Shown here: in pieces, positions 1-64,000 of the stretch
Position numbering within the stretch: the first letter of the stretch is position 1
Layout: each line of letters begins with the position of its first letter
Assembly: GCA_028695495.1 (NCBI GenBank)
Contig: JAQVIX010000002.1
Span: 1-64,000, forward strand
Length of the DNA: 64,000 nucleotides
Reading direction: 5' to 3'
Origin: Candidatus Cloacimonadota bacterium
GTDB lineage: Bacteria > Cloacimonadota > Cloacimonadia > Cloacimonadales > Cloacimonadaceae
Translations under genes and position numbers: made by a program
The notes under the pieces: model-generated
What the model saw: the letters and a program-made list of their open reading frames with translations, nothing else
The model's database searches: none
What the model was told of the DNA's origin: nothing

Positions 1-300
1 TTTTAGGTATTAGGCGTTGCGCTCGTTTCGAGAGTAACTTGTTAGGTTTAAGACTTTTATTTGTGGCGTATTTGCGCAAATTAGCGGTGCTTAATTTTCA
101 TTTACAGGTAACCCATAACCCAAAATCGATACCCCCGCCATGAGCGCAGCTATGATCAACCTGCGCTTGCGCAGCCGTCATTATTCATCATTCATCATTC
201 ATTAGCTGAGCGCAGCGAAGCAAACCTCCCCGTCTGCCTCCCTCGCAATGCCCTCACCTCTACCCAGAATTTGCCGGTAGAGACGAGGGCATTGTGAGGG
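1..300 (+). repeat. Long dispersed repeat R3, copy A, ending in a hairpin
   Basis: About 300 bases here match 18163-18436 in the same orientation, with scattered differences and one more diverged stretch near the middle. The block contains a distinctive conserved part (about 5-150 here) and ends in a stem-loop at about 239-300, whose arms begin CCCTCGCAATGCCCTC and pair with a mirrored GAGGGCATTG arm. A third copy of only the hairpin lies at 49710-49762. The repeat is cut by the window edge, so its true left end is unknown. No protein is supported here. Confidence 0.8.
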
Positions 301-338
301 AAAGAGACGGGTGAGCGGCGGTTGGGGTTCCTGATACA

Positions 339-802
339 AAAATGAACAACATAACAAGGAATATCTGGACATTATTTGTTGCGGTGTTCATTTTGGCAGA
401 ATGCCCCGAAATGCCATACCTATCCGATATATTTAACATGCCTGCCGAGCGGAACCCCGTTAGGGGTGGCATTTTAGATAGCATCCGTGTCACAGCACAC
501 AAAATGTAATAAAACCCCATCCCCTCCCTTTTTTATATTCAAAATCCCCGTGGATTTTGAATATAAAAAAGGGAGGGGATGGGGGATAAAAAGACAATTA
601 TCAAAATGCATCTATTACCCAGGGTTTATCTTGCCAAAATATCGCAAGCTCATTTTGGACAAGAACACCCTGGGCTATCTAAACTGCCACTCCTAACGGA
701 GTTCTGCTCGGTTGTATGTTTTAGCATTTCTTGAGGGTACCAAATTCCGAACTTATCTGATAATGGTAAAATGAATAACACTACAAGGAATGTTCACACC
801 TG
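339..802 (+). repeat. Composite palindromic repeat R2, copy 1
   Basis: This block has the same parts as two later copies: flanks resembling 38760-38880, a 'gagcggaacccc..ggggtggcattttagatag' type segment (shown in pieces at 433-480 and mirrored at 660-705), a perfect central hairpin, and a second hairpin starting CCCAGGGT and ending ACCCTGGG at 618-676. The whole block is roughly an inverted repeat about its centre. It has no coding signal. Other copies are at about 38551-38880 and, inverted, at 50003-50326. Confidence 0.75.
515..584. repeat. Perfect 33-bp hairpin at the centre of R2 copy 1
   Basis: The arms 515-547 and 552-584 are perfect reverse complements around a 4-base loop. The outer part (CCCCATCCCCTCCC) resembles the other R2 copies, but the inner arm is AT-rich and quite different from them. 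Nothing resembling a T-tract follows, so a simple terminator is unlikely. Confidence 0.95.
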
Positions 803-814
803 AAATGTTCTGCT

Positions 815-1027
815 ACTTGAAGTCAATGCGCTTGTGAAAGGCGTTGATCGGGTAAAAGGCGGATAAGCGCCATTAACTCCAAGGGCTTCCGTGTCCCGTG
901 GAGTTTATGGCGGCAAAATATCTATGCCCTTTGCGTCAGCATCTGATAAACCATTGCGAGCCTGCGAGCAATACCGCCATTGTTCATTATTCATTTGCTT
1001 AGCGAAGCGAAGCTCCGCCACCATTTT
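815..1027. repeat. Gene-free stretch with fragments of short dispersed repeats
   Basis: The stretch holds a fragment related to 17817-17885, 49295-49355 and 50590-50655 (core GGCGGATAAGCGCC), half of the 66-base palindromic element R4 at about 893-935 (core GTTTATGGCGGCAAAATAT), and a 'cattgttcattattcatt' type stretch also seen near 180, 18030 and 50755. Short open frames through it change frame between copies and are not believable genes. Confidence 0.6.
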
Positions 1028-2878
1028 TCATTCAATCAAATCTCCCACCAAACAATTCTTCCCCCAATCCACCTCATATACCACTATGTGAAAGCTCTCT
1101 TCCTGCGGCATCGCCTCGCTTATCATTAAAACCGTTTTGCCCCAGGGCATTAGCTCCACTTTTAGTTTTCCATTCACATGACCGCGGTGCCAGGCTTTGA
1201 GCGGATTGTGCAATTCATTTTGCTCGATATACTTCAAAAACCAATAGCGTTCGCTCTGCTGCATTAGCTCCCTTATTTGCAATATGCGCTTTTCGATAGG
1301 CGCTATCATTGTTTGCAATTCCGTTTGGCTAAAGCATAAGGCATCCCCCTGTAAATGGCTAATAATTTGCATTTGATTGATGAGGTCCACCACACGGCGG
1401 ATGGGGCTGCTGGCATGCAGATATGCCCCTGCACCGATGCCGGGATGATATTCGGGGGTGGTAGAAAGGTATGCCGTATTTGTGGCATATTGCTGCTGTG
1501 AATCGTAATACTTATTGATATTGCGGTAGATGAGAGGAAGTTTTGCTTTGGCGCAAATCCCGGCAATGGTGGAATTGTAGAGGATCATTAGCTCTTCGAT
1601 CAATACTCTACCGGGGCTTTGCGGGTCTATTTTTCGCATCTGCAACGTGCCATTATTTATACAAACCTGGTAATAGGGCAGCTTCTCTTCGTAGTTCTCC
1701 CGTTTTTCTTTGAGCAATTTGGCAATCTGGATTAGCGTTTCAAAGGGCTTTTCCATGGCGCGCCGGGCTACTTCGTTGTAGCTGAAATTGCGGGAAATCC
1801 CGATGCGTTCCAGCTTAAGTTCGTGCCTTATTATCTCATAAGCTCTGTCCAGATAGAAATATTGGGAGATTACCGGCATTATCCTGCCGCTTTTGAGGGA
1901 GAAGCGCTCTTGCACATATTGCGGCGGTAGCATGGAAATGGTTTCCGGCGGCAGATACAGCGAGGATACCCTATAGAGCGCTTCCTGAAATAAGGCGGTT
2001 CCAGCCTCTATCTGCCTTGCCACTAAACTGATATGGATGCCCAGGCGATAGCCCGCTTCCCGCTTTTCAAGGCTTATAGCATCGTCGTAGTCTTGGCTAT
2101 CCTCATCATCTATTGAGAAAGCGCTTTGTTCCGCCACGGGCAAAGCTTCCCAAACCGCCTCTGCCAAAGGATAATCCTCCTCAAAAGCGATGGGCATGCC
2201 AGATGCTTCAAAAATGGGGTCTTGCGCCGTCTCGCCTAAGCTTCGGCGCAATCCGATTGCCAGATTCTGTACGCCTTTTTCGCCGGCAAAGTCTTTGAGC
2301 ACTTTCTCCAAATCCTCTGTCTTTTCCCCTTGCAGATACGCCCTTAGTTCCTGCCGCAGCAGCCTGCTATCCGCCTCGTTTAGCTCTTCCTTGCCCGCCA
2401 AATAGTCTGTAAGGCGCTTTAGCCAATTCTGCCGTTCCTGCTTTGCTATCTGCTTGGTTTTCAATAGCATTGTCTGCTCTTCGCTAAGGCGGTAAAACTT
2501 CTCATGCTTTTGCTGATATAACAAAGACTGCTGCTTCAGGTGCAGATACAGTGCAAAACGCCATAAATCCGTTTCGATCTGGTATTTCTGGCAGATTTCG
2601 CTAAAGGTTTCGCCTGCAAGCGGCAGCGCTTGCATCGTTTCACTAAGCCCCAAAGCTTGATGGTAAAAGCTCTTTAAGGCTTCCGGATTTTGGGCGCGGA
2701 GATCGCGGGAGACCAATAAAAGACGGGCGGGAACTAAAGTATAGCCTTCGCCTTCGGTGCCGGTAAGATGCAATCTATTGCCATCTATTTCGGTAATATA
2801 AGCAAAGCGCAGCATATTCTGCTGGTAAAAGAGAGCCACTTTGCCCAGGGAAGCGGTATCTATTTGCGGATGCGTCAT
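1028..2878 (-). CDS. RNB-domain (RNase II family) ribonuclease
   Basis: A 616-residue protein of the RNase II/R superfamily, which degrades RNA processively from the 3' end with hydrolytic, metal-dependent chemistry. The family's acidic metal-binding cluster is visible as IDDEDSQDYDDAI at residues 256-268, and the C-terminal signature appears as HASSPIRRVVDL near residue 487. The first 200 residues are a helical and beta-barrel-like N-terminal region unlike the double cold-shock domains of E. coli RNase II or RNase R, and the C-terminal S1-like part is short. The architecture is closer to the shorter RNB proteins of cyanobacteria and plastids. The gene stands alone; tRNA-Arg(CCT) lies 35 bases upstream on the same strand. 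Its 3' end reaches into repeat-rich DNA with no clear terminator. The family call is firm; the exact RNA substrate is unknown. Confidence 0.92.
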   Translation of the reverse strand: MTHPQIDTASLGKVALFYQQNMLRFAYITEIDGNRLHLTGTEGEGYTLVPARLLLVSRDLRAQNPEALKSFYHQALGLSETMQALPLAGETFSEICQKYQIETDLWRFALYLHLKQQSLLYQQKHEKFYRLSEEQTMLLKTKQIAKQERQNWLKRLTDYLAGKEELNEADSRLLRQELRAYLQGEKTEDLEKVLKDFAGEKGVQNLAIGLRRSLGETAQDPIFEASGMPIAFEEDYPLAEAVWEALPVAEQSAFSIDDEDSQDYDDAISLEKREAGYRLGIHISLVARQIEAGTALFQEALYRVSSLYLPPETISMLPPQYVQERFSLKSGRIMPVISQYFYLDRAYEIIRHELKLERIGISRNFSYNEVARRAMEKPFETLIQIAKLLKEKRENYEEKLPYYQVCINNGTLQMRKIDPQSPGRVLIEELMILYNSTIAGICAKAKLPLIYRNINKYYDSQQQYATNTAYLSTTPEYHPGIGAGAYLHASSPIRRVVDLINQMQIISHLQGDALCFSQTELQTMIAPIEKRILQIRELMQQSERYWFLKYIEQNELHNPLKAWHRGHVNGKLKVELMPWGKTVLMISEAMPQEESFHIVVYEVDWGKNCLVGDLIE

Positions 2879-2913
2879 AGTGTCCTTATCTTCATATTTG
2901 GGTAATAATTAAC

Positions 2914-2989
2914 TGGCGCCCCTGGGAGGAATCGAACTTCCGACCAACGGTTTAGGAAACCGCTGCTCTATCCCCTGAGCTACAGGGGC
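2914..2989 (-). tRNA. tRNA-Arg (anticodon CCT)
   Basis: Read on the minus strand the sequence folds into a complete cloverleaf: acceptor GCCCCTG paired with CAGGGGC, D arm GCTC..GAGC, anticodon stem GCGGT/ACCGT with loop TTCCTAA, and a TTCGATT T-loop. The anticodon CCT reads the AGG arginine codon. The discriminator G is followed by CCA encoded in the DNA (2914-2916). It lies between the RNB gene and asd. Confidence 0.96.
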
Positions 2990-3101
2990 GCACATCTAAA
3001 ACAATCTTTTTTACTGCCGTCATTTCGTCAAGTTTACATTGACAAAATCCGGCGATTTATCATTCTGGCTTGCAAATAAATGCTTAAGATAAGGAATTAA
3101 A

Positions 3102-4079
3102 ATGAGAATCGCAGTAGTTGGCGCCAGCGGTGAAGTGGGCAGGATGATCCTGCGTTACTTAGAAGAGCTGGATTTCCGCCCCAAAAGCCTGGATTTGTAT
3201 GCCTCGGCAAAGTCCGCAGGCAATACCCTTTACTATTTGGATAAGGGTATAGAAATAAAAGAATTAACCGAAAGCAGCTTTGAAGCTGGATACGACTATG
3301 TATTCTTTGCTGCCGGTGGCGGAATTGCGCGCAGCCATGCGCCGGTGGCGGGAGTGCGTAGCAGCCTGGTAATCGATAATTCCTCTGCTTTTCGCAAAAA
3401 TCCGGATATTCCGCTCATAGTGCCGGAGATAAATGGCGATCTGCTTAAAAGTTATCAGGGCATTGTATCAAATCCAAATTGCAGCAGCATTCAGATGCTT
3501 TTGCCGCTATCTGCGCTGGATAAAGCTTACACACTAAAGAAGATAGTGGTGGCTACTTATCAGGCGGTATCCGGCAGCGGATATGGCGGAATCCAAACCC
3601 TTTTGGCGCAGCGCGCGGGAGCCAAAGATAAGGGGATTTATCCGGAAATCATTGATCTGAATATAATTCCGCAGATCGGAGTCTTTATGGATAGCGGCTA
3701 CAGCATGGAAGAAGAAAAGATGATAAATGAAACGCATAAGATACTGCGGAATGAAGAGATCGCCATCTCGCCCACCACCGTGCGCGTGCCCGTAATCTAT
3801 GGGCACAGTGAGGCGGTTTATGCCGAATTTGAGCGCGATATCGAGCTACAGGAAGCGGGGGAATTGCTTAAGGCAGCGCCGGGTGTGCAGTTCCATGAAA
3901 ATAACTATCTCTGTCCCCTGGATATTGCCAATTCCAATCTTTCCCACGTATGCCGCTTGCGCTATGGCGTGGATAGGCGCTCTTTGAACTTCTGGAATCT
4001 GGGGCATAATGTGCGCATCGGTGCCGCCGCCAATGCCGTTAATATCATGTTGAAACATATAGAGTTAAATAATGGCTAA
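3102..4079 (+). CDS. asd: Aspartate-semialdehyde dehydrogenase
   Basis: A 325-residue enzyme that reduces aspartyl phosphate to aspartate semialdehyde with NADPH, the branch point to lysine/diaminopimelate, threonine and methionine. The N-terminal nucleotide-binding loop GASGEVG is at residues 7-13. The catalytic cysteine is Cys127 in SNPNCSSIQ, and the substrate-binding region RVPVIYGHSEAV is near 228-239. Length and motifs are normal for the family. Start chosen at the ATG after AAGGAATTAAA. The stop overlaps the start of the next gene by 8 bases, so the two are very likely translated together. A TTGACA box at 3039-3044 could be the -35 element, but no good -10 is seen. Confidence 0.96.
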   Translation: MRIAVVGASGEVGRMILRYLEELDFRPKSLDLYASAKSAGNTLYYLDKGIEIKELTESSFEAGYDYVFFAAGGGIARSHAPVAGVRSSLVIDNSSAFRKNPDIPLIVPEINGDLLKSYQGIVSNPNCSSIQMLLPLSALDKAYTLKKIVVATYQAVSGSGYGGIQTLLAQRAGAKDKGIYPEIIDLNIIPQIGVFMDSGYSMEEEKMINETHKILRNEEIAISPTTVRVPVIYGHSEAVYAEFERDIELQEAGELLKAAPGVQFHENNYLCPLDIANSNLSHVCRLRYGVDRRSLNFWNLGHNVRIGAAANAVNIMLKHIELNNG

Positions 4080-5205
4080 GATAGATCTTGCCCAAATCCG
4101 CAAAGACTTGCATCAGATACCAGAGCTGGCGTTTGAAGAGTATAAGACCAAAGCTTATATCAAAAGAGCTGTGGAAGGCTGGCTGGCGGAAGCTGATATG
4201 CCTTGTGAACTCATTGAGTTTCAGCGCTCTACCGGGTTGCTATTGGTTTATCGGGGCGCTGTAGCAGGGGGTGCCTTTCAGCTTTTCCGTGCGGATATGG
4301 ACGCCCTGCCTTTGGAGGAAGCTACGGGGGTGGATTTTAGCTCCCAGCATCCGGGCATTATGCACGCCTGCGGACACGATATCCATATTACGGTGCTATT
4401 GGGGCTTATCCATAAGGTATTGCAAAATAGACCGGCGGCGAACCTGCTCTTTCTCTTTCAGCCTGCCGAAGAGGGTAAAGGTGGGGCAGAGAGCATCCTG
4501 GGCGAAGGGCTGCTGCAACGCTATAATATATCAGAGGTTTATGCCCTGCATATTGCCTCTGGTATGCCGGTGGGCACCATCAGCAGCCGGGCAGGGGTCT
4601 TCTTTGGTATCCCGCAGGAGTTTGACCTCTGTTTCTATGGCAAATCCGCCCATGTAGCCTTTCCCGAAGAGGGGGTAAATGCTATTGCCTGTGCGGTAGA
4701 TTTCTTGCAGGAGATTCAGCCGGCAATCCGGGAATTGGCAAAAGAAGAGCGCATTATCGTACACGTTGGCAAAATGCAGGGTGGGCGCATCCGCAACGTA
4801 ATTGCCGATGAATGCTGTTTGGAAGGCACGCACCGCACTTTAAAGCGCGGCACCAAAGAGGCGGTAAATCAGCTTTTGGAGCACACAGCGGCGCGCGTGG
4901 CAAAACGGCACATGGCGCGGCATAGCCTCCAGCTTTTGGGTTCGTACGACCCCGTGGTAAACGATAAAAAGCTGTATCAGGAGTTAGTAAAACGCAGCCA
5001 GGCATTGGGTTATCAGTTCGTAGAATCGCCGGTAATGATGACGGGAGAGGACTTTGGCTTCTTTACCACGCTCTATCCGGGCTTGCTGTTTTGGCTGGGT
5101 GGCGGCTGCGAAGAGGCGCTGCATTCTTCCCGCTTTTTGCCGGAGGAAAGCGCCATTCAGGTGGGGACAGATGTGTTTTATGAGATGATCAGGAGGCTGT
5201 CCTGA
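4072..5205 (+). CDS. M20-family amidohydrolase, probable N-acetyl-diaminopimelate deacetylase
   Basis: A 377-residue metallohydrolase of the M20/amidohydrolase family (YkuR/DapL-like, HipO-like). Metal-binding and catalytic motifs are clear: RADMDALPLEE at 73-83, HACGHD at 98-103 and PAEEGKGGAE at 131-140. Members remove acyl groups from amino acids. Because it overlaps asd by 8 bases, I infer that it works in lysine/diaminopimelate synthesis by the acetylase route, as N-acetyl-LL-diaminopimelate deacetylase; a general hippurate or N-acyl amino acid hydrolase remains possible. The last three residues (Arg-Leu-Ser) and the TGA stop are supplied by the terminal inverted repeat of a dispersed element (R1 copy 1), so the native C-terminus may have been altered. 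Confidence 0.88.
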   Translation: MAKIDLAQIRKDLHQIPELAFEEYKTKAYIKRAVEGWLAEADMPCELIEFQRSTGLLLVYRGAVAGGAFQLFRADMDALPLEEATGVDFSSQHPGIMHACGHDIHITVLLGLIHKVLQNRPAANLLFLFQPAEEGKGGAESILGEGLLQRYNISEVYALHIASGMPVGTISSRAGVFFGIPQEFDLCFYGKSAHVAFPEEGVNAIACAVDFLQEIQPAIRELAKEERIIVHVGKMQGGRIRNVIADECCLEGTHRTLKRGTKEAVNQLLEHTAARVAKRHMARHSLQLLGSYDPVVNDKKLYQELVKRSQALGYQFVESPVMMTGEDFGFFTTLYPGLLFWLGGGCEEALHSSRFLPEESAIQVGTDVFYEMIRRLS

Positions 5206-5407
5206 AATATGCAAACAACACAACAATAAGAAATGTTCACCCCTGAAATGTAGGGGTTCAATGCCTTGAACCCGCCGAAATTAGCACGCAAAAGGTAATC
5301 ATTGCGGATTATATACCAATTCCTTAGCGGTGTGCGCTACGCCTTGCGCCCCTACACTCCCAATGTGGCAGATATCGTGCTTGCTTTTGGCATTTCAGGA
5401 CAACCTC
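5194..5407 (-). repeat. MITE-like dispersed repeat R1, copy 1
   Basis: It begins AGGCTGTCC and ends GGACAACCTC, the near-matching inverted ends seen in the other copies. Internally it carries the shared hairpin region around GGGTTCAATGCCTTGAACCC and a version of the 'GCACGATATC' end segment read on the other strand. It is somewhat shorter than the 245-base copies and is internally diverged. It fills the gap between the convergent M20 and aroB genes and provides the M20 stop codon. Confidence 0.85.
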
Positions 5408-5459
5408 AATTGAAAATTGAAAATGGAGAATGGAAGGTGTAAGCTCTACGCCCGCAAAC

Positions 5460-6404
5460 CTATATCACTTCTACTTTACGAAAGCCTGTGGCAATAGGCA
5501 CCATACCACCCTGTTTCTTATCCTGCGCTAAACACCTTGTCACCATCTCTTTATCCAAATCTTGTACATCTCGAATAAGCCCCTCCGGCAAGGGATATTT
5601 ATCCAATTCCTCTATAATCCTTTGGTAATCCGCTTCGGGCAGATAGCCTTTGCGGTAGCTTTGTTCCACTTCACTATAGATTCCCATCACTACTGCATCC
5701 CCGTGTTTATAGCGATAATCCAGAAGCGTTTCATAAACATGCCCATAACTATGCCCAAAGTTTAGCAGCCGCCGGATGCCTTTATCATAAGGGTCTTCTG
5801 CGCATAGCCGCATCTTGTACAGGGCATATTCCATTATCTGCTCTGCATTGGGGATGCTGCCGGCTTGCAGGTTTACTTCGCTTAATTCATTACAGAGCAA
5901 ATAGCTCTTCAGCATTTCCGCTTTGCCCTGGCGCAATTCCATTTCCGGCAAGCTCTTAAGGAACTCTGGATAAATGATTACCGCTTCTGCCGGGTAAAAG
6001 CTGCCAATCAGATTGCGATGCCCCAGATGGTTAAGCGCGCTCTTGCCGCCCAATGCCGCATCTACCATTGCCAAAAGGGTACTGGGATGTAGCTTTAAGC
6101 GGCAGCCGCGCTTGAAGGTGGCAGCAGCGAAAGCGGCAATATCGCAGGTAATCCCTCCGCCTAATACCTGTATTATCTCGCTGCGGCGCAGCTTGTTCTT
6201 TGCCAGGAACTCATATATTCCCGCTAAGCTCTCCCAGCTTTTTGTTTTCTCACTGGCTTTTAGGGGATAAATTGCCAAACTTTTGTCAAATAGCTCTGGA
6301 TATAGTGCCAAAAGCTTTTCATCGCAGATTATTACGCCTTCCTGAGGGGATTTTAGGCTGTCGCAAAGCCTTATCCTCTCCGGCGCTAGGTAGTAGCTCT
6401 TCAT
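5460..6404 (-). CDS. aroB: 3-dehydroquinate synthase
   Basis: A 314-residue NAD- and Zn-dependent enzyme of the shikimate pathway, converting DAHP to 3-dehydroquinate. Visible family signatures are GGGITCDIAAFAAATFKRG at 82-100, GKAEMLK at 160-166 with the zinc-binding Glu163, NFGHSYGH at 215-222, and HGD starting at His234. It is somewhat shorter than the usual 340-370 residues, mainly through compact ends, but no catalytic motif is missing. The start ATG overlaps the stop of the upstream propeller gene by one base (TAATG), so it is the last gene of an envelope operon and is probably translationally coupled. No other aromatic pathway genes are seen here. Confidence 0.93.
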   Translation of the reverse strand: MKSYYLAPERIRLCDSLKSPQEGVIICDEKLLALYPELFDKSLAIYPLKASEKTKSWESLAGIYEFLAKNKLRRSEIIQVLGGGITCDIAAFAAATFKRGCRLKLHPSTLLAMVDAALGGKSALNHLGHRNLIGSFYPAEAVIIYPEFLKSLPEMELRQGKAEMLKSYLLCNELSEVNLQAGSIPNAEQIMEYALYKMRLCAEDPYDKGIRRLLNFGHSYGHVYETLLDYRYKHGDAVVMGIYSEVEQSYRKGYLPEADYQRIIEELDKYPLPEGLIRDVQDLDKEMVTRCLAQDKKQGGMVPIATGFRKVEVI

Positions 6405-8875
6405 TACTGCTTGATAAGTGCTAATTTGCCTCGCATAGTATTGCCCTTATCATCCATAATGGCAAAGTAATAGATGCCGCTGGCTACCAGATTCCCAGCC
6501 TTATTTCTGCCGTCCCATTCAAAGCGGGAAAAGAGGTTTTCCTTTAGCTCCTGGATCAAAAGCCCGCTGGCGCTATAGATGCGACATTCGTTTTTGCCTT
6601 TGGGCATGCTGTCGCTGGGCAAGTTCACAAGCTGTACGGTGCTTTTGCCATTGGCGTAAAAGGGATTGGGAAAGGCTTTTACTTCGTTTAACTGGCTGTT
6701 TGGCTTTATGCTACGCCCAATCCTTAAGGTGTTTAGCCCATCGGGAGTGCCTATCAGCAGTTTGCCGTCCAGGGGATCGTAGCCCAGCGAGATAATGCGG
6801 TCGGCAAGTAGCGGACTATTATCTTTGTAATAACTGGTAAAGCGCTCCGTTACAGGGTCATACATCGTTATCCCATGGTCATAGCTACCCACCCAGATTC
6901 TACCAAAGGGATCGCCATAGATGGAGTTTGGCACGGTGGTAAAGCTGCCCCAAAGCCGCTCTTCATCCTCATAGTAAAGGGTTTCGTTTACCCATTCATT
7001 GCGCTCAAAGGAATATTTCAGGCGTTTGATATTGATGTCGTAGCGATACCAATCCTCTTCGTCCCACATATACAGCCCAGAACCGGAGGCGATGAAGTGA
7101 TACCAACCGGCATAAGGGGTTTTGGTGCTTGCCACGCCGTAGATGGTGCCGCTATTCAATTCTGGCGGCATATTCGTTTCCCATAGTGCACCGTCTGTTT
7201 CGGGGATGCTGTCGTGTTTCCAGATACTTAGCCCGTTATCGTATTCGGTGCCAAAGAAGTATTGTCTGCCATTGTGGTAAGCGTTTAATACCCGCTGGGA
7301 GTTGCTATTCTTAAGGGTAAAATCACGTATTTTGGTGAAATCAGGGGCAATTACGCTTACACCATCGTCGTAGCACAATACCAGCATATTGCCGTGAAGG
7401 TCGCGATGGATGCCGTGCACGGTATTGCCCAAAATCTTTGGAGTATTGGGGAGATAATCGGTATATTGCACCCAACCGCTGAGGTCATAATCCTGTACGC
7501 CGCGTTTGGTAAGGCGCAGCCATTTGTCATCTGCCTCGTCGTAAATACACACGGCATTGAACCAGCCATTGTCTGCCGGCTCGGAGTCCCAGGTGCCAAA
7601 CCACATTCTGCCCTGCGTATCTTCCGTTACTTGCAGGATGTTATCCGAATGCAGTGGGCTATTGTGGATATTGAAGGTATGCCAGTCGCTGCGGTTATAG
7701 CGGCTTACGCCCAGCGTGCCCTTGGGCACCATCTGATGCCCGATATTGCCGCTGGAAAACCACAGATCATTCCGGCTATCACTATAGCTAAAGCTTATTC
7801 TGGGAAAGCCGATGCTTACGGGGTTATATACCAGCCAATTGTCATCTTCCCAGCGGGCAATGCCTTCGCCCCAGGTGCAAAGGTAAATCTGCCCGTCATA
7901 TTCCTGTATGTTGGCGATGCTGGCAATGCCCAAACCCGCTTCATTTTCACGGAAATAGCGTATATCATCGCCGGGGGATACACTTACCAAAAGCGAGTCC
8001 GAATCCCGTTCATAGCGAAAGCGGCTGTGGTCCCAGCGTCCGTTGGCAATCCATAGCATGCCGTCCGATGCCATCAGGATTTGCGATATATCCTTTATGT
8101 GTTCTCGCTCCAATACTATTTCCTGCCAGGTGTTTGCGCTTATTTCTTTGGTAAATACACGTCCTGAGGAGGCTATCGCCATCTTGTCTCTATTTAGCGA
8201 AAAACAGTAAGGTGCTATTATCGGAGGCAGTCCGGCGGCATCATCGCCCAATTTATGCCAGCTGCTATCTACATCCAGGGAGTCGATATGCACGTAGTTT
8301 ATTCCCGCTTCGGTATTTAGATACAGCAGTTTATCTTCCGTTAAGTGCATCTCCAATACATTGTCGTGCAAAAGTGCATCGTGAGTATTATAGCGGGTAT
8401 ATTGGTTTAGCATCAGCGGGAAATTGATGCCAGAGAGGTAGCTATAGCTCGCCAGCCCCTGCGTGGTGGCTACCAGGATAGTGTTGCCATATTCCAGGAT
8501 GGCGTTTATGGAAAGCGAGGGTAAGCCTAATTCCAGGTTCAGGTTTTGCACTCCGGCATCGCTTACAATGCTGATGCCATCATTGCGCGAACCCAGCCAG
8601 AGCCGCTCGCTTCCTTCTATCTTTGCTAGGCGGTAGATGTCGTTCGATACTATCCCCTCGCCGGTATTGATGTGCTTTAGCTCCTTTAGCTCATTAAAAG
8701 GCAGGCTCTCCGCCCCTTGCAGCTTCAGCACTCCGCCCCAGCTACAGATATAGATATCATCACCTTCTTTTTCCAAATAGTAGCTGTGGTTAGTATTGTT
8801 TATCGTTCCCCAATTCTGCGCCGCCAAAGCGCTTAAGCTAAGTATTATTAGCAGGATAAAGTATGTCTTCTTCAT
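6404..8875 (-). CDS. Secreted beta-propeller protein with C-terminal sorting domain
   Basis: An 823-residue protein with an N-terminal signal peptide (hydrophobic residues 4-18, then AAQN). The body has repeated blades of the two-component-regulator propeller type, for example LWLGSRNDG, MLWIANG, LWFSSG, RMWFGTWD, RIWVGSYDHG and LLIGTPDG. The last 90 residues are a FlgD/Ig-like fold beginning AFPNPF and ending in a basic stretch, typical of secretion and sorting tails in FCB bacteria (type IX-like). Unlike classical two-component propeller proteins it has no kinase domain, so a surface or periplasmic binding role is more likely than signalling. It overlaps the upstream WecA-like gene by 4 bases and aroB by 1. 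Its exact function is unknown. Confidence 0.85.
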   Translation of the reverse strand: MKKTYFILLIILSLSALAAQNWGTINNTNHSYYLEKEGDDIYICSWGGVLKLQGAESLPFNELKELKHINTGEGIVSNDIYRLAKIEGSERLWLGSRNDGISIVSDAGVQNLNLELGLPSLSINAILEYGNTILVATTQGLASYSYLSGINFPLMLNQYTRYNTHDALLHDNVLEMHLTEDKLLYLNTEAGINYVHIDSLDVDSSWHKLGDDAAGLPPIIAPYCFSLNRDKMAIASSGRVFTKEISANTWQEIVLEREHIKDISQILMASDGMLWIANGRWDHSRFRYERDSDSLLVSVSPGDDIRYFRENEAGLGIASIANIQEYDGQIYLCTWGEGIARWEDDNWLVYNPVSIGFPRISFSYSDSRNDLWFSSGNIGHQMVPKGTLGVSRYNRSDWHTFNIHNSPLHSDNILQVTEDTQGRMWFGTWDSEPADNGWFNAVCIYDEADDKWLRLTKRGVQDYDLSGWVQYTDYLPNTPKILGNTVHGIHRDLHGNMLVLCYDDGVSVIAPDFTKIRDFTLKNSNSQRVLNAYHNGRQYFFGTEYDNGLSIWKHDSIPETDGALWETNMPPELNSGTIYGVASTKTPYAGWYHFIASGSGLYMWDEEDWYRYDINIKRLKYSFERNEWVNETLYYEDEERLWGSFTTVPNSIYGDPFGRIWVGSYDHGITMYDPVTERFTSYYKDNSPLLADRIISLGYDPLDGKLLIGTPDGLNTLRIGRSIKPNSQLNEVKAFPNPFYANGKSTVQLVNLPSDSMPKGKNECRIYSASGLLIQELKENLFSRFEWDGRNKAGNLVASGIYYFAIMDDKGNTMRGKLALIKQ

Positions 8876-9909
8876 GGTTTTTGTCCTTTGCGCATCAAAA
8901 GATAAGCTATTATTACCGCCATTGCCAAAAGCAGCAGCAGTAGCGAAAAGAGCACCTTCTTATCGGTAAAAGAAAAGCCGATAGCGATAAGCCCAAATAA
9001 AAAGGTAATGAAATAAACGATGCCGGCAATGCTCTTTTGCGAGAGTCCAAAGGCGAGCATGGTGTGATGGATATGTGCTTTATCGGCACTCATGATCTTG
9101 CCCACGCGGATGCGGCGAAAGATGGCTAAGAGTATATCCAAAAAGGGGATAGCCAACGCTGCGAGGGGGATGATCAGGGTCATGGAAGTAATGCCCTTAA
9201 ATTGGGATACTCCTGCCGTGGAGATGGCAGCGATATTTAGGGCGATATACTGCGCTCCCGTTTCGCCCAGGAAGATCTTGGCGGGATGGAAGTTATAGCG
9301 CAAAAAGCCCAAGAGGCCGGCAAAGAGGAAGCTGGAAAGGCTTATTACCAGCAGATGCTGTTCCAGGATGCCTACTGTAAGCAGCACCAGCGCCACGATG
9401 GCGGAGATGCCCGCTGCAAGACCGTCCATGCCGTCAATAAGGTTTATGGCATTGATTACCACCACATACCAAAGCACCGTTATCGGAAAGGAGAGCCAGC
9501 CCAGGATCAAGTGCTCGCCCAGGGGGTTGGTAAGGTATTGCACTCGGTAGCCAATGATATACATGATGATGCCCAGGATAATCTGCCAGATAAGTTTATA
9601 GCGCGCGGGGGTTTCAAAGCGGTCGTCCAATAGCCCAAAGGTAAGCGCCAATACACTCACTGCCGAGAGATCGAAATACAGGCGGCTTATCTCCTGCCCG
9701 CGGGTAAAGAGCGCCAAGAGCACCTGCACCAGGATGATGGGCAGGGCAAAGGAGAGGCCTCCCGCTTCCGGCGTGCTCACCTTGTGGATGCGCCGCTCAT
9801 TGGGATGGGCGATAATGCCGTGCATGATGGAAAAGTGCATATTCAGCGGCACCAAAAGCAGTGTGGCGATAAAGATAAATAGCGCAGCAAGGATAATGAT
9901 AGTGGTCAT
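8872..9909 (-). CDS. WecA/MraY-family undecaprenyl-phosphate sugar-1-phosphate transferase
   Basis: A 345-residue polytopic membrane protein with about ten hydrophobic segments. Family motifs are present: LLDDR near 93, NAINLIDGMDGLAAG around 150-164 and DKAHIHHTML near 270. These enzymes move HexNAc-1-phosphate from a UDP-sugar to undecaprenyl phosphate, the first membrane step of O-antigen, teichoic-acid or exopolysaccharide synthesis. The HIHH motif and the lack of peptidoglycan genes nearby favour WecA/TagO over MraY. It overlaps its upstream GT4 gene and downstream propeller gene by 4 bases each, which places it in a polysaccharide operon. The sugar it uses cannot be read from the sequence. 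Confidence 0.9.
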   Translation of the reverse strand: MTTIIILAALFIFIATLLLVPLNMHFSIMHGIIAHPNERRIHKVSTPEAGGLSFALPIILVQVLLALFTRGQEISRLYFDLSAVSVLALTFGLLDDRFETPARYKLIWQIILGIIMYIIGYRVQYLTNPLGEHLILGWLSFPITVLWYVVVINAINLIDGMDGLAAGISAIVALVLLTVGILEQHLLVISLSSFLFAGLLGFLRYNFHPAKIFLGETGAQYIALNIAAISTAGVSQFKGITSMTLIIPLAALAIPFLDILLAIFRRIRVGKIMSADKAHIHHTMLAFGLSQKSIAGIVYFITFLFGLIAIGFSFTDKKVLFSLLLLLLAMAVIIAYLLMRKGQKP

Positions 9910-11012
9910 GATGGCGTTTCCCCTTCATACAGCGCGCGATAGCCATCCACCATGCGCCCGTAATCGCAGAGTTCTTTCACCTTCTTAAGCGCCTTTTGCC
10001 CTTTCTGGCGCGCTATTTCCTTATCCGAGGCAATCCCTGTAAGCCCTTGGATAAAAGCCCTTTCATCGTCCAGAGGCAAAATCCAGCCCACCTCGCTATC
10101 CACAAGCTCGCGGATGGAAGGGATATCCGAACCGATCACCGGCAAAGCTGCCTGCATGGCTTCGATAATGCTAAAGGGCATGGCTTCCCAGCGCGAATAG
10201 AGGATGAAGGCATCGAATACCGCCAGCCAGGGGCTTACCTCGCTATCCCAGCCCGGCAGCAGGATGCGCTCACTAAGGCGATAGCTCTCTACTATGCTCT
10301 TGCACAAGGCGTAATGCTCGCCATCACCCAGTATAATGAACTTGAGAGTAGGGCATAGGCGGCAGGCTTTGCAGATACCGGTAATTAGATTGATTACATT
10401 CTTCTGCGTGGAAAAGCGGATGGTGCTGCCGATTACGAAGCTCTCTTCGTCCTTTTTTGCGGTGGGGGATAGCCTTAGCTCTTTCTGCGCATTGTAGATG
10501 GTGAATGCCTTTTCCCTCGGCAAAAGCCCTAATTTCAGGGACTTGATGCGGTCGCTGTTATTTACAAATACGGCATAATCCCCCGCCCAGTGCCCCAGCC
10601 TTTCCATCTGTTCGTAAAACTTCTGCACGATCTGCTTTTGATGCGGCTGAAAGGCGGTGCCATGCGAGGTAAAGAGGATGAGCGGCACCCTTGCCAAGCG
10701 TGCTGCCAGCCTGCCCAAAAGCCCCGGTTTGGAGCTATTGGTATGGATGATATCTATCTTATGTCGCTTTAATAGCCAATATATTTCGATAAAGCTAAGC
10801 AGATCCAAAGGCGAGATGGCATGCCTAAATGTATATATGGGAATGAACTGCCAGCCGCGCTCTTTTACCGCAGCTACGAACTCGCCGCCCGCTTTGCCTG
10901 CAACAAAGATCTCGTATTCATTCTCCGGCAATCCCTCCAAAAGATGCAGGGAAAAGCGCTGCACTCCGCTCATTAGCGGAAGGAGTTGCAGGTGCAGAAG
11001 GCGCTTTTTCAT
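9906..11012 (-). CDS. GT4-family glycosyltransferase
   Basis: A 368-residue retaining glycosyltransferase of the GT-B fold. The N-terminal half has the acceptor-side Rossmann pattern (a Gly-Val-Gln motif near residues 15-20 and DIIHTNSSKPG near 90-100). The C-terminal half has the nucleotide-sugar site, including IGSTIRFSTQKN and the E-x7-E type motif EAMPFSIIEAM near 270-280. It probably adds a sugar to the lipid carrier on the cytoplasmic face. Its start directly abuts the upstream gene's stop and it overlaps the WecA-like gene by 4 bases. Donor and acceptor are unknown. Confidence 0.88.
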   Translation of the reverse strand: MKKRLLHLQLLPLMSGVQRFSLHLLEGLPENEYEIFVAGKAGGEFVAAVKERGWQFIPIYTFRHAISPLDLLSFIEIYWLLKRHKIDIIHTNSSKPGLLGRLAARLARVPLILFTSHGTAFQPHQKQIVQKFYEQMERLGHWAGDYAVFVNNSDRIKSLKLGLLPREKAFTIYNAQKELRLSPTAKKDEESFVIGSTIRFSTQKNVINLITGICKACRLCPTLKFIILGDGEHYALCKSIVESYRLSERILLPGWDSEVSPWLAVFDAFILYSRWEAMPFSIIEAMQAALPVIGSDIPSIRELVDSEVGWILPLDDERAFIQGLTGIASDKEIARQKGQKALKKVKELCDYGRMVDGYRALYEGETPS

Positions 11013-12674
11013 CTATTGTACCAGGCGAATTACTGCCACGGATTCCGCCTTAACGTTCTTAAAGTGCAGGGTATTGCCATCTATTTTGGCGCTGATACCA
11101 TCGATCTCGCGCACCTTCTGCTCTCCTTGAATATGCAGGGCAAAGCTTGGCAAATCATCTGGAAAATATACCCTTATCTCATATTCCCCTTCTTGTATGG
11201 TAACCCGCGCCCGCTTTTCCCACCAATCCGCAATCTCCAGCGGCGTAGCGTTCCAGGCATTGGAGCTACTTATCAAAGCTAAGAAGTATGAATAGAGGTT
11301 TTGGGCATAGCGGATGTCGTGATATGCCGCCAGGGAGAAATCCAGAGAAAAGATGCCATGCGTGGTTTTACTCACCTTTTGGAAATAGCGTTTAAGCTCG
11401 GATTTGGCATGGTCCAGCGTCATGAGCTTACGTTTATTGATGTGTAAGTAATTATCCCGAAACACACTGGGCAGTATCAGGTAAGAAGCCTTGCCATTGA
11501 TATAAGGATGGTAGGGGAAGCTACAGGAATTGTAAAAGCCCGGCGCTTCCTTGAAAGCGGTGCTAATGCTGTATTTAGGCTCTATTTTATCCTGCAATTC
11601 CATGATTTCCAGGTTCCAGGTATAGCCATATTGCTTTATGCCCAGCTCGCTACGCGCAAGCTGATGCAGCATCACCTGTTTTTGGCGCAGCATCTCATCC
11701 CGCGTAAGTTTATCATTACTAAGGATCAAGCCTATCTCGCAGCCCTCGTTTAGGCAGGCTTGAATCTCTTCCTGCAAATCCGGGTCTTCCAGCGAATAAT
11801 CTATATCCTCGCCTTTCTCCACCGCCAGATAAAAGCAACTGCGGCAGTTATTTTCCTTTTCCAGCCGGCGGTATTCCTCAAAGTTCCAGTACAATTCATA
11901 ATTCGTAAAGATATACTGCATTTGCCCCTTGAGATTGTGGAAAAGCTGTTGCAGCTTAAGGGTAAACAGCAAACCGAGATTATCCACCAGCGAGAGAATC
12001 AGCGAGCTGGCATTCCATTTTTGCAGGTTTTCCACACTGTGGCATAGCATTAGCGCACAGCTCTCATTTTTTGGCCACAATGCCTTTTGCGCCAGAGGGA
12101 TACGCTGTGTGCGGGCATGTTCTTTGAGCATGGATTCTATCAGCCATAGCATGCTATCCACCGCCGGAGAATCCCGATGCGGATAAAAGGCGCTATTTTC
12201 ATCTATAAAGCGTTCGTTGCCCTTCGCCCCCGGCTGCATAATCTGCTCTGCCTGCGAGAGATGAAAATAGATATTGCCCACCACGTCGATATTGATCTTC
12301 CCGCCGCAGGTATCGCTATCGATGTAGTTCTCTGCCGCATGGTTAAAGGGTCTGGCAGTAATTACTTGCGTGGGATACAGCAGCTTTAGTTCGCGCATAT
12401 TGCGGCGCAATCTCTCCGGATTGTAAGATACGCGCTCATATAGCTCCATCTCGCAGATGATAAAGATGGTGATCAGTTTCTTAGCAAGGTCTTTTACACT
12501 CTTTTCATCCGGCTCTGTGGGGCTATAAATGATGAAGATATCGTTCTGCTTCAGCTCATCTATATTATTGATAAAACGATAGGCATAGCCCCGGTTATCG
12601 AAAATGTAGCGGAAGCTGAACTTAATCTCGTTCATAAAGTGCTGCAATTTATTATCTATAAGGATAGCGATCAT
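11013..12674 (-). CDS. NodB-like (polysaccharide deacetylase-related) protein
   Basis: A 553-residue protein, first gene of the minus-strand envelope operon. Residues 1-140 form an N-terminal domain of the type often seen before deacetylase-like domains. The middle (about 205-430) resembles NodB-type proteins of polysaccharide clusters, with the 'fall in residues CALMLCHSVENLQKWNAS' start region and a CEIGLILSNDKL segment in the position where deacetylases have a Gly-His-Glu-Ile-Gly-like motif. The usual catalytic Asp and His residues are not evident, so it may be inactive or act as a binding protein. The C-terminal 70 residues look beta-rich and may bind carbohydrate. The stop directly abuts the GT4 start. 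Function is inferred only from fold resemblance and context. Confidence 0.6.
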   Translation of the reverse strand: MIAILIDNKLQHFMNEIKFSFRYIFDNRGYAYRFINNIDELKQNDIFIIYSPTEPDEKSVKDLAKKLITIFIICEMELYERVSYNPERLRRNMRELKLLYPTQVITARPFNHAAENYIDSDTCGGKINIDVVGNIYFHLSQAEQIMQPGAKGNERFIDENSAFYPHRDSPAVDSMLWLIESMLKEHARTQRIPLAQKALWPKNESCALMLCHSVENLQKWNASSLILSLVDNLGLLFTLKLQQLFHNLKGQMQYIFTNYELYWNFEEYRRLEKENNCRSCFYLAVEKGEDIDYSLEDPDLQEEIQACLNEGCEIGLILSNDKLTRDEMLRQKQVMLHQLARSELGIKQYGYTWNLEIMELQDKIEPKYSISTAFKEAPGFYNSCSFPYHPYINGKASYLILPSVFRDNYLHINKRKLMTLDHAKSELKRYFQKVSKTTHGIFSLDFSLAAYHDIRYAQNLYSYFLALISSSNAWNATPLEIADWWEKRARVTIQEGEYEIRVYFPDDLPSFALHIQGEQKVREIDGISAKIDGNTLHFKNVKAESVAVIRLVQ

Positions 12675-12800
12675 GCGTCCATTGATTCCATTATTTTATT
12701 TTGTGCCAAGTTATCTTAATCGCCTGTGTAGTCAAGCGGATTTTCATTATTTTAGCTTTTATCCGGTTTTAAGGCGAATAAATAGGCATAAACTCAGGAT

Positions 12801-12841
12801 GCTTGACAAAAATCCCGTTCCTATTCACCTGTCCTTAAAAC
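12801..12841 (+). promoter_or_regulatory. Putative promoter region shared in sequence with the 18555 operon
   Basis: GCTTGACA-AAATCCC is followed 23 bases after the TTGACA box by TCCTTAAAA. Nearly the same arrangement occurs at 18493-18533 ahead of another operon. TTGACA at 12803-12808 is a good -35 box, but no consensus -10 lies at 16-18 bases. It sits 80 bases upstream of the plus-strand 12891 gene. Confidence 0.4.
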
Positions 12842-12890
12842 CGTTCGCTGCCTAAGCGACACGGCGAAGCTTTGCCCAAAAAGGAGAGCC

Positions 12891-14153
12891 ATGCTCTTTA
12901 TCCTATTTATTCTACTCCTGATGCCCGCCGCCCTCTTTGGTTATTTGGATCCCGGCTCCGGAGCAGTACTGATCAATTTGCTCATTACCGCTGCTGCCGC
13001 CCTGCTTTACTCCCTCAAAGGTCTGTTTTTCAGGCTTTTGGGTAAAAAGCAAGCAGCGCAGCCCAAACGGCAAGATATCCAGCTTGCATTACTTAGCGAA
13101 GGAAAGAACTACCGCCTTAGTTTCCAGCCGCTTATCGAAGCGCTGACAGCGCGGGAAATCCATTTTGCCTATTATACACTGGATATCGAAGACCCCTTGC
13201 TGAAAATAGATAACCCCTTCTGCCACAATCGCTTTTTAGGCTTTGGCGCCTTGGGCAAATACCGCGCCAGCAATCTCAAAGAAGCTTTGCTGCTTTCTAC
13301 CACTCCCAATATCTCCTGCGCCGGCTACCCCATCAAGCGTTCGCCCCATACGCATAAATTGATCCACTTTTTCCATTCGTTGATCGATCTATCCATGTAT
13401 AGAAAAGGCTCTTTGGATTTTTACGATGCAGTTATCCTGCCCGGAGATTACCACATCGCGCCCATCCGGCATTTGGAAAAACTGCGGGGCTTAAAAGAGA
13501 AAGAGCTTATCTCGCTGGGCGCACCTTATCTGGATTTATTGGCGGAAGAGAAGGCAGCGCAAACGTCGATTAAGCGGGAGAAATGCCTGCTTGTCGCCAG
13601 CTCCTGGGGAGATAAGGGGCTTTTAACTTATTGCGGGATAGAACCTTTCCTGCCTTTAGCGGAGAAGGGCTGGGAGCTTATTATCCGTCCACATCCGCAA
13701 GACCTTAAAAAATCCCCGGAATTGATTCTGAAGCTGCAGAAACAAAGCGCAGCCAAACCCAATATCATCTGGGATTTTGCCCTCTCCGGCGCTCAAAGCA
13801 TGCAAAAAGCCAGCCTGATGCTTTCGGATACCTCGTCCATCCGCTTCGATTTTGCCTTTCTCTATGAAAAGCCGGTACTTAGCCTGGAAATACCCGCCGT
13901 TGCCATGCCCGGTTTTGAGCGAGATGATTTGTCGGAAATCTGGAGCGAAGGCGCAGCACAAGAGATTGGTATGGTTATAGATAGTGAAACGCTGAGGCAA
14001 GACCCAGAAGGATATTTACTCCAAACTCTGCAAAGCTTTGATGCTGCGCGCATTCGTAGCTACCGGCATGCGTTGGTAAGGCATTTTGGTACAGCGGCAT
14101 CCGCCATTGTGGATTACCTTGCCTTAGAATTAGAGTCTCTTAAATCCCTATAA
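12891..14153 (+). CDS. TagB/TagF-like (CDP-glycerol glycerophosphotransferase-related) membrane-anchored protein
   Basis: A 420-residue protein. It starts with a hydrophobic segment, the motif YLDPGSG at 18-24 and a second membrane segment at about 27-48. The rest resembles PF04464-type glycerophosphotransferases: LVASSWGDKG, a RPHPQD motif near 265, and LSDTSSIRFDFAFLYEKPV near 310, which match the conserved His-Pro and Asp-x-Ser-Ser regions that bind CDP-glycerol or the acceptor. Such enzymes transfer glycerol phosphate to lipid-linked glycans. The AAAGGAGAGCC ribosome site fixes the start. It is followed after 9 bases by the YidC-phosphatase fusion, so the two probably act on the same phosphopolymer. 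A related capsule enzyme using another CDP-alcohol is possible. Confidence 0.78.
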   Translation: MLFILFILLLMPAALFGYLDPGSGAVLINLLITAAAALLYSLKGLFFRLLGKKQAAQPKRQDIQLALLSEGKNYRLSFQPLIEALTAREIHFAYYTLDIEDPLLKIDNPFCHNRFLGFGALGKYRASNLKEALLLSTTPNISCAGYPIKRSPHTHKLIHFFHSLIDLSMYRKGSLDFYDAVILPGDYHIAPIRHLEKLRGLKEKELISLGAPYLDLLAEEKAAQTSIKREKCLLVASSWGDKGLLTYCGIEPFLPLAEKGWELIIRPHPQDLKKSPELILKLQKQSAAKPNIIWDFALSGAQSMQKASLMLSDTSSIRFDFAFLYEKPVLSLEIPAVAMPGFERDDLSEIWSEGAAQEIGMVIDSETLRQDPEGYLLQTLQSFDAARIRSYRHALVRHFGTAASAIVDYLALELESLKSL

Positions 14154-14162
14154 ATATAGATT

Positions 14163-16715
14163 ATGAATATACTGTTAGTCCTCTTTCTCATCTCGCTGGG
14201 CACCTCGATCTTGCTGCAGGTCTTGAACTGGCTATTCAGGGCAATACCGGCGCGGGAAGCGCAGGTGCAAGCGCTATTGGCTCCGCAACTTGCCGAATTG
14301 CGCAGGCAATATCGCGGCATGGAATACCAAGCCAAAGAGCGCGCCATTTTCCGCCGCTACCGCTATCATCCCATCCTCGCTTTACGCAGCGCTTTACCGC
14401 TCTTTTTCCAGCTTCCTTTCCTCTTTGCCGCATTTCGCATTATTAGCCGCATGCCTGCTTTGGAAGGGCAAAGCCTGGGCTTTATCCTGAATCTGGCAGC
14501 GCCGGATAGCTTGATCCTGGGCTACAATATCCTGCCTTTTGTAATGACCGGCATCAACCTGCTTACCGCCTTGCTCAATCCGGATTTCCGCCTGCGGGAA
14601 AAGCTACAGGCTATCTTTATCGCCCTCATCTTTTTGGCTATTCTTTACAATGCACCCGCTGCGCTACTCATCTATTGGAGCTTTAATAACCTCTTTTTCC
14701 TGTTGCGCACCCTTGTTAATCGCTTGCGCTATAGAGGCAAAGAGCGTCTCGCCGATCCGCTTTGGGAGAGCTTCTGCCAAGCCCTGCCGAAGTATTTAGA
14801 AGGCGTAGCCCTACCCTTTTTGCTGCTCATCGTGTTTGCCAATCTCCTGGAATATTTAGCCGATGGTGAAGGGCTGTATTTTTACCGCTTTTCCAAAACC
14901 GTGCCGCTAATGTTTGCCAGCGCAGCGCTTTACTTCCTCTTAAACTGGCGGGATAAGGGAAGCCGGCGCTACAAATGGGGGCAGATGGCGGGGATATTGC
15001 CTCTGCTAAGTGCGGCTCTTTTACACCTCAGCGGCATCCACCCCTTTCCCAGCCAACGTTATGTGATATTTGCTTATCTTTGTGGAGCTTACCTCGTTTT
15101 GGCATTCATCTTGAGCATAATCCAAAGCTTGATTCCCAATTCCGCACCCCAAACCGCTCACAAGAGCTTGCAGCCGCGCCCCTCTTTCTGGCAGAATGCC
15201 TTGTTGGTATTCATTTTAGGTCTCATCCCCTCGCTGCATTTGGCGGCGGTGAACCCCATGTATCTCAATGGCTGGTTTTATCCCCTCTTTCTGCTTTTAC
15301 CTTTCCTGCTTATCGGCTTGGCATATTTGCTTTTAAGCCTCTTTAGCCGGCTCTGGCGCTCAGCAAAAGGCAGCTTTCCGCCGCTGGCATATTCGCTTGT
15401 CTTTACCGCACTCTTTTTCTATCTGCCGGTATTTCGGGCGATGATGCAAAAGAATAGTGCCCATGATGGCGACTTTTGGCTGTTGCTTTTAGGAACGCTC
15501 AGCCTTGTTTGGTTCTTTAGCCAAAAACAAGGTAATAAGGAACTTAGCACATCTGCACGCCAGCCCTTAGCGCGCCCATTTTATGTATTTCGCGCGCTAT
15601 TAATCGTCTTTTTCATCTTATCCGCCTTCAATTTCGGTAGTTCCATTTTGCAAGGTGAAAAGCCTTCGCAGCGTAAATTGCAGGAGATTCCGCCCTTTTT
15701 AGCCATGCTCTCGCTTAAAGAGCTGCCAAATATCTATCTCTTTGTATATGATGGGGTTCCGAACCCACGGGTGTTTCGCGAACAGGGCTTACCTCTGGAC
15801 AAGCTGGAAGCACTATTTGAACGCTATAACTATACCCTGTATGAAGATACTTATACTCTGGGCAATGAAAGCCTGAATAGCATGGCAATGACGCTGAATA
15901 TCACCGGCGAAGAACCCGCCTCACAAAGCAAAATGCAGGATATCTATAGCGGCAATTCGCTGATCAATCTCTTTTTGCGCCAGCACGGATATAGCAGCTA
16001 CAATCTCTTAGAAAACTATTTTACCGGCACTTACGCCATGATAAATGAAGACCTCATTACCGAGTATTATCCGCCCAAAGAGCTATCGGATGTGCAGTCC
16101 GACTTTTTCCTTACTCTCCTGCGGGGGGTAATGCAAGGGGAGTTTCGCTTTGATACCAAAGGAATTATGGCAGAAGACCGCCATACTGAAGACGATCGTC
16201 AAAACCGCAAGCACGAGCTAATCCGCGATCAGGTAAGCCCGAAGTTTGTAATCGATCAAGTTTCAAAACCCAGCCATTCGCAAAACTCCGGCAAATGCCT
16301 GCCAAACGAGACCGAACTTTGGATAGAGCGCTTTGAGGAAGCTATGGTGTATTTGGCAAATGATCTCAAAGCGCTTTCTGAACATGATCCCAATGCCATT
16401 GCCATCTTTATCGGCGATCACGGTCCCTCGCTTTTGGGAGATTGCTATGTGTTGCAAAACTATAAACGCGAGGAGATTACGGCAGAATTGATCTGGGATA
16501 GAATCGGCACCATGGTCGCCATTCACTGGCCGGATGCCACGCGCGCCCGCAAATACGACCAAAATCTTACCGTAAATCAAGACCTCTTTGCCGTAATCCT
16601 GGCATATTTGGCAGATGACCCCAAACCCTTGCAGCTTATGCCAGATCGCAGCTTTAGCGGCTATGGTTTGCTCACCCGCCCGCCCATCCATTTTAAGGAA
16701 GGGAAGGTGTTTTAA
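14163..16715 (+). CDS. YidC/Oxa1-like domain fused to LTA-synthase-type phosphatase domain
   Basis: An 850-residue membrane protein with three parts. Residues 1-190 look like the YidC/Oxa1 membrane core: a first membrane segment, a charged amphipathic stretch (APQLAELRRQYRG from 40), then PLFFQLPFLFAAFRI at 79-93, LAAPD at 111-115 and NAPAALLIYWSFNNLFFLLR at 163-182. Residues about 215-505 hold eight or nine further hydrophobic segments. Residues about 515-850 resemble the extracytoplasmic alkaline-phosphatase/sulfatase fold of LtaS and phosphoglycerol transferases: NIYLFVYDG near 522 (metal-binding Asp), GNESLNSMAMTLN near 567 (place of the nucleophile) and FIGDHGPS near 750 (metal-binding Asp-His). 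The first membrane segment has no arginine, unlike the groove Arg of true insertases. I infer a lipid- or polymer-modifying enzyme rather than a general insertase. The gene follows the TagB-like gene by 9 bases with a weak ribosome site. Confidence 0.82.
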   Translation: MNILLVLFLISLGTSILLQVLNWLFRAIPAREAQVQALLAPQLAELRRQYRGMEYQAKERAIFRRYRYHPILALRSALPLFFQLPFLFAAFRIISRMPALEGQSLGFILNLAAPDSLILGYNILPFVMTGINLLTALLNPDFRLREKLQAIFIALIFLAILYNAPAALLIYWSFNNLFFLLRTLVNRLRYRGKERLADPLWESFCQALPKYLEGVALPFLLLIVFANLLEYLADGEGLYFYRFSKTVPLMFASAALYFLLNWRDKGSRRYKWGQMAGILPLLSAALLHLSGIHPFPSQRYVIFAYLCGAYLVLAFILSIIQSLIPNSAPQTAHKSLQPRPSFWQNALLVFILGLIPSLHLAAVNPMYLNGWFYPLFLLLPFLLIGLAYLLLSLFSRLWRSAKGSFPPLAYSLVFTALFFYLPVFRAMMQKNSAHDGDFWLLLLGTLSLVWFFSQKQGNKELSTSARQPLARPFYVFRALLIVFFILSAFNFGSSILQGEKPSQRKLQEIPPFLAMLSLKELPNIYLFVYDGVPNPRVFREQGLPLDKLEALFERYNYTLYEDTYTLGNESLNSMAMTLNITGEEPASQSKMQDIYSGNSLINLFLRQHGYSSYNLLENYFTGTYAMINEDLITEYYPPKELSDVQSDFFLTLLRGVMQGEFRFDTKGIMAEDRHTEDDRQNRKHELIRDQVSPKFVIDQVSKPSHSQNSGKCLPNETELWIERFEEAMVYLANDLKALSEHDPNAIAIFIGDHGPSLLGDCYVLQNYKREEITAELIWDRIGTMVAIHWPDATRARKYDQNLTVNQDLFAVILAYLADDPKPLQLMPDRSFSGYGLLTRPPIHFKEGKVF

Positions 16716-16764
16716 GCTGGGGGGTCTGGCTTTTTCGGCTGAGGCACAGTGCAGCTTTTAGTAT

Positions 16765-17379
16765 TCATCCCAAATCAAAGTGATATTCCCCGCCCGGATT
16801 GTAATACATCAGATGCCAGGCATATACCCGCTTATCAAGATAAGTTCCTAATGCGGGCAATTCCTTGCCAATCTCGCTTGTCGCGCGTTTGATCGCTTTA
16901 TTTACAGAGCGCACCACCTGCTTTTCCGAACTCATAAAAGTGCTTAATTTCCCGCTTTTGCGCATTACGTCATTCAAATAGCGGCAGAGAAAATCCATCT
17001 CCTCTTCTATTTCCTCCAGCCAGGCAAGGTCATTATATTCCAAGTGTAATGCCTTTTGCGCAATCAGGAAGTTCAGGCGCGCACCCACCTCTTTTACGGT
17101 TTGCCAATCCGCTTTGTAGATGGGCGGTAAGTCGTCAAAACTATAAAGATGCTGCGCCACGCGCTCAATATCCGCTTGATTCGCAAGCAGGCGATATTCT
17201 TCCGGCACCGGATTCAGGGCGTTGTAGAGATTCATCGCATAATAGCGCCTGCCAGGATTTTGCAGCAATTCCAGCAGGTATTTCATGCCAATCGAGAGCC
17301 GAAAGCGGTATTCTTCTCCCTCTGTTTTAATGTGCAGGTGTTTGGAATGCACCTGTAAGTAAACTGTTTTGGTATCCAT
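16765..17379 (-). CDS. Putative winged-helix regulator (small, unknown)
   Basis: A 204-residue protein. The start at 17379 is chosen because GGAGG lies 7 bases upstream; a longer frame exists but would run through the promoter. Residues 5-50 show a pattern (RFRLSIGMKYLLELLQNPGR then YYAMNLYNAL) like a winged-helix domain found beside regulatory proteins, with the form G-x-x-Y-L-x-x-L-L-x-x-P-G-R. The rest is helical and charged, with EEIEEEMDF and RATSEIGKELPAL segments. The promoter (-35 TTGACA, 16-base spacer, -10 TATTAT) is covered by repeated boxes that also occur upstream of the 18555 operon, suggesting that this protein, or another, regulates both. The DNA-binding role is inference from the domain pattern. 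Confidence 0.65.
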   Translation of the reverse strand: MDTKTVYLQVHSKHLHIKTEGEEYRFRLSIGMKYLLELLQNPGRRYYAMNLYNALNPVPEEYRLLANQADIERVAQHLYSFDDLPPIYKADWQTVKEVGARLNFLIAQKALHLEYNDLAWLEEIEEEMDFLCRYLNDVMRKSGKLSTFMSSEKQVVRSVNKAIKRATSEIGKELPALGTYLDKRVYAWHLMYYNPGGEYHFDLG

Positions 17380-17397
17380 TTCAATCCTCCAAGATTT

Positions 17398-17470
17398 AGT
17401 AATGCTCATTATTTGTCCCATAATATAAGTAATGCTTAATTTGTCAATGGAAATATAAGTGCTGCTCATA
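17398..17470 (-). promoter_or_regulatory. Promoter with three 30-bp phased operator-like boxes
   Basis: On the minus strand the promoter reads TTGACA (17447-17442), a 16-base spacer, and TATTAT (17425-17420). Three similar boxes of consensus RTRAGCATTACTWATATT have their cores at 17459-17470, 17428-17439 and 17398-17409, at steps of 31 and 30 bases. The middle box fills the spacer between -35 and -10, one lies just upstream and one just downstream of the likely start site. This is the layout expected for repression with all sites on one face of the DNA helix. Confidence 0.75.
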
Positions 17471-17549
17471 TATTTTGTTTGTGTTATGGCTTAAGTAGTG
17501 GGATAATTGATAAATAGCTCATGCTATTTGAGATCAATAAACGAGCTTG

Positions 17550-17793
17550 AGATGGTTCCGAAATGTCAAATCCAAGCACGATATCTGTAACATTGGGTGT
17601 GTAGGGGCGCAAGGCTTTGCGCCCGTTTTTTAACAAAACGTGCGCGCTGCGCACACCGTAATAAATTGATACTGAGTCCGTAATGATTAGCTATTGCGTG
17701 CTAATTTCGGCGGGTTCAAGGCATTGAACCCCTACATTTCAGGTGTGTACATTTCTTGTTGTTGTGTTGTTTTTCGTATTACTGGACAGCCTC
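17550..17793 (+). repeat. MITE-like dispersed repeat R1, copy 2
   Basis: A 244-base full-length copy. Its right end is GGACAGCCTC, while the left end is partly degraded (GATGGTTCC). Inside are GGGCGCAAGGCTTTGCGCCC followed by a T-run, a GTGCGC..GCGCAC hairpin and GGGTTCAAGGCATTGAACCC, three stem-loops present in all long copies. It lies in the gap upstream of the 16765 gene and has no open frame that persists between copies. Confidence 0.88.
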
Positions 17794-18162
17794 TCCGCTC
17801 GGCAGCCAAGCTCTTGGTTTAATGGCGCTTATCCGCCTGTTGCCGTATCAACGCCTTATACAAGCGACATTGACTTCAAGCACCGGAAACCGCCAACCAT
17901 AATAGTTCGTGAAGTCTATGGCGGCTGTAATTCCCGATAAGAAAATACATATCTTGCCGCCATAAACTCCACGGAGCACAAGCGACATTGACTTCAAGGG
18001 GCGGAAATGCTCGCAAGCTCGCAAATGAACAATGAATGATGAATGATGGCGGCTGCGCAAGCGCAGGTTAATTTAATAGCTGACGCTCAGGGCAGGGTTA
18101 TCGTGTTTGAATCCAGGAGTCTATGGCGGCTGTAATTCCTTTAGCAGATGTTAAGTGATAGG
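17794..18162. repeat. Gene-free mosaic of short palindromic repeats including an R4 copy
   Basis: The stretch contains a GCGCTTATCCGCC element related to one near 845, a complete 66-base R4 palindrome at about 17899-17965 (arms containing GTCTATGGCGGC and GCCGCCATAAACTC), a 'gaatgatgaatgatggcggc' type segment, and another half R4 near 18115. Peptides in one frame (Gly-Val-Tyr-Gly-Gly-Lys) recur in other copies but follow from the DNA repeat, and no ribosome site or coding bias supports them. Confidence 0.65.
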
Positions 18163-18436
18163 TTTTAGGTGTTAGGCGCTGCGCTCGTTTCGAGAGTAAC
18201 TTGTTTGGTTTAAGACTTTTATTTATGGCGTATTCGCGCAAATTAGCGGTGCTTTGTTTTCACTTAACAGGTAACCCATAACCCAAAATCGATAGCCCCG
18301 CCACGAACGCAGCTTAATTCTACATTTTACACTCTACATTCTACATTTGCGAGCTTGCTCGCATCCCGTTTGCCTCCCTCGCAATGCCCTCGTCTCTCCC
18401 CGCATTTTACCGGTAGAGGTGAGGGCATTACGAGGG
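18163..18436 (+). repeat. Long dispersed repeat R3, copy B
   Basis: Direct-orientation match to 1-300, starting at TTTTAGGTGTTAGGCGCTGCG and ending with the CCCTCGCAATGCCCTC hairpin at 18376-18434. About 120 bases in the first half are strongly conserved, including CCCATAACCCAAAATCGAT. The middle is replaced by a different short sequence between the two copies. The phased boxes of the 18555 promoter begin directly after the hairpin. Confidence 0.8.
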
Positions 18437-18442
18437 CGAGAT

Positions 18443-18490
18443 ATGAGTATAACTAATATTAAAGCATAAAAAATAAGCATTACTAATATT
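18443..18490 (+). promoter_or_regulatory. Two operator-like boxes matching those of the 16765 gene
   Basis: Box ATGAGTATAACTAATATT starts at 18443 and box ATAAGCATTACTAATATT at 18473, exactly 30 bases apart, in the same orientation toward the gene as the three boxes at 17398-17470. A TTGACA box follows at 18495. The second box includes TAATAT (18484-18489), which might be a -10 element. Shared sequence and shared spacing suggest one regulator for both transcripts. Confidence 0.65.
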
Positions 18491-18554
18491 TTGCTTGACA
18501 TAAATCCCATTTCCCCAAAAGCTGTCCTTAAAATAAAGCTCTCAGGAGGGAAAA

Positions 18555-19001
18555 ATGAAAGCAAAAATGAAAATGCTGCTCCCCGGTTATACCGGAAACA
18601 TGGATGATGTAGTGGTTTACTACAATTCCAAACTGAACAAAATGATCGTGCGCCGCAAGGTGAAACCCAAAAGATGCGTTTCCACGGCGCATACCACGCT
18701 TATCTTTGCGCTGGCAAGGCGCATTGGGCTTAGCGCTGCCTGGCATCAGGATTGCCAGCGTTATATTGATTTTTACAATGCCAAAAACCGCAAGCAGGGC
18801 AGGGCATTGGCATCCTGGCCTGCTGTTTGGTTAAAACTGATGACGGCACAAACAAAGGCGCGTCCTGATCTGGATTTTGCCGTGCTAAGCCGGCAAGAAC
18901 TAATGCAATTGGATTTGCCTTGTCTTTCAATAGCGGGCAGCGTAGAAGCTGGGTTTTTGGAACCGGTGATGGGCTGGCAAAGCTTGAATGCGCTTGTGTA
19001 A
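18555..19001 (+). CDS. Hypothetical protein, first gene of the boxed operon
   Basis: A 148-residue soluble protein that I do not recognise. The N-terminus has a GYTGNMDDVVVYYNSKLNKM pattern followed by a very basic stretch (RRKVKPKR), and the middle is helical with several Trp residues. The ribosome site AGGAGGG sits 5 bases before the ATG, so translation should be strong. Two boxes shared with the 16765 promoter precede it, and the NodB-like and VanZ-like genes follow on the same strand. No transmembrane segment or signal peptide is visible. The basic stretch could bind nucleic acid or a polyanion, but that is speculation. Confidence 0.65.
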   Translation: MKAKMKMLLPGYTGNMDDVVVYYNSKLNKMIVRRKVKPKRCVSTAHTTLIFALARRIGLSAAWHQDCQRYIDFYNAKNRKQGRALASWPAVWLKLMTAQTKARPDLDFAVLSRQELMQLDLPCLSIAGSVEAGFLEPVMGWQSLNALV

Positions 19002-19057
19002 AGCTCTTTTCTATGAATGGCTTATCTGTTATGGTAAAAACACTATAAGGTACATTG

Positions 19058-19786
19058 ATGCTAAAACTTTTCAAGGGATTGAAGAAAAAGTCTGAATGGC
19101 AAATGCCTTCTTGGGCGCAGTACCGGCTCTTTCTAAGCGGTATCTGTAAATTTCAGAACTGGAACGATACTTACGCCAATATCGCGCGCCTGCATAAATC
19201 CCGCTTTTTTGTGCTGCACCACGAGCTTTATACTTTTTCTGAACGGCTCTTGGATATTGCCCGGCTGGAAAATGATATGGGCTGGAAAGCCAATTATTTC
19301 GTGCCCAATACGCCGGACTTGATGCAGCATCCGCCCCTGAAAAAGCTTATTTCTTTGGGGCACGATGTGGGATTGCTTTACGATATGCTGGGCAATTTGA
19401 GCGAGCGGTATAGCGATAATCCTAAGGAATTATACCAGCGTGCCTGGGCGCAATTTGGCGATATTTTAAGGCAAAATCATGCCCTCAATATTCGCTGCAT
19501 TGCGCCTTACGTACGCAAGGAAGGCATTGATAATAGCCTATTGTGGCAACGCTTTAACTACCGGGTGCAAAATATCCTCTGCGATAGTGATCTGGATTTT
19601 CGCGAGGATAATATCATCACATTCCTGGTACAAAAAGGGGAGATCCAATATTTTAAGCGTGATATCTATGGCAGATATTTAGTTCAAAAATCCACCAAAA
19701 GCATACAAGACCTTGAAGACCTGGGTAAACGCCTGAAACATGGGCTTTTGGTGCCGCGCGTAGTGGTAAAAATCCGCTGGGAATAA
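19058..19786 (+). CDS. NodB-like (polysaccharide deacetylase-related) protein
   Basis: A 242-residue protein. The ATG at 19058 follows TAAGGT; a TTG three bases earlier is a weaker choice. The pattern RFFVLHHELYTFSERLLDIA then NDMGWKANYFV then LKKLISLGHDVGLLYD (near 95-110) matches NodB-type proteins of surface polysaccharide clusters, where a His-Asp after 'DVD', and a Gly-His-Glu-Ile-Gly-Leu-His motif are usual. Here the catalytic Asp is replaced (HHELYTF) and the second motif reads GHDVGLLYD, so catalytic metal ligands look partly lost. It could be a degenerate deacetylase or a binding protein. It lies 56 bases after the 18555 gene and 19 bases before the VanZ-like gene. Confidence 0.6.
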   Translation: MLKLFKGLKKKSEWQMPSWAQYRLFLSGICKFQNWNDTYANIARLHKSRFFVLHHELYTFSERLLDIARLENDMGWKANYFVPNTPDLMQHPPLKKLISLGHDVGLLYDMLGNLSERYSDNPKELYQRAWAQFGDILRQNHALNIRCIAPYVRKEGIDNSLLWQRFNYRVQNILCDSDLDFREDNIITFLVQKGEIQYFKRDIYGRYLVQKSTKSIQDLEDLGKRLKHGLLVPRVVVKIRWE

Positions 19787-19805
19787 AGGAATTATTATAG
19801 TATTT

Positions 19806-20189
19806 ATGCAAAAACATTATTCCAAACTAATCTGGCTCTGGCTTGTATTTCTGATTTTATTCAATGTGATGCCTTTGGGGAATGCAGATTCATTGAATAA
19901 GAAAAGACTTTTTGAATTACGCTTGGATTACTTCGTCCATAGCATCATCTTTTTGGGCTTTGCCTGGCTCTGGGTCTTTTCCAGAATTATGCGTTTTCAG
20001 TTCTTTGGCAAGCATGAACGCCTGAAATATGCTTTTATCATCATCCTCGCCGGTATCGGGCTGGAATACCTGCAAAAGCTCGTGCCCTGGCGCAGTTTTA
20101 ATCCCATCGATCTCTATTTCAATCTCTTTGGTGCGGGGGTGGCGCTGCTCTTTTTGGCGGTGGGGAGGCGGGAGACTCCTGATCAATAA
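19806..20189 (+). CDS. VanZ-like membrane protein
   Basis: A 127-residue protein with about four hydrophobic segments (residues 8-25, 43-60, 74-90, 104-120). The VanZ family pattern is seen as LDYFVHSIIFLGFAWLW near 43-59 and EYLQKLVPWRSFNPIDLYFN near 88-107, with the conserved Asp/Asn region. VanZ proteins are linked to teicoplanin resistance and envelope maintenance, but most homologues have no known reaction. It is the last gene of the short operon; an R1 copy begins about 100 bases downstream and may end transcription. Confidence 0.85.
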   Translation: MQKHYSKLIWLWLVFLILFNVMPLGNADSLNKKRLFELRLDYFVHSIIFLGFAWLWVFSRIMRFQFFGKHERLKYAFIIILAGIGLEYLQKLVPWRSFNPIDLYFNLFGAGVALLFLAVGRRETPDQ

Positions 20190-20290
20190 AGACTTAAGTT
20201 CAAAGATGGTGGGTAAGAAAGAGAATCTTGATCTAAAACAGGAATAATGATGCCCTAAATCGTTTCGTATTCAAGTTGAACAGGTGTTTA

Positions 20291-20535
20291 GAAGATGCCT
20301 CGAAATGCCAAAACCAAGCACGATATCTAACGAAACGGGAGTGTAGGGGCTTGAGGGCTTTGCGCCCGCTTTTTAACAAAGTGTGCGCGCAGCGTACACC
20401 GTAATAAATTGATAAATAATCCGTAATGCTTACCTGTTGTGAATAAATATCGGCGGATTCAATGCCTTGAACCCCTACATTTCAGGTATGGACATTTCTT
20501 GTTGTTGTATTGTTTGCGTATTTCAGAACAGCCTC
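20291..20535 (+). repeat. MITE-like dispersed repeat R1, copy 3
   Basis: A 245-base copy in the same orientation as copy 2. The left end is degraded (GATGCCTCG) and the right end reads GAACAGCCTC. The GCACGATATC segment, the GC-rich hairpins and the ACATTTCTTGTTGTTGTATTG right-end stretch are kept, although the first GGGCGC hairpin is damaged by substitutions in this copy. Confidence 0.85.
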
Positions 20536-20934
20536 AAGCTCGTTTATTAAGCTCAAATTGCAGAAACCAGCACATCATTTTGCTTATACCAATAAAAACC
20601 CCCAATAAATGTTGATTTAGCAGAAAAGAGTCAACCTATTTCAGTTAAAACACCCTCATCACATTTCCCAAAAACAAGCCACAAGAACACGCTTTTTGTG
20701 GCTTTTTTTTATCCGGCCTAAAAACCCAATAAGCCGCGGCGAAAAATAACTGAACTTGAGCCTTGTATAAGTTGAGTTCTCTCTTTCCACCAACCGGTGC
20801 AGGGATACACCACAAAAGAATCGGGTTCAACCCGCGGGTTCCGAATTACCGCGGGTTTGGAAGGCAGCTTTACCTATGAGGGAAGGGAATGCTATCCGTT
20901 TTTAATAAAAAAAAGCAAATACTAATTATTTTTA
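20536..20934 (+). other. Gene-free stretch between R1 copy 3 and the 20994 promoter
   Basis: No supported coding region. The only clear structure is a strong intrinsic terminator at 20676-20710 with no obvious gene in front of it. A 61-codon open frame on the minus strand has no ribosome site and passes through the terminator stem, so I do not call it. A short palindromic GAACCCGCGGGTTC lies at 20829-20842. Confidence 0.5.
20676..20710 (+). terminator. Intrinsic terminator without an obvious gene
   Basis: A 9-bp stem AAGCCACAA/TTGTGGCTT with an 11-base loop is followed by eight T residues. It is more than 480 bases after the VanZ-like gene, so it may end a long read-through transcript or a small RNA starting after 20540. 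Confidence 0.75.
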
Positions 20935-20962
20935 TTGACACAAACAGGCACTCTAATATAAT
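20935..20962 (+). promoter_or_regulatory. Consensus sigma-70 type promoter
   Basis: TTGACA (20935-20940), a 16-base spacer and TATAAT (20957-20962), both hexamers perfect. Expected transcript start is near 20969, giving a leader of about 25 bases before the 20994 gene. Confidence 0.85.
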
Positions 20963-20993
20963 GAAAAAATGAAAGGAATATTTTGATAAAACT

Positions 20994-23252
20994 ATGCAAA
21001 CAGACGCTTATACTGCCGTATTAAACCAATTGGCGTTGATGTCTCGCGATCCTTTGATTTACCTGGCTATCGACGAAAATGCCGCGAGCTTTTCCGAGGA
21101 TGAGATCATCGCCATCCGCATCGCCAAGGCTTATGCTTTGGCAGATACTTTGCGCCTGGAAGAAGCTTTGGACCTGGCGCGGGAGAATCAACGGCTTTTA
21201 ACAAGCACAAACCGCCCTAATTGCAATATATTGAATTACTATACTATCGTTGCCGTATATGTGCGGCAAGGCGTTCAGGAAGCGCTAAATGAAAAGCTGC
21301 GCAATGTATCTACATTAATCAACGGTCGTAGCGATATGGGAATCCGGATATTGGTGCAGTGCATGGATTTGGGTGCATCGTTCAACACTATAAACAGGAA
21401 AGAATTGCAGCAGGGATTGCAAGCTATTATCAAAAATCTGGAGCTGGTGGAGCATCCCGTTATACGCACCCTCATTTTGCGTTTTTTGGGCAGAATCTAT
21501 ATGGATATCCGGCAATATGATCTGGCGCAAAACTACCTGCTGGCGGCTTATGATGCGGCGCAGAGGGATCAATTGAATCTCTATTTGCTGGAAGTTTGCA
21601 ACGATTTGGTGGCTACTTGCGGACAGCTGAAGCTTTCTGAACGGGCAGAGCGCTTTTTTGAGCAGGCACAAAGCCTGATAGAGCAATTAAGGCTTTCTTT
21701 CTTCAGAGTTTACCTCTTTTTCAATTATGGCGTGGCAAAATACCGGCAAGAGGACTATCGCGCTGCGATTTTGTTCTTTAGGGACAGCCTGGAGATTTTG
21801 TCGCAAAGTGGTTTAGATTTTGAACGGCTGGAATTTAGTACGCTCATCTTTCTTGCCAATGCCTTAAATGCGCTGGATGAAGAAGAGAAGGCTTTGGAAT
21901 ATTGGCTTTTGGCAGAAAAGCGAGTAAAGCGAGCAGGTGCGCTGGAAATGCAGGCGGAAATCTCCTTAAATATTGCCAGAGTGCAGATTAAACAAAAGAA
22001 TTGGGAAGAGGCACTACGTCGCCTAAAAGAAGCGATTTCCCATTACCACAGATTTGATAAATATGATAAACTAATCGAAGCCACCCGCGCTTTGGAGCTT
22101 TATTACCGCAAGCGCAAGGACTATATGCGCGCTTATGCGGTGCAACGCAGATTGGATGCCATCTACCAAAAATACATCGAAAATCTGCGAGCGAGCCATA
22201 GTAAAATAGACGAAAGAACCTTCGACAGAATCCTGAACGATAATAAGAACCTGCGCGATAAATACGATAACTTGCTGTATGAGGTATCCCGGCGTCAGGC
22301 AGCGCGTTTCCGCGGCGAATCTGTGCCGGCAAAGCGCGTAATAGATAGCGCTCTTTTGGCGGCAATGCACCTGGAAGCCAATATTCTCTTGCAGGGCGAG
22401 AGTGGAAGCGGCAAAGAGATTGTGGCGCAGATGATTCACTATAGTTCCGAAGTAAAAAACCTGCCTTTTATCAAGGTAAACTGTGCCGCCATTGCGCCGG
22501 ATATGTTTGAACTGGAGTTCTTTGGCGCAGCCGTGGGTTTTGAAGATATTGAAGAGCGGGAGTATAAGGGGCTTTTTGCCCAGGTGGGCGAGGGCACCTT
22601 GTATTTGGATGAGATTACCGAGCTGCCGGAAGCCTTTCAAAATAAATTACTTAACGTCCTGGACGCCAAGAGCTATACCCCTTTGGGCAAAAACAAGGCG
22701 CAGCCCATCCGCTGCCGCATTATTTCCAGCACAAATAAAGATATCCTGGATTGCCTGAAAGAAAACAATTTTAAAATGGAGCTTTTGCATCGCTTAAATA
22801 CCCTGGAGATAAGCGTTCCCGCCCTAAGAGAGCGCAAAGAGGATATCCCCGTGTTGGTAGAAGTATTTGCCAATGAATTTGCGCGGGAAACCTCAAAGCG
22901 CTTTCCCAAGATCAAGGATTCCTTCTTCAAACGGCTGAGTAATTACGATTTTCCCGGCAATACCCGTGAGCTAAGGAACATTATCGAGCGCATCTTTATC
23001 TTGCACTATAGTAGCACCTGGACGGCGGAAATCCTGGATAATATTGATGTATTCAAGCGGGATTCTGTGCTAAGGGGCAGCCTTTTGGAACACAATGTGG
23101 AAGATTTTGACCGCCAACGCATTATCGAAGCGTTGCGCAAAACCAGCGGGAAGCAGAAGGCGGCGGCGAAGCTGTTGAATATGACGGAATCCACGCTATG
23201 CCGGAAGATAAAGAGGTATAATATAAAATCGCCCGCAGGTGCCCACAAGTGA
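20994..23252 (+). CDS. TPR-AAA+ (NtrC-like) transcriptional regulator lacking the GAFTGA motif
   Basis: A 752-residue protein. Residues 1-420 are TPR-like helical repeats that probably sense a partner or ligand. A central AAA+ domain of the bacterial enhancer-binding type follows: Walker A GESGSGKE near 468, Walker B LYLDEIT near 536 and HRLNTLEISVPALRERKEDIP near 600. The C-terminus carries a Fis-type helix-turn-helix (KQKAAAKLLNMTESTLCRKI, about 720-740). The GAFTGA loop, needed to contact sigma-54, is replaced: between FFG and GLF, where 14 residues are expected, the sequence is AAVGFEDIEEREYK, so GFEDIE sits in the GAFTGA position. It may therefore act without sigma-54. No receiver domain is present. 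The start has a weak, distant ribosome site (AAAGGA). Confidence 0.88.
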   Translation: MQTDAYTAVLNQLALMSRDPLIYLAIDENAASFSEDEIIAIRIAKAYALADTLRLEEALDLARENQRLLTSTNRPNCNILNYYTIVAVYVRQGVQEALNEKLRNVSTLINGRSDMGIRILVQCMDLGASFNTINRKELQQGLQAIIKNLELVEHPVIRTLILRFLGRIYMDIRQYDLAQNYLLAAYDAAQRDQLNLYLLEVCNDLVATCGQLKLSERAERFFEQAQSLIEQLRLSFFRVYLFFNYGVAKYRQEDYRAAILFFRDSLEILSQSGLDFERLEFSTLIFLANALNALDEEEKALEYWLLAEKRVKRAGALEMQAEISLNIARVQIKQKNWEEALRRLKEAISHYHRFDKYDKLIEATRALELYYRKRKDYMRAYAVQRRLDAIYQKYIENLRASHSKIDERTFDRILNDNKNLRDKYDNLLYEVSRRQAARFRGESVPAKRVIDSALLAAMHLEANILLQGESGSGKEIVAQMIHYSSEVKNLPFIKVNCAAIAPDMFELEFFGAAVGFEDIEEREYKGLFAQVGEGTLYLDEITELPEAFQNKLLNVLDAKSYTPLGKNKAQPIRCRIISSTNKDILDCLKENNFKMELLHRLNTLEISVPALRERKEDIPVLVEVFANEFARETSKRFPKIKDSFFKRLSNYDFPGNTRELRNIIERIFILHYSSTWTAEILDNIDVFKRDSVLRGSLLEHNVEDFDRQRIIEALRKTSGKQKAAAKLLNMTESTLCRKIKRYNIKSPAGAHK

Positions 23253-23392
23253 AAAATGTGAATTGATAATGGGTGGAGCCGAAAGGGTTTAGAGGGTTAA
23301 AGGCGTAAAACACCTTTAGATAAACAAATCTATTGACTAAATCTTGCCTCTTCAAAACATGACACAACAGAGTAATAATAGATGGAAGTGCC

Positions 23393-23641
23393 ATGCTAAA
23401 AGCCAAGATTTTTGTAGAACTCAAGCCCAGCGTGTTAGACCCTCAAGGCAAAGCCGTTACAAACACCCTGCAGGGCATGGGTTTTTCCAAGGTAACCGAT
23501 ACCCGGATCAGCAAATACATTGAGATCCGTTTTGATAGTGATGATGCGGAGCTTTGCGCTCTGGAAACGGAGAATATCTGTAAAAGCCTTTTGGCAAATC
23601 CCAATACCGAGACCTATCATTACGAGCTTGAGGAGCTTTGA
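23393..23641 (+). CDS. purS: Phosphoribosylformylglycinamidine synthase subunit PurS
   Basis: An 82-residue protein of normal PurS length and pattern (AKIFVELKPSVLDPQG, then GFSKVTDTRISKYIEI). PurS joins PurQ and the small PurL to form FGAM synthase of purine synthesis, bridging the ammonia path. GGAAG precedes the ATG. Its TGA overlaps the purQ ATG. No purL is in the window. Confidence 0.95.
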   Translation: MLKAKIFVELKPSVLDPQGKAVTNTLQGMGFSKVTDTRISKYIEIRFDSDDAELCALETENICKSLLANPNTETYHYELEEL

Positions 23642-24330
23642 TGCGGGTAAGCGTAATTACATTCCCCGGTTCAAATTGCGATCGCGATGCACAGCATGTA
23701 TTTAGCTCGCGCGGGCATAGTGCCAGGCTTGTGTGGCACAAAGACCGGGATTTGGAAAATCCGGATTTGGTAATATTGCCGGGTGGCTTTTCCTATGGAG
23801 ACTATCTGCGCTGCGGTGCTTTGGCGCGCTATTCGCCCATCGTAAAAGAAGTGGTTTCCTTTGCCGAAAAAGGCGGCATGGTGCTTGGCATCTGCAATGG
23901 ATTTCAGATACTTACCGAAACCGGTCTCTTACCCGGAGCGCTTATGATGAATAAGCATCTCCAGTTCATCTGCCGGCATCAGTATGTCCGGGTGGAAAAT
24001 AGCGATTCTCCCTTTACTAATGGGCTGGAAACAGGCACCATATTGGACATACCCATTGCTCACAAAGAGGGGAATTATTTTATTGATAGCGAGGGGCTTA
24101 AGCGCCTAAAAGATAAGGGGCAAATCCTTTTCCGCTATTGCGATCATACTGGTGCGCTTGCAGATAACCCCAATGGTGCGATAGATGATATCGCCGGCAT
24201 AGTAAATGAAAAGCGCAATGTATTGGGCATGATGCCCCATCCGGAACGCGCTGCTACAGATAGCGTAATAAGCCAAGATGGCAAAGAGATTATTTCCGCA
24301 ATTGAACGCTTTTTTGCAGCAAACGCTTAA
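23641..24330 (+). CDS. purQ: FGAM synthase glutaminase subunit PurQ
   Basis: A 229-residue class I glutamine amidotransferase that releases ammonia from glutamine for FGAM synthase. The catalytic triad is visible: Cys85 in LGICNGFQIL, and His200 and Glu202 in MMPHPERA. The ATG at 23641 overlaps the purS stop (TGATG), a typical coupling; a TTG one codon earlier is a weaker start. The end overlaps the comF-like gene by up to 53 bases. Confidence 0.96.
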   Translation: MRVSVITFPGSNCDRDAQHVFSSRGHSARLVWHKDRDLENPDLVILPGGFSYGDYLRCGALARYSPIVKEVVSFAEKGGMVLGICNGFQILTETGLLPGALMMNKHLQFICRHQYVRVENSDSPFTNGLETGTILDIPIAHKEGNYFIDSEGLKRLKDKGQILFRYCDHTGALADNPNGAIDDIAGIVNEKRNVLGMMPHPERAATDSVISQDGKEIISAIERFFAANA

Positions 24331-25000
24331 TCTTTTTTTGCCGCCGGTATGCTGTGCATGTCAGCTGCGCTTGGAAGATAGTGGCAGCAGCTTATGCCCT
24401 GCCTGTACGTCTCAGGCTCAGCTTTTAAGCACCGGTATTTGCGAGCGATGCGGCTCTCCTCTGGAAAAAGACCATTGCACTGCCTGCGACCAGATCGACT
24501 TTGATTTTGAGCTTTCGCGCAATGCCTTTAGCTATCAGGAGCCTGTGATCAGTATGACACAAAACCTGAAATACCGCGGTTTTACGCATTCTGCCATCTA
24601 TCTGGCAGCGGGCATGGCAAAAGTGGTGCAAAATATTCCGGAATATAGCGCTTGCGATTATATCTGCGCAGTGCCCCTCTATCCGGTGCGCCGGCGCGAA
24701 CGCGGCTATAACCAAAGCGAGCTTATTGCCAAACATTTGTCAAAATACACCGGTATCCGCTATTTGAAGGGGCTTAAACGCCGCCGTTATACAAAGAGCC
24801 AAACCAAATTGCCGCGCAGCGAGCGTTTGAATAACCTTAATGGCGCCTTCAAAGCGGTAAACCGCAGCAAGATAGAAGGTAAGAGCCTGATTTTGGTGGA
24901 TGATGTATTTACCACGGGCAGCACCTTAAACGAAAGCAGCAAAGCTTTGCATGCCGCAGGAGTGGCGCGGGTATATGGGCTTACGGCAGCCCGGGCATGA
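24278..25000 (+). CDS. comF: ComF-family phosphoribosyltransferase-like protein
   Basis: A 240-residue protein. The N-terminus holds two zinc-binding cysteine pairs sets (PPVCCACQLRL and LCPACTS near 22-43, CERCGSPL and CTACDQ near 54-70). The C-terminal half is a phosphoribosyltransferase fold with LILVDDVFTTGSTL near 208-221, the PRPP-binding loop. In naturally competent bacteria ComF helps DNA uptake; in others its role is unclear. The 53-base overlap with purQ is long; an in-frame TTG at 24302 would shorten it. The next gene follows after a few bases. Confidence 0.9.
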   Translation: MAKRLFPQLNAFLQQTLNLFLPPVCCACQLRLEDSGSSLCPACTSQAQLLSTGICERCGSPLEKDHCTACDQIDFDFELSRNAFSYQEPVISMTQNLKYRGFTHSAIYLAAGMAKVVQNIPEYSACDYICAVPLYPVRRRERGYNQSELIAKHLSKYTGIRYLKGLKRRRYTKSQTKLPRSERLNNLNGAFKAVNRSKIEGKSLILVDDVFTTGSTLNESSKALHAAGVARVYGLTAARA

Positions 25001-25007
25001 GGAAATG

Positions 25008-25406
25008 ATGCGCGATTCATATCAGGAAATCCTTAGCACCATAAGCGAAGCAGAAAAGCACGAGATGATCGAAAAAGTGGCGCGCTTTATCAGCGAACGC
25101 GGGCTGGCGCCGGCGGGAATCTTGCTTTTTGATTCTCTGTATCCGCTGCACAATATCGGCAGTCAGGCGATGTATTTCCTGCTTCCCTTTGCCGAAATCA
25201 TCTTCGATTCTGCAAAATACCAGCGATTTGCCATCTTTCTGCAAGATCGGGAAAACCTAAGAGATTTGGTAAAGCGCATCGACGAGCTGGATGAGGAATT
25301 GTATTACGAGCGCCGCAAAGAAGCGCGGCTGAAGCGTAAACGCCGGCGAAACCAGATGAAAGAACGTTTTAGAAATATATTTATGAGAAATAAAAAATCC
25401 GAATAA
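25008..25406 (+). CDS. Small hypothetical protein with basic C-terminus
   Basis: A 132-residue protein. The start at 25008 is chosen because GAGG lies 5 bases upstream; an ATG one codon earlier is possible. It begins with an amphipathic helix (EILSTISEAEKHEMIEKVARF), contains a hydrophobic middle (IGSQAMYFLLPFAEIIF) and ends in a charged coiled stretch rich in Arg and Lys. I do not recognise the family. It is placed between comF and the GlmL-like gene with short gaps and is probably co-transcribed. It may be a lineage-specific accessory protein. Confidence 0.7.
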   Translation: MRDSYQEILSTISEAEKHEMIEKVARFISERGLAPAGILLFDSLYPLHNIGSQAMYFLLPFAEIIFDSAKYQRFAIFLQDRENLRDLVKRIDELDEELYYERRKEARLKRKRRRNQMKERFRNIFMRNKKSE

Positions 25407-25417
25407 ACGGAGGATAT

Positions 25418-27280
25418 ATGCAATACGATGAAAAACGCCTAACGCGGATAGTTGCCACAGATTGCGGCAGCACCACCACCAAGGCGATCTTGATCGAATA
25501 CCTCGATGGCGAATATCGCCAAACCATCCGAGGCGAAGCTCCCACCACCGTGGAAGCGCCTCTGAACGACGTAACCAAGGGCGTAATAAACGCTACCCAG
25601 GAGCTGGAAGAATTGGCGAGATTGAAATATAACAACCCAAATCTGAAGTTCATGGAAAATGGAGAGTTCATCATTCCCCGCAATGGCGATATCGGAGTGG
25701 ATGCCTACGTATCCACCTCTTCAGCCGGTGGCGGTTTGCAGATGATGGTAACAGGCGTGGTGGCATCCATGACCGGTGAAAGTGCCGAACGTGCCGCTTT
25801 GGGCGCCGGCGCCATCGTAATGGACCTCATTGCCAGCAACGATAAACGCATGAACCACGAGAAGATAGAACGCATCCGCCATTTGCGTCCGGATATGATT
25901 CTCATGGCAGGCGGCGAAGATGGCGGCACCATCAAACACGTGGTGGAAATGGCGGAATTGGTCTCCGGAGCAGACCCCAAGCCCAGGCTGGGTCAGGCTT
26001 ACAAGCTGCCCGTGATTTATGCCGGAAACGCTCAGGCACGTGAAGATATCGAAAGGACTTTATCCGAAAAAGTGAACCTGATTATCACCGACAACCTGCG
26101 TCCAAAGCTGGAAACTGAAAACCTGGGTCCTGCGCGCGATAAGATTCACGATATCTTTATGGAACACGTAATGCAGCAGGCGCCGGGCTATAACAAACTG
26201 ATGGAATGGACTCAGGGTCCCGACCATAAACAAGTGCCCATCATGCCCACTCCGGCGGCGGTGGGAAACATCATGCAAACCATTGCCAAAGAAGAGCAAA
26301 TCGAAGTTCTTGGCGTGGATATCGGCGGCGCCACCACGGATGTATTTAGCGTATTTACCGAAGAATACATCTTTAACCGCACCGTGAGCGCAAACCTGGG
26401 CATGAGCTATAGTATTTCAAACGTGCTGGCTTCCAGCGGGCTGAAAAACATCATGCGCTGGGTTCCTTTTGATATCAACGAAAGCGAACTGCGCAATATG
26501 ATCAAAAATAAGATGATTCGCCCCACTACCATCCCCTCGCTTTTACAGGAATTGGTATTGGAACAGGCGATTGCCAAAGAAGCCTTGCGTTTGGCGTTTG
26601 AACAGCATAAGGAATTTGCCAGCAGCCTGAAGGGTATGCAAAAGCAGCGCGATATCTCCGAGGCCTTTAGCCAATCCACCTCCGGGCAAACCATCGTAAA
26701 CCTGATGACTTTGAGCCTCTTGGTGGGTAGTGGCGGCGTTCTTTCCCACGCTCCGCGACGCAACCAAACCGTGATGATGCTCATCGATGCCTTCTTGCCG
26801 GAAGGAATTACGCGCCTGGCAGTGGATAGCATCTTTATGATGCCGCACTTGGGCGTTCTTTCCGAGATTAGCGCCAAAGCGGCTACCGAGGTATTCAAAA
26901 AAGACTGTATGGTATATTTGGGAAGCTGCGTAGCCCCCGTAGGCAAAGGCAAATATGGCAAGCCGGCGCTGAGCGTAAAGCTGGAACTTCCCGGCGGCAA
27001 GAGCTTTGAAGAGGATATCCCCTTTGGCGAAATCCGCCTGATTCCCTGCGGCGAGGGCGAAGTGGCAAAGGCTACGCTCAAAACCCGCGGCGGCTTGGTA
27101 TTAAATAGCGAAAAGGCGAAGGAACTGGAGCTTGATCTCCATGGCGGTCAGGTGGGCATCGTAATCGATACCCGCGGGCGTCAACCCTTTACATTGCCCG
27201 AAGATAACGCCGAACGCATCAAATATCTGAAGAAATGGATGCGTGAACTGAAAGCCTACCCCGAAGATATATTGGTATAG
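25418..27280 (+). CDS. GlmL/MutL-family ASKHA ATPase
   Basis: A 620-residue protein of the GlmL/MutL family, which is linked to cobalamin-dependent aminomutases and glutamate mutase and is thought to help activate or repair them. The actin-like ATPase phosphate loops are seen as DCGSTTTKAILIEY near 15-28 and LGVDIGGATTDVFSVF near 300-315; a STSSAGGGLQMMVTG segment near 108 and an AGNAQAREDI segment near 205 are also typical. The gene has no mutase partner in the window but is followed by an unknown gene with a strong ribosome site 9 bases later. I infer a shared role with that gene. It is not the DNA repair MutL. Confidence 0.85.
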   Translation: MQYDEKRLTRIVATDCGSTTTKAILIEYLDGEYRQTIRGEAPTTVEAPLNDVTKGVINATQELEELARLKYNNPNLKFMENGEFIIPRNGDIGVDAYVSTSSAGGGLQMMVTGVVASMTGESAERAALGAGAIVMDLIASNDKRMNHEKIERIRHLRPDMILMAGGEDGGTIKHVVEMAELVSGADPKPRLGQAYKLPVIYAGNAQAREDIERTLSEKVNLIITDNLRPKLETENLGPARDKIHDIFMEHVMQQAPGYNKLMEWTQGPDHKQVPIMPTPAAVGNIMQTIAKEEQIEVLGVDIGGATTDVFSVFTEEYIFNRTVSANLGMSYSISNVLASSGLKNIMRWVPFDINESELRNMIKNKMIRPTTIPSLLQELVLEQAIAKEALRLAFEQHKEFASSLKGMQKQRDISEAFSQSTSGQTIVNLMTLSLLVGSGGVLSHAPRRNQTVMMLIDAFLPEGITRLAVDSIFMMPHLGVLSEISAKAATEVFKKDCMVYLGSCVAPVGKGKYGKPALSVKLELPGGKSFEEDIPFGEIRLIPCGEGEVAKATLKTRGGLVLNSEKAKELELDLHGGQVGIVIDTRGRQPFTLPEDNAERIKYLKKWMRELKAYPEDILV

Positions 27281-27289
27281 GAGGAAATC

Positions 27290-28420
27290 ATGGGACAAGC
27301 ATATTCTGCCGGATTAACCGTAACCGATAGCATTATACTGCGCAAAGAACGCATCCTGCCGCTCAAAGGCGAGGTTTTGGTAAAAAAAGGCGCCAAGGTA
27401 AAAGGTGAAGACGTGGTGGCTGAGACTCTCTTGCCCGGAAAAGTGGTTCCCTTCAATTTGGCAAATAAACTGGGGGTTACCCCTGCTCAATTGCAGGAGT
27501 TTATCCAGGTGAAGCCGGGTGAACAGATTACGAAGCAAACCGTTTTGGCACAAAACAAAGGCTTTCTGGGCACCGGACTTTTCAAGAGCGTGGTATATTC
27601 CCCCGTGGATGGCGAGGTGGAAAATATATCTGCCGTTACCGGACAGGTGCTACTGCGCGAACCCCGCATCCCCGTTCAGGTAAAGGCATTTATGGATGGC
27701 ATCGTAACCGAAGTAATCGAAGGCGAAGGCGTGGTAATAGAGAATAAGAGCGCCTATATCCAGGGCATTTTCGGTATTGGCGATGAAACCCTGGGCGAGC
27801 TAAAGATGCTGGCAGAAACGCCGGAAGACGAGCTGGACGTGGGTAAGATAGACGAAAGCTGCCGGGACAAGATAGTTATTGCCGGAAGCTACGCCCCCTT
27901 CCACGTAATTGAAGCGGCGCGCAAACACGGCGTAAAAGCCATTATTACCGGTGGTATAGACGACCAGGATATCAAAAAGCTTTTGGGCTATGATATCGGG
28001 GTAGCCATTACCGGTCATGAAAATATCGGGCTTAGCATCATTTGCACCGAAGGCTTTGGGCGCATCAATATGGCGGAAAAGACCTTCCAATTGCTCAAAC
28101 ACTTTGATGGCAAAAAAGCCTCTGTGCACGGGCATACCCAAATCCGTGCCGGCGTAATTCGCCCCGAAATAGTAATCCCGCTGGATTTTGATGAGGATGA
28201 GCTTGTAGCCCAAGCCGCCAGCCTGCCCATATTGGAGATTGGCACCCTGGTGCGCGTAATCCGCCAGCCGCATTTTGGCAGAATTGCCAAAGTAAGCGCC
28301 CTGCCGGAAGAGCTTACCAAAGTGGAATCCGAAACCCTGGTGCGTATCCTGGAGGCGGAGCTGGATGACGGCACCCTTATCCGCATCCCACGTGCCAATG
28401 TGGAAGTAATAGAATCCTAA
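27290..28420 (+). CDS. Conserved hypothetical protein with barrel-sandwich and KOW-like parts
   Basis: A 376-residue soluble protein. The N-terminal third has a GEVLVKKGAKVKGEDVVAE pattern and SPVDGEVENIS, typical of barrel-sandwich (biotinyl/RnfC-like) folds. A middle Rossmann-like part includes KAIITGGIDDQDIKKLLGY and VAITGHENIG. The C-terminal 60 residues (IGTLVRVIRQPHFGRIAKV) look like a KOW or SH3-like barrel. GGAGG precedes the ATG. The pairing with the GlmL/MutL-like gene suggests a joint function, possibly in a B12-enzyme chaperone system, but no reaction is known to me. An intrinsic terminator ends the operon directly after it. Confidence 0.75.
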   Translation: MGQAYSAGLTVTDSIILRKERILPLKGEVLVKKGAKVKGEDVVAETLLPGKVVPFNLANKLGVTPAQLQEFIQVKPGEQITKQTVLAQNKGFLGTGLFKSVVYSPVDGEVENISAVTGQVLLREPRIPVQVKAFMDGIVTEVIEGEGVVIENKSAYIQGIFGIGDETLGELKMLAETPEDELDVGKIDESCRDKIVIAGSYAPFHVIEAARKHGVKAIITGGIDDQDIKKLLGYDIGVAITGHENIGLSIICTEGFGRINMAEKTFQLLKHFDGKKASVHGHTQIRAGVIRPEIVIPLDFDEDELVAQAASLPILEIGTLVRVIRQPHFGRIAKVSALPEELTKVESETLVRILEAELDDGTLIRIPRANVEVIES

Positions 28421-28427
28421 AGATATA

Positions 28428-28454
28428 AAGCTGCCTTAGGGCAGCTTTTTTCAT
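28428..28454 (+). terminator. Intrinsic terminator of the purS-27290 operon
   Basis: Stem AAGCTGCC/GGCAGCTT with a 4-base loop, followed by a run of T. It lies 8 bases after the stop codon. Confidence 0.9.
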
Positions 28455-28618
28455 TATATAGCATTTGTTTTGCCTGCTTCAAGGCGAAGGGCGCGCATCT
28501 GCTATCCGGGGAGCTGTGTCTATATATCCACAATTCTGTGGATAAGTGCAATTTTGCTGTTAAAAAAGATTGACGAAAGAATGGCATATTATTTTACTGG
28601 CATCGACATGGGGGAATA

Positions 28619-30526
28619 ATGAAAAGAGATTTTAACGAAAGCGAATATGCACGGCTTAAAGAAAGGTTTGAGTTTCTACACATAGCGGAGAAAGAGCAAG
28701 CAGAAGCTGTTTTACAGGAAGGACTCAGCTTTTTGAAGCAAGTGGATTTCATCGGGAATCCTAAAGAGGAATGCTTTTTGTATCGGGCAATATCCTTTTA
28801 TTACATCAATTTGCGAGATGCAAACCGCGCTCTGGAATATGTTCTAAAAGCGCAAGAAATAGCCGAGAAGCGGGGCGGGGATCAAGAACGCTGGCAGGTG
28901 GAATCCACCATTGCCATCGTGCACTCCCTTAAAGGCGACCACCTCAAAGCCATAGACATCTGGGAAGATATCTTATCCAGAATAGATAGCAAAGATAAAT
29001 TGTATATACCCATTTTGAATAACCTGGTAGTGGCTTATGGCTTTAGTCATCAATTTACCCATGCGGTGGATCTTAGCTACAAATTGCTAAAAACCTTGGA
29101 AGAAAGCAATGCCTCCGTTTATGTGCTAAGCAGCGCCTACATCAATCTGGGCAATTCCTACAACCCGCTCAAGAAATACGATCAAGCTATCAAAGCTTTT
29201 GAACATGCTTTGGAGCTTGCAGATGAAATAGGGCATTATAGCCATCAGAAATCTATTCACGGCAATCTGGTAGGCATCTATATTGAGATGGGAGATTTGG
29301 ATAAGGCGTATTACCACAGCCAAAAGGAGTATGAAACCAGCCAGAAAATGCCGGGAGAAATCCAGAAAGCTGAAGCTTTGATGCACATGGGAGACGTTAC
29401 TCTCCGGCTCCAGCGCGTTGAAGAAAGTGAAAGCTATCTTCTGAAATCGCTTGAGATACTGCAAGCAGAAGGGAACCCGGTAAACCTCTCGGATTGTTTG
29501 ATGGCTTTGGGCAGGTTGCATCTGGCAAAGAATGAACCGCAAAAGGCGATAGAATATCTTACAGAAGCAGAGCCGATTGTAAATTCTACCAGTGTGGATC
29601 AGCTTTTCCGCACCTTTTATCTTACAATGGATGACTATTATCAGCAGACCCAGGATTACGAAAATGCCCGTAAATACCTGCTTAAGCTTTTGGAACTAAA
29701 TAATAAAGAGTTTACCCAGCTCTCGGAAAACATGATCTCTGTAGCAGAAGCGGAGTATCTACGCCACCAGATTGAAAAGAAGAACCTTGCCTATCAAGAG
29801 CAAAATGAAGCACTTCAGCGCTCGATGGATATGCTAAATCGCCTGATCTCGGTGCTTTCCCACGATGTGAGGGGTCCCATCGCCAATAGTGTTCAGGCTC
29901 TGAGAATGCTACAGGAAGGCAGGCTCTCGGCAGATACTGCGCAAGAGCTTTTGGGGCACTTGGTAAATAGCCTGGAATCCAGCAGCGACCTTTTGGCAGA
30001 AATGATGCTTTGGATAGAATCCCGCGCCTTTAGCAAAGAGGTGAGCCGACTTCTCTTAAACGTAGATGTGCCAGAGCTTTTGGAAAGTGTAATCAGATAC
30101 TATCAGGGGCAGCTAATGCAAAAGGAGCTTAAGCTTGAATTGGATTTGCCCGCCAGCCCCACGCTTAGCTATTCCGAGCCTAATATCCTGAAGATTGCCA
30201 TGCGCAATATCCTCAGCAACGCCATCAAATACTCGCAAAAGGGCGGAAATATCTATATATCCCTCAAAGCCGAAGCGGATAGCATCTTGCTCAAGATACG
30301 TGATGAAGGAATCGGCATGGGGGAGGAAGAGCTTCAAAAGCTGCTATGTGAGGAACTGAAGCCCAGGCTGGGCACGGATCAGGAATTGGGGATGGGCATG
30401 GGCTTGCGCCTTTGCTTTGGCTACTTGCAGCTTTTGAATATAGGCTACGACATCCAAAGCAAAGAGCATCAGGGCACGGATTTTAGCCTGCGCCTGCCTC
30501 CTGCCAAACCGGAAGATAGCTCTTAA
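28619..30526 (+). CDS. TPR-containing soluble histidine kinase
   Basis: A 635-residue protein with no membrane segment. About the first 390 residues are TPR repeats, with typical pairs such as INLGNSYNPLKKYDQAIKAF and LMALGRLHLAKNEPQKAIEYL. A short coiled coil leads to the phosphoacceptor region SVLSHDVRGPIANS near 411-424 and a HATPase domain: N box NILSNAIKYS near 530, G1 RDEGIGMG near 560, and GMGMGLRLC near 590. It should autophosphorylate and pass phosphate to a response regulator, yet none is encoded in this window. Fifty-six bases separate it from cls. Confidence 0.9.
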   Translation: MKRDFNESEYARLKERFEFLHIAEKEQAEAVLQEGLSFLKQVDFIGNPKEECFLYRAISFYYINLRDANRALEYVLKAQEIAEKRGGDQERWQVESTIAIVHSLKGDHLKAIDIWEDILSRIDSKDKLYIPILNNLVVAYGFSHQFTHAVDLSYKLLKTLEESNASVYVLSSAYINLGNSYNPLKKYDQAIKAFEHALELADEIGHYSHQKSIHGNLVGIYIEMGDLDKAYYHSQKEYETSQKMPGEIQKAEALMHMGDVTLRLQRVEESESYLLKSLEILQAEGNPVNLSDCLMALGRLHLAKNEPQKAIEYLTEAEPIVNSTSVDQLFRTFYLTMDDYYQQTQDYENARKYLLKLLELNNKEFTQLSENMISVAEAEYLRHQIEKKNLAYQEQNEALQRSMDMLNRLISVLSHDVRGPIANSVQALRMLQEGRLSADTAQELLGHLVNSLESSSDLLAEMMLWIESRAFSKEVSRLLLNVDVPELLESVIRYYQGQLMQKELKLELDLPASPTLSYSEPNILKIAMRNILSNAIKYSQKGGNIYISLKAEADSILLKIRDEGIGMGEEELQKLLCEELKPRLGTDQELGMGMGLRLCFGYLQLLNIGYDIQSKEHQGTDFSLRLPPAKPEDSS

Positions 30527-30582
30527 AACATGAAACATACATCATTTAGCGGATTATCTGCTATTTTGTTAAGGAAAGATAA

Positions 30583-32151
30583 ATGTTAGTATCTCACAAA
30601 GCTTTGGATACAGTGCTACTCATACTGGCACTGGTGCTTAGCCTGGCTTTGGTGGCGTCTCTCATCCAGCTTTTTTGGGGAGGGGACTACCTGCAAACCT
30701 TTAGCCATATTACTTCCAAGGTGATCTATGGCATCTTCTCTATTACTATCGTTCTCATCGTTGTGGTATTGGTATTGGAAAACTCCTCTCCCGTGCATAC
30801 TTTAGCCTGGATAATGGTGCTTATTTTCCTGCCCGTGGTGGGCTTTGTGCTCTATCTCTTTTTCGGGCGCAACTGGCGAAAGCGTAAGCTCTTTAAAAGC
30901 AAGGAACTGCTGGATACAAGGCTCTTGGAAAAGATCGATAAGATGATACCGGATTTTAATATCGCTTATCTGAGCCATACCCTGGAGCACAAGCTGCATA
31001 AGCTCTTGATAAATAATAGCAAAGCCATCCTTACCGCCCGCAATGTCATCCGGCTATATAGCGATACCGAATCCGCCTTTGAAGCCATCTGCGATCTCAT
31101 CCAAAGCGCCCAAGACCACATCCATTTGGAATACTTTTCCATTGCCGATGATGAAACCGGCAGAAGGCTCAAACGCTTGCTGATGGAAAAAGCCCAGGCG
31201 GGGCTGGAGGTGCGCTTTATTTACGATGACGTTGCCTGCTGGAAGCTTTCCCGCCGCTTCAAAAAGAGCTTACGCCAAAGCGGTGTGCAATTCGTCCCCT
31301 TCATGCCGGTATGGATACCGCTGATAAATAGCCGCATGAACTACCGCAACCACCGTAAACTGCTGATAGTAGATGGCAAAACCGCTATTTTGGGCGGGCT
31401 GAATATCGGGGATAAATACCTCAGCAAAGACCCCTATTTTGGCTATTGGCGGGATTCTGCGGCGGTCTTTAGCGGAGAAGCGGTGCTTAGCATGCAGGCT
31501 ATCTTTATGGGAGACTGGTACTTCGTAAGTAAAGAGAATCTCTTTGAAAGCGGCTCGGTAAAGCGCTATCTAAATCTGGAAAAGGTGCGCCACGTGGAAA
31601 GCATTAGCCCCGTGCAAGTGGTTGCCAGCGGACCGGATACGCACCATGCCAGCATTTTACAGCTTTATTTTTCTGCCATCGCAAACGCCCAGCGCTATAT
31701 CCGCGTAAATACCCCCTATCTTATTCTCAATGAAGCTCTGCTAATGGCACTAAAAACCGCTGCCATCAGCGGGGTAAAGGTGCAGATAATCCTACCAGCC
31801 AAACCCGACCACTTCGTAGTATTCTGGGGCAGCCGCTCCTATTTTCAAGAGCTTATGGAAGCCTCAGTAGAAATCTATGAATACCAACGCGGCTTTATGC
31901 ACGCCAAAATCCTGATCGTAGATGACGAAATCCTCGGTTTGGGCACTGCCAACATGGATTTACGCAGTTTTAACCACAATTTTGAGCTTACCGCCCTAGT
32001 GTATGAGGATTCTCTGGTGCAAGAAGCGAGCCTGGCTTTTGAAGAGGATTTGGCGCATAGCACACGCATCGATCCCAAAATCTTCAAACAGCGAGACATC
32101 CTAAAACGCAGCAAAGAATCCCTCTGCCGGCTCTTTTCACCCTTATTGTAG
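30583..32151 (+). CDS. cls: Cardiolipin synthase
   Basis: A 522-residue membrane enzyme of the phospholipase D family, joining two phosphatidylglycerol molecules to cardiolipin and glycerol. Three hydrophobic N-terminal segments (about 8-30, 40-60, 67-90) are followed by two HKD motifs: HRKLLIVDGKTAILGG near 256 and HAKILIVDDEILGLGTANMD near 440. Length and layout match bacterial ClsA/ClsB-like enzymes. AddB begins 9 bases downstream. If the YidC-phosphatase fusion uses phosphatidylglycerol, cardiolipin and polymer synthesis would share a donor lipid. Confidence 0.93.
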   Translation: MLVSHKALDTVLLILALVLSLALVASLIQLFWGGDYLQTFSHITSKVIYGIFSITIVLIVVVLVLENSSPVHTLAWIMVLIFLPVVGFVLYLFFGRNWRKRKLFKSKELLDTRLLEKIDKMIPDFNIAYLSHTLEHKLHKLLINNSKAILTARNVIRLYSDTESAFEAICDLIQSAQDHIHLEYFSIADDETGRRLKRLLMEKAQAGLEVRFIYDDVACWKLSRRFKKSLRQSGVQFVPFMPVWIPLINSRMNYRNHRKLLIVDGKTAILGGLNIGDKYLSKDPYFGYWRDSAAVFSGEAVLSMQAIFMGDWYFVSKENLFESGSVKRYLNLEKVRHVESISPVQVVASGPDTHHASILQLYFSAIANAQRYIRVNTPYLILNEALLMALKTAAISGVKVQIILPAKPDHFVVFWGSRSYFQELMEASVEIYEYQRGFMHAKILIVDDEILGLGTANMDLRSFNHNFELTALVYEDSLVQEASLAFEEDLAHSTRIDPKIFKQRDILKRSKESLCRLFSPLL

Positions 32152-32160
32152 GAGGCAAAT

Positions 32161-34932
32161 ATGCAGGTATTAAACCTTAGTTTTTCCGAAGATTTGAACC
32201 ACCGGGTCTTTGACCACATCGTGGATGACACTATTTTGATTTACCCCACGCGGGCAGCAGCACAGCAGGCGCGCCTGGAATATGAAGCGCGTTGGCAGCT
32301 GGAACGCCTGCAATTTACCAGCATGGAAGATTTTAAAGCTTCCCTGATCTTGCCCGAAAAGCCAATCCCCGAAGATGATAAACGCCTACTTGCGCTGTAT
32401 CAGGTGCTTAGCCAAGAGGATAGAGACTATTTCCATCTCTATGGCTATCAAGATTTGGTAAGCTGGGGAGCGGAGTTTTTTAGCTTCTTTGGTGAATTGT
32501 GGGAAGCGGAAATCCCCTTTGATGAGCTTAATAGCTGGCAAGATAATCCGGAATTGGCACTGCGAGACTGGCAGGAAAAGAATATCCAGAGATTGGTGGA
32601 GATTGGCACGCGCTACCGGCAATTTATTGAAGAACGGGGCTTTGAAGACCTCATCTTCCATTCTGGTGCCTTAGCGGCGGAAATCCCTTTCAAAGACTGG
32701 CGCATAATCTGCGTAAACCAGTACTATTATAGCAAATTAGAGCAAACGCTACTAAGCGAATGCGAACGCGCCGGAAACGGGCTGATATTGGTATATCAGG
32801 GCGTGGAGGGAATAGCAAATAGCTTTAAACACAGGTCTCTAAATCTCGAAGCAGCCTGGGAAAGCCTTGCTGCCAAGCCAAAGATACAGATAGTAGAAGC
32901 CGAAAACGAACGTCAGGCAGCGCTTAGCTTCTTGGCGCTGGAAAGCGGTGATAAGCCACTTAGCATTATCGATAGCAGCTTTATCCTCAAAAGCTATTCC
33001 GCCTATTTCGATCCTCAAAAGCTGAAGCTCCAGAGCAGCCTGCCCATTAGCGAAACGAGCTGGTATCGCACGCAACGCATTATGTTGGAAATCTTGCAGG
33101 AGATGGAGCTAAATAAAGGCTTAATCCCCATCCGTCTGATACTAAAGTATTTTGGCAGCTTATCCGCGGTAATGCCTTTTGTGCCGGATTGGAAAGAGCA
33201 GGATTTTATCGCCTTCCGCTATGAATTGCACCACCAGATAAAGGTTCAAACAATCTACTTAGATATTGATATCAACCGGCAGTTCGATCAGCCCGATAGC
33301 CGTATCTATCAGTTTTGCAGCGCACTAAACAGCATCTTAAAGCAAATCCTGAGTATCCAAAACCTAAATAAGCTCTTGCTTCTTTTGGATGGAGCATTAA
33401 ACCCCAAGCACTTTTCCAGCGAGGAAGAGCTGAATAATAGCGACCTCTTAGCCCGCACCTGGGAAGCCATGGCAAACTTCCTGGCAATTGAAAAGCTGGG
33501 CTTTGTGCAAGACTGGACAAAGGTATTTATCAAGCCTGCACTGAATATCTTTCAGCTTTGGCTGGACCAGCTAAAAAGCCTGCGTCTCAAACGCACTTTT
33601 AATGAAACCAAACAGCCGGTATGGGAGATTAGCAACCTTTTGGATGCGCGCAACCGCGTATTTAAGCGCCTGGCGGTATTTAATATGGTAGAAGGGATTT
33701 TGCCCTCTTCACCCAGCGCCATCTGGCTTTTAAATGAGCATCAGCGCCAAAAATTGGGCATGAAATGCTATGAAGATATCCGCGATTGGGAGCGTTATTA
33801 CTTCTTCCGCCTGCTCTTTTGCAGCCGCGAAGCCACTTTGTATTGCTATTTGGATAAAAAGAATGCTATAGACCACAGTAGTTTTATTAGCGAACTTGGG
33901 GTATTACTTGCCGAAAATCCCCCGTTTTTGCGCAAATGCAAGGTGCATGAAAATGAGCTTTTGAAGGCCTGGAGAGAGCAGGCAGAGCAGGATTTACTTA
34001 GCCTGCCTCCAGATATCTATTTGGCAGATGCGAAAGACGCCAGCTTCTTTTGCATTCCTTCTCTACCCATACAGGACTTTAAGGGAAGTAAAATCCCCTT
34101 TAGCAGCTACAATCTACAGCTCTTTGTATCCAACCCCTTTGCCTGGTACCTTCGGGGTTTACGGGCTATAGAAAAACTGCAAATCCCGCGCCGTGAGCTT
34201 ATTTCGCCCATCCTCTTTGGGCTGCTTTTGCACGACTATTTTGGCAAAGTATTGGCGCAGGATGATGGCATCCGAAATAGCTATACAAGGCTGGATGAGA
34301 TCTTTAACGACACGGAATTACTTAGCCATACCCTAAAGGAGATAATTGATAGCGATGCTTACCGCTACAAGATTCCCCGCAACTACAATTATAGCTATTT
34401 GAATTACATAGTAAGCGAGCGTTTGGCAATTTCTTTACAGGAGTTTTACCAGCTTTATCTCAAAAAACGCATCAAGGACGGCGCTTTTACCCTTATTCCC
34501 GAAGACACCCTAAAAGGAAACCTCGAAAAGACGCTTTTGATTCACAAATACGCAGATAGGGATTACCAGATAGTGCTAAGAGGCAGGGCAGACCTTCGGA
34601 TAGAAACCCCGCAAAAGCACTATATAGTGGATTTTAAGACCGGAGGCGCCTACAATGAGCAGCTCATCTTTTATGAATGGCTCTACTACCTTTTGGACGA
34701 TCCGGAGCTTGCCGAAGAGGTTGAATCTTCTTTCTGGAAGATATTGGAGATGGAAATAGCAGGCGAAAGCAGCAACGCCAAGAAAAGGGATGGCTACCTT
34801 GAATCGATTGTAAATGCGCTTACCGAGAACTTTAGCGCAGGCTATGGCATGGCACGCACCGTGCAAGACCGCGCAAATTACCAAGAAATAAGTCGCAGCG
34901 ATCTCTACAAAAGGGGAGGGGAAAATGACTAA
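32161..34932 (+). CDS. addB: AddB-like nuclease/inactive helicase subunit
   Basis: A 923-residue protein that pairs with AddA downstream. The C-terminus carries a RecB-type PD-(D/E)XK nuclease region: LLLHDYFGKVL near 695, RGRADLRI near 806 and YIVDFKTGG near 821. The N-terminal two-thirds are helicase-like without a clear Walker A. AddAB-type enzymes resect double-strand DNA ends for RecA-dependent recombination and degrade foreign linear DNA. GGAGG precedes the ATG, and the end overlaps addA by 8 bases. Sequence similarity to the classical AddB is low in the middle, so the call rests on the nuclease motifs and the partner. Confidence 0.85.
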   Translation: MQVLNLSFSEDLNHRVFDHIVDDTILIYPTRAAAQQARLEYEARWQLERLQFTSMEDFKASLILPEKPIPEDDKRLLALYQVLSQEDRDYFHLYGYQDLVSWGAEFFSFFGELWEAEIPFDELNSWQDNPELALRDWQEKNIQRLVEIGTRYRQFIEERGFEDLIFHSGALAAEIPFKDWRIICVNQYYYSKLEQTLLSECERAGNGLILVYQGVEGIANSFKHRSLNLEAAWESLAAKPKIQIVEAENERQAALSFLALESGDKPLSIIDSSFILKSYSAYFDPQKLKLQSSLPISETSWYRTQRIMLEILQEMELNKGLIPIRLILKYFGSLSAVMPFVPDWKEQDFIAFRYELHHQIKVQTIYLDIDINRQFDQPDSRIYQFCSALNSILKQILSIQNLNKLLLLLDGALNPKHFSSEEELNNSDLLARTWEAMANFLAIEKLGFVQDWTKVFIKPALNIFQLWLDQLKSLRLKRTFNETKQPVWEISNLLDARNRVFKRLAVFNMVEGILPSSPSAIWLLNEHQRQKLGMKCYEDIRDWERYYFFRLLFCSREATLYCYLDKKNAIDHSSFISELGVLLAENPPFLRKCKVHENELLKAWREQAEQDLLSLPPDIYLADAKDASFFCIPSLPIQDFKGSKIPFSSYNLQLFVSNPFAWYLRGLRAIEKLQIPRRELISPILFGLLLHDYFGKVLAQDDGIRNSYTRLDEIFNDTELLSHTLKEIIDSDAYRYKIPRNYNYSYLNYIVSERLAISLQEFYQLYLKKRIKDGAFTLIPEDTLKGNLEKTLLIHKYADRDYQIVLRGRADLRIETPQKHYIVDFKTGGAYNEQLIFYEWLYYLLDDPELAEEVESSFWKILEMEIAGESSNAKKRDGYLESIVNALTENFSAGYGMARTVQDRANYQEISRSDLYKRGGEND

Positions 34933-37900
34933 TTTTAAAAACCAGATAATCACCGCCAGTGCTGGCACCGGAAAGACCTATCGCCTATCCCTGGAATATA
35001 TTGCGCTCATCTTACGCTATTATGAAATAGCGGATTTTAGCCTGGATAGCATCCTGGCACTTACCTTTACCCGCAAAGCCACTTTTGAGATACGCGAACG
35101 CATTTTGGAGCATCTGGAAAGCCTGGACAAAGGCACAGATAAGGGATTAATGGAAAATCTCTGTAATATGCTGGGGCGGGACACCTTAGAGCTTGGTAGT
35201 AAGGATCGCGAAATCATCGCTTCCGCCCGCCAGCAAATACTAAACGACAGCCGCTATCTGCAAGTAAGCACTATCGATAGCTATATCGGCAAAATCTTCC
35301 GCAATATAGTATGCCCGCTTAGAAATATAGATGAGTATGAGATAGACGAAAACGCCATTAATAAGCGCATGCCCTTTTTGCTGGAGCATCTGATGCTGCC
35401 GGAGATACTAAAGAAAATAGATAATCTGCTAAGCCGCAAGGTATTGCGCGGCTTGGATGACTACAGCGGTTTCTTTAGCTCCCTTATCAAAGAACGCTGG
35501 CTCTATTACCTTATCAAGAAACGCACAAAGAATAATAACTTAGCCATTCCCGATAAAGACCACTTGCAGCTCTTTAAAAATGATATATTGGATTATTGTC
35601 AGGGGATTGGAGATAGCGCCCTTTCCATGCAGATATCTGCCTACGATGTATTTAAAAAAGGCATGAAAGATATTTTCAAAAGCGAACCCAATAACGGCGA
35701 GGATTTATACCGCGAAATACTTGAACTTGTGGCAAAACCCCAGGACGCAGTAAAACTGATGAAGGAGCTGGCAAATGGTCAAAGCTATATGCAAAAATAT
35801 GTGGATAAAGACCTTCGCCCAGTGCTTACGGAATATCAAATGCGCGCAGCGGAGCACCTGGCAAATTACCTTTTTGAGCAGCTTTTTATTCCCGAACAAG
35901 AGGAGATTCTGGAGCTATGGGAGATCATTCTCAAAGAATACGATAAGCTGATATATCGTTATAAGAATATGACTTATGATGATGTAAGCTGGTATAGCTT
36001 CGAGGCGCTTTTTGCGGAAGACCCGCCCAGGTTCGATTTCTCGATAGAGAATACTGCAAACGAGTTTTACTACTTCCTTAGCCACCGCACGCGCTTCCTT
36101 CTGATCGATGAATTTCAGGATACTTCGCTTATCCAATTCAATATCCTCAAACCCATTATGGAAGAAATCTGCGCCGGCTATGGCAGCAAAGATTTTGGCG
36201 GGATGATAGTGGTGGGCGATGAAAAGCAAAGCATCTTTGGCTGGCGTAAGGGAGAGCGCGAATTGCTTTTGAACCTGCGCTATCTGGTTGGCAGCCTGCA
36301 AGATGTAAAGGAAGACATACTGCATACTTCCTACCGCTCTACCGAAGGCATGATGCACTTTATCAATACCATATTCTCGGATGCACAATTACATCGCTAT
36401 CTTTCTGAAAAACAGATGAATTGGAGCTATCAGGAAGTAGATAGCGGCATCGGCAAGCTGCCCGGCATCCTGGAATATAAATGCGCCCAGTATAGCACAA
36501 CTAAGGGTGTAGCTCTCAGAGATAAAAACGATGCTTACGAAGATTTTGTAATAAATATGGTAAAACCTGCCTGGGAAGCAGATAAAGAGCAGCGTTTTGC
36601 CATCCTTTGCCGCAAAAATGACGAACTAAGCATCTTGCAATCGCTACTGGAAAAGCACGATATGGGTGGCTTATTTCAACCCTCGGATTATATAGTAAAT
36701 CACCGCCTTATTCACCCTCTCATTTCCTGGCTGCGTTTTGTATGCTACAATGACTATTATGAATTGCTTAGCTTCTTGCGCAGCGATTATCTGATGCTCA
36801 ATTCCGCTGCCCTCAAATATCTGGTGGATGCCCTGGCGCAGCACAATATAGAATTAGAAAAAAAGAACTACAATGCGCAGCTGGATTTAAGCGCTTATCC
36901 CGCTTTGGCAGAGTGGTTTAGCCTGGCAGCCAAACAGCGGCAGATGAGTCCTTACCAATGCCTGCGGGAGATCGTGGGGCTTATCTTAAACGATGATCTG
37001 CAAAAAAACAAGCGAGACCGTCTGAATCTGGAAGCCTTTTTGGCGATGGTAAGGGATTGGGAGCTAAATCAAGCTGCACAAGGTGCGCATTTACCTGAGC
37101 TTCTGGATTATATAGAAGATAACGCCAGGCAAGATGATTGGAAGCAAGTTTCGGTAGAAGGCGAAGAAAGGGTGGAACTCATTACCATTCACTCAGCTAA
37201 GGGCTTGCAATTTGACCGCGTATTTGTCTTTATGAGCCTGGGCGGCAGAGGCGGCGCAAAAGACTCGGCAAATAAACTCTTTTGGGCATACCGCTATACC
37301 CAAATCCCGGATAAAGAGGGCAATCCCGTAAGCAATTTGCACAATTTAGATGCCTATGCCCTAAGCTACCATTACAAAGACATTTTGAAGCAAAGCAGTG
37401 CCCGCGAACTCTGGGAAGCCAGCGAACGCCAAGCGGTATTGGAAGAGCTAAATAATATCTACGTAGCCATTACCCGCGCCAAAACCTCCCTGCACCTCTA
37501 TTTTTGCTATGAAAACGCCAAAGATTGGCAAAGCTATTTTACAGATAAACTGGATAAAGACAAAAGCAAAAACCTCCTGCCCATGTTGATCGCCAATAGC
37601 TGCTTCAATTATTTTGAGCAGATCAGCTCCAATGAACAGGGTTTTCGCTCTATAGAGCTGCACTCCGGCAGCGAACAGAAGCTGAAAACAGATGAACAAA
37701 GCTTTATAGTGGAAGAGCTTACACTGGATAGCAGCTCGCTGGCAAGCGCCAAAGGTTTGGATTGGGAGCGCAGCCAGCCACTGGAAGAAAACCTGCATCA
37801 AAACTGGCAGGCGGTATATATCGAGCGCCCGCAACATCTATATGGAGACATCCTGCACTATTACCTTAGCTTTATCCTGCGAGATACCGCAGATGAACAC

Positions 37901-38230
37901 CGCCTGGCACTCAAGCACTGCCTAAAGCGTTATGGTTCACTACTTTCCGCCAGCAAGATCAAAGAGCTGTGCGATAATGGTCGCCGCAACTTGCAGGAAT
38001 ATAGCTATCTCTTTGGCGCAGAGTACGATAAGGTATATACTGAATTGCCCGTAAAAAAGTATCGCATAGACCGCCTTTTAATCAATAGCGCCCAAAAGCA
38101 AGCCCTGGTAATTGATTACAAAACCGGTGGTATCCACGAGCCGGAACAATTGGAACGCTATGTGAAAGCTTTGCAGGAATTGCCGGCATTTGCGGGATAT
38201 AATTTTGAGTATCAGTATATTAGCTTGTAG
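34925..38230 (+). CDS. addA: AddA-like UvrD-family helicase-nuclease
   Basis: An 1101-residue protein. Superfamily 1 helicase motifs are complete: Walker A SAGTGKTYR near 12-20, LALTFTRKATFEIRER near 44, LLIDEFQDTS near 392, GDEKQSIFGWRKG near 430, HSAKGLQFDRVFVF near 757 and YVAITRAKTSL near 847. A C-terminal nuclease region follows: GDILHYYLSF near 975 and ALVIDYKTGG near 1058. It should unwind and cut DNA ends together with AddB. The gene overlaps addB by 8 bases. No Chi-like site can be identified from the window. A repeat-rich gap follows without an obvious terminator. Confidence 0.92.
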   Translation: MTNFKNQIITASAGTGKTYRLSLEYIALILRYYEIADFSLDSILALTFTRKATFEIRERILEHLESLDKGTDKGLMENLCNMLGRDTLELGSKDREIIASARQQILNDSRYLQVSTIDSYIGKIFRNIVCPLRNIDEYEIDENAINKRMPFLLEHLMLPEILKKIDNLLSRKVLRGLDDYSGFFSSLIKERWLYYLIKKRTKNNNLAIPDKDHLQLFKNDILDYCQGIGDSALSMQISAYDVFKKGMKDIFKSEPNNGEDLYREILELVAKPQDAVKLMKELANGQSYMQKYVDKDLRPVLTEYQMRAAEHLANYLFEQLFIPEQEEILELWEIILKEYDKLIYRYKNMTYDDVSWYSFEALFAEDPPRFDFSIENTANEFYYFLSHRTRFLLIDEFQDTSLIQFNILKPIMEEICAGYGSKDFGGMIVVGDEKQSIFGWRKGERELLLNLRYLVGSLQDVKEDILHTSYRSTEGMMHFINTIFSDAQLHRYLSEKQMNWSYQEVDSGIGKLPGILEYKCAQYSTTKGVALRDKNDAYEDFVINMVKPAWEADKEQRFAILCRKNDELSILQSLLEKHDMGGLFQPSDYIVNHRLIHPLISWLRFVCYNDYYELLSFLRSDYLMLNSAALKYLVDALAQHNIELEKKNYNAQLDLSAYPALAEWFSLAAKQRQMSPYQCLREIVGLILNDDLQKNKRDRLNLEAFLAMVRDWELNQAAQGAHLPELLDYIEDNARQDDWKQVSVEGEERVELITIHSAKGLQFDRVFVFMSLGGRGGAKDSANKLFWAYRYTQIPDKEGNPVSNLHNLDAYALSYHYKDILKQSSARELWEASERQAVLEELNNIYVAITRAKTSLHLYFCYENAKDWQSYFTDKLDKDKSKNLLPMLIANSCFNYFEQISSNEQGFRSIELHSGSEQKLKTDEQSFIVEELTLDSSSLASAKGLDWERSQPLEENLHQNWQAVYIERPQHLYGDILHYYLSFILRDTADEHRLALKHCLKRYGSLLSASKIKELCDNGRRNLQEYSYLFGAEYDKVYTELPVKKYRIDRLLINSAQKQALVIDYKTGGIHEPEQLERYVKALQELPAFAGYNFEYQYISL

Positions 38231-38550
38231 CTCCGCTGCGCTGCGCGAGGTGATAGATGTTAGGCGTTAGGTGTTAGGGGCTGCGCTCGTGCCGGAGATA
38301 TTTGTTTTGGGATAAGCATTTAGAAAAGGGTGAAATCAAAGCTTTTACCACGAATGAACGCGAATTGATACGCTAATTTACGCGAATACATAAAGTGAAC
38401 AAAGCAACAAAACAATTCCGCCACCATGCGTCAGCATTTAATAAGGCTCTCTTTCAAATATAGTGGGTAAAGAAAAAAACAATGAGCTAATACGGAGAAA
38501 ATGAAGCCTAAGATGGCATCAAATTCAAGCTGTGTAAAGGTCTTGTCCCG
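38231..38550. other. Gene-free stretch after addA
   Basis: The first 70 bases resemble the start of repeat R3 (GTTAGGCGTTAGGTGTTAGG, then GCTGCGCTCG), and 38341-38400 contains a 'cgcgaattgatacgct' type sequence with variants near 46300. No coding region or terminator is seen. Confidence 0.5.
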
Positions 38551-38880
38551 TCAGGGACAGTGGTTTAGCTAGCCCAGGGTGTGCTTGCCAAAAACGAGCT
38601 TGCGAGTTTTTGGCAAGATAAACCCTGGGTATTGATGCGTTTTGATGGTTGTCTTTTATCCGCCAGCCCTCCCCTTAGATTTACTCCCCAAAAAAGCGTT
38701 TTTGGGGAGTAAATCTAAGGGGAGGGCTGGGGCTTTATTTATCATATTGCTATATAACGCGATTGCTATCTAAAATGCCACCCCTAAAGGGGTTCCGCTC
38801 GGTTGTATGTTTTAGCATTTCTTGAGGATACCAAATTCCGAACTTATCTGATAATGGCAAAATGAATAGCACAACAAGGT
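38551..38880 (+). repeat. Composite palindromic repeat R2, copy 2
   Basis: About 330 bases matching copy 3 (50003-50326) on the opposite strand with few differences, and parts of copy 1. In order: a CCCAGGGTG..CACCCTGGG-type hairpin around TTGCCAAAAAC, a perfect central hairpin at 38663-38730, a GGTTCCGCTCGG segment, and an ACCAAATTCCGAACTTATC end. It is joined on its right to a truncated, palindromic piece of R1. Confidence 0.85.
38663..38730. repeat. Perfect 32-bp hairpin at the centre of R2 copy 2
   Basis: Arms 38663-38694 and 38699-38730 pair perfectly around AGCG. Compared with the equivalent hairpin at 50137-50202, one substitution and one single-base length change appear in both arms, so pairing is preserved. 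Confidence 0.95.
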
Positions 38881-39025
38881 ATGTTCACACCTGAAATGTA
38901 GGGTTCAAGGCATTGAACTCGCCGAAATTTACACGCAACAGCTAATCATTACGGATTGATACTCAATCCGTAATGATTAGCTGTTGCGTGTAAATTTCGG
39001 CGGGTTTGGGTGCCTTGCTTGTGCC
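38881..39025. repeat. Truncated R1 copy 4 rearranged into a 40-bp perfect palindrome
   Basis: Part of R1 (ending near CCGTAATGATTAGCTG) is present twice head to head. The arms 38920-38959 and 38963-39002 are perfect reverse complements with a 3-base centre. The GC-rich hairpins and one terminal inverted repeat of R1 are missing, so this is a rearranged relic. Confidence 0.9.
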
Positions 39026-39115
39026 AAATCGGAGTTTAGCACCCCAGAAAACCTAAGTTCCTGAAGTCCATAGCGGCTGGGCAACGCGTTCATTTGCTTG
39101 CATTGCTTCTAAACC

Positions 39116-39150
39116 AAAAAAAGGTCTGCCATTATGGGCAGACCTTTTTT
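39116..39150 (-). terminator. Intrinsic terminator of the 39170 gene
   Basis: Stem AAAAAAGGTCTGCC/GGCAGACCTTTTTT with a 6-base loop. T-runs on both strands could stop transcription from either side. It lies 20 bases past the stop codon of the minus-strand gene. Confidence 0.9.
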
Positions 39151-39169
39151 GTATCTAATACTTAGATTT

Positions 39170-41956
39170 TTATTTGGAGAGCAGCATTTTACGGTGCACG
39201 GATTTACCGGCATTTTCCACTTTCATGAAATAAATACCGCTGGCTACATTTTTGCCTTTGGCATCGGTGCCGTTCCATACCACGCTATGCTTGCCGCTTG
39301 CCATTTCCTGATTTACCAGAGTATTGATCATCTGACCCTTGAGGTTGTAAATCTTTACGCTGGTCATGCCGCTGGTGGGCACGCTATAAGAAATGGTGGT
39401 GGTGGGGTTGAAGGGGTTCGGGTAATTGCTAATCGCCAGAGTAAGCGGAACCACTACATCATCATCATTTGCCATAATGGGTTCTTCGATGGAGCGGATC
39501 ATGATTTCGCCATTGGTATAGGCAGCCCAGCCGGCGCCCAGGTTTGTATAGCTAAAACCATTGGAAGAGGTATCCACACCAATCTGGGAGGCATTCGGAG
39601 TTTCCATGATTGCCAGGTAATAATCACCGCTTTGGATAAGCACAGGGGTGGGGAAGGCAATGTAATTCCAGCCTTGAACCACGTTTGCGGCGGGGTATTG
39701 TACCTGTGTAATCATGGTATTGGGCATGCCGTCGGCACCATCATCGTTGTAAACGCGCACAATAATGCTGGAGGTGGAAGGCGTATGCACAAATACTTTG
39801 GCATAATTCAGTATCACGGAATGGCTGTTTTCGTAATATACCGCCATCTGACGCGAGCTACCTACGCTCAAGCCCATTTCGGCGCTGCCATCATCGTGGT
39901 AGGATTCGCAAAGATGAGGAGGTAGGATAAATATGGTAACGGTATTGGTGGCAGGGGATTCGTTATTGTCGTACATAGCGGTTACATAGTAGCTATGCAT
40001 TCCGCCTTCCACGCCGTTATCGGTATAAGTAAGCACGTCTTCCGCCACGCTATCGATCATCACACCATCGCGATAGATTCTGTATCCGGTTGCGCGGCTC
40101 ATTCTTACGCTATTCACTCCCAGTTCGCCCACGGCAAATTGCTCGTTTTGGGGAAGTTCACCCAATACATATTCGCGACCATTGGCATCGGCTACATATA
40201 CTTCGATAGTCCAGTTGTAGTCAAGGGTGGCGGCTACATTTAGTAGCGTAGTCCAGCTTCCCTGCCAGCGCATCATATTGCCATATCCGTCCAAGGCAGG
40301 ACCAGCGTCCACGCCTGCGGGGTGTCCGGTTTGGGTATTGCAGCGATAGCCTGCCATCAGGCTGGTATTGGGAGGAATCGTGTAAGGGGTAGCAAGGGTA
40401 ATTTCATTCCATGCACCGATTGTGGGGTTTGTAACTACCTGATCCACTACCAGGTTGCCGGCAGCACCAGTCCATACGCGTACAGAGTATTCGCAATTAG
40501 CTTCGGCAGGGAAGAATTTGATCTTAGTAATATTCATGCCCACATAAGGATAGATGCTATTGGTTTCGCCCATAGCGTCATATTTGTGTGCGCAATCGAA
40601 ATCGGCAACACCGCCGGTACCAATGGAGTTATTTCCCGGTGCACCGGAATAGGTGAGCCAGCCTTCTTCGCCGCCGCCGCCACCGCCGCCGGGAGCTTCC
40701 CAAGCGAGGGTAACGCTATTGCCACTTACTTCAGCGGTGAGGTCGGTGGGCGGAGCGATAAATACGTCGTTGAATATCTTAAAGTCGTCTATCATGATGC
40801 CGGTGCCGATGGGAGTATCGTCGTCGGATTTGAAATACCAGCGGAATTTAACGGTTTCGCCAGCGTAATCCGAGATATAGCCATTCAGGGAATAGGAATC
40901 CACCATGGAAGCCCATACGTCTGGGGCATCAATATATACGTAGTTATTTCCCGTGGCGCTGCCGTATGGGTTGCTCATCGCGCGCCAGGTAGTGCCGTTA
41001 TCCGGCGAGATTTCCCAGCCCCAATAGTCGAGGTCTGCCAGGTTGCTTTGCGGGCTGGTGTCGTCAAAATAGCCCATAATCATGAAGTCAGCCCTGATGT
41101 CTCCACTGGAAGGCAGGGTAATGGAAGGGCTTACCAAATAGTTCAGCATATTGGTATTGTAAGAGCCTTGATCGTTTTGGTTTTGCATTACGTGAGTGGG
41201 GCTTGGAGCAGTGGCATTGGTTACCAGATGCCAAAGGTCTCCACCCAGGGGTACCATGCTGGAAGCCACCATCTCGCCATCATCCACGCCGTTATTGCTA
41301 TATCCGCCAAAGGAGATATCATCTACCATAAAGCCGAAGAGGGCAGCGTTATTGGTGGTATCATAAGCGGGGTCGGAAGCAAAGGCAAAGCGGATTTTTA
41401 CGCTTTGACCCACGTAGGCAGAGAGGTTGAAAGTGGCGGTAGTCCAGGTGGTTACTATACCACCCCAGCCGGGGACGCCCAAGCCTTCACCGTGTTCGCT
41501 GCCAAAGGCATAAGAATTTGCAAAGTCATAAGCGGGAGTGCCAGCTATTACCGTCCAGGTAGTGCCGCCATCGGTGGAAATACGGATATTGGCAGAATCC
41601 CAGCCGTCATATTCTTCGTGAACAGCGGGTTCTTCCAAGCCGAGCCTGTATTTGAAAGTAAGGGTGGCGTTGCTGGCGGTAAGAGTGCGCGCCGGGGTAT
41701 CCAACACCAGATACTGATGGCTCAAGTAGCCACCGATATCATGACCGGATGCCAGATCGGGGTCTCCCATCCACCAAACGTTTCCCTGAGTGCCGCCAAC
41801 ATCGTAAACATGCCATTGATTGGGACTCTCAGCTCCATCATAATGAATCCAGCCATCGGCGTTAGACTCAAAGTCTTCGTGATATGCTACTACTTCGTAT
41901 GCAAATACAGAAGTAATCAGCATCAGGGCCAAGATAATAAGCCAGTGCTTTTTCAT
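39170..41956 (-). CDS. Large secreted multidomain protein with sorting tail
   Basis: A 928-residue protein with a signal peptide (residues 1-19, ending VFA). Residues 25-215 and about 225-395 look like two jelly-roll type domains of the secreted 'choice-of-anchor' kind, each with SGNNYV/TSTDGGTTW-type motifs and DDI/DDF near the end. A fibronectin type III-like unit begins near 400 (PTDLTAEVSGNSVTLAWEAP), followed by seven glycines, an oligo-glycine hinge. The last 85 residues form the FlgD/Ig-like sorting tail starting NYPNPFNPTTTISY and ending KMLLSK. It may be a surface adhesin or a protease-associated protein; no catalytic motif is evident. Rho-independent terminator downstream; SD-like GGAGG precedes the ATG. 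Confidence 0.82.
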   Translation of the reverse strand: MKKHWLIILALMLITSVFAYEVVAYHEDFESNADGWIHYDGAESPNQWHVYDVGGTQGNVWWMGDPDLASGHDIGGYLSHQYLVLDTPARTLTASNATLTFKYRLGLEEPAVHEEYDGWDSANIRISTDGGTTWTVIAGTPAYDFANSYAFGSEHGEGLGVPGWGGIVTTWTTATFNLSAYVGQSVKIRFAFASDPAYDTTNNAALFGFMVDDISFGGYSNNGVDDGEMVASSMVPLGGDLWHLVTNATAPSPTHVMQNQNDQGSYNTNMLNYLVSPSITLPSSGDIRADFMIMGYFDDTSPQSNLADLDYWGWEISPDNGTTWRAMSNPYGSATGNNYVYIDAPDVWASMVDSYSLNGYISDYAGETVKFRWYFKSDDDTPIGTGIMIDDFKIFNDVFIAPPTDLTAEVSGNSVTLAWEAPGGGGGGGEEGWLTYSGAPGNNSIGTGGVADFDCAHKYDAMGETNSIYPYVGMNITKIKFFPAEANCEYSVRVWTGAAGNLVVDQVVTNPTIGAWNEITLATPYTIPPNTSLMAGYRCNTQTGHPAGVDAGPALDGYGNMMRWQGSWTTLLNVAATLDYNWTIEVYVADANGREYVLGELPQNEQFAVGELGVNSVRMSRATGYRIYRDGVMIDSVAEDVLTYTDNGVEGGMHSYYVTAMYDNNESPATNTVTIFILPPHLCESYHDDGSAEMGLSVGSSRQMAVYYENSHSVILNYAKVFVHTPSTSSIIVRVYNDDGADGMPNTMITQVQYPAANVVQGWNYIAFPTPVLIQSGDYYLAIMETPNASQIGVDTSSNGFSYTNLGAGWAAYTNGEIMIRSIEEPIMANDDDVVVPLTLAISNYPNPFNPTTTISYSVPTSGMTSVKIYNLKGQMINTLVNQEMASGKHSVVWNGTDAKGKNVASGIYFMKVENAGKSVHRKMLLSK

Positions 41957-42220
41957 TGATCCTCCTTATAGATCATCATTCTTCTTTTAAACATAAAGCA
42001 AGTTAAACACTTACTACTCATTATATACTTGTAGCAAGCAAAACTGCTTCCAATATTCTGTCAATCTTTTTTTTACGAAGCTATTTTGGGCTTCATTATT
42101 CTTGTTTCGGCATTTTGTACCGACTTCATATTAAAACATCAGTCACGATAACCCCGAAAGGGGCGTCAGCGCCTGGCACCTGCTACCTGCTACCTGTCCC
42201 CTGGCGTAGCGCAGCGAAGC

Positions 42221-44377
42221 CTAAGTGTATTGTAAACGGTACAAATCGTAATACAATCCCTTCTTATCCAACAGCTCAAAGTGGCTGCCTTCTTCCATAA
42301 TCTTGCCTTTGTGAAGAACGATGATCCTATCCACGTGTTGGATGGTGGAAAGGCGATGGGCGATTATGATGGAAGTGCGTTCTTTGATCAGCTTTTCCAG
42401 GGCATCTTGAATCAGGATTTCGGTTTCGGTATCGATATTGCTGGTAGCTTCGTCCAGGATGAAGATGCTGGGGTTATATGCCAATACGCGCGCAAAGGCA
42501 ATAAGCTGGCGCTGCCCCGTGGAAAGCGTGGCGCCGCGTTCCATTACCGGCTCGTCGTAGCCCTTAGGTAGTTGCGAGATAAACTTATCCGCATTTACAT
42601 ATTTTGCCATTTGGATGATCTCTTCGCGGCTAAGGCTGTGGTCATTTAGCGCAATATTATCGTGAATATCGCCGCTAAAGATAAATACATCCTGCTGCAC
42701 AATGCCCACATTGCGGCGCACATCCTGCAAAGCGTATTCTTTGAGTGGCTTGCCATCGATGAGGATCTCTCCCTTTTGGAAGGGATAAAGCCCCAAAATG
42801 AGGTTTACAATTGAGGTTTTGCCGCTACCGGTATGCCCCACCAGGGCGATCTTTTCACCGGGGCGGATTTTCAGATTAATATCCTTAAGCACCCATTCTT
42901 CATGGTTATACGCCAGCCAGAGATTCTTAAACTCAATCTCGCCTTGTAGCTTGATATTTGCTGAAAGCGCTTCCCTGTAGTCGTCAGTTTCCTGATCCAT
43001 CAGGTCAAAGATGCGTTCTGCTCCCGCCAGTGCGCCTTGCAGCACGTTAAACTTCTCGCTAAAGTCGTTGATCGGCTCAAAGAGTTTCTGCACATATTGG
43101 GTAAATGCCATTAGTAGCCCAATGGTGATATGGTCTCGCAGGATTTGTCCGCCGCCATACCAGATAATAAGCGCTACCGCTACTTGCGAAGATACGTGGA
43201 TTACCGGCCGGAAAAAGGCAAAGAGCCTAAGCTGCTTCATGGAAGCCAGGAAATAGGTATGATTTATATCGGAAAATTCATCCCGTTTGTGGCTGTATTG
43301 ATTGAAGAGCTGGATAATCTTTTGCCCGGCAATGTGTTCTGCCAGGGTGGCATTGAGCTGGGCGAGGTGTTTACGCACTTCGCGATAGATTACTCTGGTT
43401 TTACTGCGGTAAACGGCGATAACCCAGATCAGTAAGGGCAAAATCGCCATGCTTATCAGGGCAAGTTGCCAGTCCAAAACCAACATCAGTGCCACGATGG
43501 CGATTACGATGATTACATCCTGCACGATGGTGATTACGCCGGAGGCAAGCATTTCGTCGATGGCGCGAATATCGTTCGTTACCCGCGTTACCAGCCTGCC
43601 CACGGGGTTTTGGTCAAAGTATTTCGTAGGCATCTTTTGCAGATGTTCAAATACATCATGGCGCAGGTCGTTCATCGCTTTTTGCGAGAAAGTGGTAGTA
43701 AGCACCGCCTGAGTATAGCCGCTTATAAAGCGGATGAGGATAATGCCAAAGTATAGTATTGCAAGCACTAAGATGGCATTGGAAGCATCCCGGCGCAGTT
43801 CCAGCCGTTGTAAACGCGGGATATCATTTAGAGCGTCCCGCGGGATGGCGATCTTGCCGCTGCCAACGCTAAAGTAGCCATCTAAGGTATCGATTTCTGC
43901 CAAGGGGGCTTCCACCCGGTTGAAGTGCTTCTCAAGGATTTTCAGGTTTTTGGGGTTATCATCAATCAGGAATACCGCTTTTTTGCTGATTAGTCCACGC
44001 GCTTCCAGCAGCTCAAGGTCTGCTTTTCCCAGCTTGCTTTTGCTTCTTTGGCTTATCACCACAAAGTGCAAGTCGCCCTGCTGGTAATCCTTTAGTTTCA
44101 ATACCTTATTGCGCTGCATAAAGTCCTTGTACAGCGCTTCATCGGCAAAAATGGCGATAGACTTGTCCGAAACAATGTAATTATCAATCGCCGAGCGCTG
44201 AATAAGCGGCAATACCAATTCTGCCACCGTTACCAGCATCAGCACCAAAAAGGAGATAATCACCCATTTGATATAGGGAATCAGGTAATGCGCCATCCTG
44301 CCATAGAGGCGGCGATCGTAGATTTTTCCTTTGATATCATCTGAGATATATCTGCCACCGCGTCCACCGTGCATCAT
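42221..44377 (-). CDS. ABC exporter half-transporter with a large TM1-TM2 insertion (catalytic partner)
   Basis: A 718-residue type IV ABC exporter half. A membrane domain (TM1 about 37-60, TM2 about 198-218 and four more) is followed by an ATPase: Walker A GHTGSGKTSIV, signature LSTGQRQ and Walker B FILDEATSNID with the catalytic Glu intact. Residues about 70-190, between TM1 and TM2 and thus periplasmic, form an extra soluble domain of about 120 residues that ordinary MsbA-like exporters lack. The start overlaps the stop of the 46134 gene by 4 bases, and the two are a heterodimer. Substrate unknown; lipid, peptide or drug export is possible. Confidence 0.9.
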   Translation of the reverse strand: MMHGGRGGRYISDDIKGKIYDRRLYGRMAHYLIPYIKWVIISFLVLMLVTVAELVLPLIQRSAIDNYIVSDKSIAIFADEALYKDFMQRNKVLKLKDYQQGDLHFVVISQRSKSKLGKADLELLEARGLISKKAVFLIDDNPKNLKILEKHFNRVEAPLAEIDTLDGYFSVGSGKIAIPRDALNDIPRLQRLELRRDASNAILVLAILYFGIILIRFISGYTQAVLTTTFSQKAMNDLRHDVFEHLQKMPTKYFDQNPVGRLVTRVTNDIRAIDEMLASGVITIVQDVIIVIAIVALMLVLDWQLALISMAILPLLIWVIAVYRSKTRVIYREVRKHLAQLNATLAEHIAGQKIIQLFNQYSHKRDEFSDINHTYFLASMKQLRLFAFFRPVIHVSSQVAVALIIWYGGGQILRDHITIGLLMAFTQYVQKLFEPINDFSEKFNVLQGALAGAERIFDLMDQETDDYREALSANIKLQGEIEFKNLWLAYNHEEWVLKDINLKIRPGEKIALVGHTGSGKTSIVNLILGLYPFQKGEILIDGKPLKEYALQDVRRNVGIVQQDVFIFSGDIHDNIALNDHSLSREEIIQMAKYVNADKFISQLPKGYDEPVMERGATLSTGQRQLIAFARVLAYNPSIFILDEATSNIDTETEILIQDALEKLIKERTSIIIAHRLSTIQHVDRIIVLHKGKIMEEGSHFELLDKKGLYYDLYRLQYT

Positions 44378-46134
44378 GATTCCACCTCCTCTTCTTCTTC
44401 CAGACGGGCGCGAATACGCTGTTTCTCATACAGATCGTGGTATATTCCGCCACTTCGTAAAAGCGAAGCGTGGTTTCCGCGCTCTTTGATAATCGCATCG
44501 TCCAGCACGATAATGCGATCCGCATGTTGCATGGAAGAGATTCTATGGGCAATGATGAGGGTGGTTTTGCCTTGTCTGGCTTTGATCAGGCGTTCCAAAA
44601 TCTGCCGCTCGGTTTTGGTATCCACGGCGGAAAGGGCGTCGTCCAGTATCAATACTCTGGGGTCGGTAAGTAGCGCGCGGGAGATGGCTACACGCTGTTT
44701 TTGCCCGCCGGAAAGCGTTACTCCGCGCTCGCCCACCACGGTTTCAAACTTATTCTCAAATTCCATTATTTCATCGTGCACGCTGGCGATTTTGGCGGCT
44801 TCATACACTTCCGCATCGCTGGCTTCAGGATTTCCCAGCCGGATATTATTTGCGATAGTATCGCTAAAGAGGAAGATATCCTGGGGCACCAGCACGATAT
44901 CGCGGCGCAATACCTCTAAGGGGATGCGGTAAAGCTCGGTATCATCTATAAATATGCTCTTCTGCGGCGGATTGTAAATGCGCACCAAAAGCTCGATCAG
45001 GCTGGTCTTGCCGCTGCCGGTGGGTCCCACTATCGCCAGGGTTTGCCCCGCTTCCACACAGAAGGAGATGTCCTTAAAGATAAGCGGTAACTCCTTGCCA
45101 TATCGGAAGCGTAGCTCTTTTACCTCGATCTTGCCAGCTATTTCTTTAATATTCAGATTTGCCTGGCTATCATCAATCTCCGGCTTTAGGGTAAAGATTT
45201 CGTTTAAGCGGTTTAGGGAAGCGGTGCCACGCTGATACATATCCACAATCCAGCCAATGGCAATCATCGGCCATACCAGCATGCCCAGATATTGGAAAAA
45301 GGCGATAAAGCCGCCGATGGTGATATCGCCCTTGATGGTAGCCTGACCGCCAAAATACAGTGCGATAATCATCGAACAGGCAATAATGAAGCCCTGGAAA
45401 GGATGGAAAAAGCCGGCAATTCTTGCCATCGAGATATTTTGATTTACAAATTCCAGCGAAACCTCGTCAACCTTATCCAGTTCCGCCTTTTCCTGATTAA
45501 ATGCCTTTACAATGCGGATGCCGGAAATGCTCTCCTGAATCTTGCCGCTCATGCTGGCAAAGCTCGCCTGTACCAAGGCAAAACGCCGGTGCATCTTCTT
45601 GCCAAAGTAGCCGATGGTGATGGACAATATCGGCATGGGGATGATGGCAAGCAGTGTAAGCCGCGGGTTGATGGAAACCATAAAGGAAAAGCTGGCAATG
45701 GTCATCAAAACGATGTCCATGGCGGCGATCATGCCCATTCCCAAAAGCATGCGCACGGCATTCAGGTCATTCGTGGCGTATGCCATTAGGTCGCCGGTTT
45801 TGCTCTTGTTAAAGAAGTTTTGTGAGAGCTTTAAGAGGTGATTGTAAAAATCCTGTCGCAGGCTTTTTTCAATGCGGTGGGAATTGCCGATGATCAAAAT
45901 GCGCCAAAAATAGCGCAATACCATTACGGCTACGGCAAGCCCAAAGATGATGAGACCCACCCAGATAAGCCCCTGTTCATCGATAGTACGGTTTTGAATG
46001 CTATCGATAGCATATTGCGTCACTTTGGGCATGATGAGCTGCACCACATCCACCAAAATGAGCATTAAAATGCCTCCCAATATCTTAGTGTAACTCTTTT
46101 TCAGATATGGAAGTATCGCGTCAAAAGTTCGCAT
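44374..46134 (-). CDS. ABC exporter half-transporter with degenerate ATP site
   Basis: A 586-residue partner of the 42221 gene. It has six membrane segments and an ATPase domain: Walker A GPTGSGKTSLI, signature LSGGQKQRVAISRAL and Walker B VLILDDALSAVD. Asp stands where the catalytic Glu normally is, the hallmark of the degenerate site in heterodimeric exporters such as TM287/288 and BmrCD. The ATG at 46134 is chosen because AAAAGGA lies upstream; a GTG at 46164 is less likely. It reads first in the two-gene operon; the upstream gap up to the cobalamin riboswitch contains repeats. Confidence 0.9.
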   Translation of the reverse strand: MRTFDAILPYLKKSYTKILGGILMLILVDVVQLIMPKVTQYAIDSIQNRTIDEQGLIWVGLIIFGLAVAVMVLRYFWRILIIGNSHRIEKSLRQDFYNHLLKLSQNFFNKSKTGDLMAYATNDLNAVRMLLGMGMIAAMDIVLMTIASFSFMVSINPRLTLLAIIPMPILSITIGYFGKKMHRRFALVQASFASMSGKIQESISGIRIVKAFNQEKAELDKVDEVSLEFVNQNISMARIAGFFHPFQGFIIACSMIIALYFGGQATIKGDITIGGFIAFFQYLGMLVWPMIAIGWIVDMYQRGTASLNRLNEIFTLKPEIDDSQANLNIKEIAGKIEVKELRFRYGKELPLIFKDISFCVEAGQTLAIVGPTGSGKTSLIELLVRIYNPPQKSIFIDDTELYRIPLEVLRRDIVLVPQDIFLFSDTIANNIRLGNPEASDAEVYEAAKIASVHDEIMEFENKFETVVGERGVTLSGGQKQRVAISRALLTDPRVLILDDALSAVDTKTERQILERLIKARQGKTTLIIAHRISSMQHADRIIVLDDAIIKERGNHASLLRSGGIYHDLYEKQRIRARLEEEEEVES

Positions 46135-46555
46135 TTGATGTATATCCTTTTTTCTTACTAACACAGATCACTGTTGCATGAGTTTTTTGCTATTGAGTCA
46201 ATCTGTGGGCAGGCGAGTTTTTGGCAAGAAGTATTTTTGAGGATAGATATTGCGCGCAGCTTTGCCAGAACTATGGAGAGGTATTTTCCCGCAGATTACG
46301 CGGATTTTCCCGCGAATTTCACAGATATTTCCCACGAATGAACGCGAATTAAAACCGGTTTTGTGGGGCAGAATAATAATGTGGGAGCGACATCTTGTCG
46401 CTTGAAGGTATATACGGCATCTTGCCGTATAAAAATAGAAATCATGCGGCAGGATGCCACACCCACATTCATGCGGCAAGATGCCACATCTACTTTTCTG
46501 CGGCAAGATGCCACATCCACAGTGCTTATAACCTCCCCCAAAAATAACAATAACA
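46135..46555. repeat. Gene-free stretch with GGCAAGATGCC repeat units
   Basis: Between the divergent exporter and receptor units. At about 46388-46520 lie irregular copies of a short palindromic unit (GGCAAGATGCC or GGCATCTTGCC), related to the perfect 27-base array at 50405-50562. Around 46250-46330 is a short-period sequence with repeated 'cgcgaatt' and 'cacaga' words. No gene is called. Confidence 0.65.
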
Positions 46556-46583
46556 TTGACAAATATCTGGACACCAAAATACT
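46556..46583 (+). promoter_or_regulatory. Promoter of the cobalamin riboswitch transcript
   Basis: TTGACA at 46556-46561, a 16-base spacer and AATACT at 46578-46583 (4 of 6 matches). It lies 15 bases before the riboswitch. Confidence 0.55.
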
Positions 46584-46597
46584 GACCTTATGACCTG

Positions 46598-46745
46598 ATG
46601 GTGCTTTTGCAAAGGTAAAAGGGAAATCTGAATTGATGCGGTCTCCGCCACTGTATGCAGCATAAAGGTTTGCCCCGCCACTGTTTATCGTAAATGGGAA
46701 GGCGTGGCAAGATAACCGCTGTGAGCCAGGAAACCTGCCAACAGG
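46598..46745 (+). promoter_or_regulatory. Cobalamin riboswitch
   Basis: Conserved aptamer elements occur in the expected order: GATGGTGC, GGTAAAAGGGAA, a GCGGTCTCCGCCACTGTA segment, a second CCACTG, GGGAAGGC, and the B12-box GAGCCAGGAAACCTGCC. Such RNAs bind adenosylcobalamin or other cobalamins and switch off uptake or synthesis genes. Downstream, TTTAAGC at about 46750 can pair with GCTTAAA near 46788, which may be part of the expression platform. The regulated gene is the TonB-dependent receptor. Confidence 0.93.
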
Positions 46746-46837
46746 TGTATTTTAAGCGTTTTCACGGAGCCAAAGAGAACTGCTTAAATACCCGCATTTA
46801 GCGCCCGGTCATATAAAGAAACTAAGAGGTGAATCCG

Positions 46838-49018
46838 ATGCGCTACCAGCTATGCCACCGTTTTATCAAGCCCTTAGTGATGCTTTGTGTCCTGATAGGG
46901 CTGCTTGTTGTAACCCCTTTATTTGCCCAGGAGATTATCTTGCAAGTTCAAGATTCTGCCGGGCACGCGATTTCTGGCGTAAGCATTACCGATGGCAGCT
47001 TTTTTGCCTATAGCGATTCCTTGGGGCAGGCGCATATAAGCTATAGCAGCAAGGTATTACGCTTTAGCCATCCGGGCTATCACGAGCTAAAAACTCATAT
47101 AAGCAAAGCGAGCAGGCAAAGCTTCACCCTGCAAGATAGGGAAATACTTTTGCCCGTGGTTTACGTGCAGGATAGCGCCATCTTTGGCTCGCTGGACGCC
47201 TTAGGCAGCCGGCAGATTCATCCGGATACGGATTTTGCGGTTCAAAACGCTGCGGAATTATTCGCCAATGAGAGCAGTTTTCACAGCGCCGATACGCGGC
47301 TTTTGGGCGAACAGCAAAGCCTTTCTCTTTTGGGTTCGCTCAGCCGCCATACCCTGGTAATGCTGGACGGCTTGCCTCTCAATAACGCCGGAGAAGCCTT
47401 TGATTTCAGTAAAATATCTCTTTCGCAGATCGAGCGCATCGAGATCGTAAAAGGCAGTGCTTCCGCCTTGGGTGGCTCATCTGCCATTGGCGGCATCGTA
47501 AATATCATCTCCAAAAGCCCTTCTCACAAAAATGAGCTCAAGCTCGCTTCCGAAAGCTCCATCGGCTCCTTTGAGGCGTATAAAGAGGATTTATCTGCTT
47601 TCTGGGCTTATGCCAAATGGGCATTCAGAGCGCAATACGCCATCTACACGGCAAAAAATGACTTTGCTTATAGCCCCTGGTGGGATACCGCGGGAGATTA
47701 TAAGCGCGATCATAATGCTAAAAATGCGCAGGATTATGCCTTTGGTGCGCAGTATCAGGGCGCCAAACACGCATGGGATTACAGCTATCGGGGCGGGCAT
47801 TTTAGAAAGGAATTGCCCGGACCTATCAACTTCCTGCCTTTGTATGATAATGCCCATAGTGATGGCGGCTACTCTCAGCACAGCCTGGGTAATAAATGGC
47901 AAAAAGGAAGCTTTAGCAATGAGACGAAACTCTTTTATCAATACGACTCCAACCACTACAAAAATGTGGATTCCAGTAACAACGCAAATCCCAAAGATTA
48001 TATCCAAAGTCAACAAAATGTAGGATTTCAAAACCGGTTGAACTGGGCAAAAACGCAGCATAAGGCAGGGATTTTGCTGGAATATAAGCGCTTGAATTAT
48101 TGGCTAAAACACTATCCAATAGGCACAAATCCGGGTATGGAACAAAACCAACGACTGGATAACCTGGCGTTCGGGGCTTCTTATGCCTTGAAATGCGAAT
48201 TAGGAGATTTCGCATCAGAGAGCCAGCTAAACTTACGCCAGGATTTTACCGAAGAAAACGACTATTTTACCCAGCGTTTTACTCAGCATTTTGGCTATGA
48301 AGGTGTGCTCAAATATAGCCTGGATGCCAGTATTGGCACGGGCTTTGCTATGCCTTCTGTTTACGATATGTATTGGATTGGAGATAGCGAAACCATTGGG
48401 AATCCAAACTTGAAGTCCGAAACTTCGCGTACTTACGCCTTGGAAGCTGCGCTTGAAAATCCCTGGTTCAAGCTCTCTTGTGGCGTGCAACAAAGCGAGA
48501 TAGAAGACCTTATCAAGTGGCAGCAAGTCAATCTCTTTGGCCCTATCTGGAAGCCCTTTAATGTAGGAAGCGCGCGCATCCGCAATCTGGAAACAAGTGC
48601 CGATTTACAAATCCTGCCCTGGCTCAAGCTGGATAGCAAGCTCAGCCTTAGCGAAGCCAAAGATTTCTCGCGGGATTCGGCGGGCAATCCTTCCGCTATT
48701 TATGGGAAATACCTTACTTATACTCCCCGGCTAAAAAGCGTAAGCACGCTGATAGCCGAGCAGAAATATGCAGTCGCCAAACTGAGCTATAGCTATACGG
48801 GAGAGCAATATAAAACGGAGGATAATCTGATAGACCCCCTCAAAGCCTACGATAATCTGGATTTGCAATTGGCGCTAAAACACGAACTAAAAAGCTGGAA
48901 ACTAAGACTAAGCCTGAATCTGAATAACCTGCTAAATAAGCGCTATGAGGTGTATTCCTACGTGCCGCAGCCGGGCTTTAACTGGCACACGGCGCAGGGG
49001 ATAAGCTACGAACTGTAA
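46838..49018 (+). CDS. btuB: TonB-dependent outer-membrane receptor, probably for cobalamin (BtuB-like)
   Basis: A 726-residue outer-membrane protein. The ATG at 46838 is chosen because AGAGGT lies 7 bases upstream; a GTG nine bases earlier overlaps that site. A signal peptide (residues about 8-30, ending LFAQ) is followed by a carboxypeptidase-regulatory-like beta domain (QVQDSAGHAISGVSITDG), a plug domain with TLVMLDGLPLNNAG and RIEIVKGSASALGGSSAIGG, and a long beta-barrel. The C-terminal strand ends in aromatic/hydrophobic residues (ISYEL). The cobalamin riboswitch directly upstream argues that the substrate is a cobalamin or cobinamide. No inner-membrane btuCDF genes are nearby. Confidence 0.88.
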   Translation: MRYQLCHRFIKPLVMLCVLIGLLVVTPLFAQEIILQVQDSAGHAISGVSITDGSFFAYSDSLGQAHISYSSKVLRFSHPGYHELKTHISKASRQSFTLQDREILLPVVYVQDSAIFGSLDALGSRQIHPDTDFAVQNAAELFANESSFHSADTRLLGEQQSLSLLGSLSRHTLVMLDGLPLNNAGEAFDFSKISLSQIERIEIVKGSASALGGSSAIGGIVNIISKSPSHKNELKLASESSIGSFEAYKEDLSAFWAYAKWAFRAQYAIYTAKNDFAYSPWWDTAGDYKRDHNAKNAQDYAFGAQYQGAKHAWDYSYRGGHFRKELPGPINFLPLYDNAHSDGGYSQHSLGNKWQKGSFSNETKLFYQYDSNHYKNVDSSNNANPKDYIQSQQNVGFQNRLNWAKTQHKAGILLEYKRLNYWLKHYPIGTNPGMEQNQRLDNLAFGASYALKCELGDFASESQLNLRQDFTEENDYFTQRFTQHFGYEGVLKYSLDASIGTGFAMPSVYDMYWIGDSETIGNPNLKSETSRTYALEAALENPWFKLSCGVQQSEIEDLIKWQQVNLFGPIWKPFNVGSARIRNLETSADLQILPWLKLDSKLSLSEAKDFSRDSAGNPSAIYGKYLTYTPRLKSVSTLIAEQKYAVAKLSYSYTGEQYKTEDNLIDPLKAYDNLDLQLALKHELKSWKLRLSLNLNNLLNKRYEVYSYVPQPGFNWHTAQGISYEL

Positions 49019-49709
49019 GGGTTAGGTGCTTTTTGATCTGTCAATGTGTGCATCCAAATACGAAATGTGGTCAGTAGCAGGAGATTTCCACCACGAAAAT
49101 GTAGGGGCGGCCCGTGTGCCTGCCCAATGCTTACACGGATTGAACGGATACCACGGATTTTTATTATCACAGAGAACGCTGAGAACACAGAGAACACTGA
49201 AGAGGGGTATAAGATTGCAGGATAGCTCTTTGCGCTTAGCTTTTTTGTCCACAGATTAACGCAAATTATCACAAATTTAGTCAGCCTCTTGGACTTCTTG
49301 CCGCTTATCCGCCTTCTATCGCCGCCAACGCCTTATACAAGCGGCAAGGAGTTCAAAAGGCTTTCCCAAATTCCACACACCATGCGTAAGCGTCAAATTA
49401 ACCTGCGCTTGCGCAGCCAGTGAGCTTGCGAGTTTTAGGCAAGATCACCTTGGGTAAAGAAACGCGTTTAAATATGGAAATAAAACCCCAGCCCCCCCTA
49501 ACCGGGTTCTGCTCGGCAGACATGTTGAAAATATCGGATAGTTTAGGCATTTTGTTCTCTCCGTTTTATACGCGTTTTATGATTATTTGTAACCGCAATA
49601 TTTCTTAGACTATTACTAAACATAAATCAGCTCATTTGGCTCATTTTTGGGATCAACCAATTTCGCACGGGACAATTTTTCCGCCCATTTCCCGTATGCC
49701 TCTCTCGCA
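49019..49709. repeat. Gene-free stretch with degraded repeats
   Basis: 49095-49240 has 'cacagagaacgctgagaacacagag' type words of short period. 49295-49355 carries an element related to those near 845 and 17820 (GCTTATCCGCC..AACGCC). 49430-49560 is a degraded fragment of R2 (CTTGCGAGTTTTAGGCAAGA and CCCCAGCCCCCCC). No coding region is supported. Confidence 0.55.
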
Positions 49710-49762
49710 ATGCCCTCACCTCTACCCCGAATTTACCGGTAGAGGCGAGGGCATTGTAAGGG
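49710..49762. repeat. R3-type terminal hairpin, isolated copy
   Basis: The imperfect stem CTCGCAATGCCCTCACCTC / GAGGCGAGGGCATTG, matching the hairpins at 239-300 and 18376-18434. The rest of R3 is absent, so the hairpin moves or survives independently. Confidence 0.75.
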
Positions 49763-49783
49763 CAACAGACGGGGATGCAGGCA

Positions 49784-50005
49784 ACGCTGTCCCGAAATGC
49801 CAAAACCAAGCACGATATCCAACGAAACGAGAATGTAGGGGCGCAAGGCGCCAAAGCCCGCATTTAACAAAGCGTGCGCGTAGCGCACACCGTAACAAAT
49901 TGATACACAGTCCGTAATGATTACCAGATGCGTGTAAATTTCGGCGGGTTCAAGGCATTGAACCCCTACATTTCTGAGGGGAACATTTCTTGTTGTGCTA
50001 TTCAT
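49784..50005 (+). repeat. MITE-like dispersed repeat R1, copy 5
   Basis: It starts GCTGTCCCGAAATGCC and keeps the GCACGATATC, GC-rich hairpin and GGGTTCAAGGCATTGAACCC parts. Its right end (TTCTTGTTGTGCTATTC) runs straight into R2 copy 3, without the terminal GGACAGCCTC. The same junction occurs at R2 copy 2, so R1 and R2 may share an end. Confidence 0.85.
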
Positions 50006-50326
50006 TTTACCATTATCAGATAAGTTCGGAATTTGGTATCCTCAAGAAATGCTAAAACATACAACCGAGCGGAACCCCTTTAGGGGTGGCATTTTAGATA
50101 GCAATCGCGTTATGTAGCAATATGATAAATAAAACCCCAGCCTCCCCTTAGACTTACTCCCCAAAAACGCTTTTTTGGGGAGTAAGTCTAAGGGGAGGCT
50201 GGCGGATAAAAAACAACCATCAAAACGCATCAATTACCCAGGGTTTATCTTGCCTAAAACTCGCAAGCTCATTTTTTGGCAAGAACACCCTGGGCTACCT
50301 AAAATGTCGTTCCTCCGGAACTCATG
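50003..50326 (-). repeat. Composite palindromic repeat R2, copy 3
   Basis: The inverted equivalent of 38551-38880 with the parts in opposite order: ATAAGTTCGGAATTTGG, a CCGAGCGGAACCCC segment, a perfect central hairpin at 50137-50202 and a CCCAGGG..CCCTGGG hairpin. Together with copy 2 it brackets an 11-kb segment in inverted orientation. Confidence 0.85.
50137..50202. repeat. Perfect 31-bp hairpin at the centre of R2 copy 3
   Basis: Arms 50137-50167 and 50172-50202 pair perfectly around CGCT. A one-base deletion and a T-to-C change relative to the hairpin at 38663-38730 are mirrored in the other arm. Confidence 0.95.
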
Positions 50327-50404
50327 CGGCTGCACAAGCGCAGGTTTATCAGATCTGGCTATCGCCAGTAGAAGCGACACCTTGTCTTATATAAAAAACA
50401 AAAC

Positions 50405-50562
50405 ATGCGGCAAGATGCCACATCCACTTTTATGCGGCAAGATGCCACATCCACTTTTATGCGGCAAGATGCCACATCCACTTTTATGCGGCAAGATGCC
50501 ACATCCACTTTTATGCGGCAAGATGCCACATCCACTTTTATGCGGCAAGATGCCACATCCAC
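50405..50562 (+). repeat. Six-copy 27-bp tandem repeat
   Basis: Units start at 50405, 50432, 50459, 50486, 50513 and 50540, identical in each full unit (ATGCGGCAAGATGCCACATC then CACTTTT); the last is cut short. Each unit contains GGCAAGATGCC, able to form a small hairpin. Because 27 is a multiple of three the array is open in several frames and yields repetitive peptides (for example CGKMPHPLL), but no ribosome site or conserved flanks support translation. Confidence 0.97.
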
Positions 50563-50782
50563 TATGTTGGGAAAGCCGCTTGAACTCCAGCACACTTGCA
50601 TAAGGCGTTGCCAGCACTAAAAGGCGGATAAGTGCACTGAAGTCCAAGAGGCTGGTCGCTGCGCTCGCTTTTAGAGCAAAGCAAAAACAAACAAGGCAAC
50701 TTATCTACGAGCGTCAGCATCTAATAAACCATTGCGAGCTTGCGAGCAATACCGCCATTATTCATCATTCATCGTTCATTAT
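50563..50782. repeat. Gene-free stretch after the tandem array
   Basis: Contains another fragment of the element with GCATAAGGCGTT and AGGCGGATAAG (related to 845, 17820, 49300) and a 'cattattcatcattcatcgttcatt' type stretch before the tcdA 3' end. No gene called. Confidence 0.5.
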
Positions 50783-51529
50783 TCATTGCAAGGCATCGCG
50801 TTGCACCACTTCCCTTATCACCCACGCCGCAGCCATCATGCCCATTATCGCCGGTAAATACGAAATGGAGCCAATTACCTGCCTTTGCCTGCCGCGCTCA
50901 ATAGTCAGCTCGCTCTCGCTTTCAATCTCCATAGCCGGAAATATCGGCAGTTCCGAGGAATAAATGCAAGGAAAATCGCCCTTTACCCCCCGCCGGCGCA
51001 AGAACTTCCGTACCCGGCGCGCCAGAGGGCAATTCTCGCTCTTTTTTAATGGAGCCAAATGCAGCTTGCTGGGGTCTAAGCGGTTGCCCGCACCCATTAC
51101 GGAGATGAAGCGGCGCTCCGTCTTGGCAAGCTCTTCCAAAAGCCCGATCTTGGGTCCCAGGCTATCGATGGCGTCTATAATAAAGTCCGCATTGGCAAGT
51201 AGTTCGCTCCTATTTTCACTATCCAAAAATACCTGATGGCATAGCACTTCCGCGGCGGGATTGATGCTGAGTATCCGCTCCCGCATTAGTTCTGTTTTTA
51301 CTTTTCCGATGCTATCCTGCGTGGCTAAAAGTTGGCGATTGATATTGGTAGCGCCCACGGTGTCAAAATCGACAAGGATAAAAGAGCCAATCCCTGCGCG
51401 CACAAGGGCTTCTGCGGCGTAAGAACCCACCCCGCCCAAGCCGGCGATGGCTACTTTGGTTTGCTTTAAACGCTTGAGGGCATCTGTGCCAATAAGCAGT
51501 TCGGTACGAGAAAAATCCGCCATATTCAT
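50783..51529 (-). CDS. tcdA: tRNA threonylcarbamoyladenosine dehydratase (TcdA/CsdL)
   Basis: A 248-residue E1-like (ThiF-fold) ATP-dependent enzyme that cyclises threonylcarbamoyladenosine in tRNA to its ct6A form. The nucleotide-binding motif GLGGVGSYAAEALVRAGIG is at about 30-48, followed by DFDTVGATNINRQLLA near 54, the conserved Arg/Gln region. The C-terminal GVKGDFPCIYSSE segment matches the TcdA family. It is the last gene of the long minus-strand operon and overlaps TatD by 4 bases. A different E1-like ThiF partner is possible but less likely. Confidence 0.92.
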   Translation of the reverse strand: MNMADFSRTELLIGTDALKRLKQTKVAIAGLGGVGSYAAEALVRAGIGSFILVDFDTVGATNINRQLLATQDSIGKVKTELMRERILSINPAAEVLCHQVFLDSENRSELLANADFIIDAIDSLGPKIGLLEELAKTERRFISVMGAGNRLDPSKLHLAPLKKSENCPLARRVRKFLRRRGVKGDFPCIYSSELPIFPAMEIESESELTIERGRQRQVIGSISYLPAIMGMMAAAWVIREVVQRDALQ

Positions 51530-52260
51530 TTAATGCCCCTTAGCAATAGATAGTTATCGTATTGTATTGCCTTTAGTTCGCTGATGCCTGTGCCATATCT
51601 TTGGGATACTGTTTCTGCCAAATCAATGAGGCGGAGGAGCGGGTTTATTTCACCCTGCGTTAGATAATAACGGGTAATATCCGTCTCAAAAAGGTAGCGT
51701 TTACTCTCCAGCATCTCGCTGAGTAGCAGTGTCTTATCCTTCTTTAGAACGCGCTCACTGATGGTGAAATAAGCATCAAGCTTTAGAAACAAGCGAAAAG
51801 CTTCGGTGGAGCCGGCGTAGCCGTGAATCAGATAGCGCAAAGGATACTCGCGCAGGATTTCGTATGCCGCCTGTTGATGCCCCACGATGTGCAGCACCAC
51901 GGGCAGCTTATGTTCTGCGGCTAAGTCCAGTTGCTGGATAAAGCCTTGCTGCATAGCGCTGAAGTCTTTATTCATTCTATCCAGCCCGATTTCGCCCACT
52001 GCCCAAAGGCGCTGCTGCTGGCATAAACGCGCAATATCCGCATATTCCAAATCGCAGGGCGGGAAATTGGGGTGCACGCCGGCGCTGTATATAATCCCGT
52101 AGCGCGCGGCATTGGCTGCATACCACTTTAGCTCCTCTTTCGTTAAAGCATTGGAGAGAAAGCCCTTTATCCCCTTTTCGTTCGCTTCTTTGAAGGCGGC
52201 TTCAAAGGGCAGGGCGCTGGCTAAGTTTGCCAAATGGCAGTGCGCATCCAGCCAGATCAC
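51526..52260 (-). CDS. TatD-family metal-dependent hydrolase
   Basis: A 244-residue TIM-barrel hydrolase, slightly short for TatD proteins (about 255-265). Motifs: WLDAHCHLA near 3-11, GVHPN near 62, VGEIGLDRM near 87, VVLHIVGH near 120 and HGYAGS near 144. TatD enzymes are 3'-5' DNA/RNA exonucleases or other hydrolases acting on DNA repair and turnover. Here it overlaps tcdA downstream and the TagB-like gene upstream, so it is co-transcribed with envelope genes without a clear functional link. The strict metal site set is not complete by eye (no usual HxR form), so activity is uncertain. Confidence 0.82.
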   Translation of the reverse strand: MIWLDAHCHLANLASALPFEAAFKEANEKGIKGFLSNALTKEELKWYAANAARYGIIYSAGVHPNFPPCDLEYADIARLCQQQRLWAVGEIGLDRMNKDFSAMQQGFIQQLDLAAEHKLPVVLHIVGHQQAAYEILREYPLRYLIHGYAGSTEAFRLFLKLDAYFTISERVLKKDKTLLLSEMLESKRYLFETDITRYYLTQGEINPLLRLIDLAETVSQRYGTGISELKAIQYDNYLLLRGIK

Positions 52261-53273
52261 AGCTTTAGCTCCGGTAAAAGCTTCAGGATTTCCTGCGCGC
52301 TACGTTCTCCCGCTTTGCCGTCCAAATTATCGAAAAATATGGCGTTAGCCGCTTCTCTGCCCGCTCTTTGTTCCTCCGGATTGCTGAGTGCGCGCTCAAT
52401 CGCTGCGGGTAGTTCATCAAAAGTGCTAATGCGCAAGCTGATAGTGGGTAAGAGCGCTTCTATTTCCGGCACGCTGCGGGGAGTGGGGGGGACTTTCCAG
52501 GAAATCATCGGTTTATCGAAGGCGCAGCACTCGCCGATAATGGAAGAGCTATCCACAATGCAGGCATCTGCTTCCCAGATGGCTTGTAGGGGCATATCTT
52601 TGAGGTAAGTGACAGTCGGCATGGCTTCTATGCGCTTAACTATTTTGGCATTCATCCAGGGGTGCAGGCTCACGTAAATATCGTATTTGCTGGTAAGTTC
52701 GGGTAGGCGCTCCAGCCAGAGGTGGATGCCGCTCATGCCGCTGGAATCGTATGTAGCAGTGAATACTATACGTTTCCTGGCGTTTGCCGGGCTGCTGCTT
52801 TTTGCTTGGTTTAGGTAAGGGTCCAGCTTGGGATAGCCGCCCACTTTGCCGCAGGTGATGCCCCGGGCTTGTGCATTGGCGAGGTCTTTGGCGCTGGTGT
52901 AGAGATACAAACTAAAGGGTTTGTAGTGCGAGGCAGAGCCTATGCGTTTGAAGTGGTAGGCGCCATGCGTCATGCCAATCTTGATCACCTTGCGGGAGGG
53001 GAACTTATGCGAGGCTACGCGGCACATTATTACCGCTTTGGGAAATGCGGGCAACGGGCTTACCCGGTAGCCCATCTGGCGTAAGGCTCTGCGGGTGTGG
53101 GGCTTATCGGATACAATGCGTAGGGGTATCAGGTATTTCTGGATCGGTAGCCAGTTTTGCATATCCACGGTGCTGTGGCAGTAAAATACCGTTTCCCGCC
53201 GTTTGCAAAAGAGGTCTAAGAGCCGCCAGGCGAGCGAGTAAAAGGGTTTTAGGAGATAGTAGGAAGCAACCAT
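52257..53273 (-). CDS. TagB/TagF-like glycerophosphotransferase homologue
   Basis: A 338-residue protein. Its N-terminus is mildly hydrophobic and amphipathic (YYLLKPFYSLAWRLLDLF). The PF04464-like features are GMTHGAYHFK near 99-108, VSLHPWMNAKIV near 200 and ACIVDSSSIIGECCAFDKPMI near 235, which match the conserved His and the Asp-Ser-Ser region of CDP-glycerol glycerophosphotransferases. It is the second such protein in the window; the tagD gene four genes upstream in the same operon would provide CDP-glycerol. The start overlaps the ATP-grasp gene stop by 1 base. Lipid-linked acceptor unknown. Confidence 0.78.
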   Translation of the reverse strand: MVASYYLLKPFYSLAWRLLDLFCKRRETVFYCHSTVDMQNWLPIQKYLIPLRIVSDKPHTRRALRQMGYRVSPLPAFPKAVIMCRVASHKFPSRKVIKIGMTHGAYHFKRIGSASHYKPFSLYLYTSAKDLANAQARGITCGKVGGYPKLDPYLNQAKSSSPANARKRIVFTATYDSSGMSGIHLWLERLPELTSKYDIYVSLHPWMNAKIVKRIEAMPTVTYLKDMPLQAIWEADACIVDSSSIIGECCAFDKPMISWKVPPTPRSVPEIEALLPTISLRISTFDELPAAIERALSNPEEQRAGREAANAIFFDNLDGKAGERSAQEILKLLPELKL

Positions 53274-54310
53274 TAACCTAAGTGAAATGCCAGCGCTTCA
53301 GCTAAAAAGCGTTCAAAACAGGGTTCTGCTTCAGTAAAGCGCCAGGCATCACCTGCCTTTTGGTAATAACCAAGGCTGCGCATCACGGTTTGAGTGCCAA
53401 AGTGAGCGGCTTGATACTCAAAGAGATAGAGCTTGCCTTGTGCGTCTTGCCCTAAGTCTATTGAAAGAAAGGGTGAACGGAAGCTTTGGTAAAGCTCGCG
53501 CGCTTTATCCAGAAGCGGATAAGGGTTTTCAGGTGAGAAATCGAAACGTTTGCCGCCGCTGGCACGGAAATCTCCCTCGCGGGTTAAGCGTTTGCTAATA
53601 AAATACTTCTCGCCCAATACCAAGACCCTGTAATCGCAGCTAAGCCCCGGAACATATTCCTGCAGGATAAAGGGGATTTCTGGGGTGCTAAAGTCGATAT
53701 ACCACAGGGCATCTTTGCGCAGGTCATAATTTGGATAGCCGGGGAATAGCTTCTTTTTGCGCAGGTGTTTACGGCGCCAAAAGTCCAGCCTCTTTCCCAG
53801 GCTTGGCTGGGGTTCGTGTTTGGCTAATTGCCGGTAAATATCTGCTAAACTATGCACCAAAGCCACTCCAGTGCTGTTGGAACCGGTAAGGGTCTTGAAT
53901 ACACAAGGGAACTTGAGTTCATAGTGCTTTAGCTCGCGCTTGCTGCTAAAATACAGGGCAGCAAGGCTGTGTAAAGCCAGGCTACTCTTGTGTAATTCCT
54001 GCCAGCCTTTGTTTTCGTGGCAGCTAAACATCTGAAAGGAAGGGATTAGCGTATTGCCTTGTGTTTCCAGATAGCTGAGGAGGTCGCGGATATAGTCATG
54101 CTGGTTTTGGCGATGGCTAAAGGAGTAAAATACCAGGCTGTTTTCTATCTTCACTTTGCCATTTGCCACTTCGTGAAACTCGTGCACAAGCGGCAGATAG
54201 CCCAGTTTCTTTAGTTCTTCCACAAAGCGCGGAGTATCCAGCGAAACCCAGGGCTTGCGGGTTTGCCCAATGAAGCCATCGTATCCGGTTAAAATGTAAA
54301 GCTCTTTCAC
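53273..54310 (-). CDS. ATP-grasp-like protein of the envelope operon
   Basis: A 345-residue soluble protein with an ATP-grasp pattern: LKFPCVFKTLTGSNSTGVALV near 127-147 (the flexible ATP loop), PFILQEYVPGLSCDYRVLVLG near 218-238, and FLSIDLGQDAQGKLYLFEYQ near 293-313 with acidic metal ligands. ATP-grasp enzymes join a carboxylate to an amine or similar acceptor; in surface polysaccharide operons they may link amino acids or lactate to sugars. The exact substrate is unknown. It overlaps neighbours by 4 and 1 bases. It is similar in general layout to RimK-type or TupA-like proteins. Confidence 0.75.
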   Translation of the reverse strand: MKELYILTGYDGFIGQTRKPWVSLDTPRFVEELKKLGYLPLVHEFHEVANGKVKIENSLVFYSFSHRQNQHDYIRDLLSYLETQGNTLIPSFQMFSCHENKGWQELHKSSLALHSLAALYFSSKRELKHYELKFPCVFKTLTGSNSTGVALVHSLADIYRQLAKHEPQPSLGKRLDFWRRKHLRKKKLFPGYPNYDLRKDALWYIDFSTPEIPFILQEYVPGLSCDYRVLVLGEKYFISKRLTREGDFRASGGKRFDFSPENPYPLLDKARELYQSFRSPFLSIDLGQDAQGKLYLFEYQAAHFGTQTVMRSLGYYQKAGDAWRFTEAEPCFERFLAEALAFHLG

Positions 54311-55317
54311 TCTTTTGTTAGCTCCTGTATAATGCGCTTAAATGCCGCTTCGGGAAGCGTTTGACGCATGCAATTATGGTGTTTTAGAGGGCACTTTTGA
54401 GGACCGTGGCTGCTGCAGGGGCGGCAATCCAAGTCTTGTTCAAACACAATGTCCCCCTCTCTAAAGGGATAATAGCCAATGCGCTGCACGGTGGGGCCAA
54501 AGAAGGCAAAGACCTTTGTTTGCATGGCGTTTGCTAAATGCAGGGTGCCGCTATCGTTGCAGATCATTGCCTGGCATTGGTTGATAGCCGCTGCACTTTC
54601 CAATAGCGAGCAGCTTCCTGCCAGGTTGATTGCGCTATCGGGCGGAAGTTCATTGGCGATATACGCGCATTTATCCTGATCGTCTTTACCGCCGATAAGA
54701 ACTATCCCAAAGCCTTGCTCTATCAGTAGTTGTGCCAGACGCGCATAATACTCCTGCGACCAGCATTTAGTAGCCCATACCGAGCCGGGCGCCATTGCCA
54801 GTAGCTTTTTGCCCTTGAGCGGTTGCAGCAATTCCTCTGCCTTTTGGTAATGCTGTGGTGAGGGGAAAAGCTCGGTTTGCATCTCAAACTCCTGCGGCGA
54901 GAGCAGTTTAAGCAGGCTTAAGTTCTTATTTATCTTGTGGATACCGCGCGGGTGCGGGGTCTTCTTATTTAGCAAAAAGGGCAGACTGCCCCGGTCAAAG
55001 CCCACCCGCAAGGGGATTCCCGCCAAGTACAGAAGCAGATGCGTGCGTGCCGAGGAGTGCGGGCTTATCACCATATCATAACGCCTGTTTCGCAGTTCTT
55101 TACGCATCTTCAGGAAGGCGAAAAGCGGGTTCTGGCGTTTGGGGAAGCTCAGTATATCATTCAGATGGGGGTTGTTTTGCAAAAGCGGTGCCGCGGCAGG
55201 AATCACCAAAGCATCGATTAAGGCTTCCGGATACAGGCTTTTAGTGGCACGTATCAACGGGGTAATGAGGATTACATCTCCCAAAAAGGCGGTTTGCACG
55301 ATCAAGATTCGCTGCAC
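54307..55317 (-). CDS. GT9-family glycosyltransferase (heptosyltransferase-like)
   Basis: A 336-residue GT-B enzyme of the ADP-heptose:LPS heptosyltransferase family. Hallmarks are ILIVQTAFLGDVILITPLIRA at the N-terminus, the nucleotide-binding APGSVWATKCW near 174-184, and ICNDSGTLHLANAMQTKVFAFFGP near 252-275. In diderms such enzymes add heptose to the lipopolysaccharide core; here it may add a sugar to a related glycan. It overlaps its neighbours by 4 and 16 bases. This is a useful sign that the organism makes an outer-membrane glycolipid. Confidence 0.92.
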   Translation of the reverse strand: MQRILIVQTAFLGDVILITPLIRATKSLYPEALIDALVIPAAAPLLQNNPHLNDILSFPKRQNPLFAFLKMRKELRNRRYDMVISPHSSARTHLLLYLAGIPLRVGFDRGSLPFLLNKKTPHPRGIHKINKNLSLLKLLSPQEFEMQTELFPSPQHYQKAEELLQPLKGKKLLAMAPGSVWATKCWSQEYYARLAQLLIEQGFGIVLIGGKDDQDKCAYIANELPPDSAINLAGSCSLLESAAAINQCQAMICNDSGTLHLANAMQTKVFAFFGPTVQRIGYYPFREGDIVFEQDLDCRPCSSHGPQKCPLKHHNCMRQTLPEAAFKRIIQELTKE

Positions 55318-56408
55318 AGTAGCTCCTCATACAGGCGCAGATTCTCTACCACCATATTCTCTTTGCTAAAGCGTTTTACCGCTTGCTGTGCGTTTTCGCC
55401 CAGGCGCACTCGCTGCTTTTTATCCGCTGCCAAATCCAGCATTGCTTTCGCCAGGGCTTCGCTATTTCGCGCTTCTACCAGGATGCCGCTGTGTCCGGAG
55501 GCAATCATCTCTGGAATGCCGCCGGCACGGGTGCCGATTACCGGCAAGCCCAGGCTCATGGCGTCTAAAACCGTGGTGCCTAAGCCCTCTTTTTTGGAAG
55601 CGATTACAAAGATGTCGAAGGCTTTTAGGTGCGTGCCTACTTCGCGCTGAAAGCCGGTAAAGCTAATGTGTGCTTGAATCCCCAGTTCCTGCGCCAGCTC
55701 TTTCATGGTGCCCAATAGCGCACCGTCCCCTACCGCTACAAAATGCAAGTGCGGATTAGTCTTTAGTGCCAGCGCTGCCGCATGCAGGAAGTTGCGGTAG
55801 TCCTTGTGCGCCACAAAGGCGGCTACAGTGCCGATAATCACTGCGCCTTCCGGAATCTGCCAGAGGCTGCGGTAATTCGGGGCAAGCGGGCTTTGGGCAA
55901 AACGCTTTAGGTCAACCCCGCTGTGGATAAGCGTGATCTTAGCGGCGGGAATACCATCTTTAAGCATTACCTGCCGGATGTTTTCGGAGATTGCCACGAT
56001 TCTACTTAAGCGGGAACTGCAATATTTCCAGCGGGAGAGGGGGTTGCGCTGGATGGGAAAATCCACCCGCCGGCTGGCAACAAGACGCAAGCCGGGCGCA
56101 AAGAGTTTGGCTAAATGCCCCCAGTTAAGTGCATGACCGCTATGCAGATGCAGGATATTATAGCCCTGCCGGGTGGCATAGCGCGCCAGGGTAAAGCCTG
56201 CCCAAAGGTCGAGATCGTGCCGGTAGCGAAGCGGGTGATAGGGCAGAGCGCTATCCTGCAAGCGCCGTGCCATTGGCAAATGTGGCTGGCAGATAAAGCC
56301 AGACCTTATGCCCCTTTGGCAAAGCCCTTGATGCAGGTAAAAGGCTTGCTGCTGTCCGCCGCGCCAGCACGGTGCCGGGTCCACATGTAAAATGGCAATC
56401 TCTTTCAT
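55302..56408 (-). CDS. GT4-family glycosyltransferase
   Basis: A 368-residue GT-B glycosyltransferase. A CWRGGQQQAFYLHQGL motif at 14-29 begins the acceptor domain; the donor domain has IGTVAAFVAHKDYRN near 192 and the E-x7-E-like KKEGLGTTVLDAMSLGLPVIG near 280. It probably adds sugar to a growing lipid-linked glycan. A gap of 123 bases separates it from the GT2 gene upstream, the largest gap in this operon, which could hold an internal promoter although none is obvious. Confidence 0.88.
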   Translation of the reverse strand: MKEIAILHVDPAPCWRGGQQQAFYLHQGLCQRGIRSGFICQPHLPMARRLQDSALPYHPLRYRHDLDLWAGFTLARYATRQGYNILHLHSGHALNWGHLAKLFAPGLRLVASRRVDFPIQRNPLSRWKYCSSRLSRIVAISENIRQVMLKDGIPAAKITLIHSGVDLKRFAQSPLAPNYRSLWQIPEGAVIIGTVAAFVAHKDYRNFLHAAALALKTNPHLHFVAVGDGALLGTMKELAQELGIQAHISFTGFQREVGTHLKAFDIFVIASKKEGLGTTVLDAMSLGLPVIGTRAGGIPEMIASGHSGILVEARNSEALAKAMLDLAADKKQRVRLGENAQQAVKRFSKENMVVENLRLYEELLCSES

Positions 56409-56531
56409 TTCTTGTACTTGTACCCGATGCTCCAGGCGGAGTTTTTGGCTAAAAGCTGCCCCGTATAGCCATCTAAAAAGCTTATATTGAATATATACAT
56501 TTTGATAAGGACAGCAGAAAGCTTCGTCATA

Positions 56532-57467
56532 TCAGCGCTTTAGGAGTTTGTAATTCTTAAAAGTTCCCAAGGGTCCCGCAAACTTTTCCAATATCGAAAG
56601 CAGGCGAACCCTCGGTCTCTCGTGTTTATGCTGTTTACGGTACTTATCTGGCCTGCCAGAATACTGCAATTTATCTGCCCAGTCAAATGCCTTTATTCTT
56701 TCCTGCATCACCGCCGGATGGCTGCCTTCAAATACTTCCAGGCGATCCAGAGGGCCATAATCAAAATAGCTAGGTTGATTGTTGTAATACTCCTCTGCGC
56801 GCGCTTTTCCCCAGTGTATGGAATTAAAATAGCGGCTCTTTCGCTGCATCAAATGCGGCGGACGCACCCAGCCGTAATGGTAGATATAGGCATCCACTTT
56901 CGCCACTTTCAGCTTGCGTGTGCCGGTTTCCTGCCGCGGAAACTCATAATAATCGAACCATCTAAAGGACTGCGCACTTTGATAGGAATGGATCTTGGGC
57001 AGATTGCGCACGATGCGGATTTCCCAGGGATACCAGCCGTGTCCGCCGTGATAGTGCTGGTAATCTCCCCAAAAGTGCCGGTATTTAAAGAGCAGACCTT
57101 CCACCTCGGTATCCTCCAAAAGCTCTTCACAGCGCGCCACAATTGCCGGCAGATACTTCTCGTGCACCACCTCATCTGCCTGCACATAAAAGAGCCAATC
57201 GCCCGTGCAGGCTTTCATGGCCACATCCGTTTGATAACTATTGATCATGCCACGAATGCAGTATTTTTCGTCCCAAACGGTATCGATGATCCTTATTTTG
57301 GGGTCGCCAATCGCCGCCACAAGCTCGCGACTGTGGTCGTCCTCATCGCCTTTGCCGATGGCGATTACAAACTCATCGCAGATGGGCAGGATGGATTTGA
57401 TTGCTTCCACTGTGGGATAATACAGCTTTTCGCCGTTTCTTACAAAGGAAAATCCGCTTATTTTCAT
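56532..57467 (-). CDS. GT2-type glycosyltransferase-like protein
   Basis: A 311-residue inverting-type glycosyltransferase with a GT-A fold. The N-terminal SGFSFVRNGEKLYYPTVEAI is followed by FVIAIGKGDEDDHSREL, and the metal- or nucleotide-binding acidic region is WLFYVQADEVVHEKY near 87-101. Beyond residue 130 is an acceptor part rich in aromatic residues and Arg/Lys. Such proteins add sugars during LPS or capsule synthesis. The gap to tagD is 28 bases. No membrane segment. Donor unknown. Confidence 0.8.
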   Translation of the reverse strand: MKISGFSFVRNGEKLYYPTVEAIKSILPICDEFVIAIGKGDEDDHSRELVAAIGDPKIRIIDTVWDEKYCIRGMINSYQTDVAMKACTGDWLFYVQADEVVHEKYLPAIVARCEELLEDTEVEGLLFKYRHFWGDYQHYHGGHGWYPWEIRIVRNLPKIHSYQSAQSFRWFDYYEFPRQETGTRKLKVAKVDAYIYHYGWVRPPHLMQRKSRYFNSIHWGKARAEEYYNNQPSYFDYGPLDRLEVFEGSHPAVMQERIKAFDWADKLQYSGRPDKYRKQHKHERPRVRLLSILEKFAGPLGTFKNYKLLKR

Positions 57468-57495
57468 CTTTAATACTCCTTATACTTTATTAACA

Positions 57496-57891
57496 TCAGT
57501 AGTTATTGCTTTTAATATCGCTTTTGATGATGGTAGATGATATCTGCGGCGTGCGCGGCAGGTATATCACCTTGCAATAGTCTTTTAGATAGTCAAATCG
57601 CCCTTCCCAGTCGTCGCCCATTACCAGAATATCGATCTTATGCTGCTGAATATCCCGAACCTTCTGCTCCCAGTTTTCCTCTGGAATTACCAAATCCACA
57701 TCGCGGATGGCTGCCACGATGGCGGCGCGCTCGTGATAAGGATAAACGCACTTTTTCGCTTTGGTTTGGTTAAACTCATCCGTGGAAACCGCCACCACCA
57801 GAAAGCTTCCCAAAGCCTTGGCGCGCTGGATGATGCGCAGATGCCCCAGGTGAAAGAGGTCGAAGGTGCCGTAGGTAATTACGCGCTTCAT
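57496..57891 (-). CDS. tagD: Glycerol-3-phosphate cytidylyltransferase
   Basis: A 131-residue enzyme of the nucleotidyltransferase family that makes CDP-glycerol from CTP and glycerol-3-phosphate. Signatures are GTFDLFHLGHLRI at 8-20 with the HxGH motif at 14-17 and RTPQISST at 113-120. The length matches Bacillus TagD. It overlaps the ABC exporter gene by 4 bases and leads a run of glycosyltransferases and a TagB-like gene, so CDP-glycerol for a phosphopolymer is strongly suggested. Related ethanolamine-phosphate or other alcohol cytidylyltransferases cannot be excluded. Confidence 0.92.
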   Translation of the reverse strand: MKRVITYGTFDLFHLGHLRIIQRAKALGSFLVVAVSTDEFNQTKAKKCVYPYHERAAIVAAIRDVDLVIPEENWEQKVRDIQQHKIDILVMGDDWEGRFDYLKDYCKVIYLPRTPQISSTIIKSDIKSNNY

Positions 57892-59819
57892 TGAGAGTAG
57901 TCTCCGGTATTAAATTGCAGGTTATACAGCGCCTGATAGCGGGCGTTATTTGCCAAAAGCTCGCTGTGGCTCCCCGCTCCCACGATCTTGCCGCCTTCCA
58001 ATACCACGATGGTATCTGCCTTCAGGATGGTGCTAAGCCGGTGCGCCACAAGCAGTACCGTGCGGTTTTGCGTGGCGGCATCGATGGCGTCTTGCACCAT
58101 GCGCTCGCTTTCGGTATCCAAGGCGCTGGTGGCCTCATCGAAGATCAGAATTGGCGGATTCCCCACAATGGCGCGGGCAATGCAGAGCCGCTGCCGCTGT
58201 CCACCCGAAAGGTTCGAGCCTTTTATCGCTAATTGTTGCTCATATTTATCCGCTAATTCCTGGATGTATTCATCCGCATGGGCTATTCTCGCCGCTTCAT
58301 GTATCTCCTCATCCGATTGCGCTTTATGGCTGCCGTAGGCGATGTTTTCTTTAACGGTTTTGGTGAATAGGATAGATTCCTGGGTTACCACGCCAAAGAG
58401 GCTGCGCAGGTCGTTCAGGCGGATTTGCCGGATATCGATACCATCGATCAGGATGCGTCCTTCTTTTACATCATACATGCGGTTTATCAGATTGGTAATA
58501 GTGGTTTTACCACCTCCGCTGGCGCCCACAAAGGCGATCTTTTGCCCCTTTTTTATCTTTAGCGAAAAGTCGCGAATTACATATACCCCTTCTTGGTAAT
58601 AAAAGCCCACTTTATCGAATACGATATCACGTTCAAAGGTCGGTTTTTCAATGGCATCTGGTGCATCCTGAATGCTGGAACTTTGGTTTAGAACGTAAGC
58701 AATACGTTCCATGGAGACCCCCGCCTTTTTTACCTCGGTATAAAGCTGGGTGATGGATTTGAGCGGGTGAAGCATGGAAAAGATGGCAAAAAGAAAAGCG
58801 GTAAAATCGCCTAACGAGAAATGCGCTTCGGGGCTGAGAATCATGCTGCCGCCCATGATTACTACTACAACGCCGGTAATGGTGCTATTGATCTCCGAGA
58901 GCGGCACATTCATAGCGGCATAAAATTGCGAGCGTTGCCATTGGGTTAAATTGCTGTGATTTATCTTTTGAAAGGCGATATATTCATCTTCTTCGCGGCG
59001 AAATGCCTTTACTATCTTGATGCTATTTAATACTTCTTCCACCACGCTAAACATCTGGGAAATCTGGCTTTGGATGCGGCGGGAGTATTTCTTGATCTTT
59101 TTGCCCAGAAAGCCAATACTAAAAGTAAGCAGCGGCACGATAAGCGCGCTATAGGCAAAGAGGCGGGCATTTAGCATTAGTGCGATATACATATATACGA
59201 TGATGGAGCTAAAATCCCGGATACTATTGAAAACAGCGAAGATAAACTGATTGGATACAATCTCCACGTCGTTTACCATGCGCACAATGGCATCGCCTAC
59301 CTGGTTTTTGCCATAAAACTCCAGGCTTTGGTCTAAGTAGCGTTTGAACATGATATTGCGCATATCGCGGATGGTTTTGCCCCGCAGCTTTACAAAAAAG
59401 TAGCGGTTCAGGAAATAGCTGATATTCTTGAGCAGTATCAGCACCACGATCACCCCGCAGAGGATGTAAAGCAGCGCCAATGAACTACTTACCAGCATCA
59501 AATCCTTCAGGCTTTCCCAAAGTGGACTAAGGTCTTGCAGACTGCGGATTTGCCAGAGCGAACCTATTTGCGAGATATAGGATAGATAGATTTCTTTGAG
59601 CTGGGCGAGCACTTCGGCACTATTATGATACAGGATTTCCGGCTTATTGGGATTGAATACATAGTCAAAAAGCGGAACCAACAAGGTGATACTAAAACCG
59701 CTAAACAGGGCAAATAGTATCATTGCCAGCAATCCAGCCACCATATAAGGCCAGTAGCGTAGCATGATCCTGCCTAAAAGGAGGACTTTGTTTTGAGATC
59801 GGGCAATTTTCTTTTTCAT
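57888..59819 (-). CDS. MsbA-like ABC exporter
   Basis: A 643-residue half-transporter that probably works as a homodimer. Six membrane segments (TM1 near 24-45, TM2 near 120-140) are followed by an ATPase with Walker A GASGGGKTTITN, signature LSGGQRQRLCIARA and Walker B ILIFDEATSALD with the Glu intact. The periplasmic TM1-TM2 loop is about 75 residues, longer than in MsbA. It heads the envelope operon, so it may flip a lipid-linked glycan or LPS precursor. The ATG at 59819 is chosen over a TTG at 59831, although no clear ribosome site is present. A terminator and tRNA lie just upstream. Confidence 0.9.
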   Translation of the reverse strand: MKKKIARSQNKVLLLGRIMLRYWPYMVAGLLAMILFALFSGFSITLLVPLFDYVFNPNKPEILYHNSAEVLAQLKEIYLSYISQIGSLWQIRSLQDLSPLWESLKDLMLVSSSLALLYILCGVIVVLILLKNISYFLNRYFFVKLRGKTIRDMRNIMFKRYLDQSLEFYGKNQVGDAIVRMVNDVEIVSNQFIFAVFNSIRDFSSIIVYMYIALMLNARLFAYSALIVPLLTFSIGFLGKKIKKYSRRIQSQISQMFSVVEEVLNSIKIVKAFRREEDEYIAFQKINHSNLTQWQRSQFYAAMNVPLSEINSTITGVVVVIMGGSMILSPEAHFSLGDFTAFLFAIFSMLHPLKSITQLYTEVKKAGVSMERIAYVLNQSSSIQDAPDAIEKPTFERDIVFDKVGFYYQEGVYVIRDFSLKIKKGQKIAFVGASGGGKTTITNLINRMYDVKEGRILIDGIDIRQIRLNDLRSLFGVVTQESILFTKTVKENIAYGSHKAQSDEEIHEAARIAHADEYIQELADKYEQQLAIKGSNLSGGQRQRLCIARAIVGNPPILIFDEATSALDTESERMVQDAIDAATQNRTVLLVAHRLSTILKADTIVVLEGGKIVGAGSHSELLANNARYQALYNLQFNTGDYSQ

Positions 59820-59832
59820 ACTTAGTGCCAAT

Positions 59833-59855
59833 AAAAAAAGCCAGCAAATGCTGGC
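59833..59855 (-). terminator. Intrinsic terminator of tRNA-Arg(ACG)
   Basis: Read on the minus strand, stem GCCAGC/GCTGGC with a 4-base loop is followed by seven T. It lies 12 bases after the tRNA CCA and just upstream of the exporter gene, so the exporter would need its own start of transcription unless read-through is allowed. Confidence 0.85.
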
Positions 59856-59866
59856 AAGAAAAATTG

Positions 59867-59943
59867 TGGCACGCCCTAAGGGAGTCGAACCCCTAACCTT
59901 CTGATCCGTAGTCAGATGCTCTATCCAATTGAGCTAAGGGCGC
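59867..59943 (-). tRNA. tRNA-Arg (anticodon ACG)
   Basis: On the minus strand a complete cloverleaf: acceptor GCGCCCT paired with AGGGCGT (one G-T pair at the first position), D arm GCTC..GAGC, anticodon stem TCTGA/TCAGA with loop CTACGGA, T-loop TTCGACT. Anticodon ACG (deaminated to ICG) reads CGN arginine codons. CCA is encoded (59867-59869). Confidence 0.97.
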
Positions 59944-60133
59944 ACACTGTCTGCTCATCTTTTAGATAAGCCTCATTCTGTCAATAAAAATCTTGATAGA
60001 GGATTGTAAATGGCGGTGAATTAAAGATATAAGGCTATACTATTCCATAAGGCGCACTTGCATCTGCCAGCTTTTAGCGTGTGAAAGCAAAAACGCACTT
60101 GACATTTTTCCCCATATTACAATTATCTGCATC

Positions 60134-60910
60134 ATGAAAGAAAAGATACTAATCCTCCTGATATTATGCGCTTTGTGCTGTGCTTTAACTGCCCGGCAGA
60201 GTGATTCTTTTACTTGGGAATACCTTAAATCCTATCCTGAATCTGTATGCGAGGGCGTGCAGGCGCCATGTAGCTGGGAAAGAGGGGATTACCTTGTTTT
60301 GGCGGGCATTTTGGGTGGCGGCACCCTGCTGTATATTTACGATGAAGCTATCCGCGATTTTGTGCAAGAGCAGCGTACGGATACCAGCGACAAATATAGC
60401 CTTGTGCTAAAGCAATTTGGCGAAGGGAAATACGTGCTTCCCGCCATTGGTGCAAGCATTTTGGGGGGCTACGTGGCGGATTCGCCCAAAACTATGGATA
60501 CCGGGCTACTGTGTCTGAAAAGCTTCGTTTTGGCGCAAGGCAGCATTCAGGTGCTAAAGCTTGCCAGCCAAAGGCGGCGACCCTCAGCCGGTATGAATAA
60601 TCACTTTTGGGCGGAGGGGGGCTTCAATCGCAAGCACGATAGCTTTCCTTCCGGACATACCGGCATCGTTTGGAGCATAGCGCCCATCTTGGCAGCGCAA
60701 TATCCGCAGCAGAAATGGCTGGCGCCCACGGCGTATGGCATTGCCACGCTTACCAGTATGTCCCGGATATACGATAACCGCCATTGGAGCAGCGATGTAT
60801 TTGCTGGCGCGGTAATCGCCTATTTTAGTGCGCAGCTTAGCCTAAAAAGCACCCCAAGATTAAGCGCGCAAAGTGATGGGAAGAGTATCAATTTTCAGTA
60901 TAATTGGTGA
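60134..60910 (+). CDS. PAP2-family phosphatase (secreted or membrane)
   Basis: A 258-residue protein with a signal peptide-like N-terminus (residues 4-20). All three PAP2 motifs are intact: KLASQRRRP at 142-150, PSGH at 172-175 and SRIYDNRHWSSD at 210-221 with the catalytic His217 and Asp221. Such enzymes remove phosphate from lipids, for example undecaprenyl pyrophosphate or phosphatidic acid, in the periplasm. A role in recycling the lipid carrier used by the polymer genes is plausible. The ATG has no clear Shine-Dalgarno; a TTGACA at 60099 places transcription very close to the start, so the message may be nearly leaderless. Confidence 0.88.
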   Translation: MKEKILILLILCALCCALTARQSDSFTWEYLKSYPESVCEGVQAPCSWERGDYLVLAGILGGGTLLYIYDEAIRDFVQEQRTDTSDKYSLVLKQFGEGKYVLPAIGASILGGYVADSPKTMDTGLLCLKSFVLAQGSIQVLKLASQRRRPSAGMNNHFWAEGGFNRKHDSFPSGHTGIVWSIAPILAAQYPQQKWLAPTAYGIATLTSMSRIYDNRHWSSDVFAGAVIAYFSAQLSLKSTPRLSAQSDGKSINFQYNW

Positions 60911-60956
60911 GTTTTATCAGAATAACGCAGGCAAACGGGTGAGCGCGGGTTTTTGC

Positions 60957-61202
60957 GAGGCTGTCCCGAAATGCCAAAACCAAGCACGATATCCAACGAA
61001 ACGAGAATGTAGGGGCGCAAGGCGCCAAAGCCCGCTTTTAACAAAGCGTGCGCGCAGCGCACACCATAATAAATTGATATTGAGTCCGTAATGATTAGCT
61101 GTTGGGTATAGATTTCGGCGGGTTCAATGCCTTGAACCCCTACATTTCAGGTGTGGACATTTCTTGTTGTTGTGTTGTTTTTCGTATTATTGGACAGCCT
61201 CT
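60957..61202 (+). repeat. MITE-like dispersed repeat R1, copy 6 (best-preserved ends)
   Basis: A 246-base copy with intact 10-bp terminal inverted repeats GAGGCTGTCC and GGACAGCCTC. Hairpins GGGCGCAAGGCGCCAAAGCCC-like and GGGTTCAATGCCTTGAACCC are kept. It fills the space between two convergent genes and its right end forms part of the M81 gene's TAG stop. Confidence 0.92.
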
Positions 61203-62619
61203 AAACCTTCTCAAAATCTCCGCTATGCTTTAGGCGCTCTAAAACTTCATCCGTGCAGCCGCGGCTGAGCGCCAAATAGTGTTTGGCGGCAATCTCCAGA
61301 AAATCGGGCGTTAAATAGCCGAGCTTCACCACAATTACATCCATATTCAGATAGTTTAGTGCAAGCGCTTCAAACATATCCACACCGGTGAATCCGATGT
61401 GTTTGGAAGTGATAATTAGCTCAAATTCCGCTGTTTGAAAGAGGATTAGTTCCGAGGAATAAACGCCAAATGCTGGCACATATCTGAGGGGCACACCTTT
61501 GATCACCAAATCTTGCGAGTATTTCGTATCGTAAGTGCCGCCAATCTTTAGCTCTATCACACTGCCAATTTGCCCTTTGCAGCGTTCTACCGCGCGCGGA
61601 TCGTATATCCCCGCTACCAGGATTTTCAGTGTGCGGCATTCCTCTTTTAATTCATGGGAAAGTAGCGCTATCATGCTGTTATTATCCCCCGTAGAGCCGG
61701 CTGTGGGGTTATCTCCGCTATCGGATACAAATACGGGTTTCACACTCTCTGCCAATGCCTTGCGCAGGCTTATTAAAGGCTCATCCGCTTCAGCCGAAAA
61801 GCCAAAGTCCCCCTTTTTCGATGTAAATAGTTGAGCCAAATCCCGGGCATAAAGTTCTGCCTTATCCGGCGCATTATCCGTTATTACCACGGCAGTTACG
61901 CCATTATCCGGAGTATCTGCCCAGGGAAAGCCCAAGAGCAAAGAGGCAGCTAATACGCCTTCTTCCGTTTCCAGATGGCGCAGTGCAGCGATCAATTCCC
62001 GCATGGGAGAGCATTCAGTTTCGGACTTTTCGCCGGCGATGAGGTAAGGGAGTTTTACTGCTTTCATACAGAGCTTTTTGCCCTCGCTTAGCAGCATATC
62101 TGCTAGGCGGGCAGCGTGTTGCCCCGTTTCCCAAGCATCCGTGTGCGGTGCAGTTTTGTAGCCCACCAGCGCCTCTACACATTCCAGCATGGTATTCGTA
62201 ATGGTGGCGTGCATATCCAGCGCACAAACGATGGGAACTTTCGGGTAGCGGCGCTTAATCGCCAGCAAAAGGTCGCTTTCTGCTGAGCCTATCTTTCCCA
62301 CGCGCATGGAGCCGTGCAGGGGAAGCACAAAGATATCTGGGATTACATCCCCTAAAAGCTCAAAGAAGCGTGCTTTAAGCTCCAGATACAAGGCTAATGA
62401 GACCTCGCCATTGGGTACAGCGCGGGCAAATACCAAGGGCAATATCCGGTAGCCTTCACGCTCCCAAAAGTAATCCGCAATCCCCTGTGCTGAAGGATAT
62501 TTATCGCCTTTGGTATAAAGCGCTTCGCCTTCAAAAATGATGAAATCTTCGCGGGAAGTGATGATGGGATTGAAGGTATTGGATTCGTGGAAGAATCCGC
62601 CAATTGCCACTATCTTCAT
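61201..62619 (-). CDS. M81-family (MlrC-like) metallohydrolase
   Basis: A 472-residue protein of the microcystin LR degradation protein MlrC family. GGFFHESNTF at 7-16 supplies the His/Glu of the N-terminal metal site, VLPLHGSM near 98-105 and VCALDMHAT near 130-138 are also typical. DSGDNPTAGSTGDN near 303-316 is the central family signature. Most members are enzymes of unknown substrate that hydrolyse peptides or cyclic amides. It overlaps cutC by 4 bases, and both are one operon. The TAG stop is made at the boundary with an R1 element, so the last residues may not be the ancestral ones. Confidence 0.88.
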   Translation of the reverse strand: MKIVAIGGFFHESNTFNPIITSREDFIIFEGEALYTKGDKYPSAQGIADYFWEREGYRILPLVFARAVPNGEVSLALYLELKARFFELLGDVIPDIFVLPLHGSMRVGKIGSAESDLLLAIKRRYPKVPIVCALDMHATITNTMLECVEALVGYKTAPHTDAWETGQHAARLADMLLSEGKKLCMKAVKLPYLIAGEKSETECSPMRELIAALRHLETEEGVLAASLLLGFPWADTPDNGVTAVVITDNAPDKAELYARDLAQLFTSKKGDFGFSAEADEPLISLRKALAESVKPVFVSDSGDNPTAGSTGDNNSMIALLSHELKEECRTLKILVAGIYDPRAVERCKGQIGSVIELKIGGTYDTKYSQDLVIKGVPLRYVPAFGVYSSELILFQTAEFELIITSKHIGFTGVDMFEALALNYLNMDVIVVKLGYLTPDFLEIAAKHYLALSRGCTDEVLERLKHSGDFEKV

Positions 62620-63347
62620 GAGAATAGCTCCCGGATGCGCTTTATTTCTGCAAAATCTGCCCTGCGCACAAGGTAATCCCTTGCGCCATCGAGGGATAAA
62701 CTAAAATCCGTATCGCGGTAGCGCATAAGGCTATCAATGTATTTCGTGGCGGAAAAATGAAGCTCCTGCACCCCGCTTTTTTCTACTAACTCTAAAGCGT
62801 TTTGGGAATTGATGCCGCCACCCGCCATAACCTTGATCCCATCCGGGGCAGACTCTATCAAATGCTGTATCCAACCGACGCCTTCGAGCGCAGTGGCACA
62901 GGTGCCGGAGGTGAGCACTCTATCTACGTTGTAGTCTTTGATATACTTGATGTAAAACGAGGGATCGTTGCAAAAATCAAACGCACGGTGGAAGGTAATA
63001 GGTAAGGGGGCACTCGCCGTTCGGATCAAACCCAGAGAATAACCATCGACCGAGCCATCGGGATTAAGCGCGCCAAATACCACACCATTTACGCCGCAAT
63101 TTTTAGCGTAATCCGCATCGTAAAGCATGGTTTCGATCTCGGCATCGGTATAGCAAAAATCCCCCGCCCGGCATCGGATAAGTACATGAATATCAATGTC
63201 GAGAGCGGCTCTTACGCGACGGATAAGCCCCGCCGAAGGACTAAGCCCGCCCAATTCCAGGGCACTGCAAAGCTCAATGCGGTCTGCCCCCGCTTCCTGG
63301 GCGATAAGGGCGGACTCAAGCGAATCTACGCAAACTTCCAATAGCAT
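62616..63347 (-). CDS. cutC: CutC-family protein
   Basis: A 243-residue TIM-barrel protein. Family patterns are LEVCVDSLESALIAQEAGAD near 3-22, GGLSPSAGLI near 33-42, HVLIRCRAGDFCYTDAE near 54-70, GVVFGALNPDG near 89-99, and MAGGGINSQN near 171-180. It was named for copper homeostasis in E. coli, but that role is disputed and its enzyme activity is unknown. AGGAAG lies before the ATG. It reads first in a two-gene operon with the M81 gene. Confidence 0.92.
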   Translation of the reverse strand: MLLEVCVDSLESALIAQEAGADRIELCSALELGGLSPSAGLIRRVRAALDIDIHVLIRCRAGDFCYTDAEIETMLYDADYAKNCGVNGVVFGALNPDGSVDGYSLGLIRTASAPLPITFHRAFDFCNDPSFYIKYIKDYNVDRVLTSGTCATALEGVGWIQHLIESAPDGIKVMAGGGINSQNALELVEKSGVQELHFSATKYIDSLMRYRDTDFSLSLDGARDYLVRRADFAEIKRIRELFS

Positions 63348-63423
63348 GATGGCACTTCCTGATGTTTTTTTGCAAGCTACTGGAAAGGCTGTATTGTGTC
63401 AATCAAAAAAGGACTACCCTGTA

Positions 63424-63494
63424 TAGGCGCGGAGTTCATGGCGGCAAAATATGTATGCCAATATCTGGGTTTACGGCCGCCATGGACTTCACGA
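63424..63494 (+). repeat. Palindromic short repeat R4, full copy
   Basis: GCGGAGTTCATGGCGGC at the left and GCCGCCATGGACTTCACG at the right are imperfect inverted arms around a 33-base centre. A full inverted copy is at about 17899-17965 and half copies are at 893-935 and 18115-18140. It is followed directly by R1 copy 7. Confidence 0.7.
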
Positions 63495-63504
63495 ATTTCC
63501 ATTT

Positions 63505-63690
63505 GAGGCTGTCCAGTAATACACAAACAACACAACAACAAGAAATCTCCACACCTGAAATGTAGGGGTTCAATGCCTTGAACCCGCCGAAATTTACACC
63601 CAACAGCTAATCATTACAGACTCAGTATCAATTTATTACGGTGTGCGCTGCGCGCACGCTTTGTTAAAAACGGGCGCAAAACCTTATATT
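63505..63690 (-). repeat. MITE-like dispersed repeat R1, copy 7 (truncated)
   Basis: It begins GAGGCTGTCCAGTAATAC and continues through the AACAACACAACAACAAGAAA stretch and GGGTTCAATGCCTTGAACCC. It stops after AAAAACGGGCGCAAAACCTT, so the other terminal inverted repeat is missing. Confidence 0.85.
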
Positions 63691-63979
63691 CTCTGTTCAA
63701 GCTTTCACTGTTGATATGCTTTAAACTTTTACAAGTTTGGGGTTTATGATTATTTATAACCGCCATATATCATGCCTATTATCAAACATAAATCCCTTCA
63801 TTTGACTCCATATTTGGTAAACCAATATCAGTACGGGACACAGCTAACACCTAAGGTAGCCCTCAAACGCATTGCCTGTACTTGGAAAATTATCAATTAA
63901 AGCGATTGTTAGCATATATTTCTTGCAATATTCCCAATACTGATTAGTGTATCAATAAACATTTATAATGGGAGGAATG
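63691..63979 (+). other. Region upstream of the gene at the right edge
   Basis: AT-rich, with no supported gene. 63725-63850 resembles 49555-49660 (words such as TAACCGC, ACATAAATC and CCAATATC), so another dispersed repeat family probably ends here. GGAGG at 63971-63975 marks the ribosome site of the next gene. Confidence 0.45.
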
Positions 63980-64000
63980 ATGAAACGTATAGCTATGAAA
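63980..64000 (+). CDS. Start of an unidentified gene (cut by window edge)
   Basis: GGAGG at 63971-63975 is followed by an ATG at 63980 (a second ATG one codon earlier is too close to the site), giving only seven residues beginning MKRIAMK before the window ends. A basic start like this is compatible with a signal peptide. Function cannot be told. Confidence 0.45.

Follow-up and report, generated by a model that had tools for sequence, protein, structure and literature searches.

A YidC/Oxa1-like core fused to an alkaline-phosphatase-superfamily domain in Cloacimonadota: a candidate phospho- or phosphono-transferase of the cell envelope

In a 64,000-nucleotide stretch of DNA (hereafter the window) from a Candidatus Cloacimonadota bacterium, a member of a group of uncultured anaerobes, a single gene joins a YidC/Oxa1-like core to a nine-helix membrane module and a predicted extracytoplasmic domain of the alkaline-phosphatase superfamily. 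We give it roughly an even chance (about 0.5) that this fusion is a phospho- or phosphono-transferase for an envelope glycan or glycolipid, acting with a glycosyltransferase-like (GT) partner, and that a lipid-linked substrate is held or moved by its YidC-like module. A transferase role has support in its broad outline, and a YidC fold that presents a lipid or polymer, as proposed in the preliminary description of this DNA, is plausible; the chemistry, the substrate, the direction in which the group moves and the function of the YidC-like core are all inferred from the features described below. A literature search found no earlier description of a YidC-phosphatase fusion.

Architecture and distribution of the fusion

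The fusion gene and its three parts are as follows:

14163-16715, plus strand: whole fusion gene, 850 aa, YidC-like core followed by the nine-helix membrane module and the alkaline-phosphatase-superfamily domain, predicted to be extracytoplasmic
14163-14723, plus strand: YidC/Oxa1-like domain, residues 1-187, assigned by PF02096, by hhalign to E. coli YidC and by alignment with 21 canonical YidCs
14724-15704, plus strand: nine-helix membrane module, residues 188-514, delimited by topology and conservation over the alignment
15705-16712, plus strand: alkaline-phosphatase-superfamily domain, residues 515-850, assigned by PF00884 in 6 of 10 members and by Foldseek

The 850-codon frame contains no internal stop, and the motifs named in the preliminary description were all found, at most one residue away from where it had put them (PLFFQLPF at 79-86, LAAPD at 111-115, YWSFNNLF at 171-178, YDG at 529-531 and GDHG at 751-754). 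At its N terminus the window copy is about 25 residues shorter than its relatives; the segment that it lacks corresponds to an amphipathic stretch and the beginning of helix 1 (window 14100-14163), and two in-frame stops lie directly upstream of its ATG. Across the alignment, hydropathy and charge bias predict about 14 helices, five in the YidC-like part and nine more, and the charge bias places the phosphatase domain outside the membrane. Structure prediction was run with alignments of four sequences each, and the full-length model obtained in this way reached a pLDDT of 40 and a pTM of 0.27, too low to lend support to a YidC fold of residues 1-187 or to a route between the domains.

Eleven copies of the fusion were detected in 10 of 125 Cloacimonadota genomes, covering five genera and two families; the joint occurrence of the two domains across the phylum, a question raised in the preliminary description, is thus real in these 10 genomes and not phylum-wide. 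Although the named sources of the homologues are all metagenome-assembled genomes, the identical in-frame join in 11 copies from 10 independently binned genomes led us to reject an assembly or binning artefact, whose probability we regard as negligible; the sole stop inside a match was found in one genome (G057), near a contig end. Homologues, which according to the preliminary description might have exposed such an artefact, instead carry the join in frame. Among the 125 genomes searched, none was found to encode this subfamily of phosphatase domain separately from a YidC domain (in G010 the contig ends before the YidC part). A search of genome contigs with one protein, which is sensitive to close relatives only, gave matches in Cloacimonadota only, a search of viral contigs yielded no relative, and a plasmid search yielded one YidC-less relative, in Leptolinea.

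A canonical YidC separate from the fusion is encoded in every fusion genome, including that of the window, where the separate yidC considered in the preliminary description lies in the order rnpA-yidD-yidC-jag. The idea that the fusion is the organism's sole YidC was rejected on account of this gene. All three parts of the fusion are under purifying selection. In close pairs dN/dS is lowest in the YidC part (0.06-0.08), intermediate in the phosphatase domain (0.10-0.14) and highest in the helices (0.14-0.17).

A YidC-like domain with a neutral groove

By sequence homology, residues 1-187 are a homologue of the YidC core, as the preliminary description had recognized. Pfam PF02096 (60KD_IMP) matches residues 17-185 with an E value of 1.4e-19 (71 bits against a curated cut-off of 35) and was matched in all ten members of the fusion family, and hhalign aligned the family to E. 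coli YidC with a probability of 96.8% (E 2.3e-10), compared with 0.7% or less for negative controls chosen among unrelated E. coli proteins. The five predicted helices and the C1 hairpin are shared with the YidC/Oxa1/Alb3 insertases (PF02096; for instance E. coli YidC and B. halodurans YidC2, 3WO6), as are the P-L-x-x-Q-x-P and PxxLxxYW signatures. Intact canonical YidCs score 146-220 bits to 60KD_IMP, whereas the second matches over the cut-off in the phylum all proved to be fusions, at 68-88 bits, except for one split canonical gene (G002). The fusion departs from the insertases in that the groove Lys or Arg is absent, Asn occupies the Ser520 position, the C2 loop is shortened, the cytoplasmic C-terminal tail is gone and replaced by nine further helices leading to an enzyme domain, and a canonical paralogue is encoded in the same genome. 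In a tree with canonical YidCs, the fused domains grouped in a single clade with a support of 1.000 and a long stem branch.

The loss of charge concerns the following residue:

14205-14207, plus strand: Ser15, equivalent by alignment of E. coli YidC Arg366

The ten aligned fusions carry S/S/S/S/S/A/G/S/T/S at this position, with neither Lys nor Arg, whereas the canonical Cloacimonadota YidCs carry Lys in 21 of 21 cases and E. coli YidC carries Arg. The absence of Arg from the first membrane segment, already remarked on for the window copy, therefore holds for the whole aligned family. A positive charge in the hydrophilic groove has been described as strictly conserved across the YidC family (PMC8920935). 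The fusions have Asn at the position of E. coli Ser520, where canonical relatives have Phe or Tyr, and Trp at the position of E. coli residue 517. Arg366 of E. coli YidC is dispensable if residue 517 is aromatic or polar (PMC8920935), so that an uncharged groove alone is not enough to decide against insertase activity in the fusion with its Trp; in S. mutans YidC2, which has Trp at the 517-equivalent, the groove charge is essential (PMC8920935). We consider it likely that the YidC-like domain no longer serves as an insertase. The groove of the YidC-like core would be neutral, with Asn, Gln and Tyr/Trp residues still lining it; Q83, N132, N175 and N176 in the helices of the core are invariant.

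The nine-helix module and the phosphatase domain

Within the nine-helix module, the invariant residues H359, N364, Y367, R425, D435, D437 and W439 lie where the later helices reach the outer face, and could mark the place where a lipid-linked substrate reaches the catalytic site. In the domain that follows, the candidate active-site residues are:

15750-15752, plus strand: Asp530 (in YDG), proposed metal ligand, invariant, role assigned from the superfamily
15870-15872, plus strand: Ser570, proposed nucleophile, Ser or Thr in 10 of 10 members, role assigned by its spacing of 40 residues after Asp530
16275-16277, plus strand: His705 in the P[SG]HSQNSG signature, invariant
16416-16421, plus strand: Asp752-His753 (in GDHG), proposed metal ligands, invariant

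By their spacing, Asp530, Ser/Thr570, His705 and Asp752-His753 fit the superfamily pattern of metal ligands and nucleophile, and their roles are assigned on this basis. PF00884 (Sulfatase) matches residues 735-815 with an E value of 2.8e-5 and 24.0 bits, just under the curated cut-off of 25, and was matched at E<=0.01 in 6 of 10 fusion members. The C-terminal domain modelled alone from four sequences gave a structure of low-to-moderate confidence (pLDDT 51, pTM 0.60). When this model was compared with the PDB by Foldseek, all 50 of the matches listed belonged to the alkaline-phosphatase superfamily, with E values of only 4e-3 to 2e-2, and they were spread over YejM/PbgA, EptC, LtaS, LtaP, ENPP/autotaxin and sulfatases. 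Searches with the NCBIfam and Pfam models of LtaS, EptA and OpgB gave no match in the fusion at E<=0.05, and hhalign to EptA was weak (5.2%, with a collinear SDHG block; unrelated E. coli controls, 0.7% or less). The domain had been described as an LTA-synthase-type phosphatase; its place in the alkaline-phosphatase superfamily and its extracytoplasmic side, as predicted from topology, were upheld, whereas the LtaS type was not established, no LtaS family match having been obtained.

The LtaS, EptA-EptC, OpgB and PbgA proteins likewise consist of membrane helices followed by an extracytoplasmic alkaline-phosphatase fold with an Asp, Ser/Thr, His and Asp-His site. The fusion differs from them in its number of predicted helices (about 14, compared with five) and in a signature of its own, P[SG]HSQNSGxCxPNE. 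Its first metal position is Asp, in contrast to Glu in LtaS and EptA.

A partner glycosyltransferase-like gene and its locus

Upstream of the fusion the window contains the following genes:

12891-14153, plus strand: partner GT gene, 420 aa, N-terminal YLDPGSG helix and CDP-glycerol-glycerophosphotransferase-like (PF04464) domain
11013-12674, minus strand: divergent neighbour encoding a 553-aa protein with a weak DUF7033 match, conserved in G038, G039, G045 and G035
9906-11012, minus strand: GT4-family glycosyltransferase, context gene
8872-9909, minus strand: WecA/MraY-type polyprenyl-phosphate sugar-phosphate transferase (PF00953, 2.8e-35)

The partner gene was found in 10 of 10 fusion genomes and, at equal similarity, in none of the 115 others (Fisher p = 6e-15), and it lies directly upstream of the fusion wherever the contig permits. 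PF04464 is weak in the window partner (E 0.025, 14 bits against a cut-off of 22.1) and over the cut-off in the partner of a relative (L042, 30.4 bits). The family is characterized by the YLDPG[ST]G helix and by invariant RPHP and SDTSS-R-FD motifs. The YLDPGSG helix is widespread elsewhere and is not known to have been characterized; a literature search for the YLDPGSG string returned no paper. The slot beside the WecA, GT4 and DUF7033 genes that the GT-fusion pair occupies in the window is shared with two further genomes (G038 and G039).

Phosphonate genes beside the fusion in relatives

A cytidylyltransferase-PEP mutase is encoded in 6 of 10 fusion genomes, compared with 3 of 115 others (p = 3e-6). 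In G003, G014 and G057 the operon order is PepM-Ppd-(ADH)-GT-fusion, and in G010 it is the same up to the contig end. These proteins share the EDKxxxxxNS motif and a CTP_transf_like domain with Fom1, the enzyme that synthesizes CMP-hydroxyethylphosphonate; phosphonates are activated by enzymes of this kind through attachment to CMP (PMC6697681). The domain pair and motif of the Fom1/PntC-type enzymes thus occur beside the fusion in relatives and are absent from the genome assembly of the window. Of the three PEP-mutase loci in genomes that lack the fusion, two adjoin LicD or PF04464 transferases, and this proximity supports the transfer of an activated phosphonate. Taken together, the neighbourhoods of the relatives point to phosphonates at least as much as to glycerol phosphate. 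A PEP mutase with EDKxxxxxNS was found neither in the genome of the window (G000) nor in G038, G039 and G041, and a TagD-type enzyme was not found in G038, G039 and G041 either; both results weigh against a CMP-linked donor. Phosphonate was not retained as the sole substrate, given the four fusion genomes that lack a PEP mutase.

The window also contains a TagD-like glycerol-3-phosphate cytidylyltransferase gene (57496-57891, minus strand), which adjoins an ABC exporter and glycosyltransferases. Of the 125 Cloacimonadota genomes, 17 gave a match to it, and the other nine fusion genomes were not among them; a glycerol-phosphate route through this gene was accordingly rejected as a general explanation.

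At three loci, a PEP mutase, a decarboxylase and an Fe-alcohol dehydrogenase lie beside a LicD protein (L060 662-5494, G119), the same three genes lie beside a PF04464 protein (L059 1610-6256, G080), and a PEP mutase with a phosphonopyruvate decarboxylase occupies the slot that the GT-fusion pair has in the window (L058 9233-12000, G045), the contig ending directly after.

Relatives without the YidC domain

A hypothetical protein of Leptolinea sp. HRD-7 (Chloroflexota; BCY19513.1) aligns to the window protein over residues 347 to 825 with an hhalign probability of 100%. It has no YidC domain and shares the HSQNSGKCLP signature, and no YLDPGSG motif was found within the 25 kb examined around it. 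In another Cloacimonadota family (G070, L088 7548-10334), the gene for a PF04464 enzyme lies 19 bases upstream of one for a membrane and alkaline-phosphatase-superfamily protein. This pair lacks both the YLDPGSG helix and the YidC domain, and its membrane protein matches no Pfam family. In the pairs seen, the helix and the domain are either both present or both absent, which suggests that they may work together.

A proposed mechanism and its alternatives

In the mechanism that we propose, the fusion would be a polytopic inner-membrane phospho- or phosphono-transferase that, together with the enzyme encoded upstream, acts on a glycan or glycolipid of the envelope. That partner enzyme, cytoplasmic and anchored by its YLDPGSG helix, would form the substrate by using a CMP-activated donor to place a phospho- or phosphono-alcohol on a membrane-linked acceptor; in most relatives outside the genus of the window, the donor is probably CMP-hydroxyethylphosphonate supplied by the adjacent PEP-mutase genes. 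This lipid-linked, amphipathic substrate may be held or scrambled by the neutral YidC-like groove and would then travel via the nine-helix module to the active site on the outer face, where Asp530, Ser/Thr570, His705 and Asp752-His753 would pass the group to the final outer acceptor via a covalent enzyme intermediate. Phospholipid scrambling in vitro has been shown for E. coli YidC (PMC10491306), so the family has this ability, and the simplest role for the YidC-like core would be that of a groove accommodating an amphipathic substrate. The most specific form of this proposal, in which an insertase fold has been turned into an in-line lipid-substrate groove or scramblase, so that the YLDPGSG enzyme charges the substrate inside and one polypeptide carries it out, is put forward tentatively, as somewhat less probable than its negation.

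Two other roles for the YidC-like core have to be weighed. It might have kept an insertase or chaperone function dedicated to one client, for example its own nine-helix module or the YLDPGSG helix of the partner, and several observations would suit such a role: the core YidC signature positions are strongly conserved, with the tightest purifying selection in close pairs, and the YLDPGSG helix and the YidC domain occur together in the fusion genomes and are both missing from the G070 pair. We nevertheless consider a specialized insertase unlikely, with the groove charge lost in 10 of 10 aligned fusions, the C2 loop shortened, the tail replaced by helices and a canonical YidC in every fusion genome; moreover, we know of no insertase that is joined to a single enzyme client. 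The argument from charge has its own limit in E. coli, where the groove charge is not always needed (PMC8920935). Equally doubtful in our estimation is a passive anchor or dimerization platform, with the activity residing in the last helices and the phosphatase domain. The relatives in Leptolinea (aligned from residue 347) and G070 do without a YidC domain, and the long stem branch of the fused domains would also be in keeping with a passive element. An anchor, however, would be expected to drift, as the sequence of helices 6-9 of the fusion does, whereas Q83, N132, N175 and N176 are invariant and dN/dS is lowest in the YidC part.

As for the enzyme domain, it might be a phosphatase or a PbgA/YejM-like regulator instead of a transferase. 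PbgA/YejM periplasmic domains were among the top fold matches of the C-terminal domain, and a set of metal ligands cannot by itself tell hydrolases from transferases. On the other hand, the obligate phospho-alcohol-transferase-like partner, the linkage to phosphonate activation and glycan genes, and the conservation of Ser/Thr570 at nucleophile spacing all argue against this assignment, which we hold to be quite improbable.

If the groove reading of the YidC-like core is true, a bacterial YidC homologue would have a role beyond protein insertion. Oxa1-superfamily insertases including E. coli YidC scramble lipids in vitro, which raises the question of physiological use; a YidC domain devoid of the charge, present beside a normal YidC and fused to an enzyme that probably acts on a lipid-linked substrate, would be a natural experiment on scrambling. 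The GT gene and the fusion point to a new two-gene module for phosphate or phosphonate decoration of the envelope, and the YLDPGSG helix gains a candidate partner.

Other genes around the fusion

Downstream of the fusion, the window encodes a 148-aa protein without a Pfam match (18555-19001, plus strand) and a 127-aa VanZ-like membrane protein (19806-20189, plus strand). The former is resembled by a 142-aa protein that adjoins the fusion in G042 (L037 748-1176), and a homologue of the latter adjoins a dehydroquinate-synthase-like gene in G045.

Follow-up and report, generated by a model that had tools for sequence, protein, structure and literature searches.

Within the window that we analyzed, which is the first 64,000 nucleotides of contig JAQVIX010000002.1 from a Candidatus Cloacimonadota bacterium (assembly GCA_028695495.1), a RecB-like helicase gene and a gene for a protein with a T9SS-type C-terminal sorting domain converge on an intergenic region that contains a long perfect palindrome and pieces of two repeats, R1 and R2. 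The features of this region are as follows.

34925..38230, + strand: RecB-like helicase gene (UvrD family), 1101 aa, which stops 690 nt before the palindrome
38545..38800, − strand: R2 copy, some 120 nt to the left of the palindrome; R2 gave 77 matches in its own genome, some places being matched on both strands
38663..38730, no strand: perfect palindrome of this R2 copy, with 32-nt arms and a 4-nt loop
38870..38959, − strand: left R1 copy, recognizable part, with the CAATGCC variant after the arm; the 5' half is absent and the outer end was placed by eye
38916..39006, no strand: extended inverted repeat with 44-nt arms and one mismatch (GAGTT vs GGGTT)
38920..38959, − strand: left palindrome arm, 40 nt, the mid-part of the reverse-oriented R1 copy
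38955..39017, + strand: right R1 piece, with the TGGGTGCC variant after the arm; truncated at both ends, other sequence following from 39018
38960..38962, + strand: loop TAC, 3 nt, which together with its neighbours forms a mini-hairpin (38955-38967)
38963..39002, + strand: right palindrome arm, 40 nt, the mid-part of the forward-oriented R1 piece
39117..39150, no strand: likely bidirectional intrinsic terminator of the convergent genes, judged from its perfect 14-nt inverted repeat with an A-run and a T-run
39170..41956, − strand: gene for the protein with the T9SS-type C-terminal sorting domain (928 aa), running towards the helicase gene; its 3' end lies 168 nt from the palindrome

The two 40-nt arms were exact reverse complements around the 3-nt centre TAC, as a sequence-only reading of this DNA had stated, and the whole palindrome comprises 83 bases. 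The R2 copy that the same reading had placed beside it was found at about 38545-38800. When positions 38916-39006 were folded as single-stranded DNA, the energy was -52.5 kcal/mol, compared with a mean of -9.0 kcal/mol for shuffled sequences (z = -17.4; none of 200 shuffles equalled it). Thus, the palindrome is not a product of chance. Four perfect palindromes with arms of at least 20 nt and loops of at most 10 nt were present in the window, of which 38920-39002 was the longest; the remaining three (515-584, 38663-38730 and 50137-50202) each lay at an R2-like place.

A very stable fold between convergent genes might represent a selected element, in which the hairpin serves as a transcription terminator, an RNA-processing site or a protein-binding site, and the hairpins of R2 are perfect too at 22 of the 30 loci fetched. 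However, no T-run follows either arm, and the palindrome does not show the combination of a G+C-rich stem and a subsequent T-run that defines an intrinsic terminator. A consensus terminator scan reported no terminator-like site in this region, although it missed 39117-39150 as well, where a terminator-like inverted repeat already stands. Further, this exact arrangement was found at no other place in the genome, so that no conserved use is visible. We therefore regard selection for the hairpin as a highly improbable origin of this palindrome. At the gathering thresholds, Rfam models detected a cobalamin riboswitch (46582-46756; 79.4 bits) and two tRNAs in the window, and nothing more.

R1-like matches were found on many contigs of the same genome (2,718,772 bases in 155 contigs). 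The searches each scored 40 of 146, 176 and 156 first-look candidates, and the match counts are therefore lower bounds. From the fetched loci, at least 65 copies of the R1 arm were aligned; excluding the two focal ones left 63, among which are a few near-identical neighbours or repeats, for example on contigs C101 and C107. R1 is intergenic and approximately 244 bp long (25 full-length copies of the 65; range, 237-246). It starts with GAGGCTGTCC and ends with GGACAGCCTC; these terminal inverted repeats pair in the alignment of the 25 full-length copies. The end motif GAGGCTGTCCNGAAAT occurred 79 times in the genome, including six facing pairs 227-230 nt apart. In its length, terminal inverted repeats and high copy number, R1 looks like a MITE. 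Unlike MITEs, R1 showed no convincing target-site duplication of 2-9 nt in the 25 full-length copies of 65 (flanks matched in four cases at 2 nt, with 1.9 expected, in one at 3 nt, with 0.04 expected, and in none at 4-9 nt), and no element combining these ends with a transposase was identified in what the analysis covered, namely the end motif and the transposase family Y1_Tnp. When 59 genomes were searched using blastn, a method that diverged relatives of R1 may escape, R1 was matched in its own genome and in none of the 58 relatives, including 11 species of the same genus.

We compared the two focal pieces with the other R1 copies. Both arms matched R1, and an exact gapped pattern for facing R1 arms was found at the focal locus only (2.72-Mb draft; the pattern misses pieces with a changed base), which bears out the earlier description of two R1 pieces joined head to head. 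Both pieces lack the 5' half of R1, and the nearest other copies matched the right piece at 60 of 63 nt. The 40-mer common to both arms was absent from the 63 other copies collected, the best of which matched at 38 of 40 positions; since these are part of all R1 copies, the 40-mer might sit in a further one, whereas the junction does not, its half-junction 14-mer TTACGGATTGATAC occurring once in the genome. Outside the arms, identity stops with GAGTT vs GGGTT, followed by CAATGCC on the left and TGGGTGCC on the right. The first letters after the arm were CAA in 45 and TGG in 18 of the 63 other copies. The left outer flank, GGCGAGTT, was found in none of the 63, and the right side carries GGCGGGTT. 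Because the pieces differ outside the arms, yet share a 40-mer absent from the 63 other copies, we suggest from these alignments that copying of one arm probably gave rise to the other.

Alternatively, ordinary deletion or inter-repeat recombination might have brought together, head to head, two R1 fragments that already shared one 40-nt allele, neither arm having been copied. The intergenic regions of this genome are mosaics of repeat pieces, and identical 40-mers do occur between other R1 copies: 25 of 1953 pairs agreed at all 40 positions, a figure raised by two biases, as the set was fetched by likeness to the focal locus and contains local duplicates. In contrast, none of the 63 copies has the focal allele, only three of them begin the arm with TCAATCC as here, and the identity of the two arms ends at their outer ends, precisely where the variants part. 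Thus, ordinary joining appears unlikely.

We also considered whether the palindrome is absent from the cell and derives from a chimeric library molecule or an assembly error. Fold-back chimeras are known artefacts of amplification, and the assembly is a draft of 155 contigs that is rich in R1 copies. However, the palindrome lies inside a contig of 68.9 kb and is flanked by genes. As the assembly contains the junction 14-mer at no other place, the palindrome was not stitched from another assembled copy. Further, the outer flanks of the arms differ and the arms end after 40-44 nt, whereas a fold-back formed during amplification would be expected to run further. An artefact is therefore quite improbable. 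We concluded that the palindrome is non-random and probably real, and that R1 has so far been seen in its own genome only, among the 59 searched by blastn.

The centre of the palindrome reads ATTGA-TAC-TCAAT, that is, a 5-bp stem and a 3-nt loop. The central 13-mer ATTGATACTCAAT was present whole in two of the 63 other R1 copies (C68:4906 and C73:10904), indicating that the folding allele exists elsewhere. Positions 38955-38962 read ATTGATAC; when the same place was read from the left copy, the octamer was ATTGAGTA, which no other copy of the 63 contains. The centre belongs to the right-hand piece, because 34 of the 63 copies have ATTGATAC in front of the arm, more than have any other octamer. 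Leftward of 38955, the R1 order of the right piece is lost exactly at the start of the fold.

The locus thus combines an adjacent reverse-complement copy, arms more alike than independent copies are, and a short inverted repeat able to prime synthesis, which together are the marks of a template switch. We consider it probable that a template switch during replication within R1 left this palindrome behind as a scar. The switch was most likely fairly recent, relative to the divergence of the R1 copies. A recent fold-back or template switch within R1 was also what the sequence-only reading had proposed, and the absence of the shared 40-mer from the 63 other copies and the primer-like mini-hairpin at the centre both speak in its favour. 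Because this mini-hairpin is present whole in other copies, a nascent strand could have folded, primed itself and copied its own arm. In the scheme that we propose, the bottom strand of the right piece would have been in synthesis when its 3' end, ...ATTGAGTATCAAT, snapped back into a hairpin. Pairing of TCAAT with the ATTGA that directly precedes the loop would then provide a primer, and the polymerase would copy the nascent strand outwards for approximately 40 nt, making the left arm a reverse-complement copy of the right arm. Finally, synthesis would move over to the left-hand inverted R1 sequence, either inside the GGCG common to the copies or immediately ahead of it, a switch-back point that we placed solely from where identity ends. 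The inverted copy on the left may have existed beforehand, in which case an imperfect inverted repeat was corrected, or may have been joined in the same event, which may have taken one switch or several. This would leave, between the two convergent genes, a palindrome that is short and very stable and shows no sign of function. All 12 same-genus genomes, including the one studied here, carry the helicase gene (43-52% identity in the 11 others), and neither the ancestral state nor a close strain of the locus was found among those 11. In a search of named genomes with an alignment of the 12 helicases, four of the 80 loci kept, among them the best one (39% identity), came from Candidatus Cloacimonadota, which makes this phylum the probable host; the draft itself yielded no 16S sequence.

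The mechanism is already known, and the present locus is most likely a new instance of it. An excerpt of PMC7202029 describes how quasipalindromes of E. coli become more perfect when the polymerase takes the nascent strand as its template. The locus resembles the quasipalindrome-associated template switch (the Ripley model, studied with E. coli reporters by Klaric, Perr and Lovett, 2020) in that the nascent strand would serve as template, the inverted repeat is perfected and a short hairpin lies at the switch point. It differs in that approximately 40 nt would have been copied within a repeat element of an uncultured bacterium, and in that the event is read from one end state and no mutation was observed. 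According to an excerpt of PMC8794818, which deals with the birth of hairpins in RNA genes, a perfect stem can arise from a single template switch. The template-switch origin of RNA hairpins (Monttinen and Loytynoja, 2022) is similar in that a single event yields a perfect reverse-complement stem; whereas that study reconstructs the ancestral histories of RNA genes, we have the end state alone and claim no RNA function. A literature search for Cloacimonadota together with inverted repeats found no reports, and none of the papers listed by broader searches names the group. The value of the locus is that it would present a clean natural snap-back template switch, in which the primer hairpin, the copied tract and the switch-back are all legible, because many sister R1 copies exist.

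SbcCD, to which the sequence-only reading had drawn attention, is represented in this genome by an sbcD-like gene (408 aa) and an sbcC-like gene (1092 aa), which overlap by four bases and both have open frames. The SbcD match was above the TIGR00619 cut-off. SbcC was the best match of the second gene but scored below the NCBIfam curated cut-offs (537 of 750 bits), and the Pfam model SbcC_Walker_B was above its own cut-off in this gene. Loss of SbcCD is therefore not supported as the reason for the survival of the palindrome. Regarding tolerated lengths, an excerpt of PMC4245961 states that recombination-proficient E. coli tolerates an interrupted palindrome of 246 bp even with SbcCD, that a perfect palindrome of 460 bp is lethal when SbcCD is present, and that SbcCD is said to cut hairpins in vitro down to those of 20-36-bp palindromes. 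On the basis of these E. coli lengths, the 83-bp palindrome is a possible substrate of SbcCD, and lethality would not be expected. The statement that such palindromes are usually unstable in bacteria was accordingly too strong, as 83 bp is far below the 246 bp tolerated in the excerpt and the genome harbors further perfect palindromes of 54-75 bp.

These further palindromes include those of R2, in which a long palindrome occupies a fixed place within the repeat. At the best 30 of the 77 R2 matches (loci L197-L226), 22 contained a palindrome that was perfect and uninterrupted, each arm measuring 26-37 nt; the other eight failed the strict test, and an imperfect hairpin was discernible in them by eye. 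The arm sequences differed widely between copies, while pairing was kept within copies. In a set of 25 R2-like hairpins picked for near-perfect stems, so that its figures lean to perfection, we counted 3 mismatches in 798 arm positions; the best between-copy identity of the arms had a median of 0.58, and 41 close pairs showed 137 compensated vs 11 uncompensated differences. The R2-like ends of this set were judged by eye, and only its members from L197-L226 lie at an R2 match; the figure of 22 of 30 is free of the selection for near-perfect stems. At 17 R2 loci, the median between-copy identity was 0.62 in the arms, the ends of which are imprecise, and 0.71 and 0.67 in the 40-nt flanks. The flanks are thus nearly as variable as the arms, which weakens the reading that the arms turn over in a special manner.

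A 400-kb sample of the same genome, consisting of 20 stretches of ten contigs already met in the R1 searches, contained seven perfect palindromes with arms of at least 25 nt and none with arms of 16-24 nt. One of the seven belongs to a third repeat type. Across 399,582 bases from eight species of the same genus, there were no palindromes with arms of at least 25 nt and two with arms of 23-24 nt. This genome seems rich in perfect hairpins. Long perfect palindromes are probably not exclusive to it, as argued by a locus (L117) from a Candidatus Cloacimonadota MAG, in which a perfect palindrome with 37-nt arms and a 9-nt loop (6366-6448) lies approximately 1 kb after the helicase gene; it was the only palindrome with arms of at least 16 nt in 124,038 bases of 18 loci. 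The third repeat is intergenic, 83 nt long and has near-complementary arms (CCTCGCAATGCCCTC...); it was found in the window at 229-311, 18365-18447 and 49691-49773, and a perfect hairpin of this type with 25-nt arms was present in locus L260.

The R2 pattern is a more interesting lead than the focal palindrome. We tentatively suggest, while considering it rather doubtful, that in this species template switching homogenizes inverted repeats so often that families of intergenic hairpins keep perfect stems of 26-37 bp while their arms turn over, despite SbcCD, the focal palindrome being a fresh product on a different repeat. Frequent homogenization of arms would account for R2 as well as for the focal palindrome; R2 could alternatively reflect selection for a terminator or a hairpin RNA. 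Should the R2 pattern and the focal palindrome share a cause, the genome would be a natural record of how perfect hairpins come about and persist in the absence of structural selection. It would then warn that compensatory changes do not by themselves prove RNA function, and would raise the question of how bacteria bearing SbcCD live with many long perfect palindromes.

The repeats also recall REP/BIME elements, which are likewise intergenic palindromic repeats, and contig C80 of the same genome carries a gene that resembles REP-associated tyrosine transposases (RAYT-like gene; L268 1379-2185), although its 54.5 bits fall short of the curated cut-off of 80. In contrast to R1, however, the units beside this gene are of the GTGGCATCTTGCCGCA type and distinct in sequence. 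In the 3,246 bases around the gene, no matches to R1, R2 or R3 were found; the proposal that a RAYT moves R1 is accordingly not supported. A second Y1_Tnp gene adjoins copies of R1 and R2 (L270 4407-4823). It covers positions 47-121 of the 121 in the profile, fits IS200 better than RAYT and is a truncated IS200-like transposase, the frame of which starts inside an R1 copy; R1 flanks it on either side, and a copy of R2 is adjacent. At 46442-46521 and 50405-50563, the window has tandem 27-bp repeats that contain the unit TGCGGCAAGATGCC, which is also present on both sides of the RAYT-like gene. The TGCGGCAAGATGCC repeats and the RAYT-like gene are possibly a REP/RAYT system.
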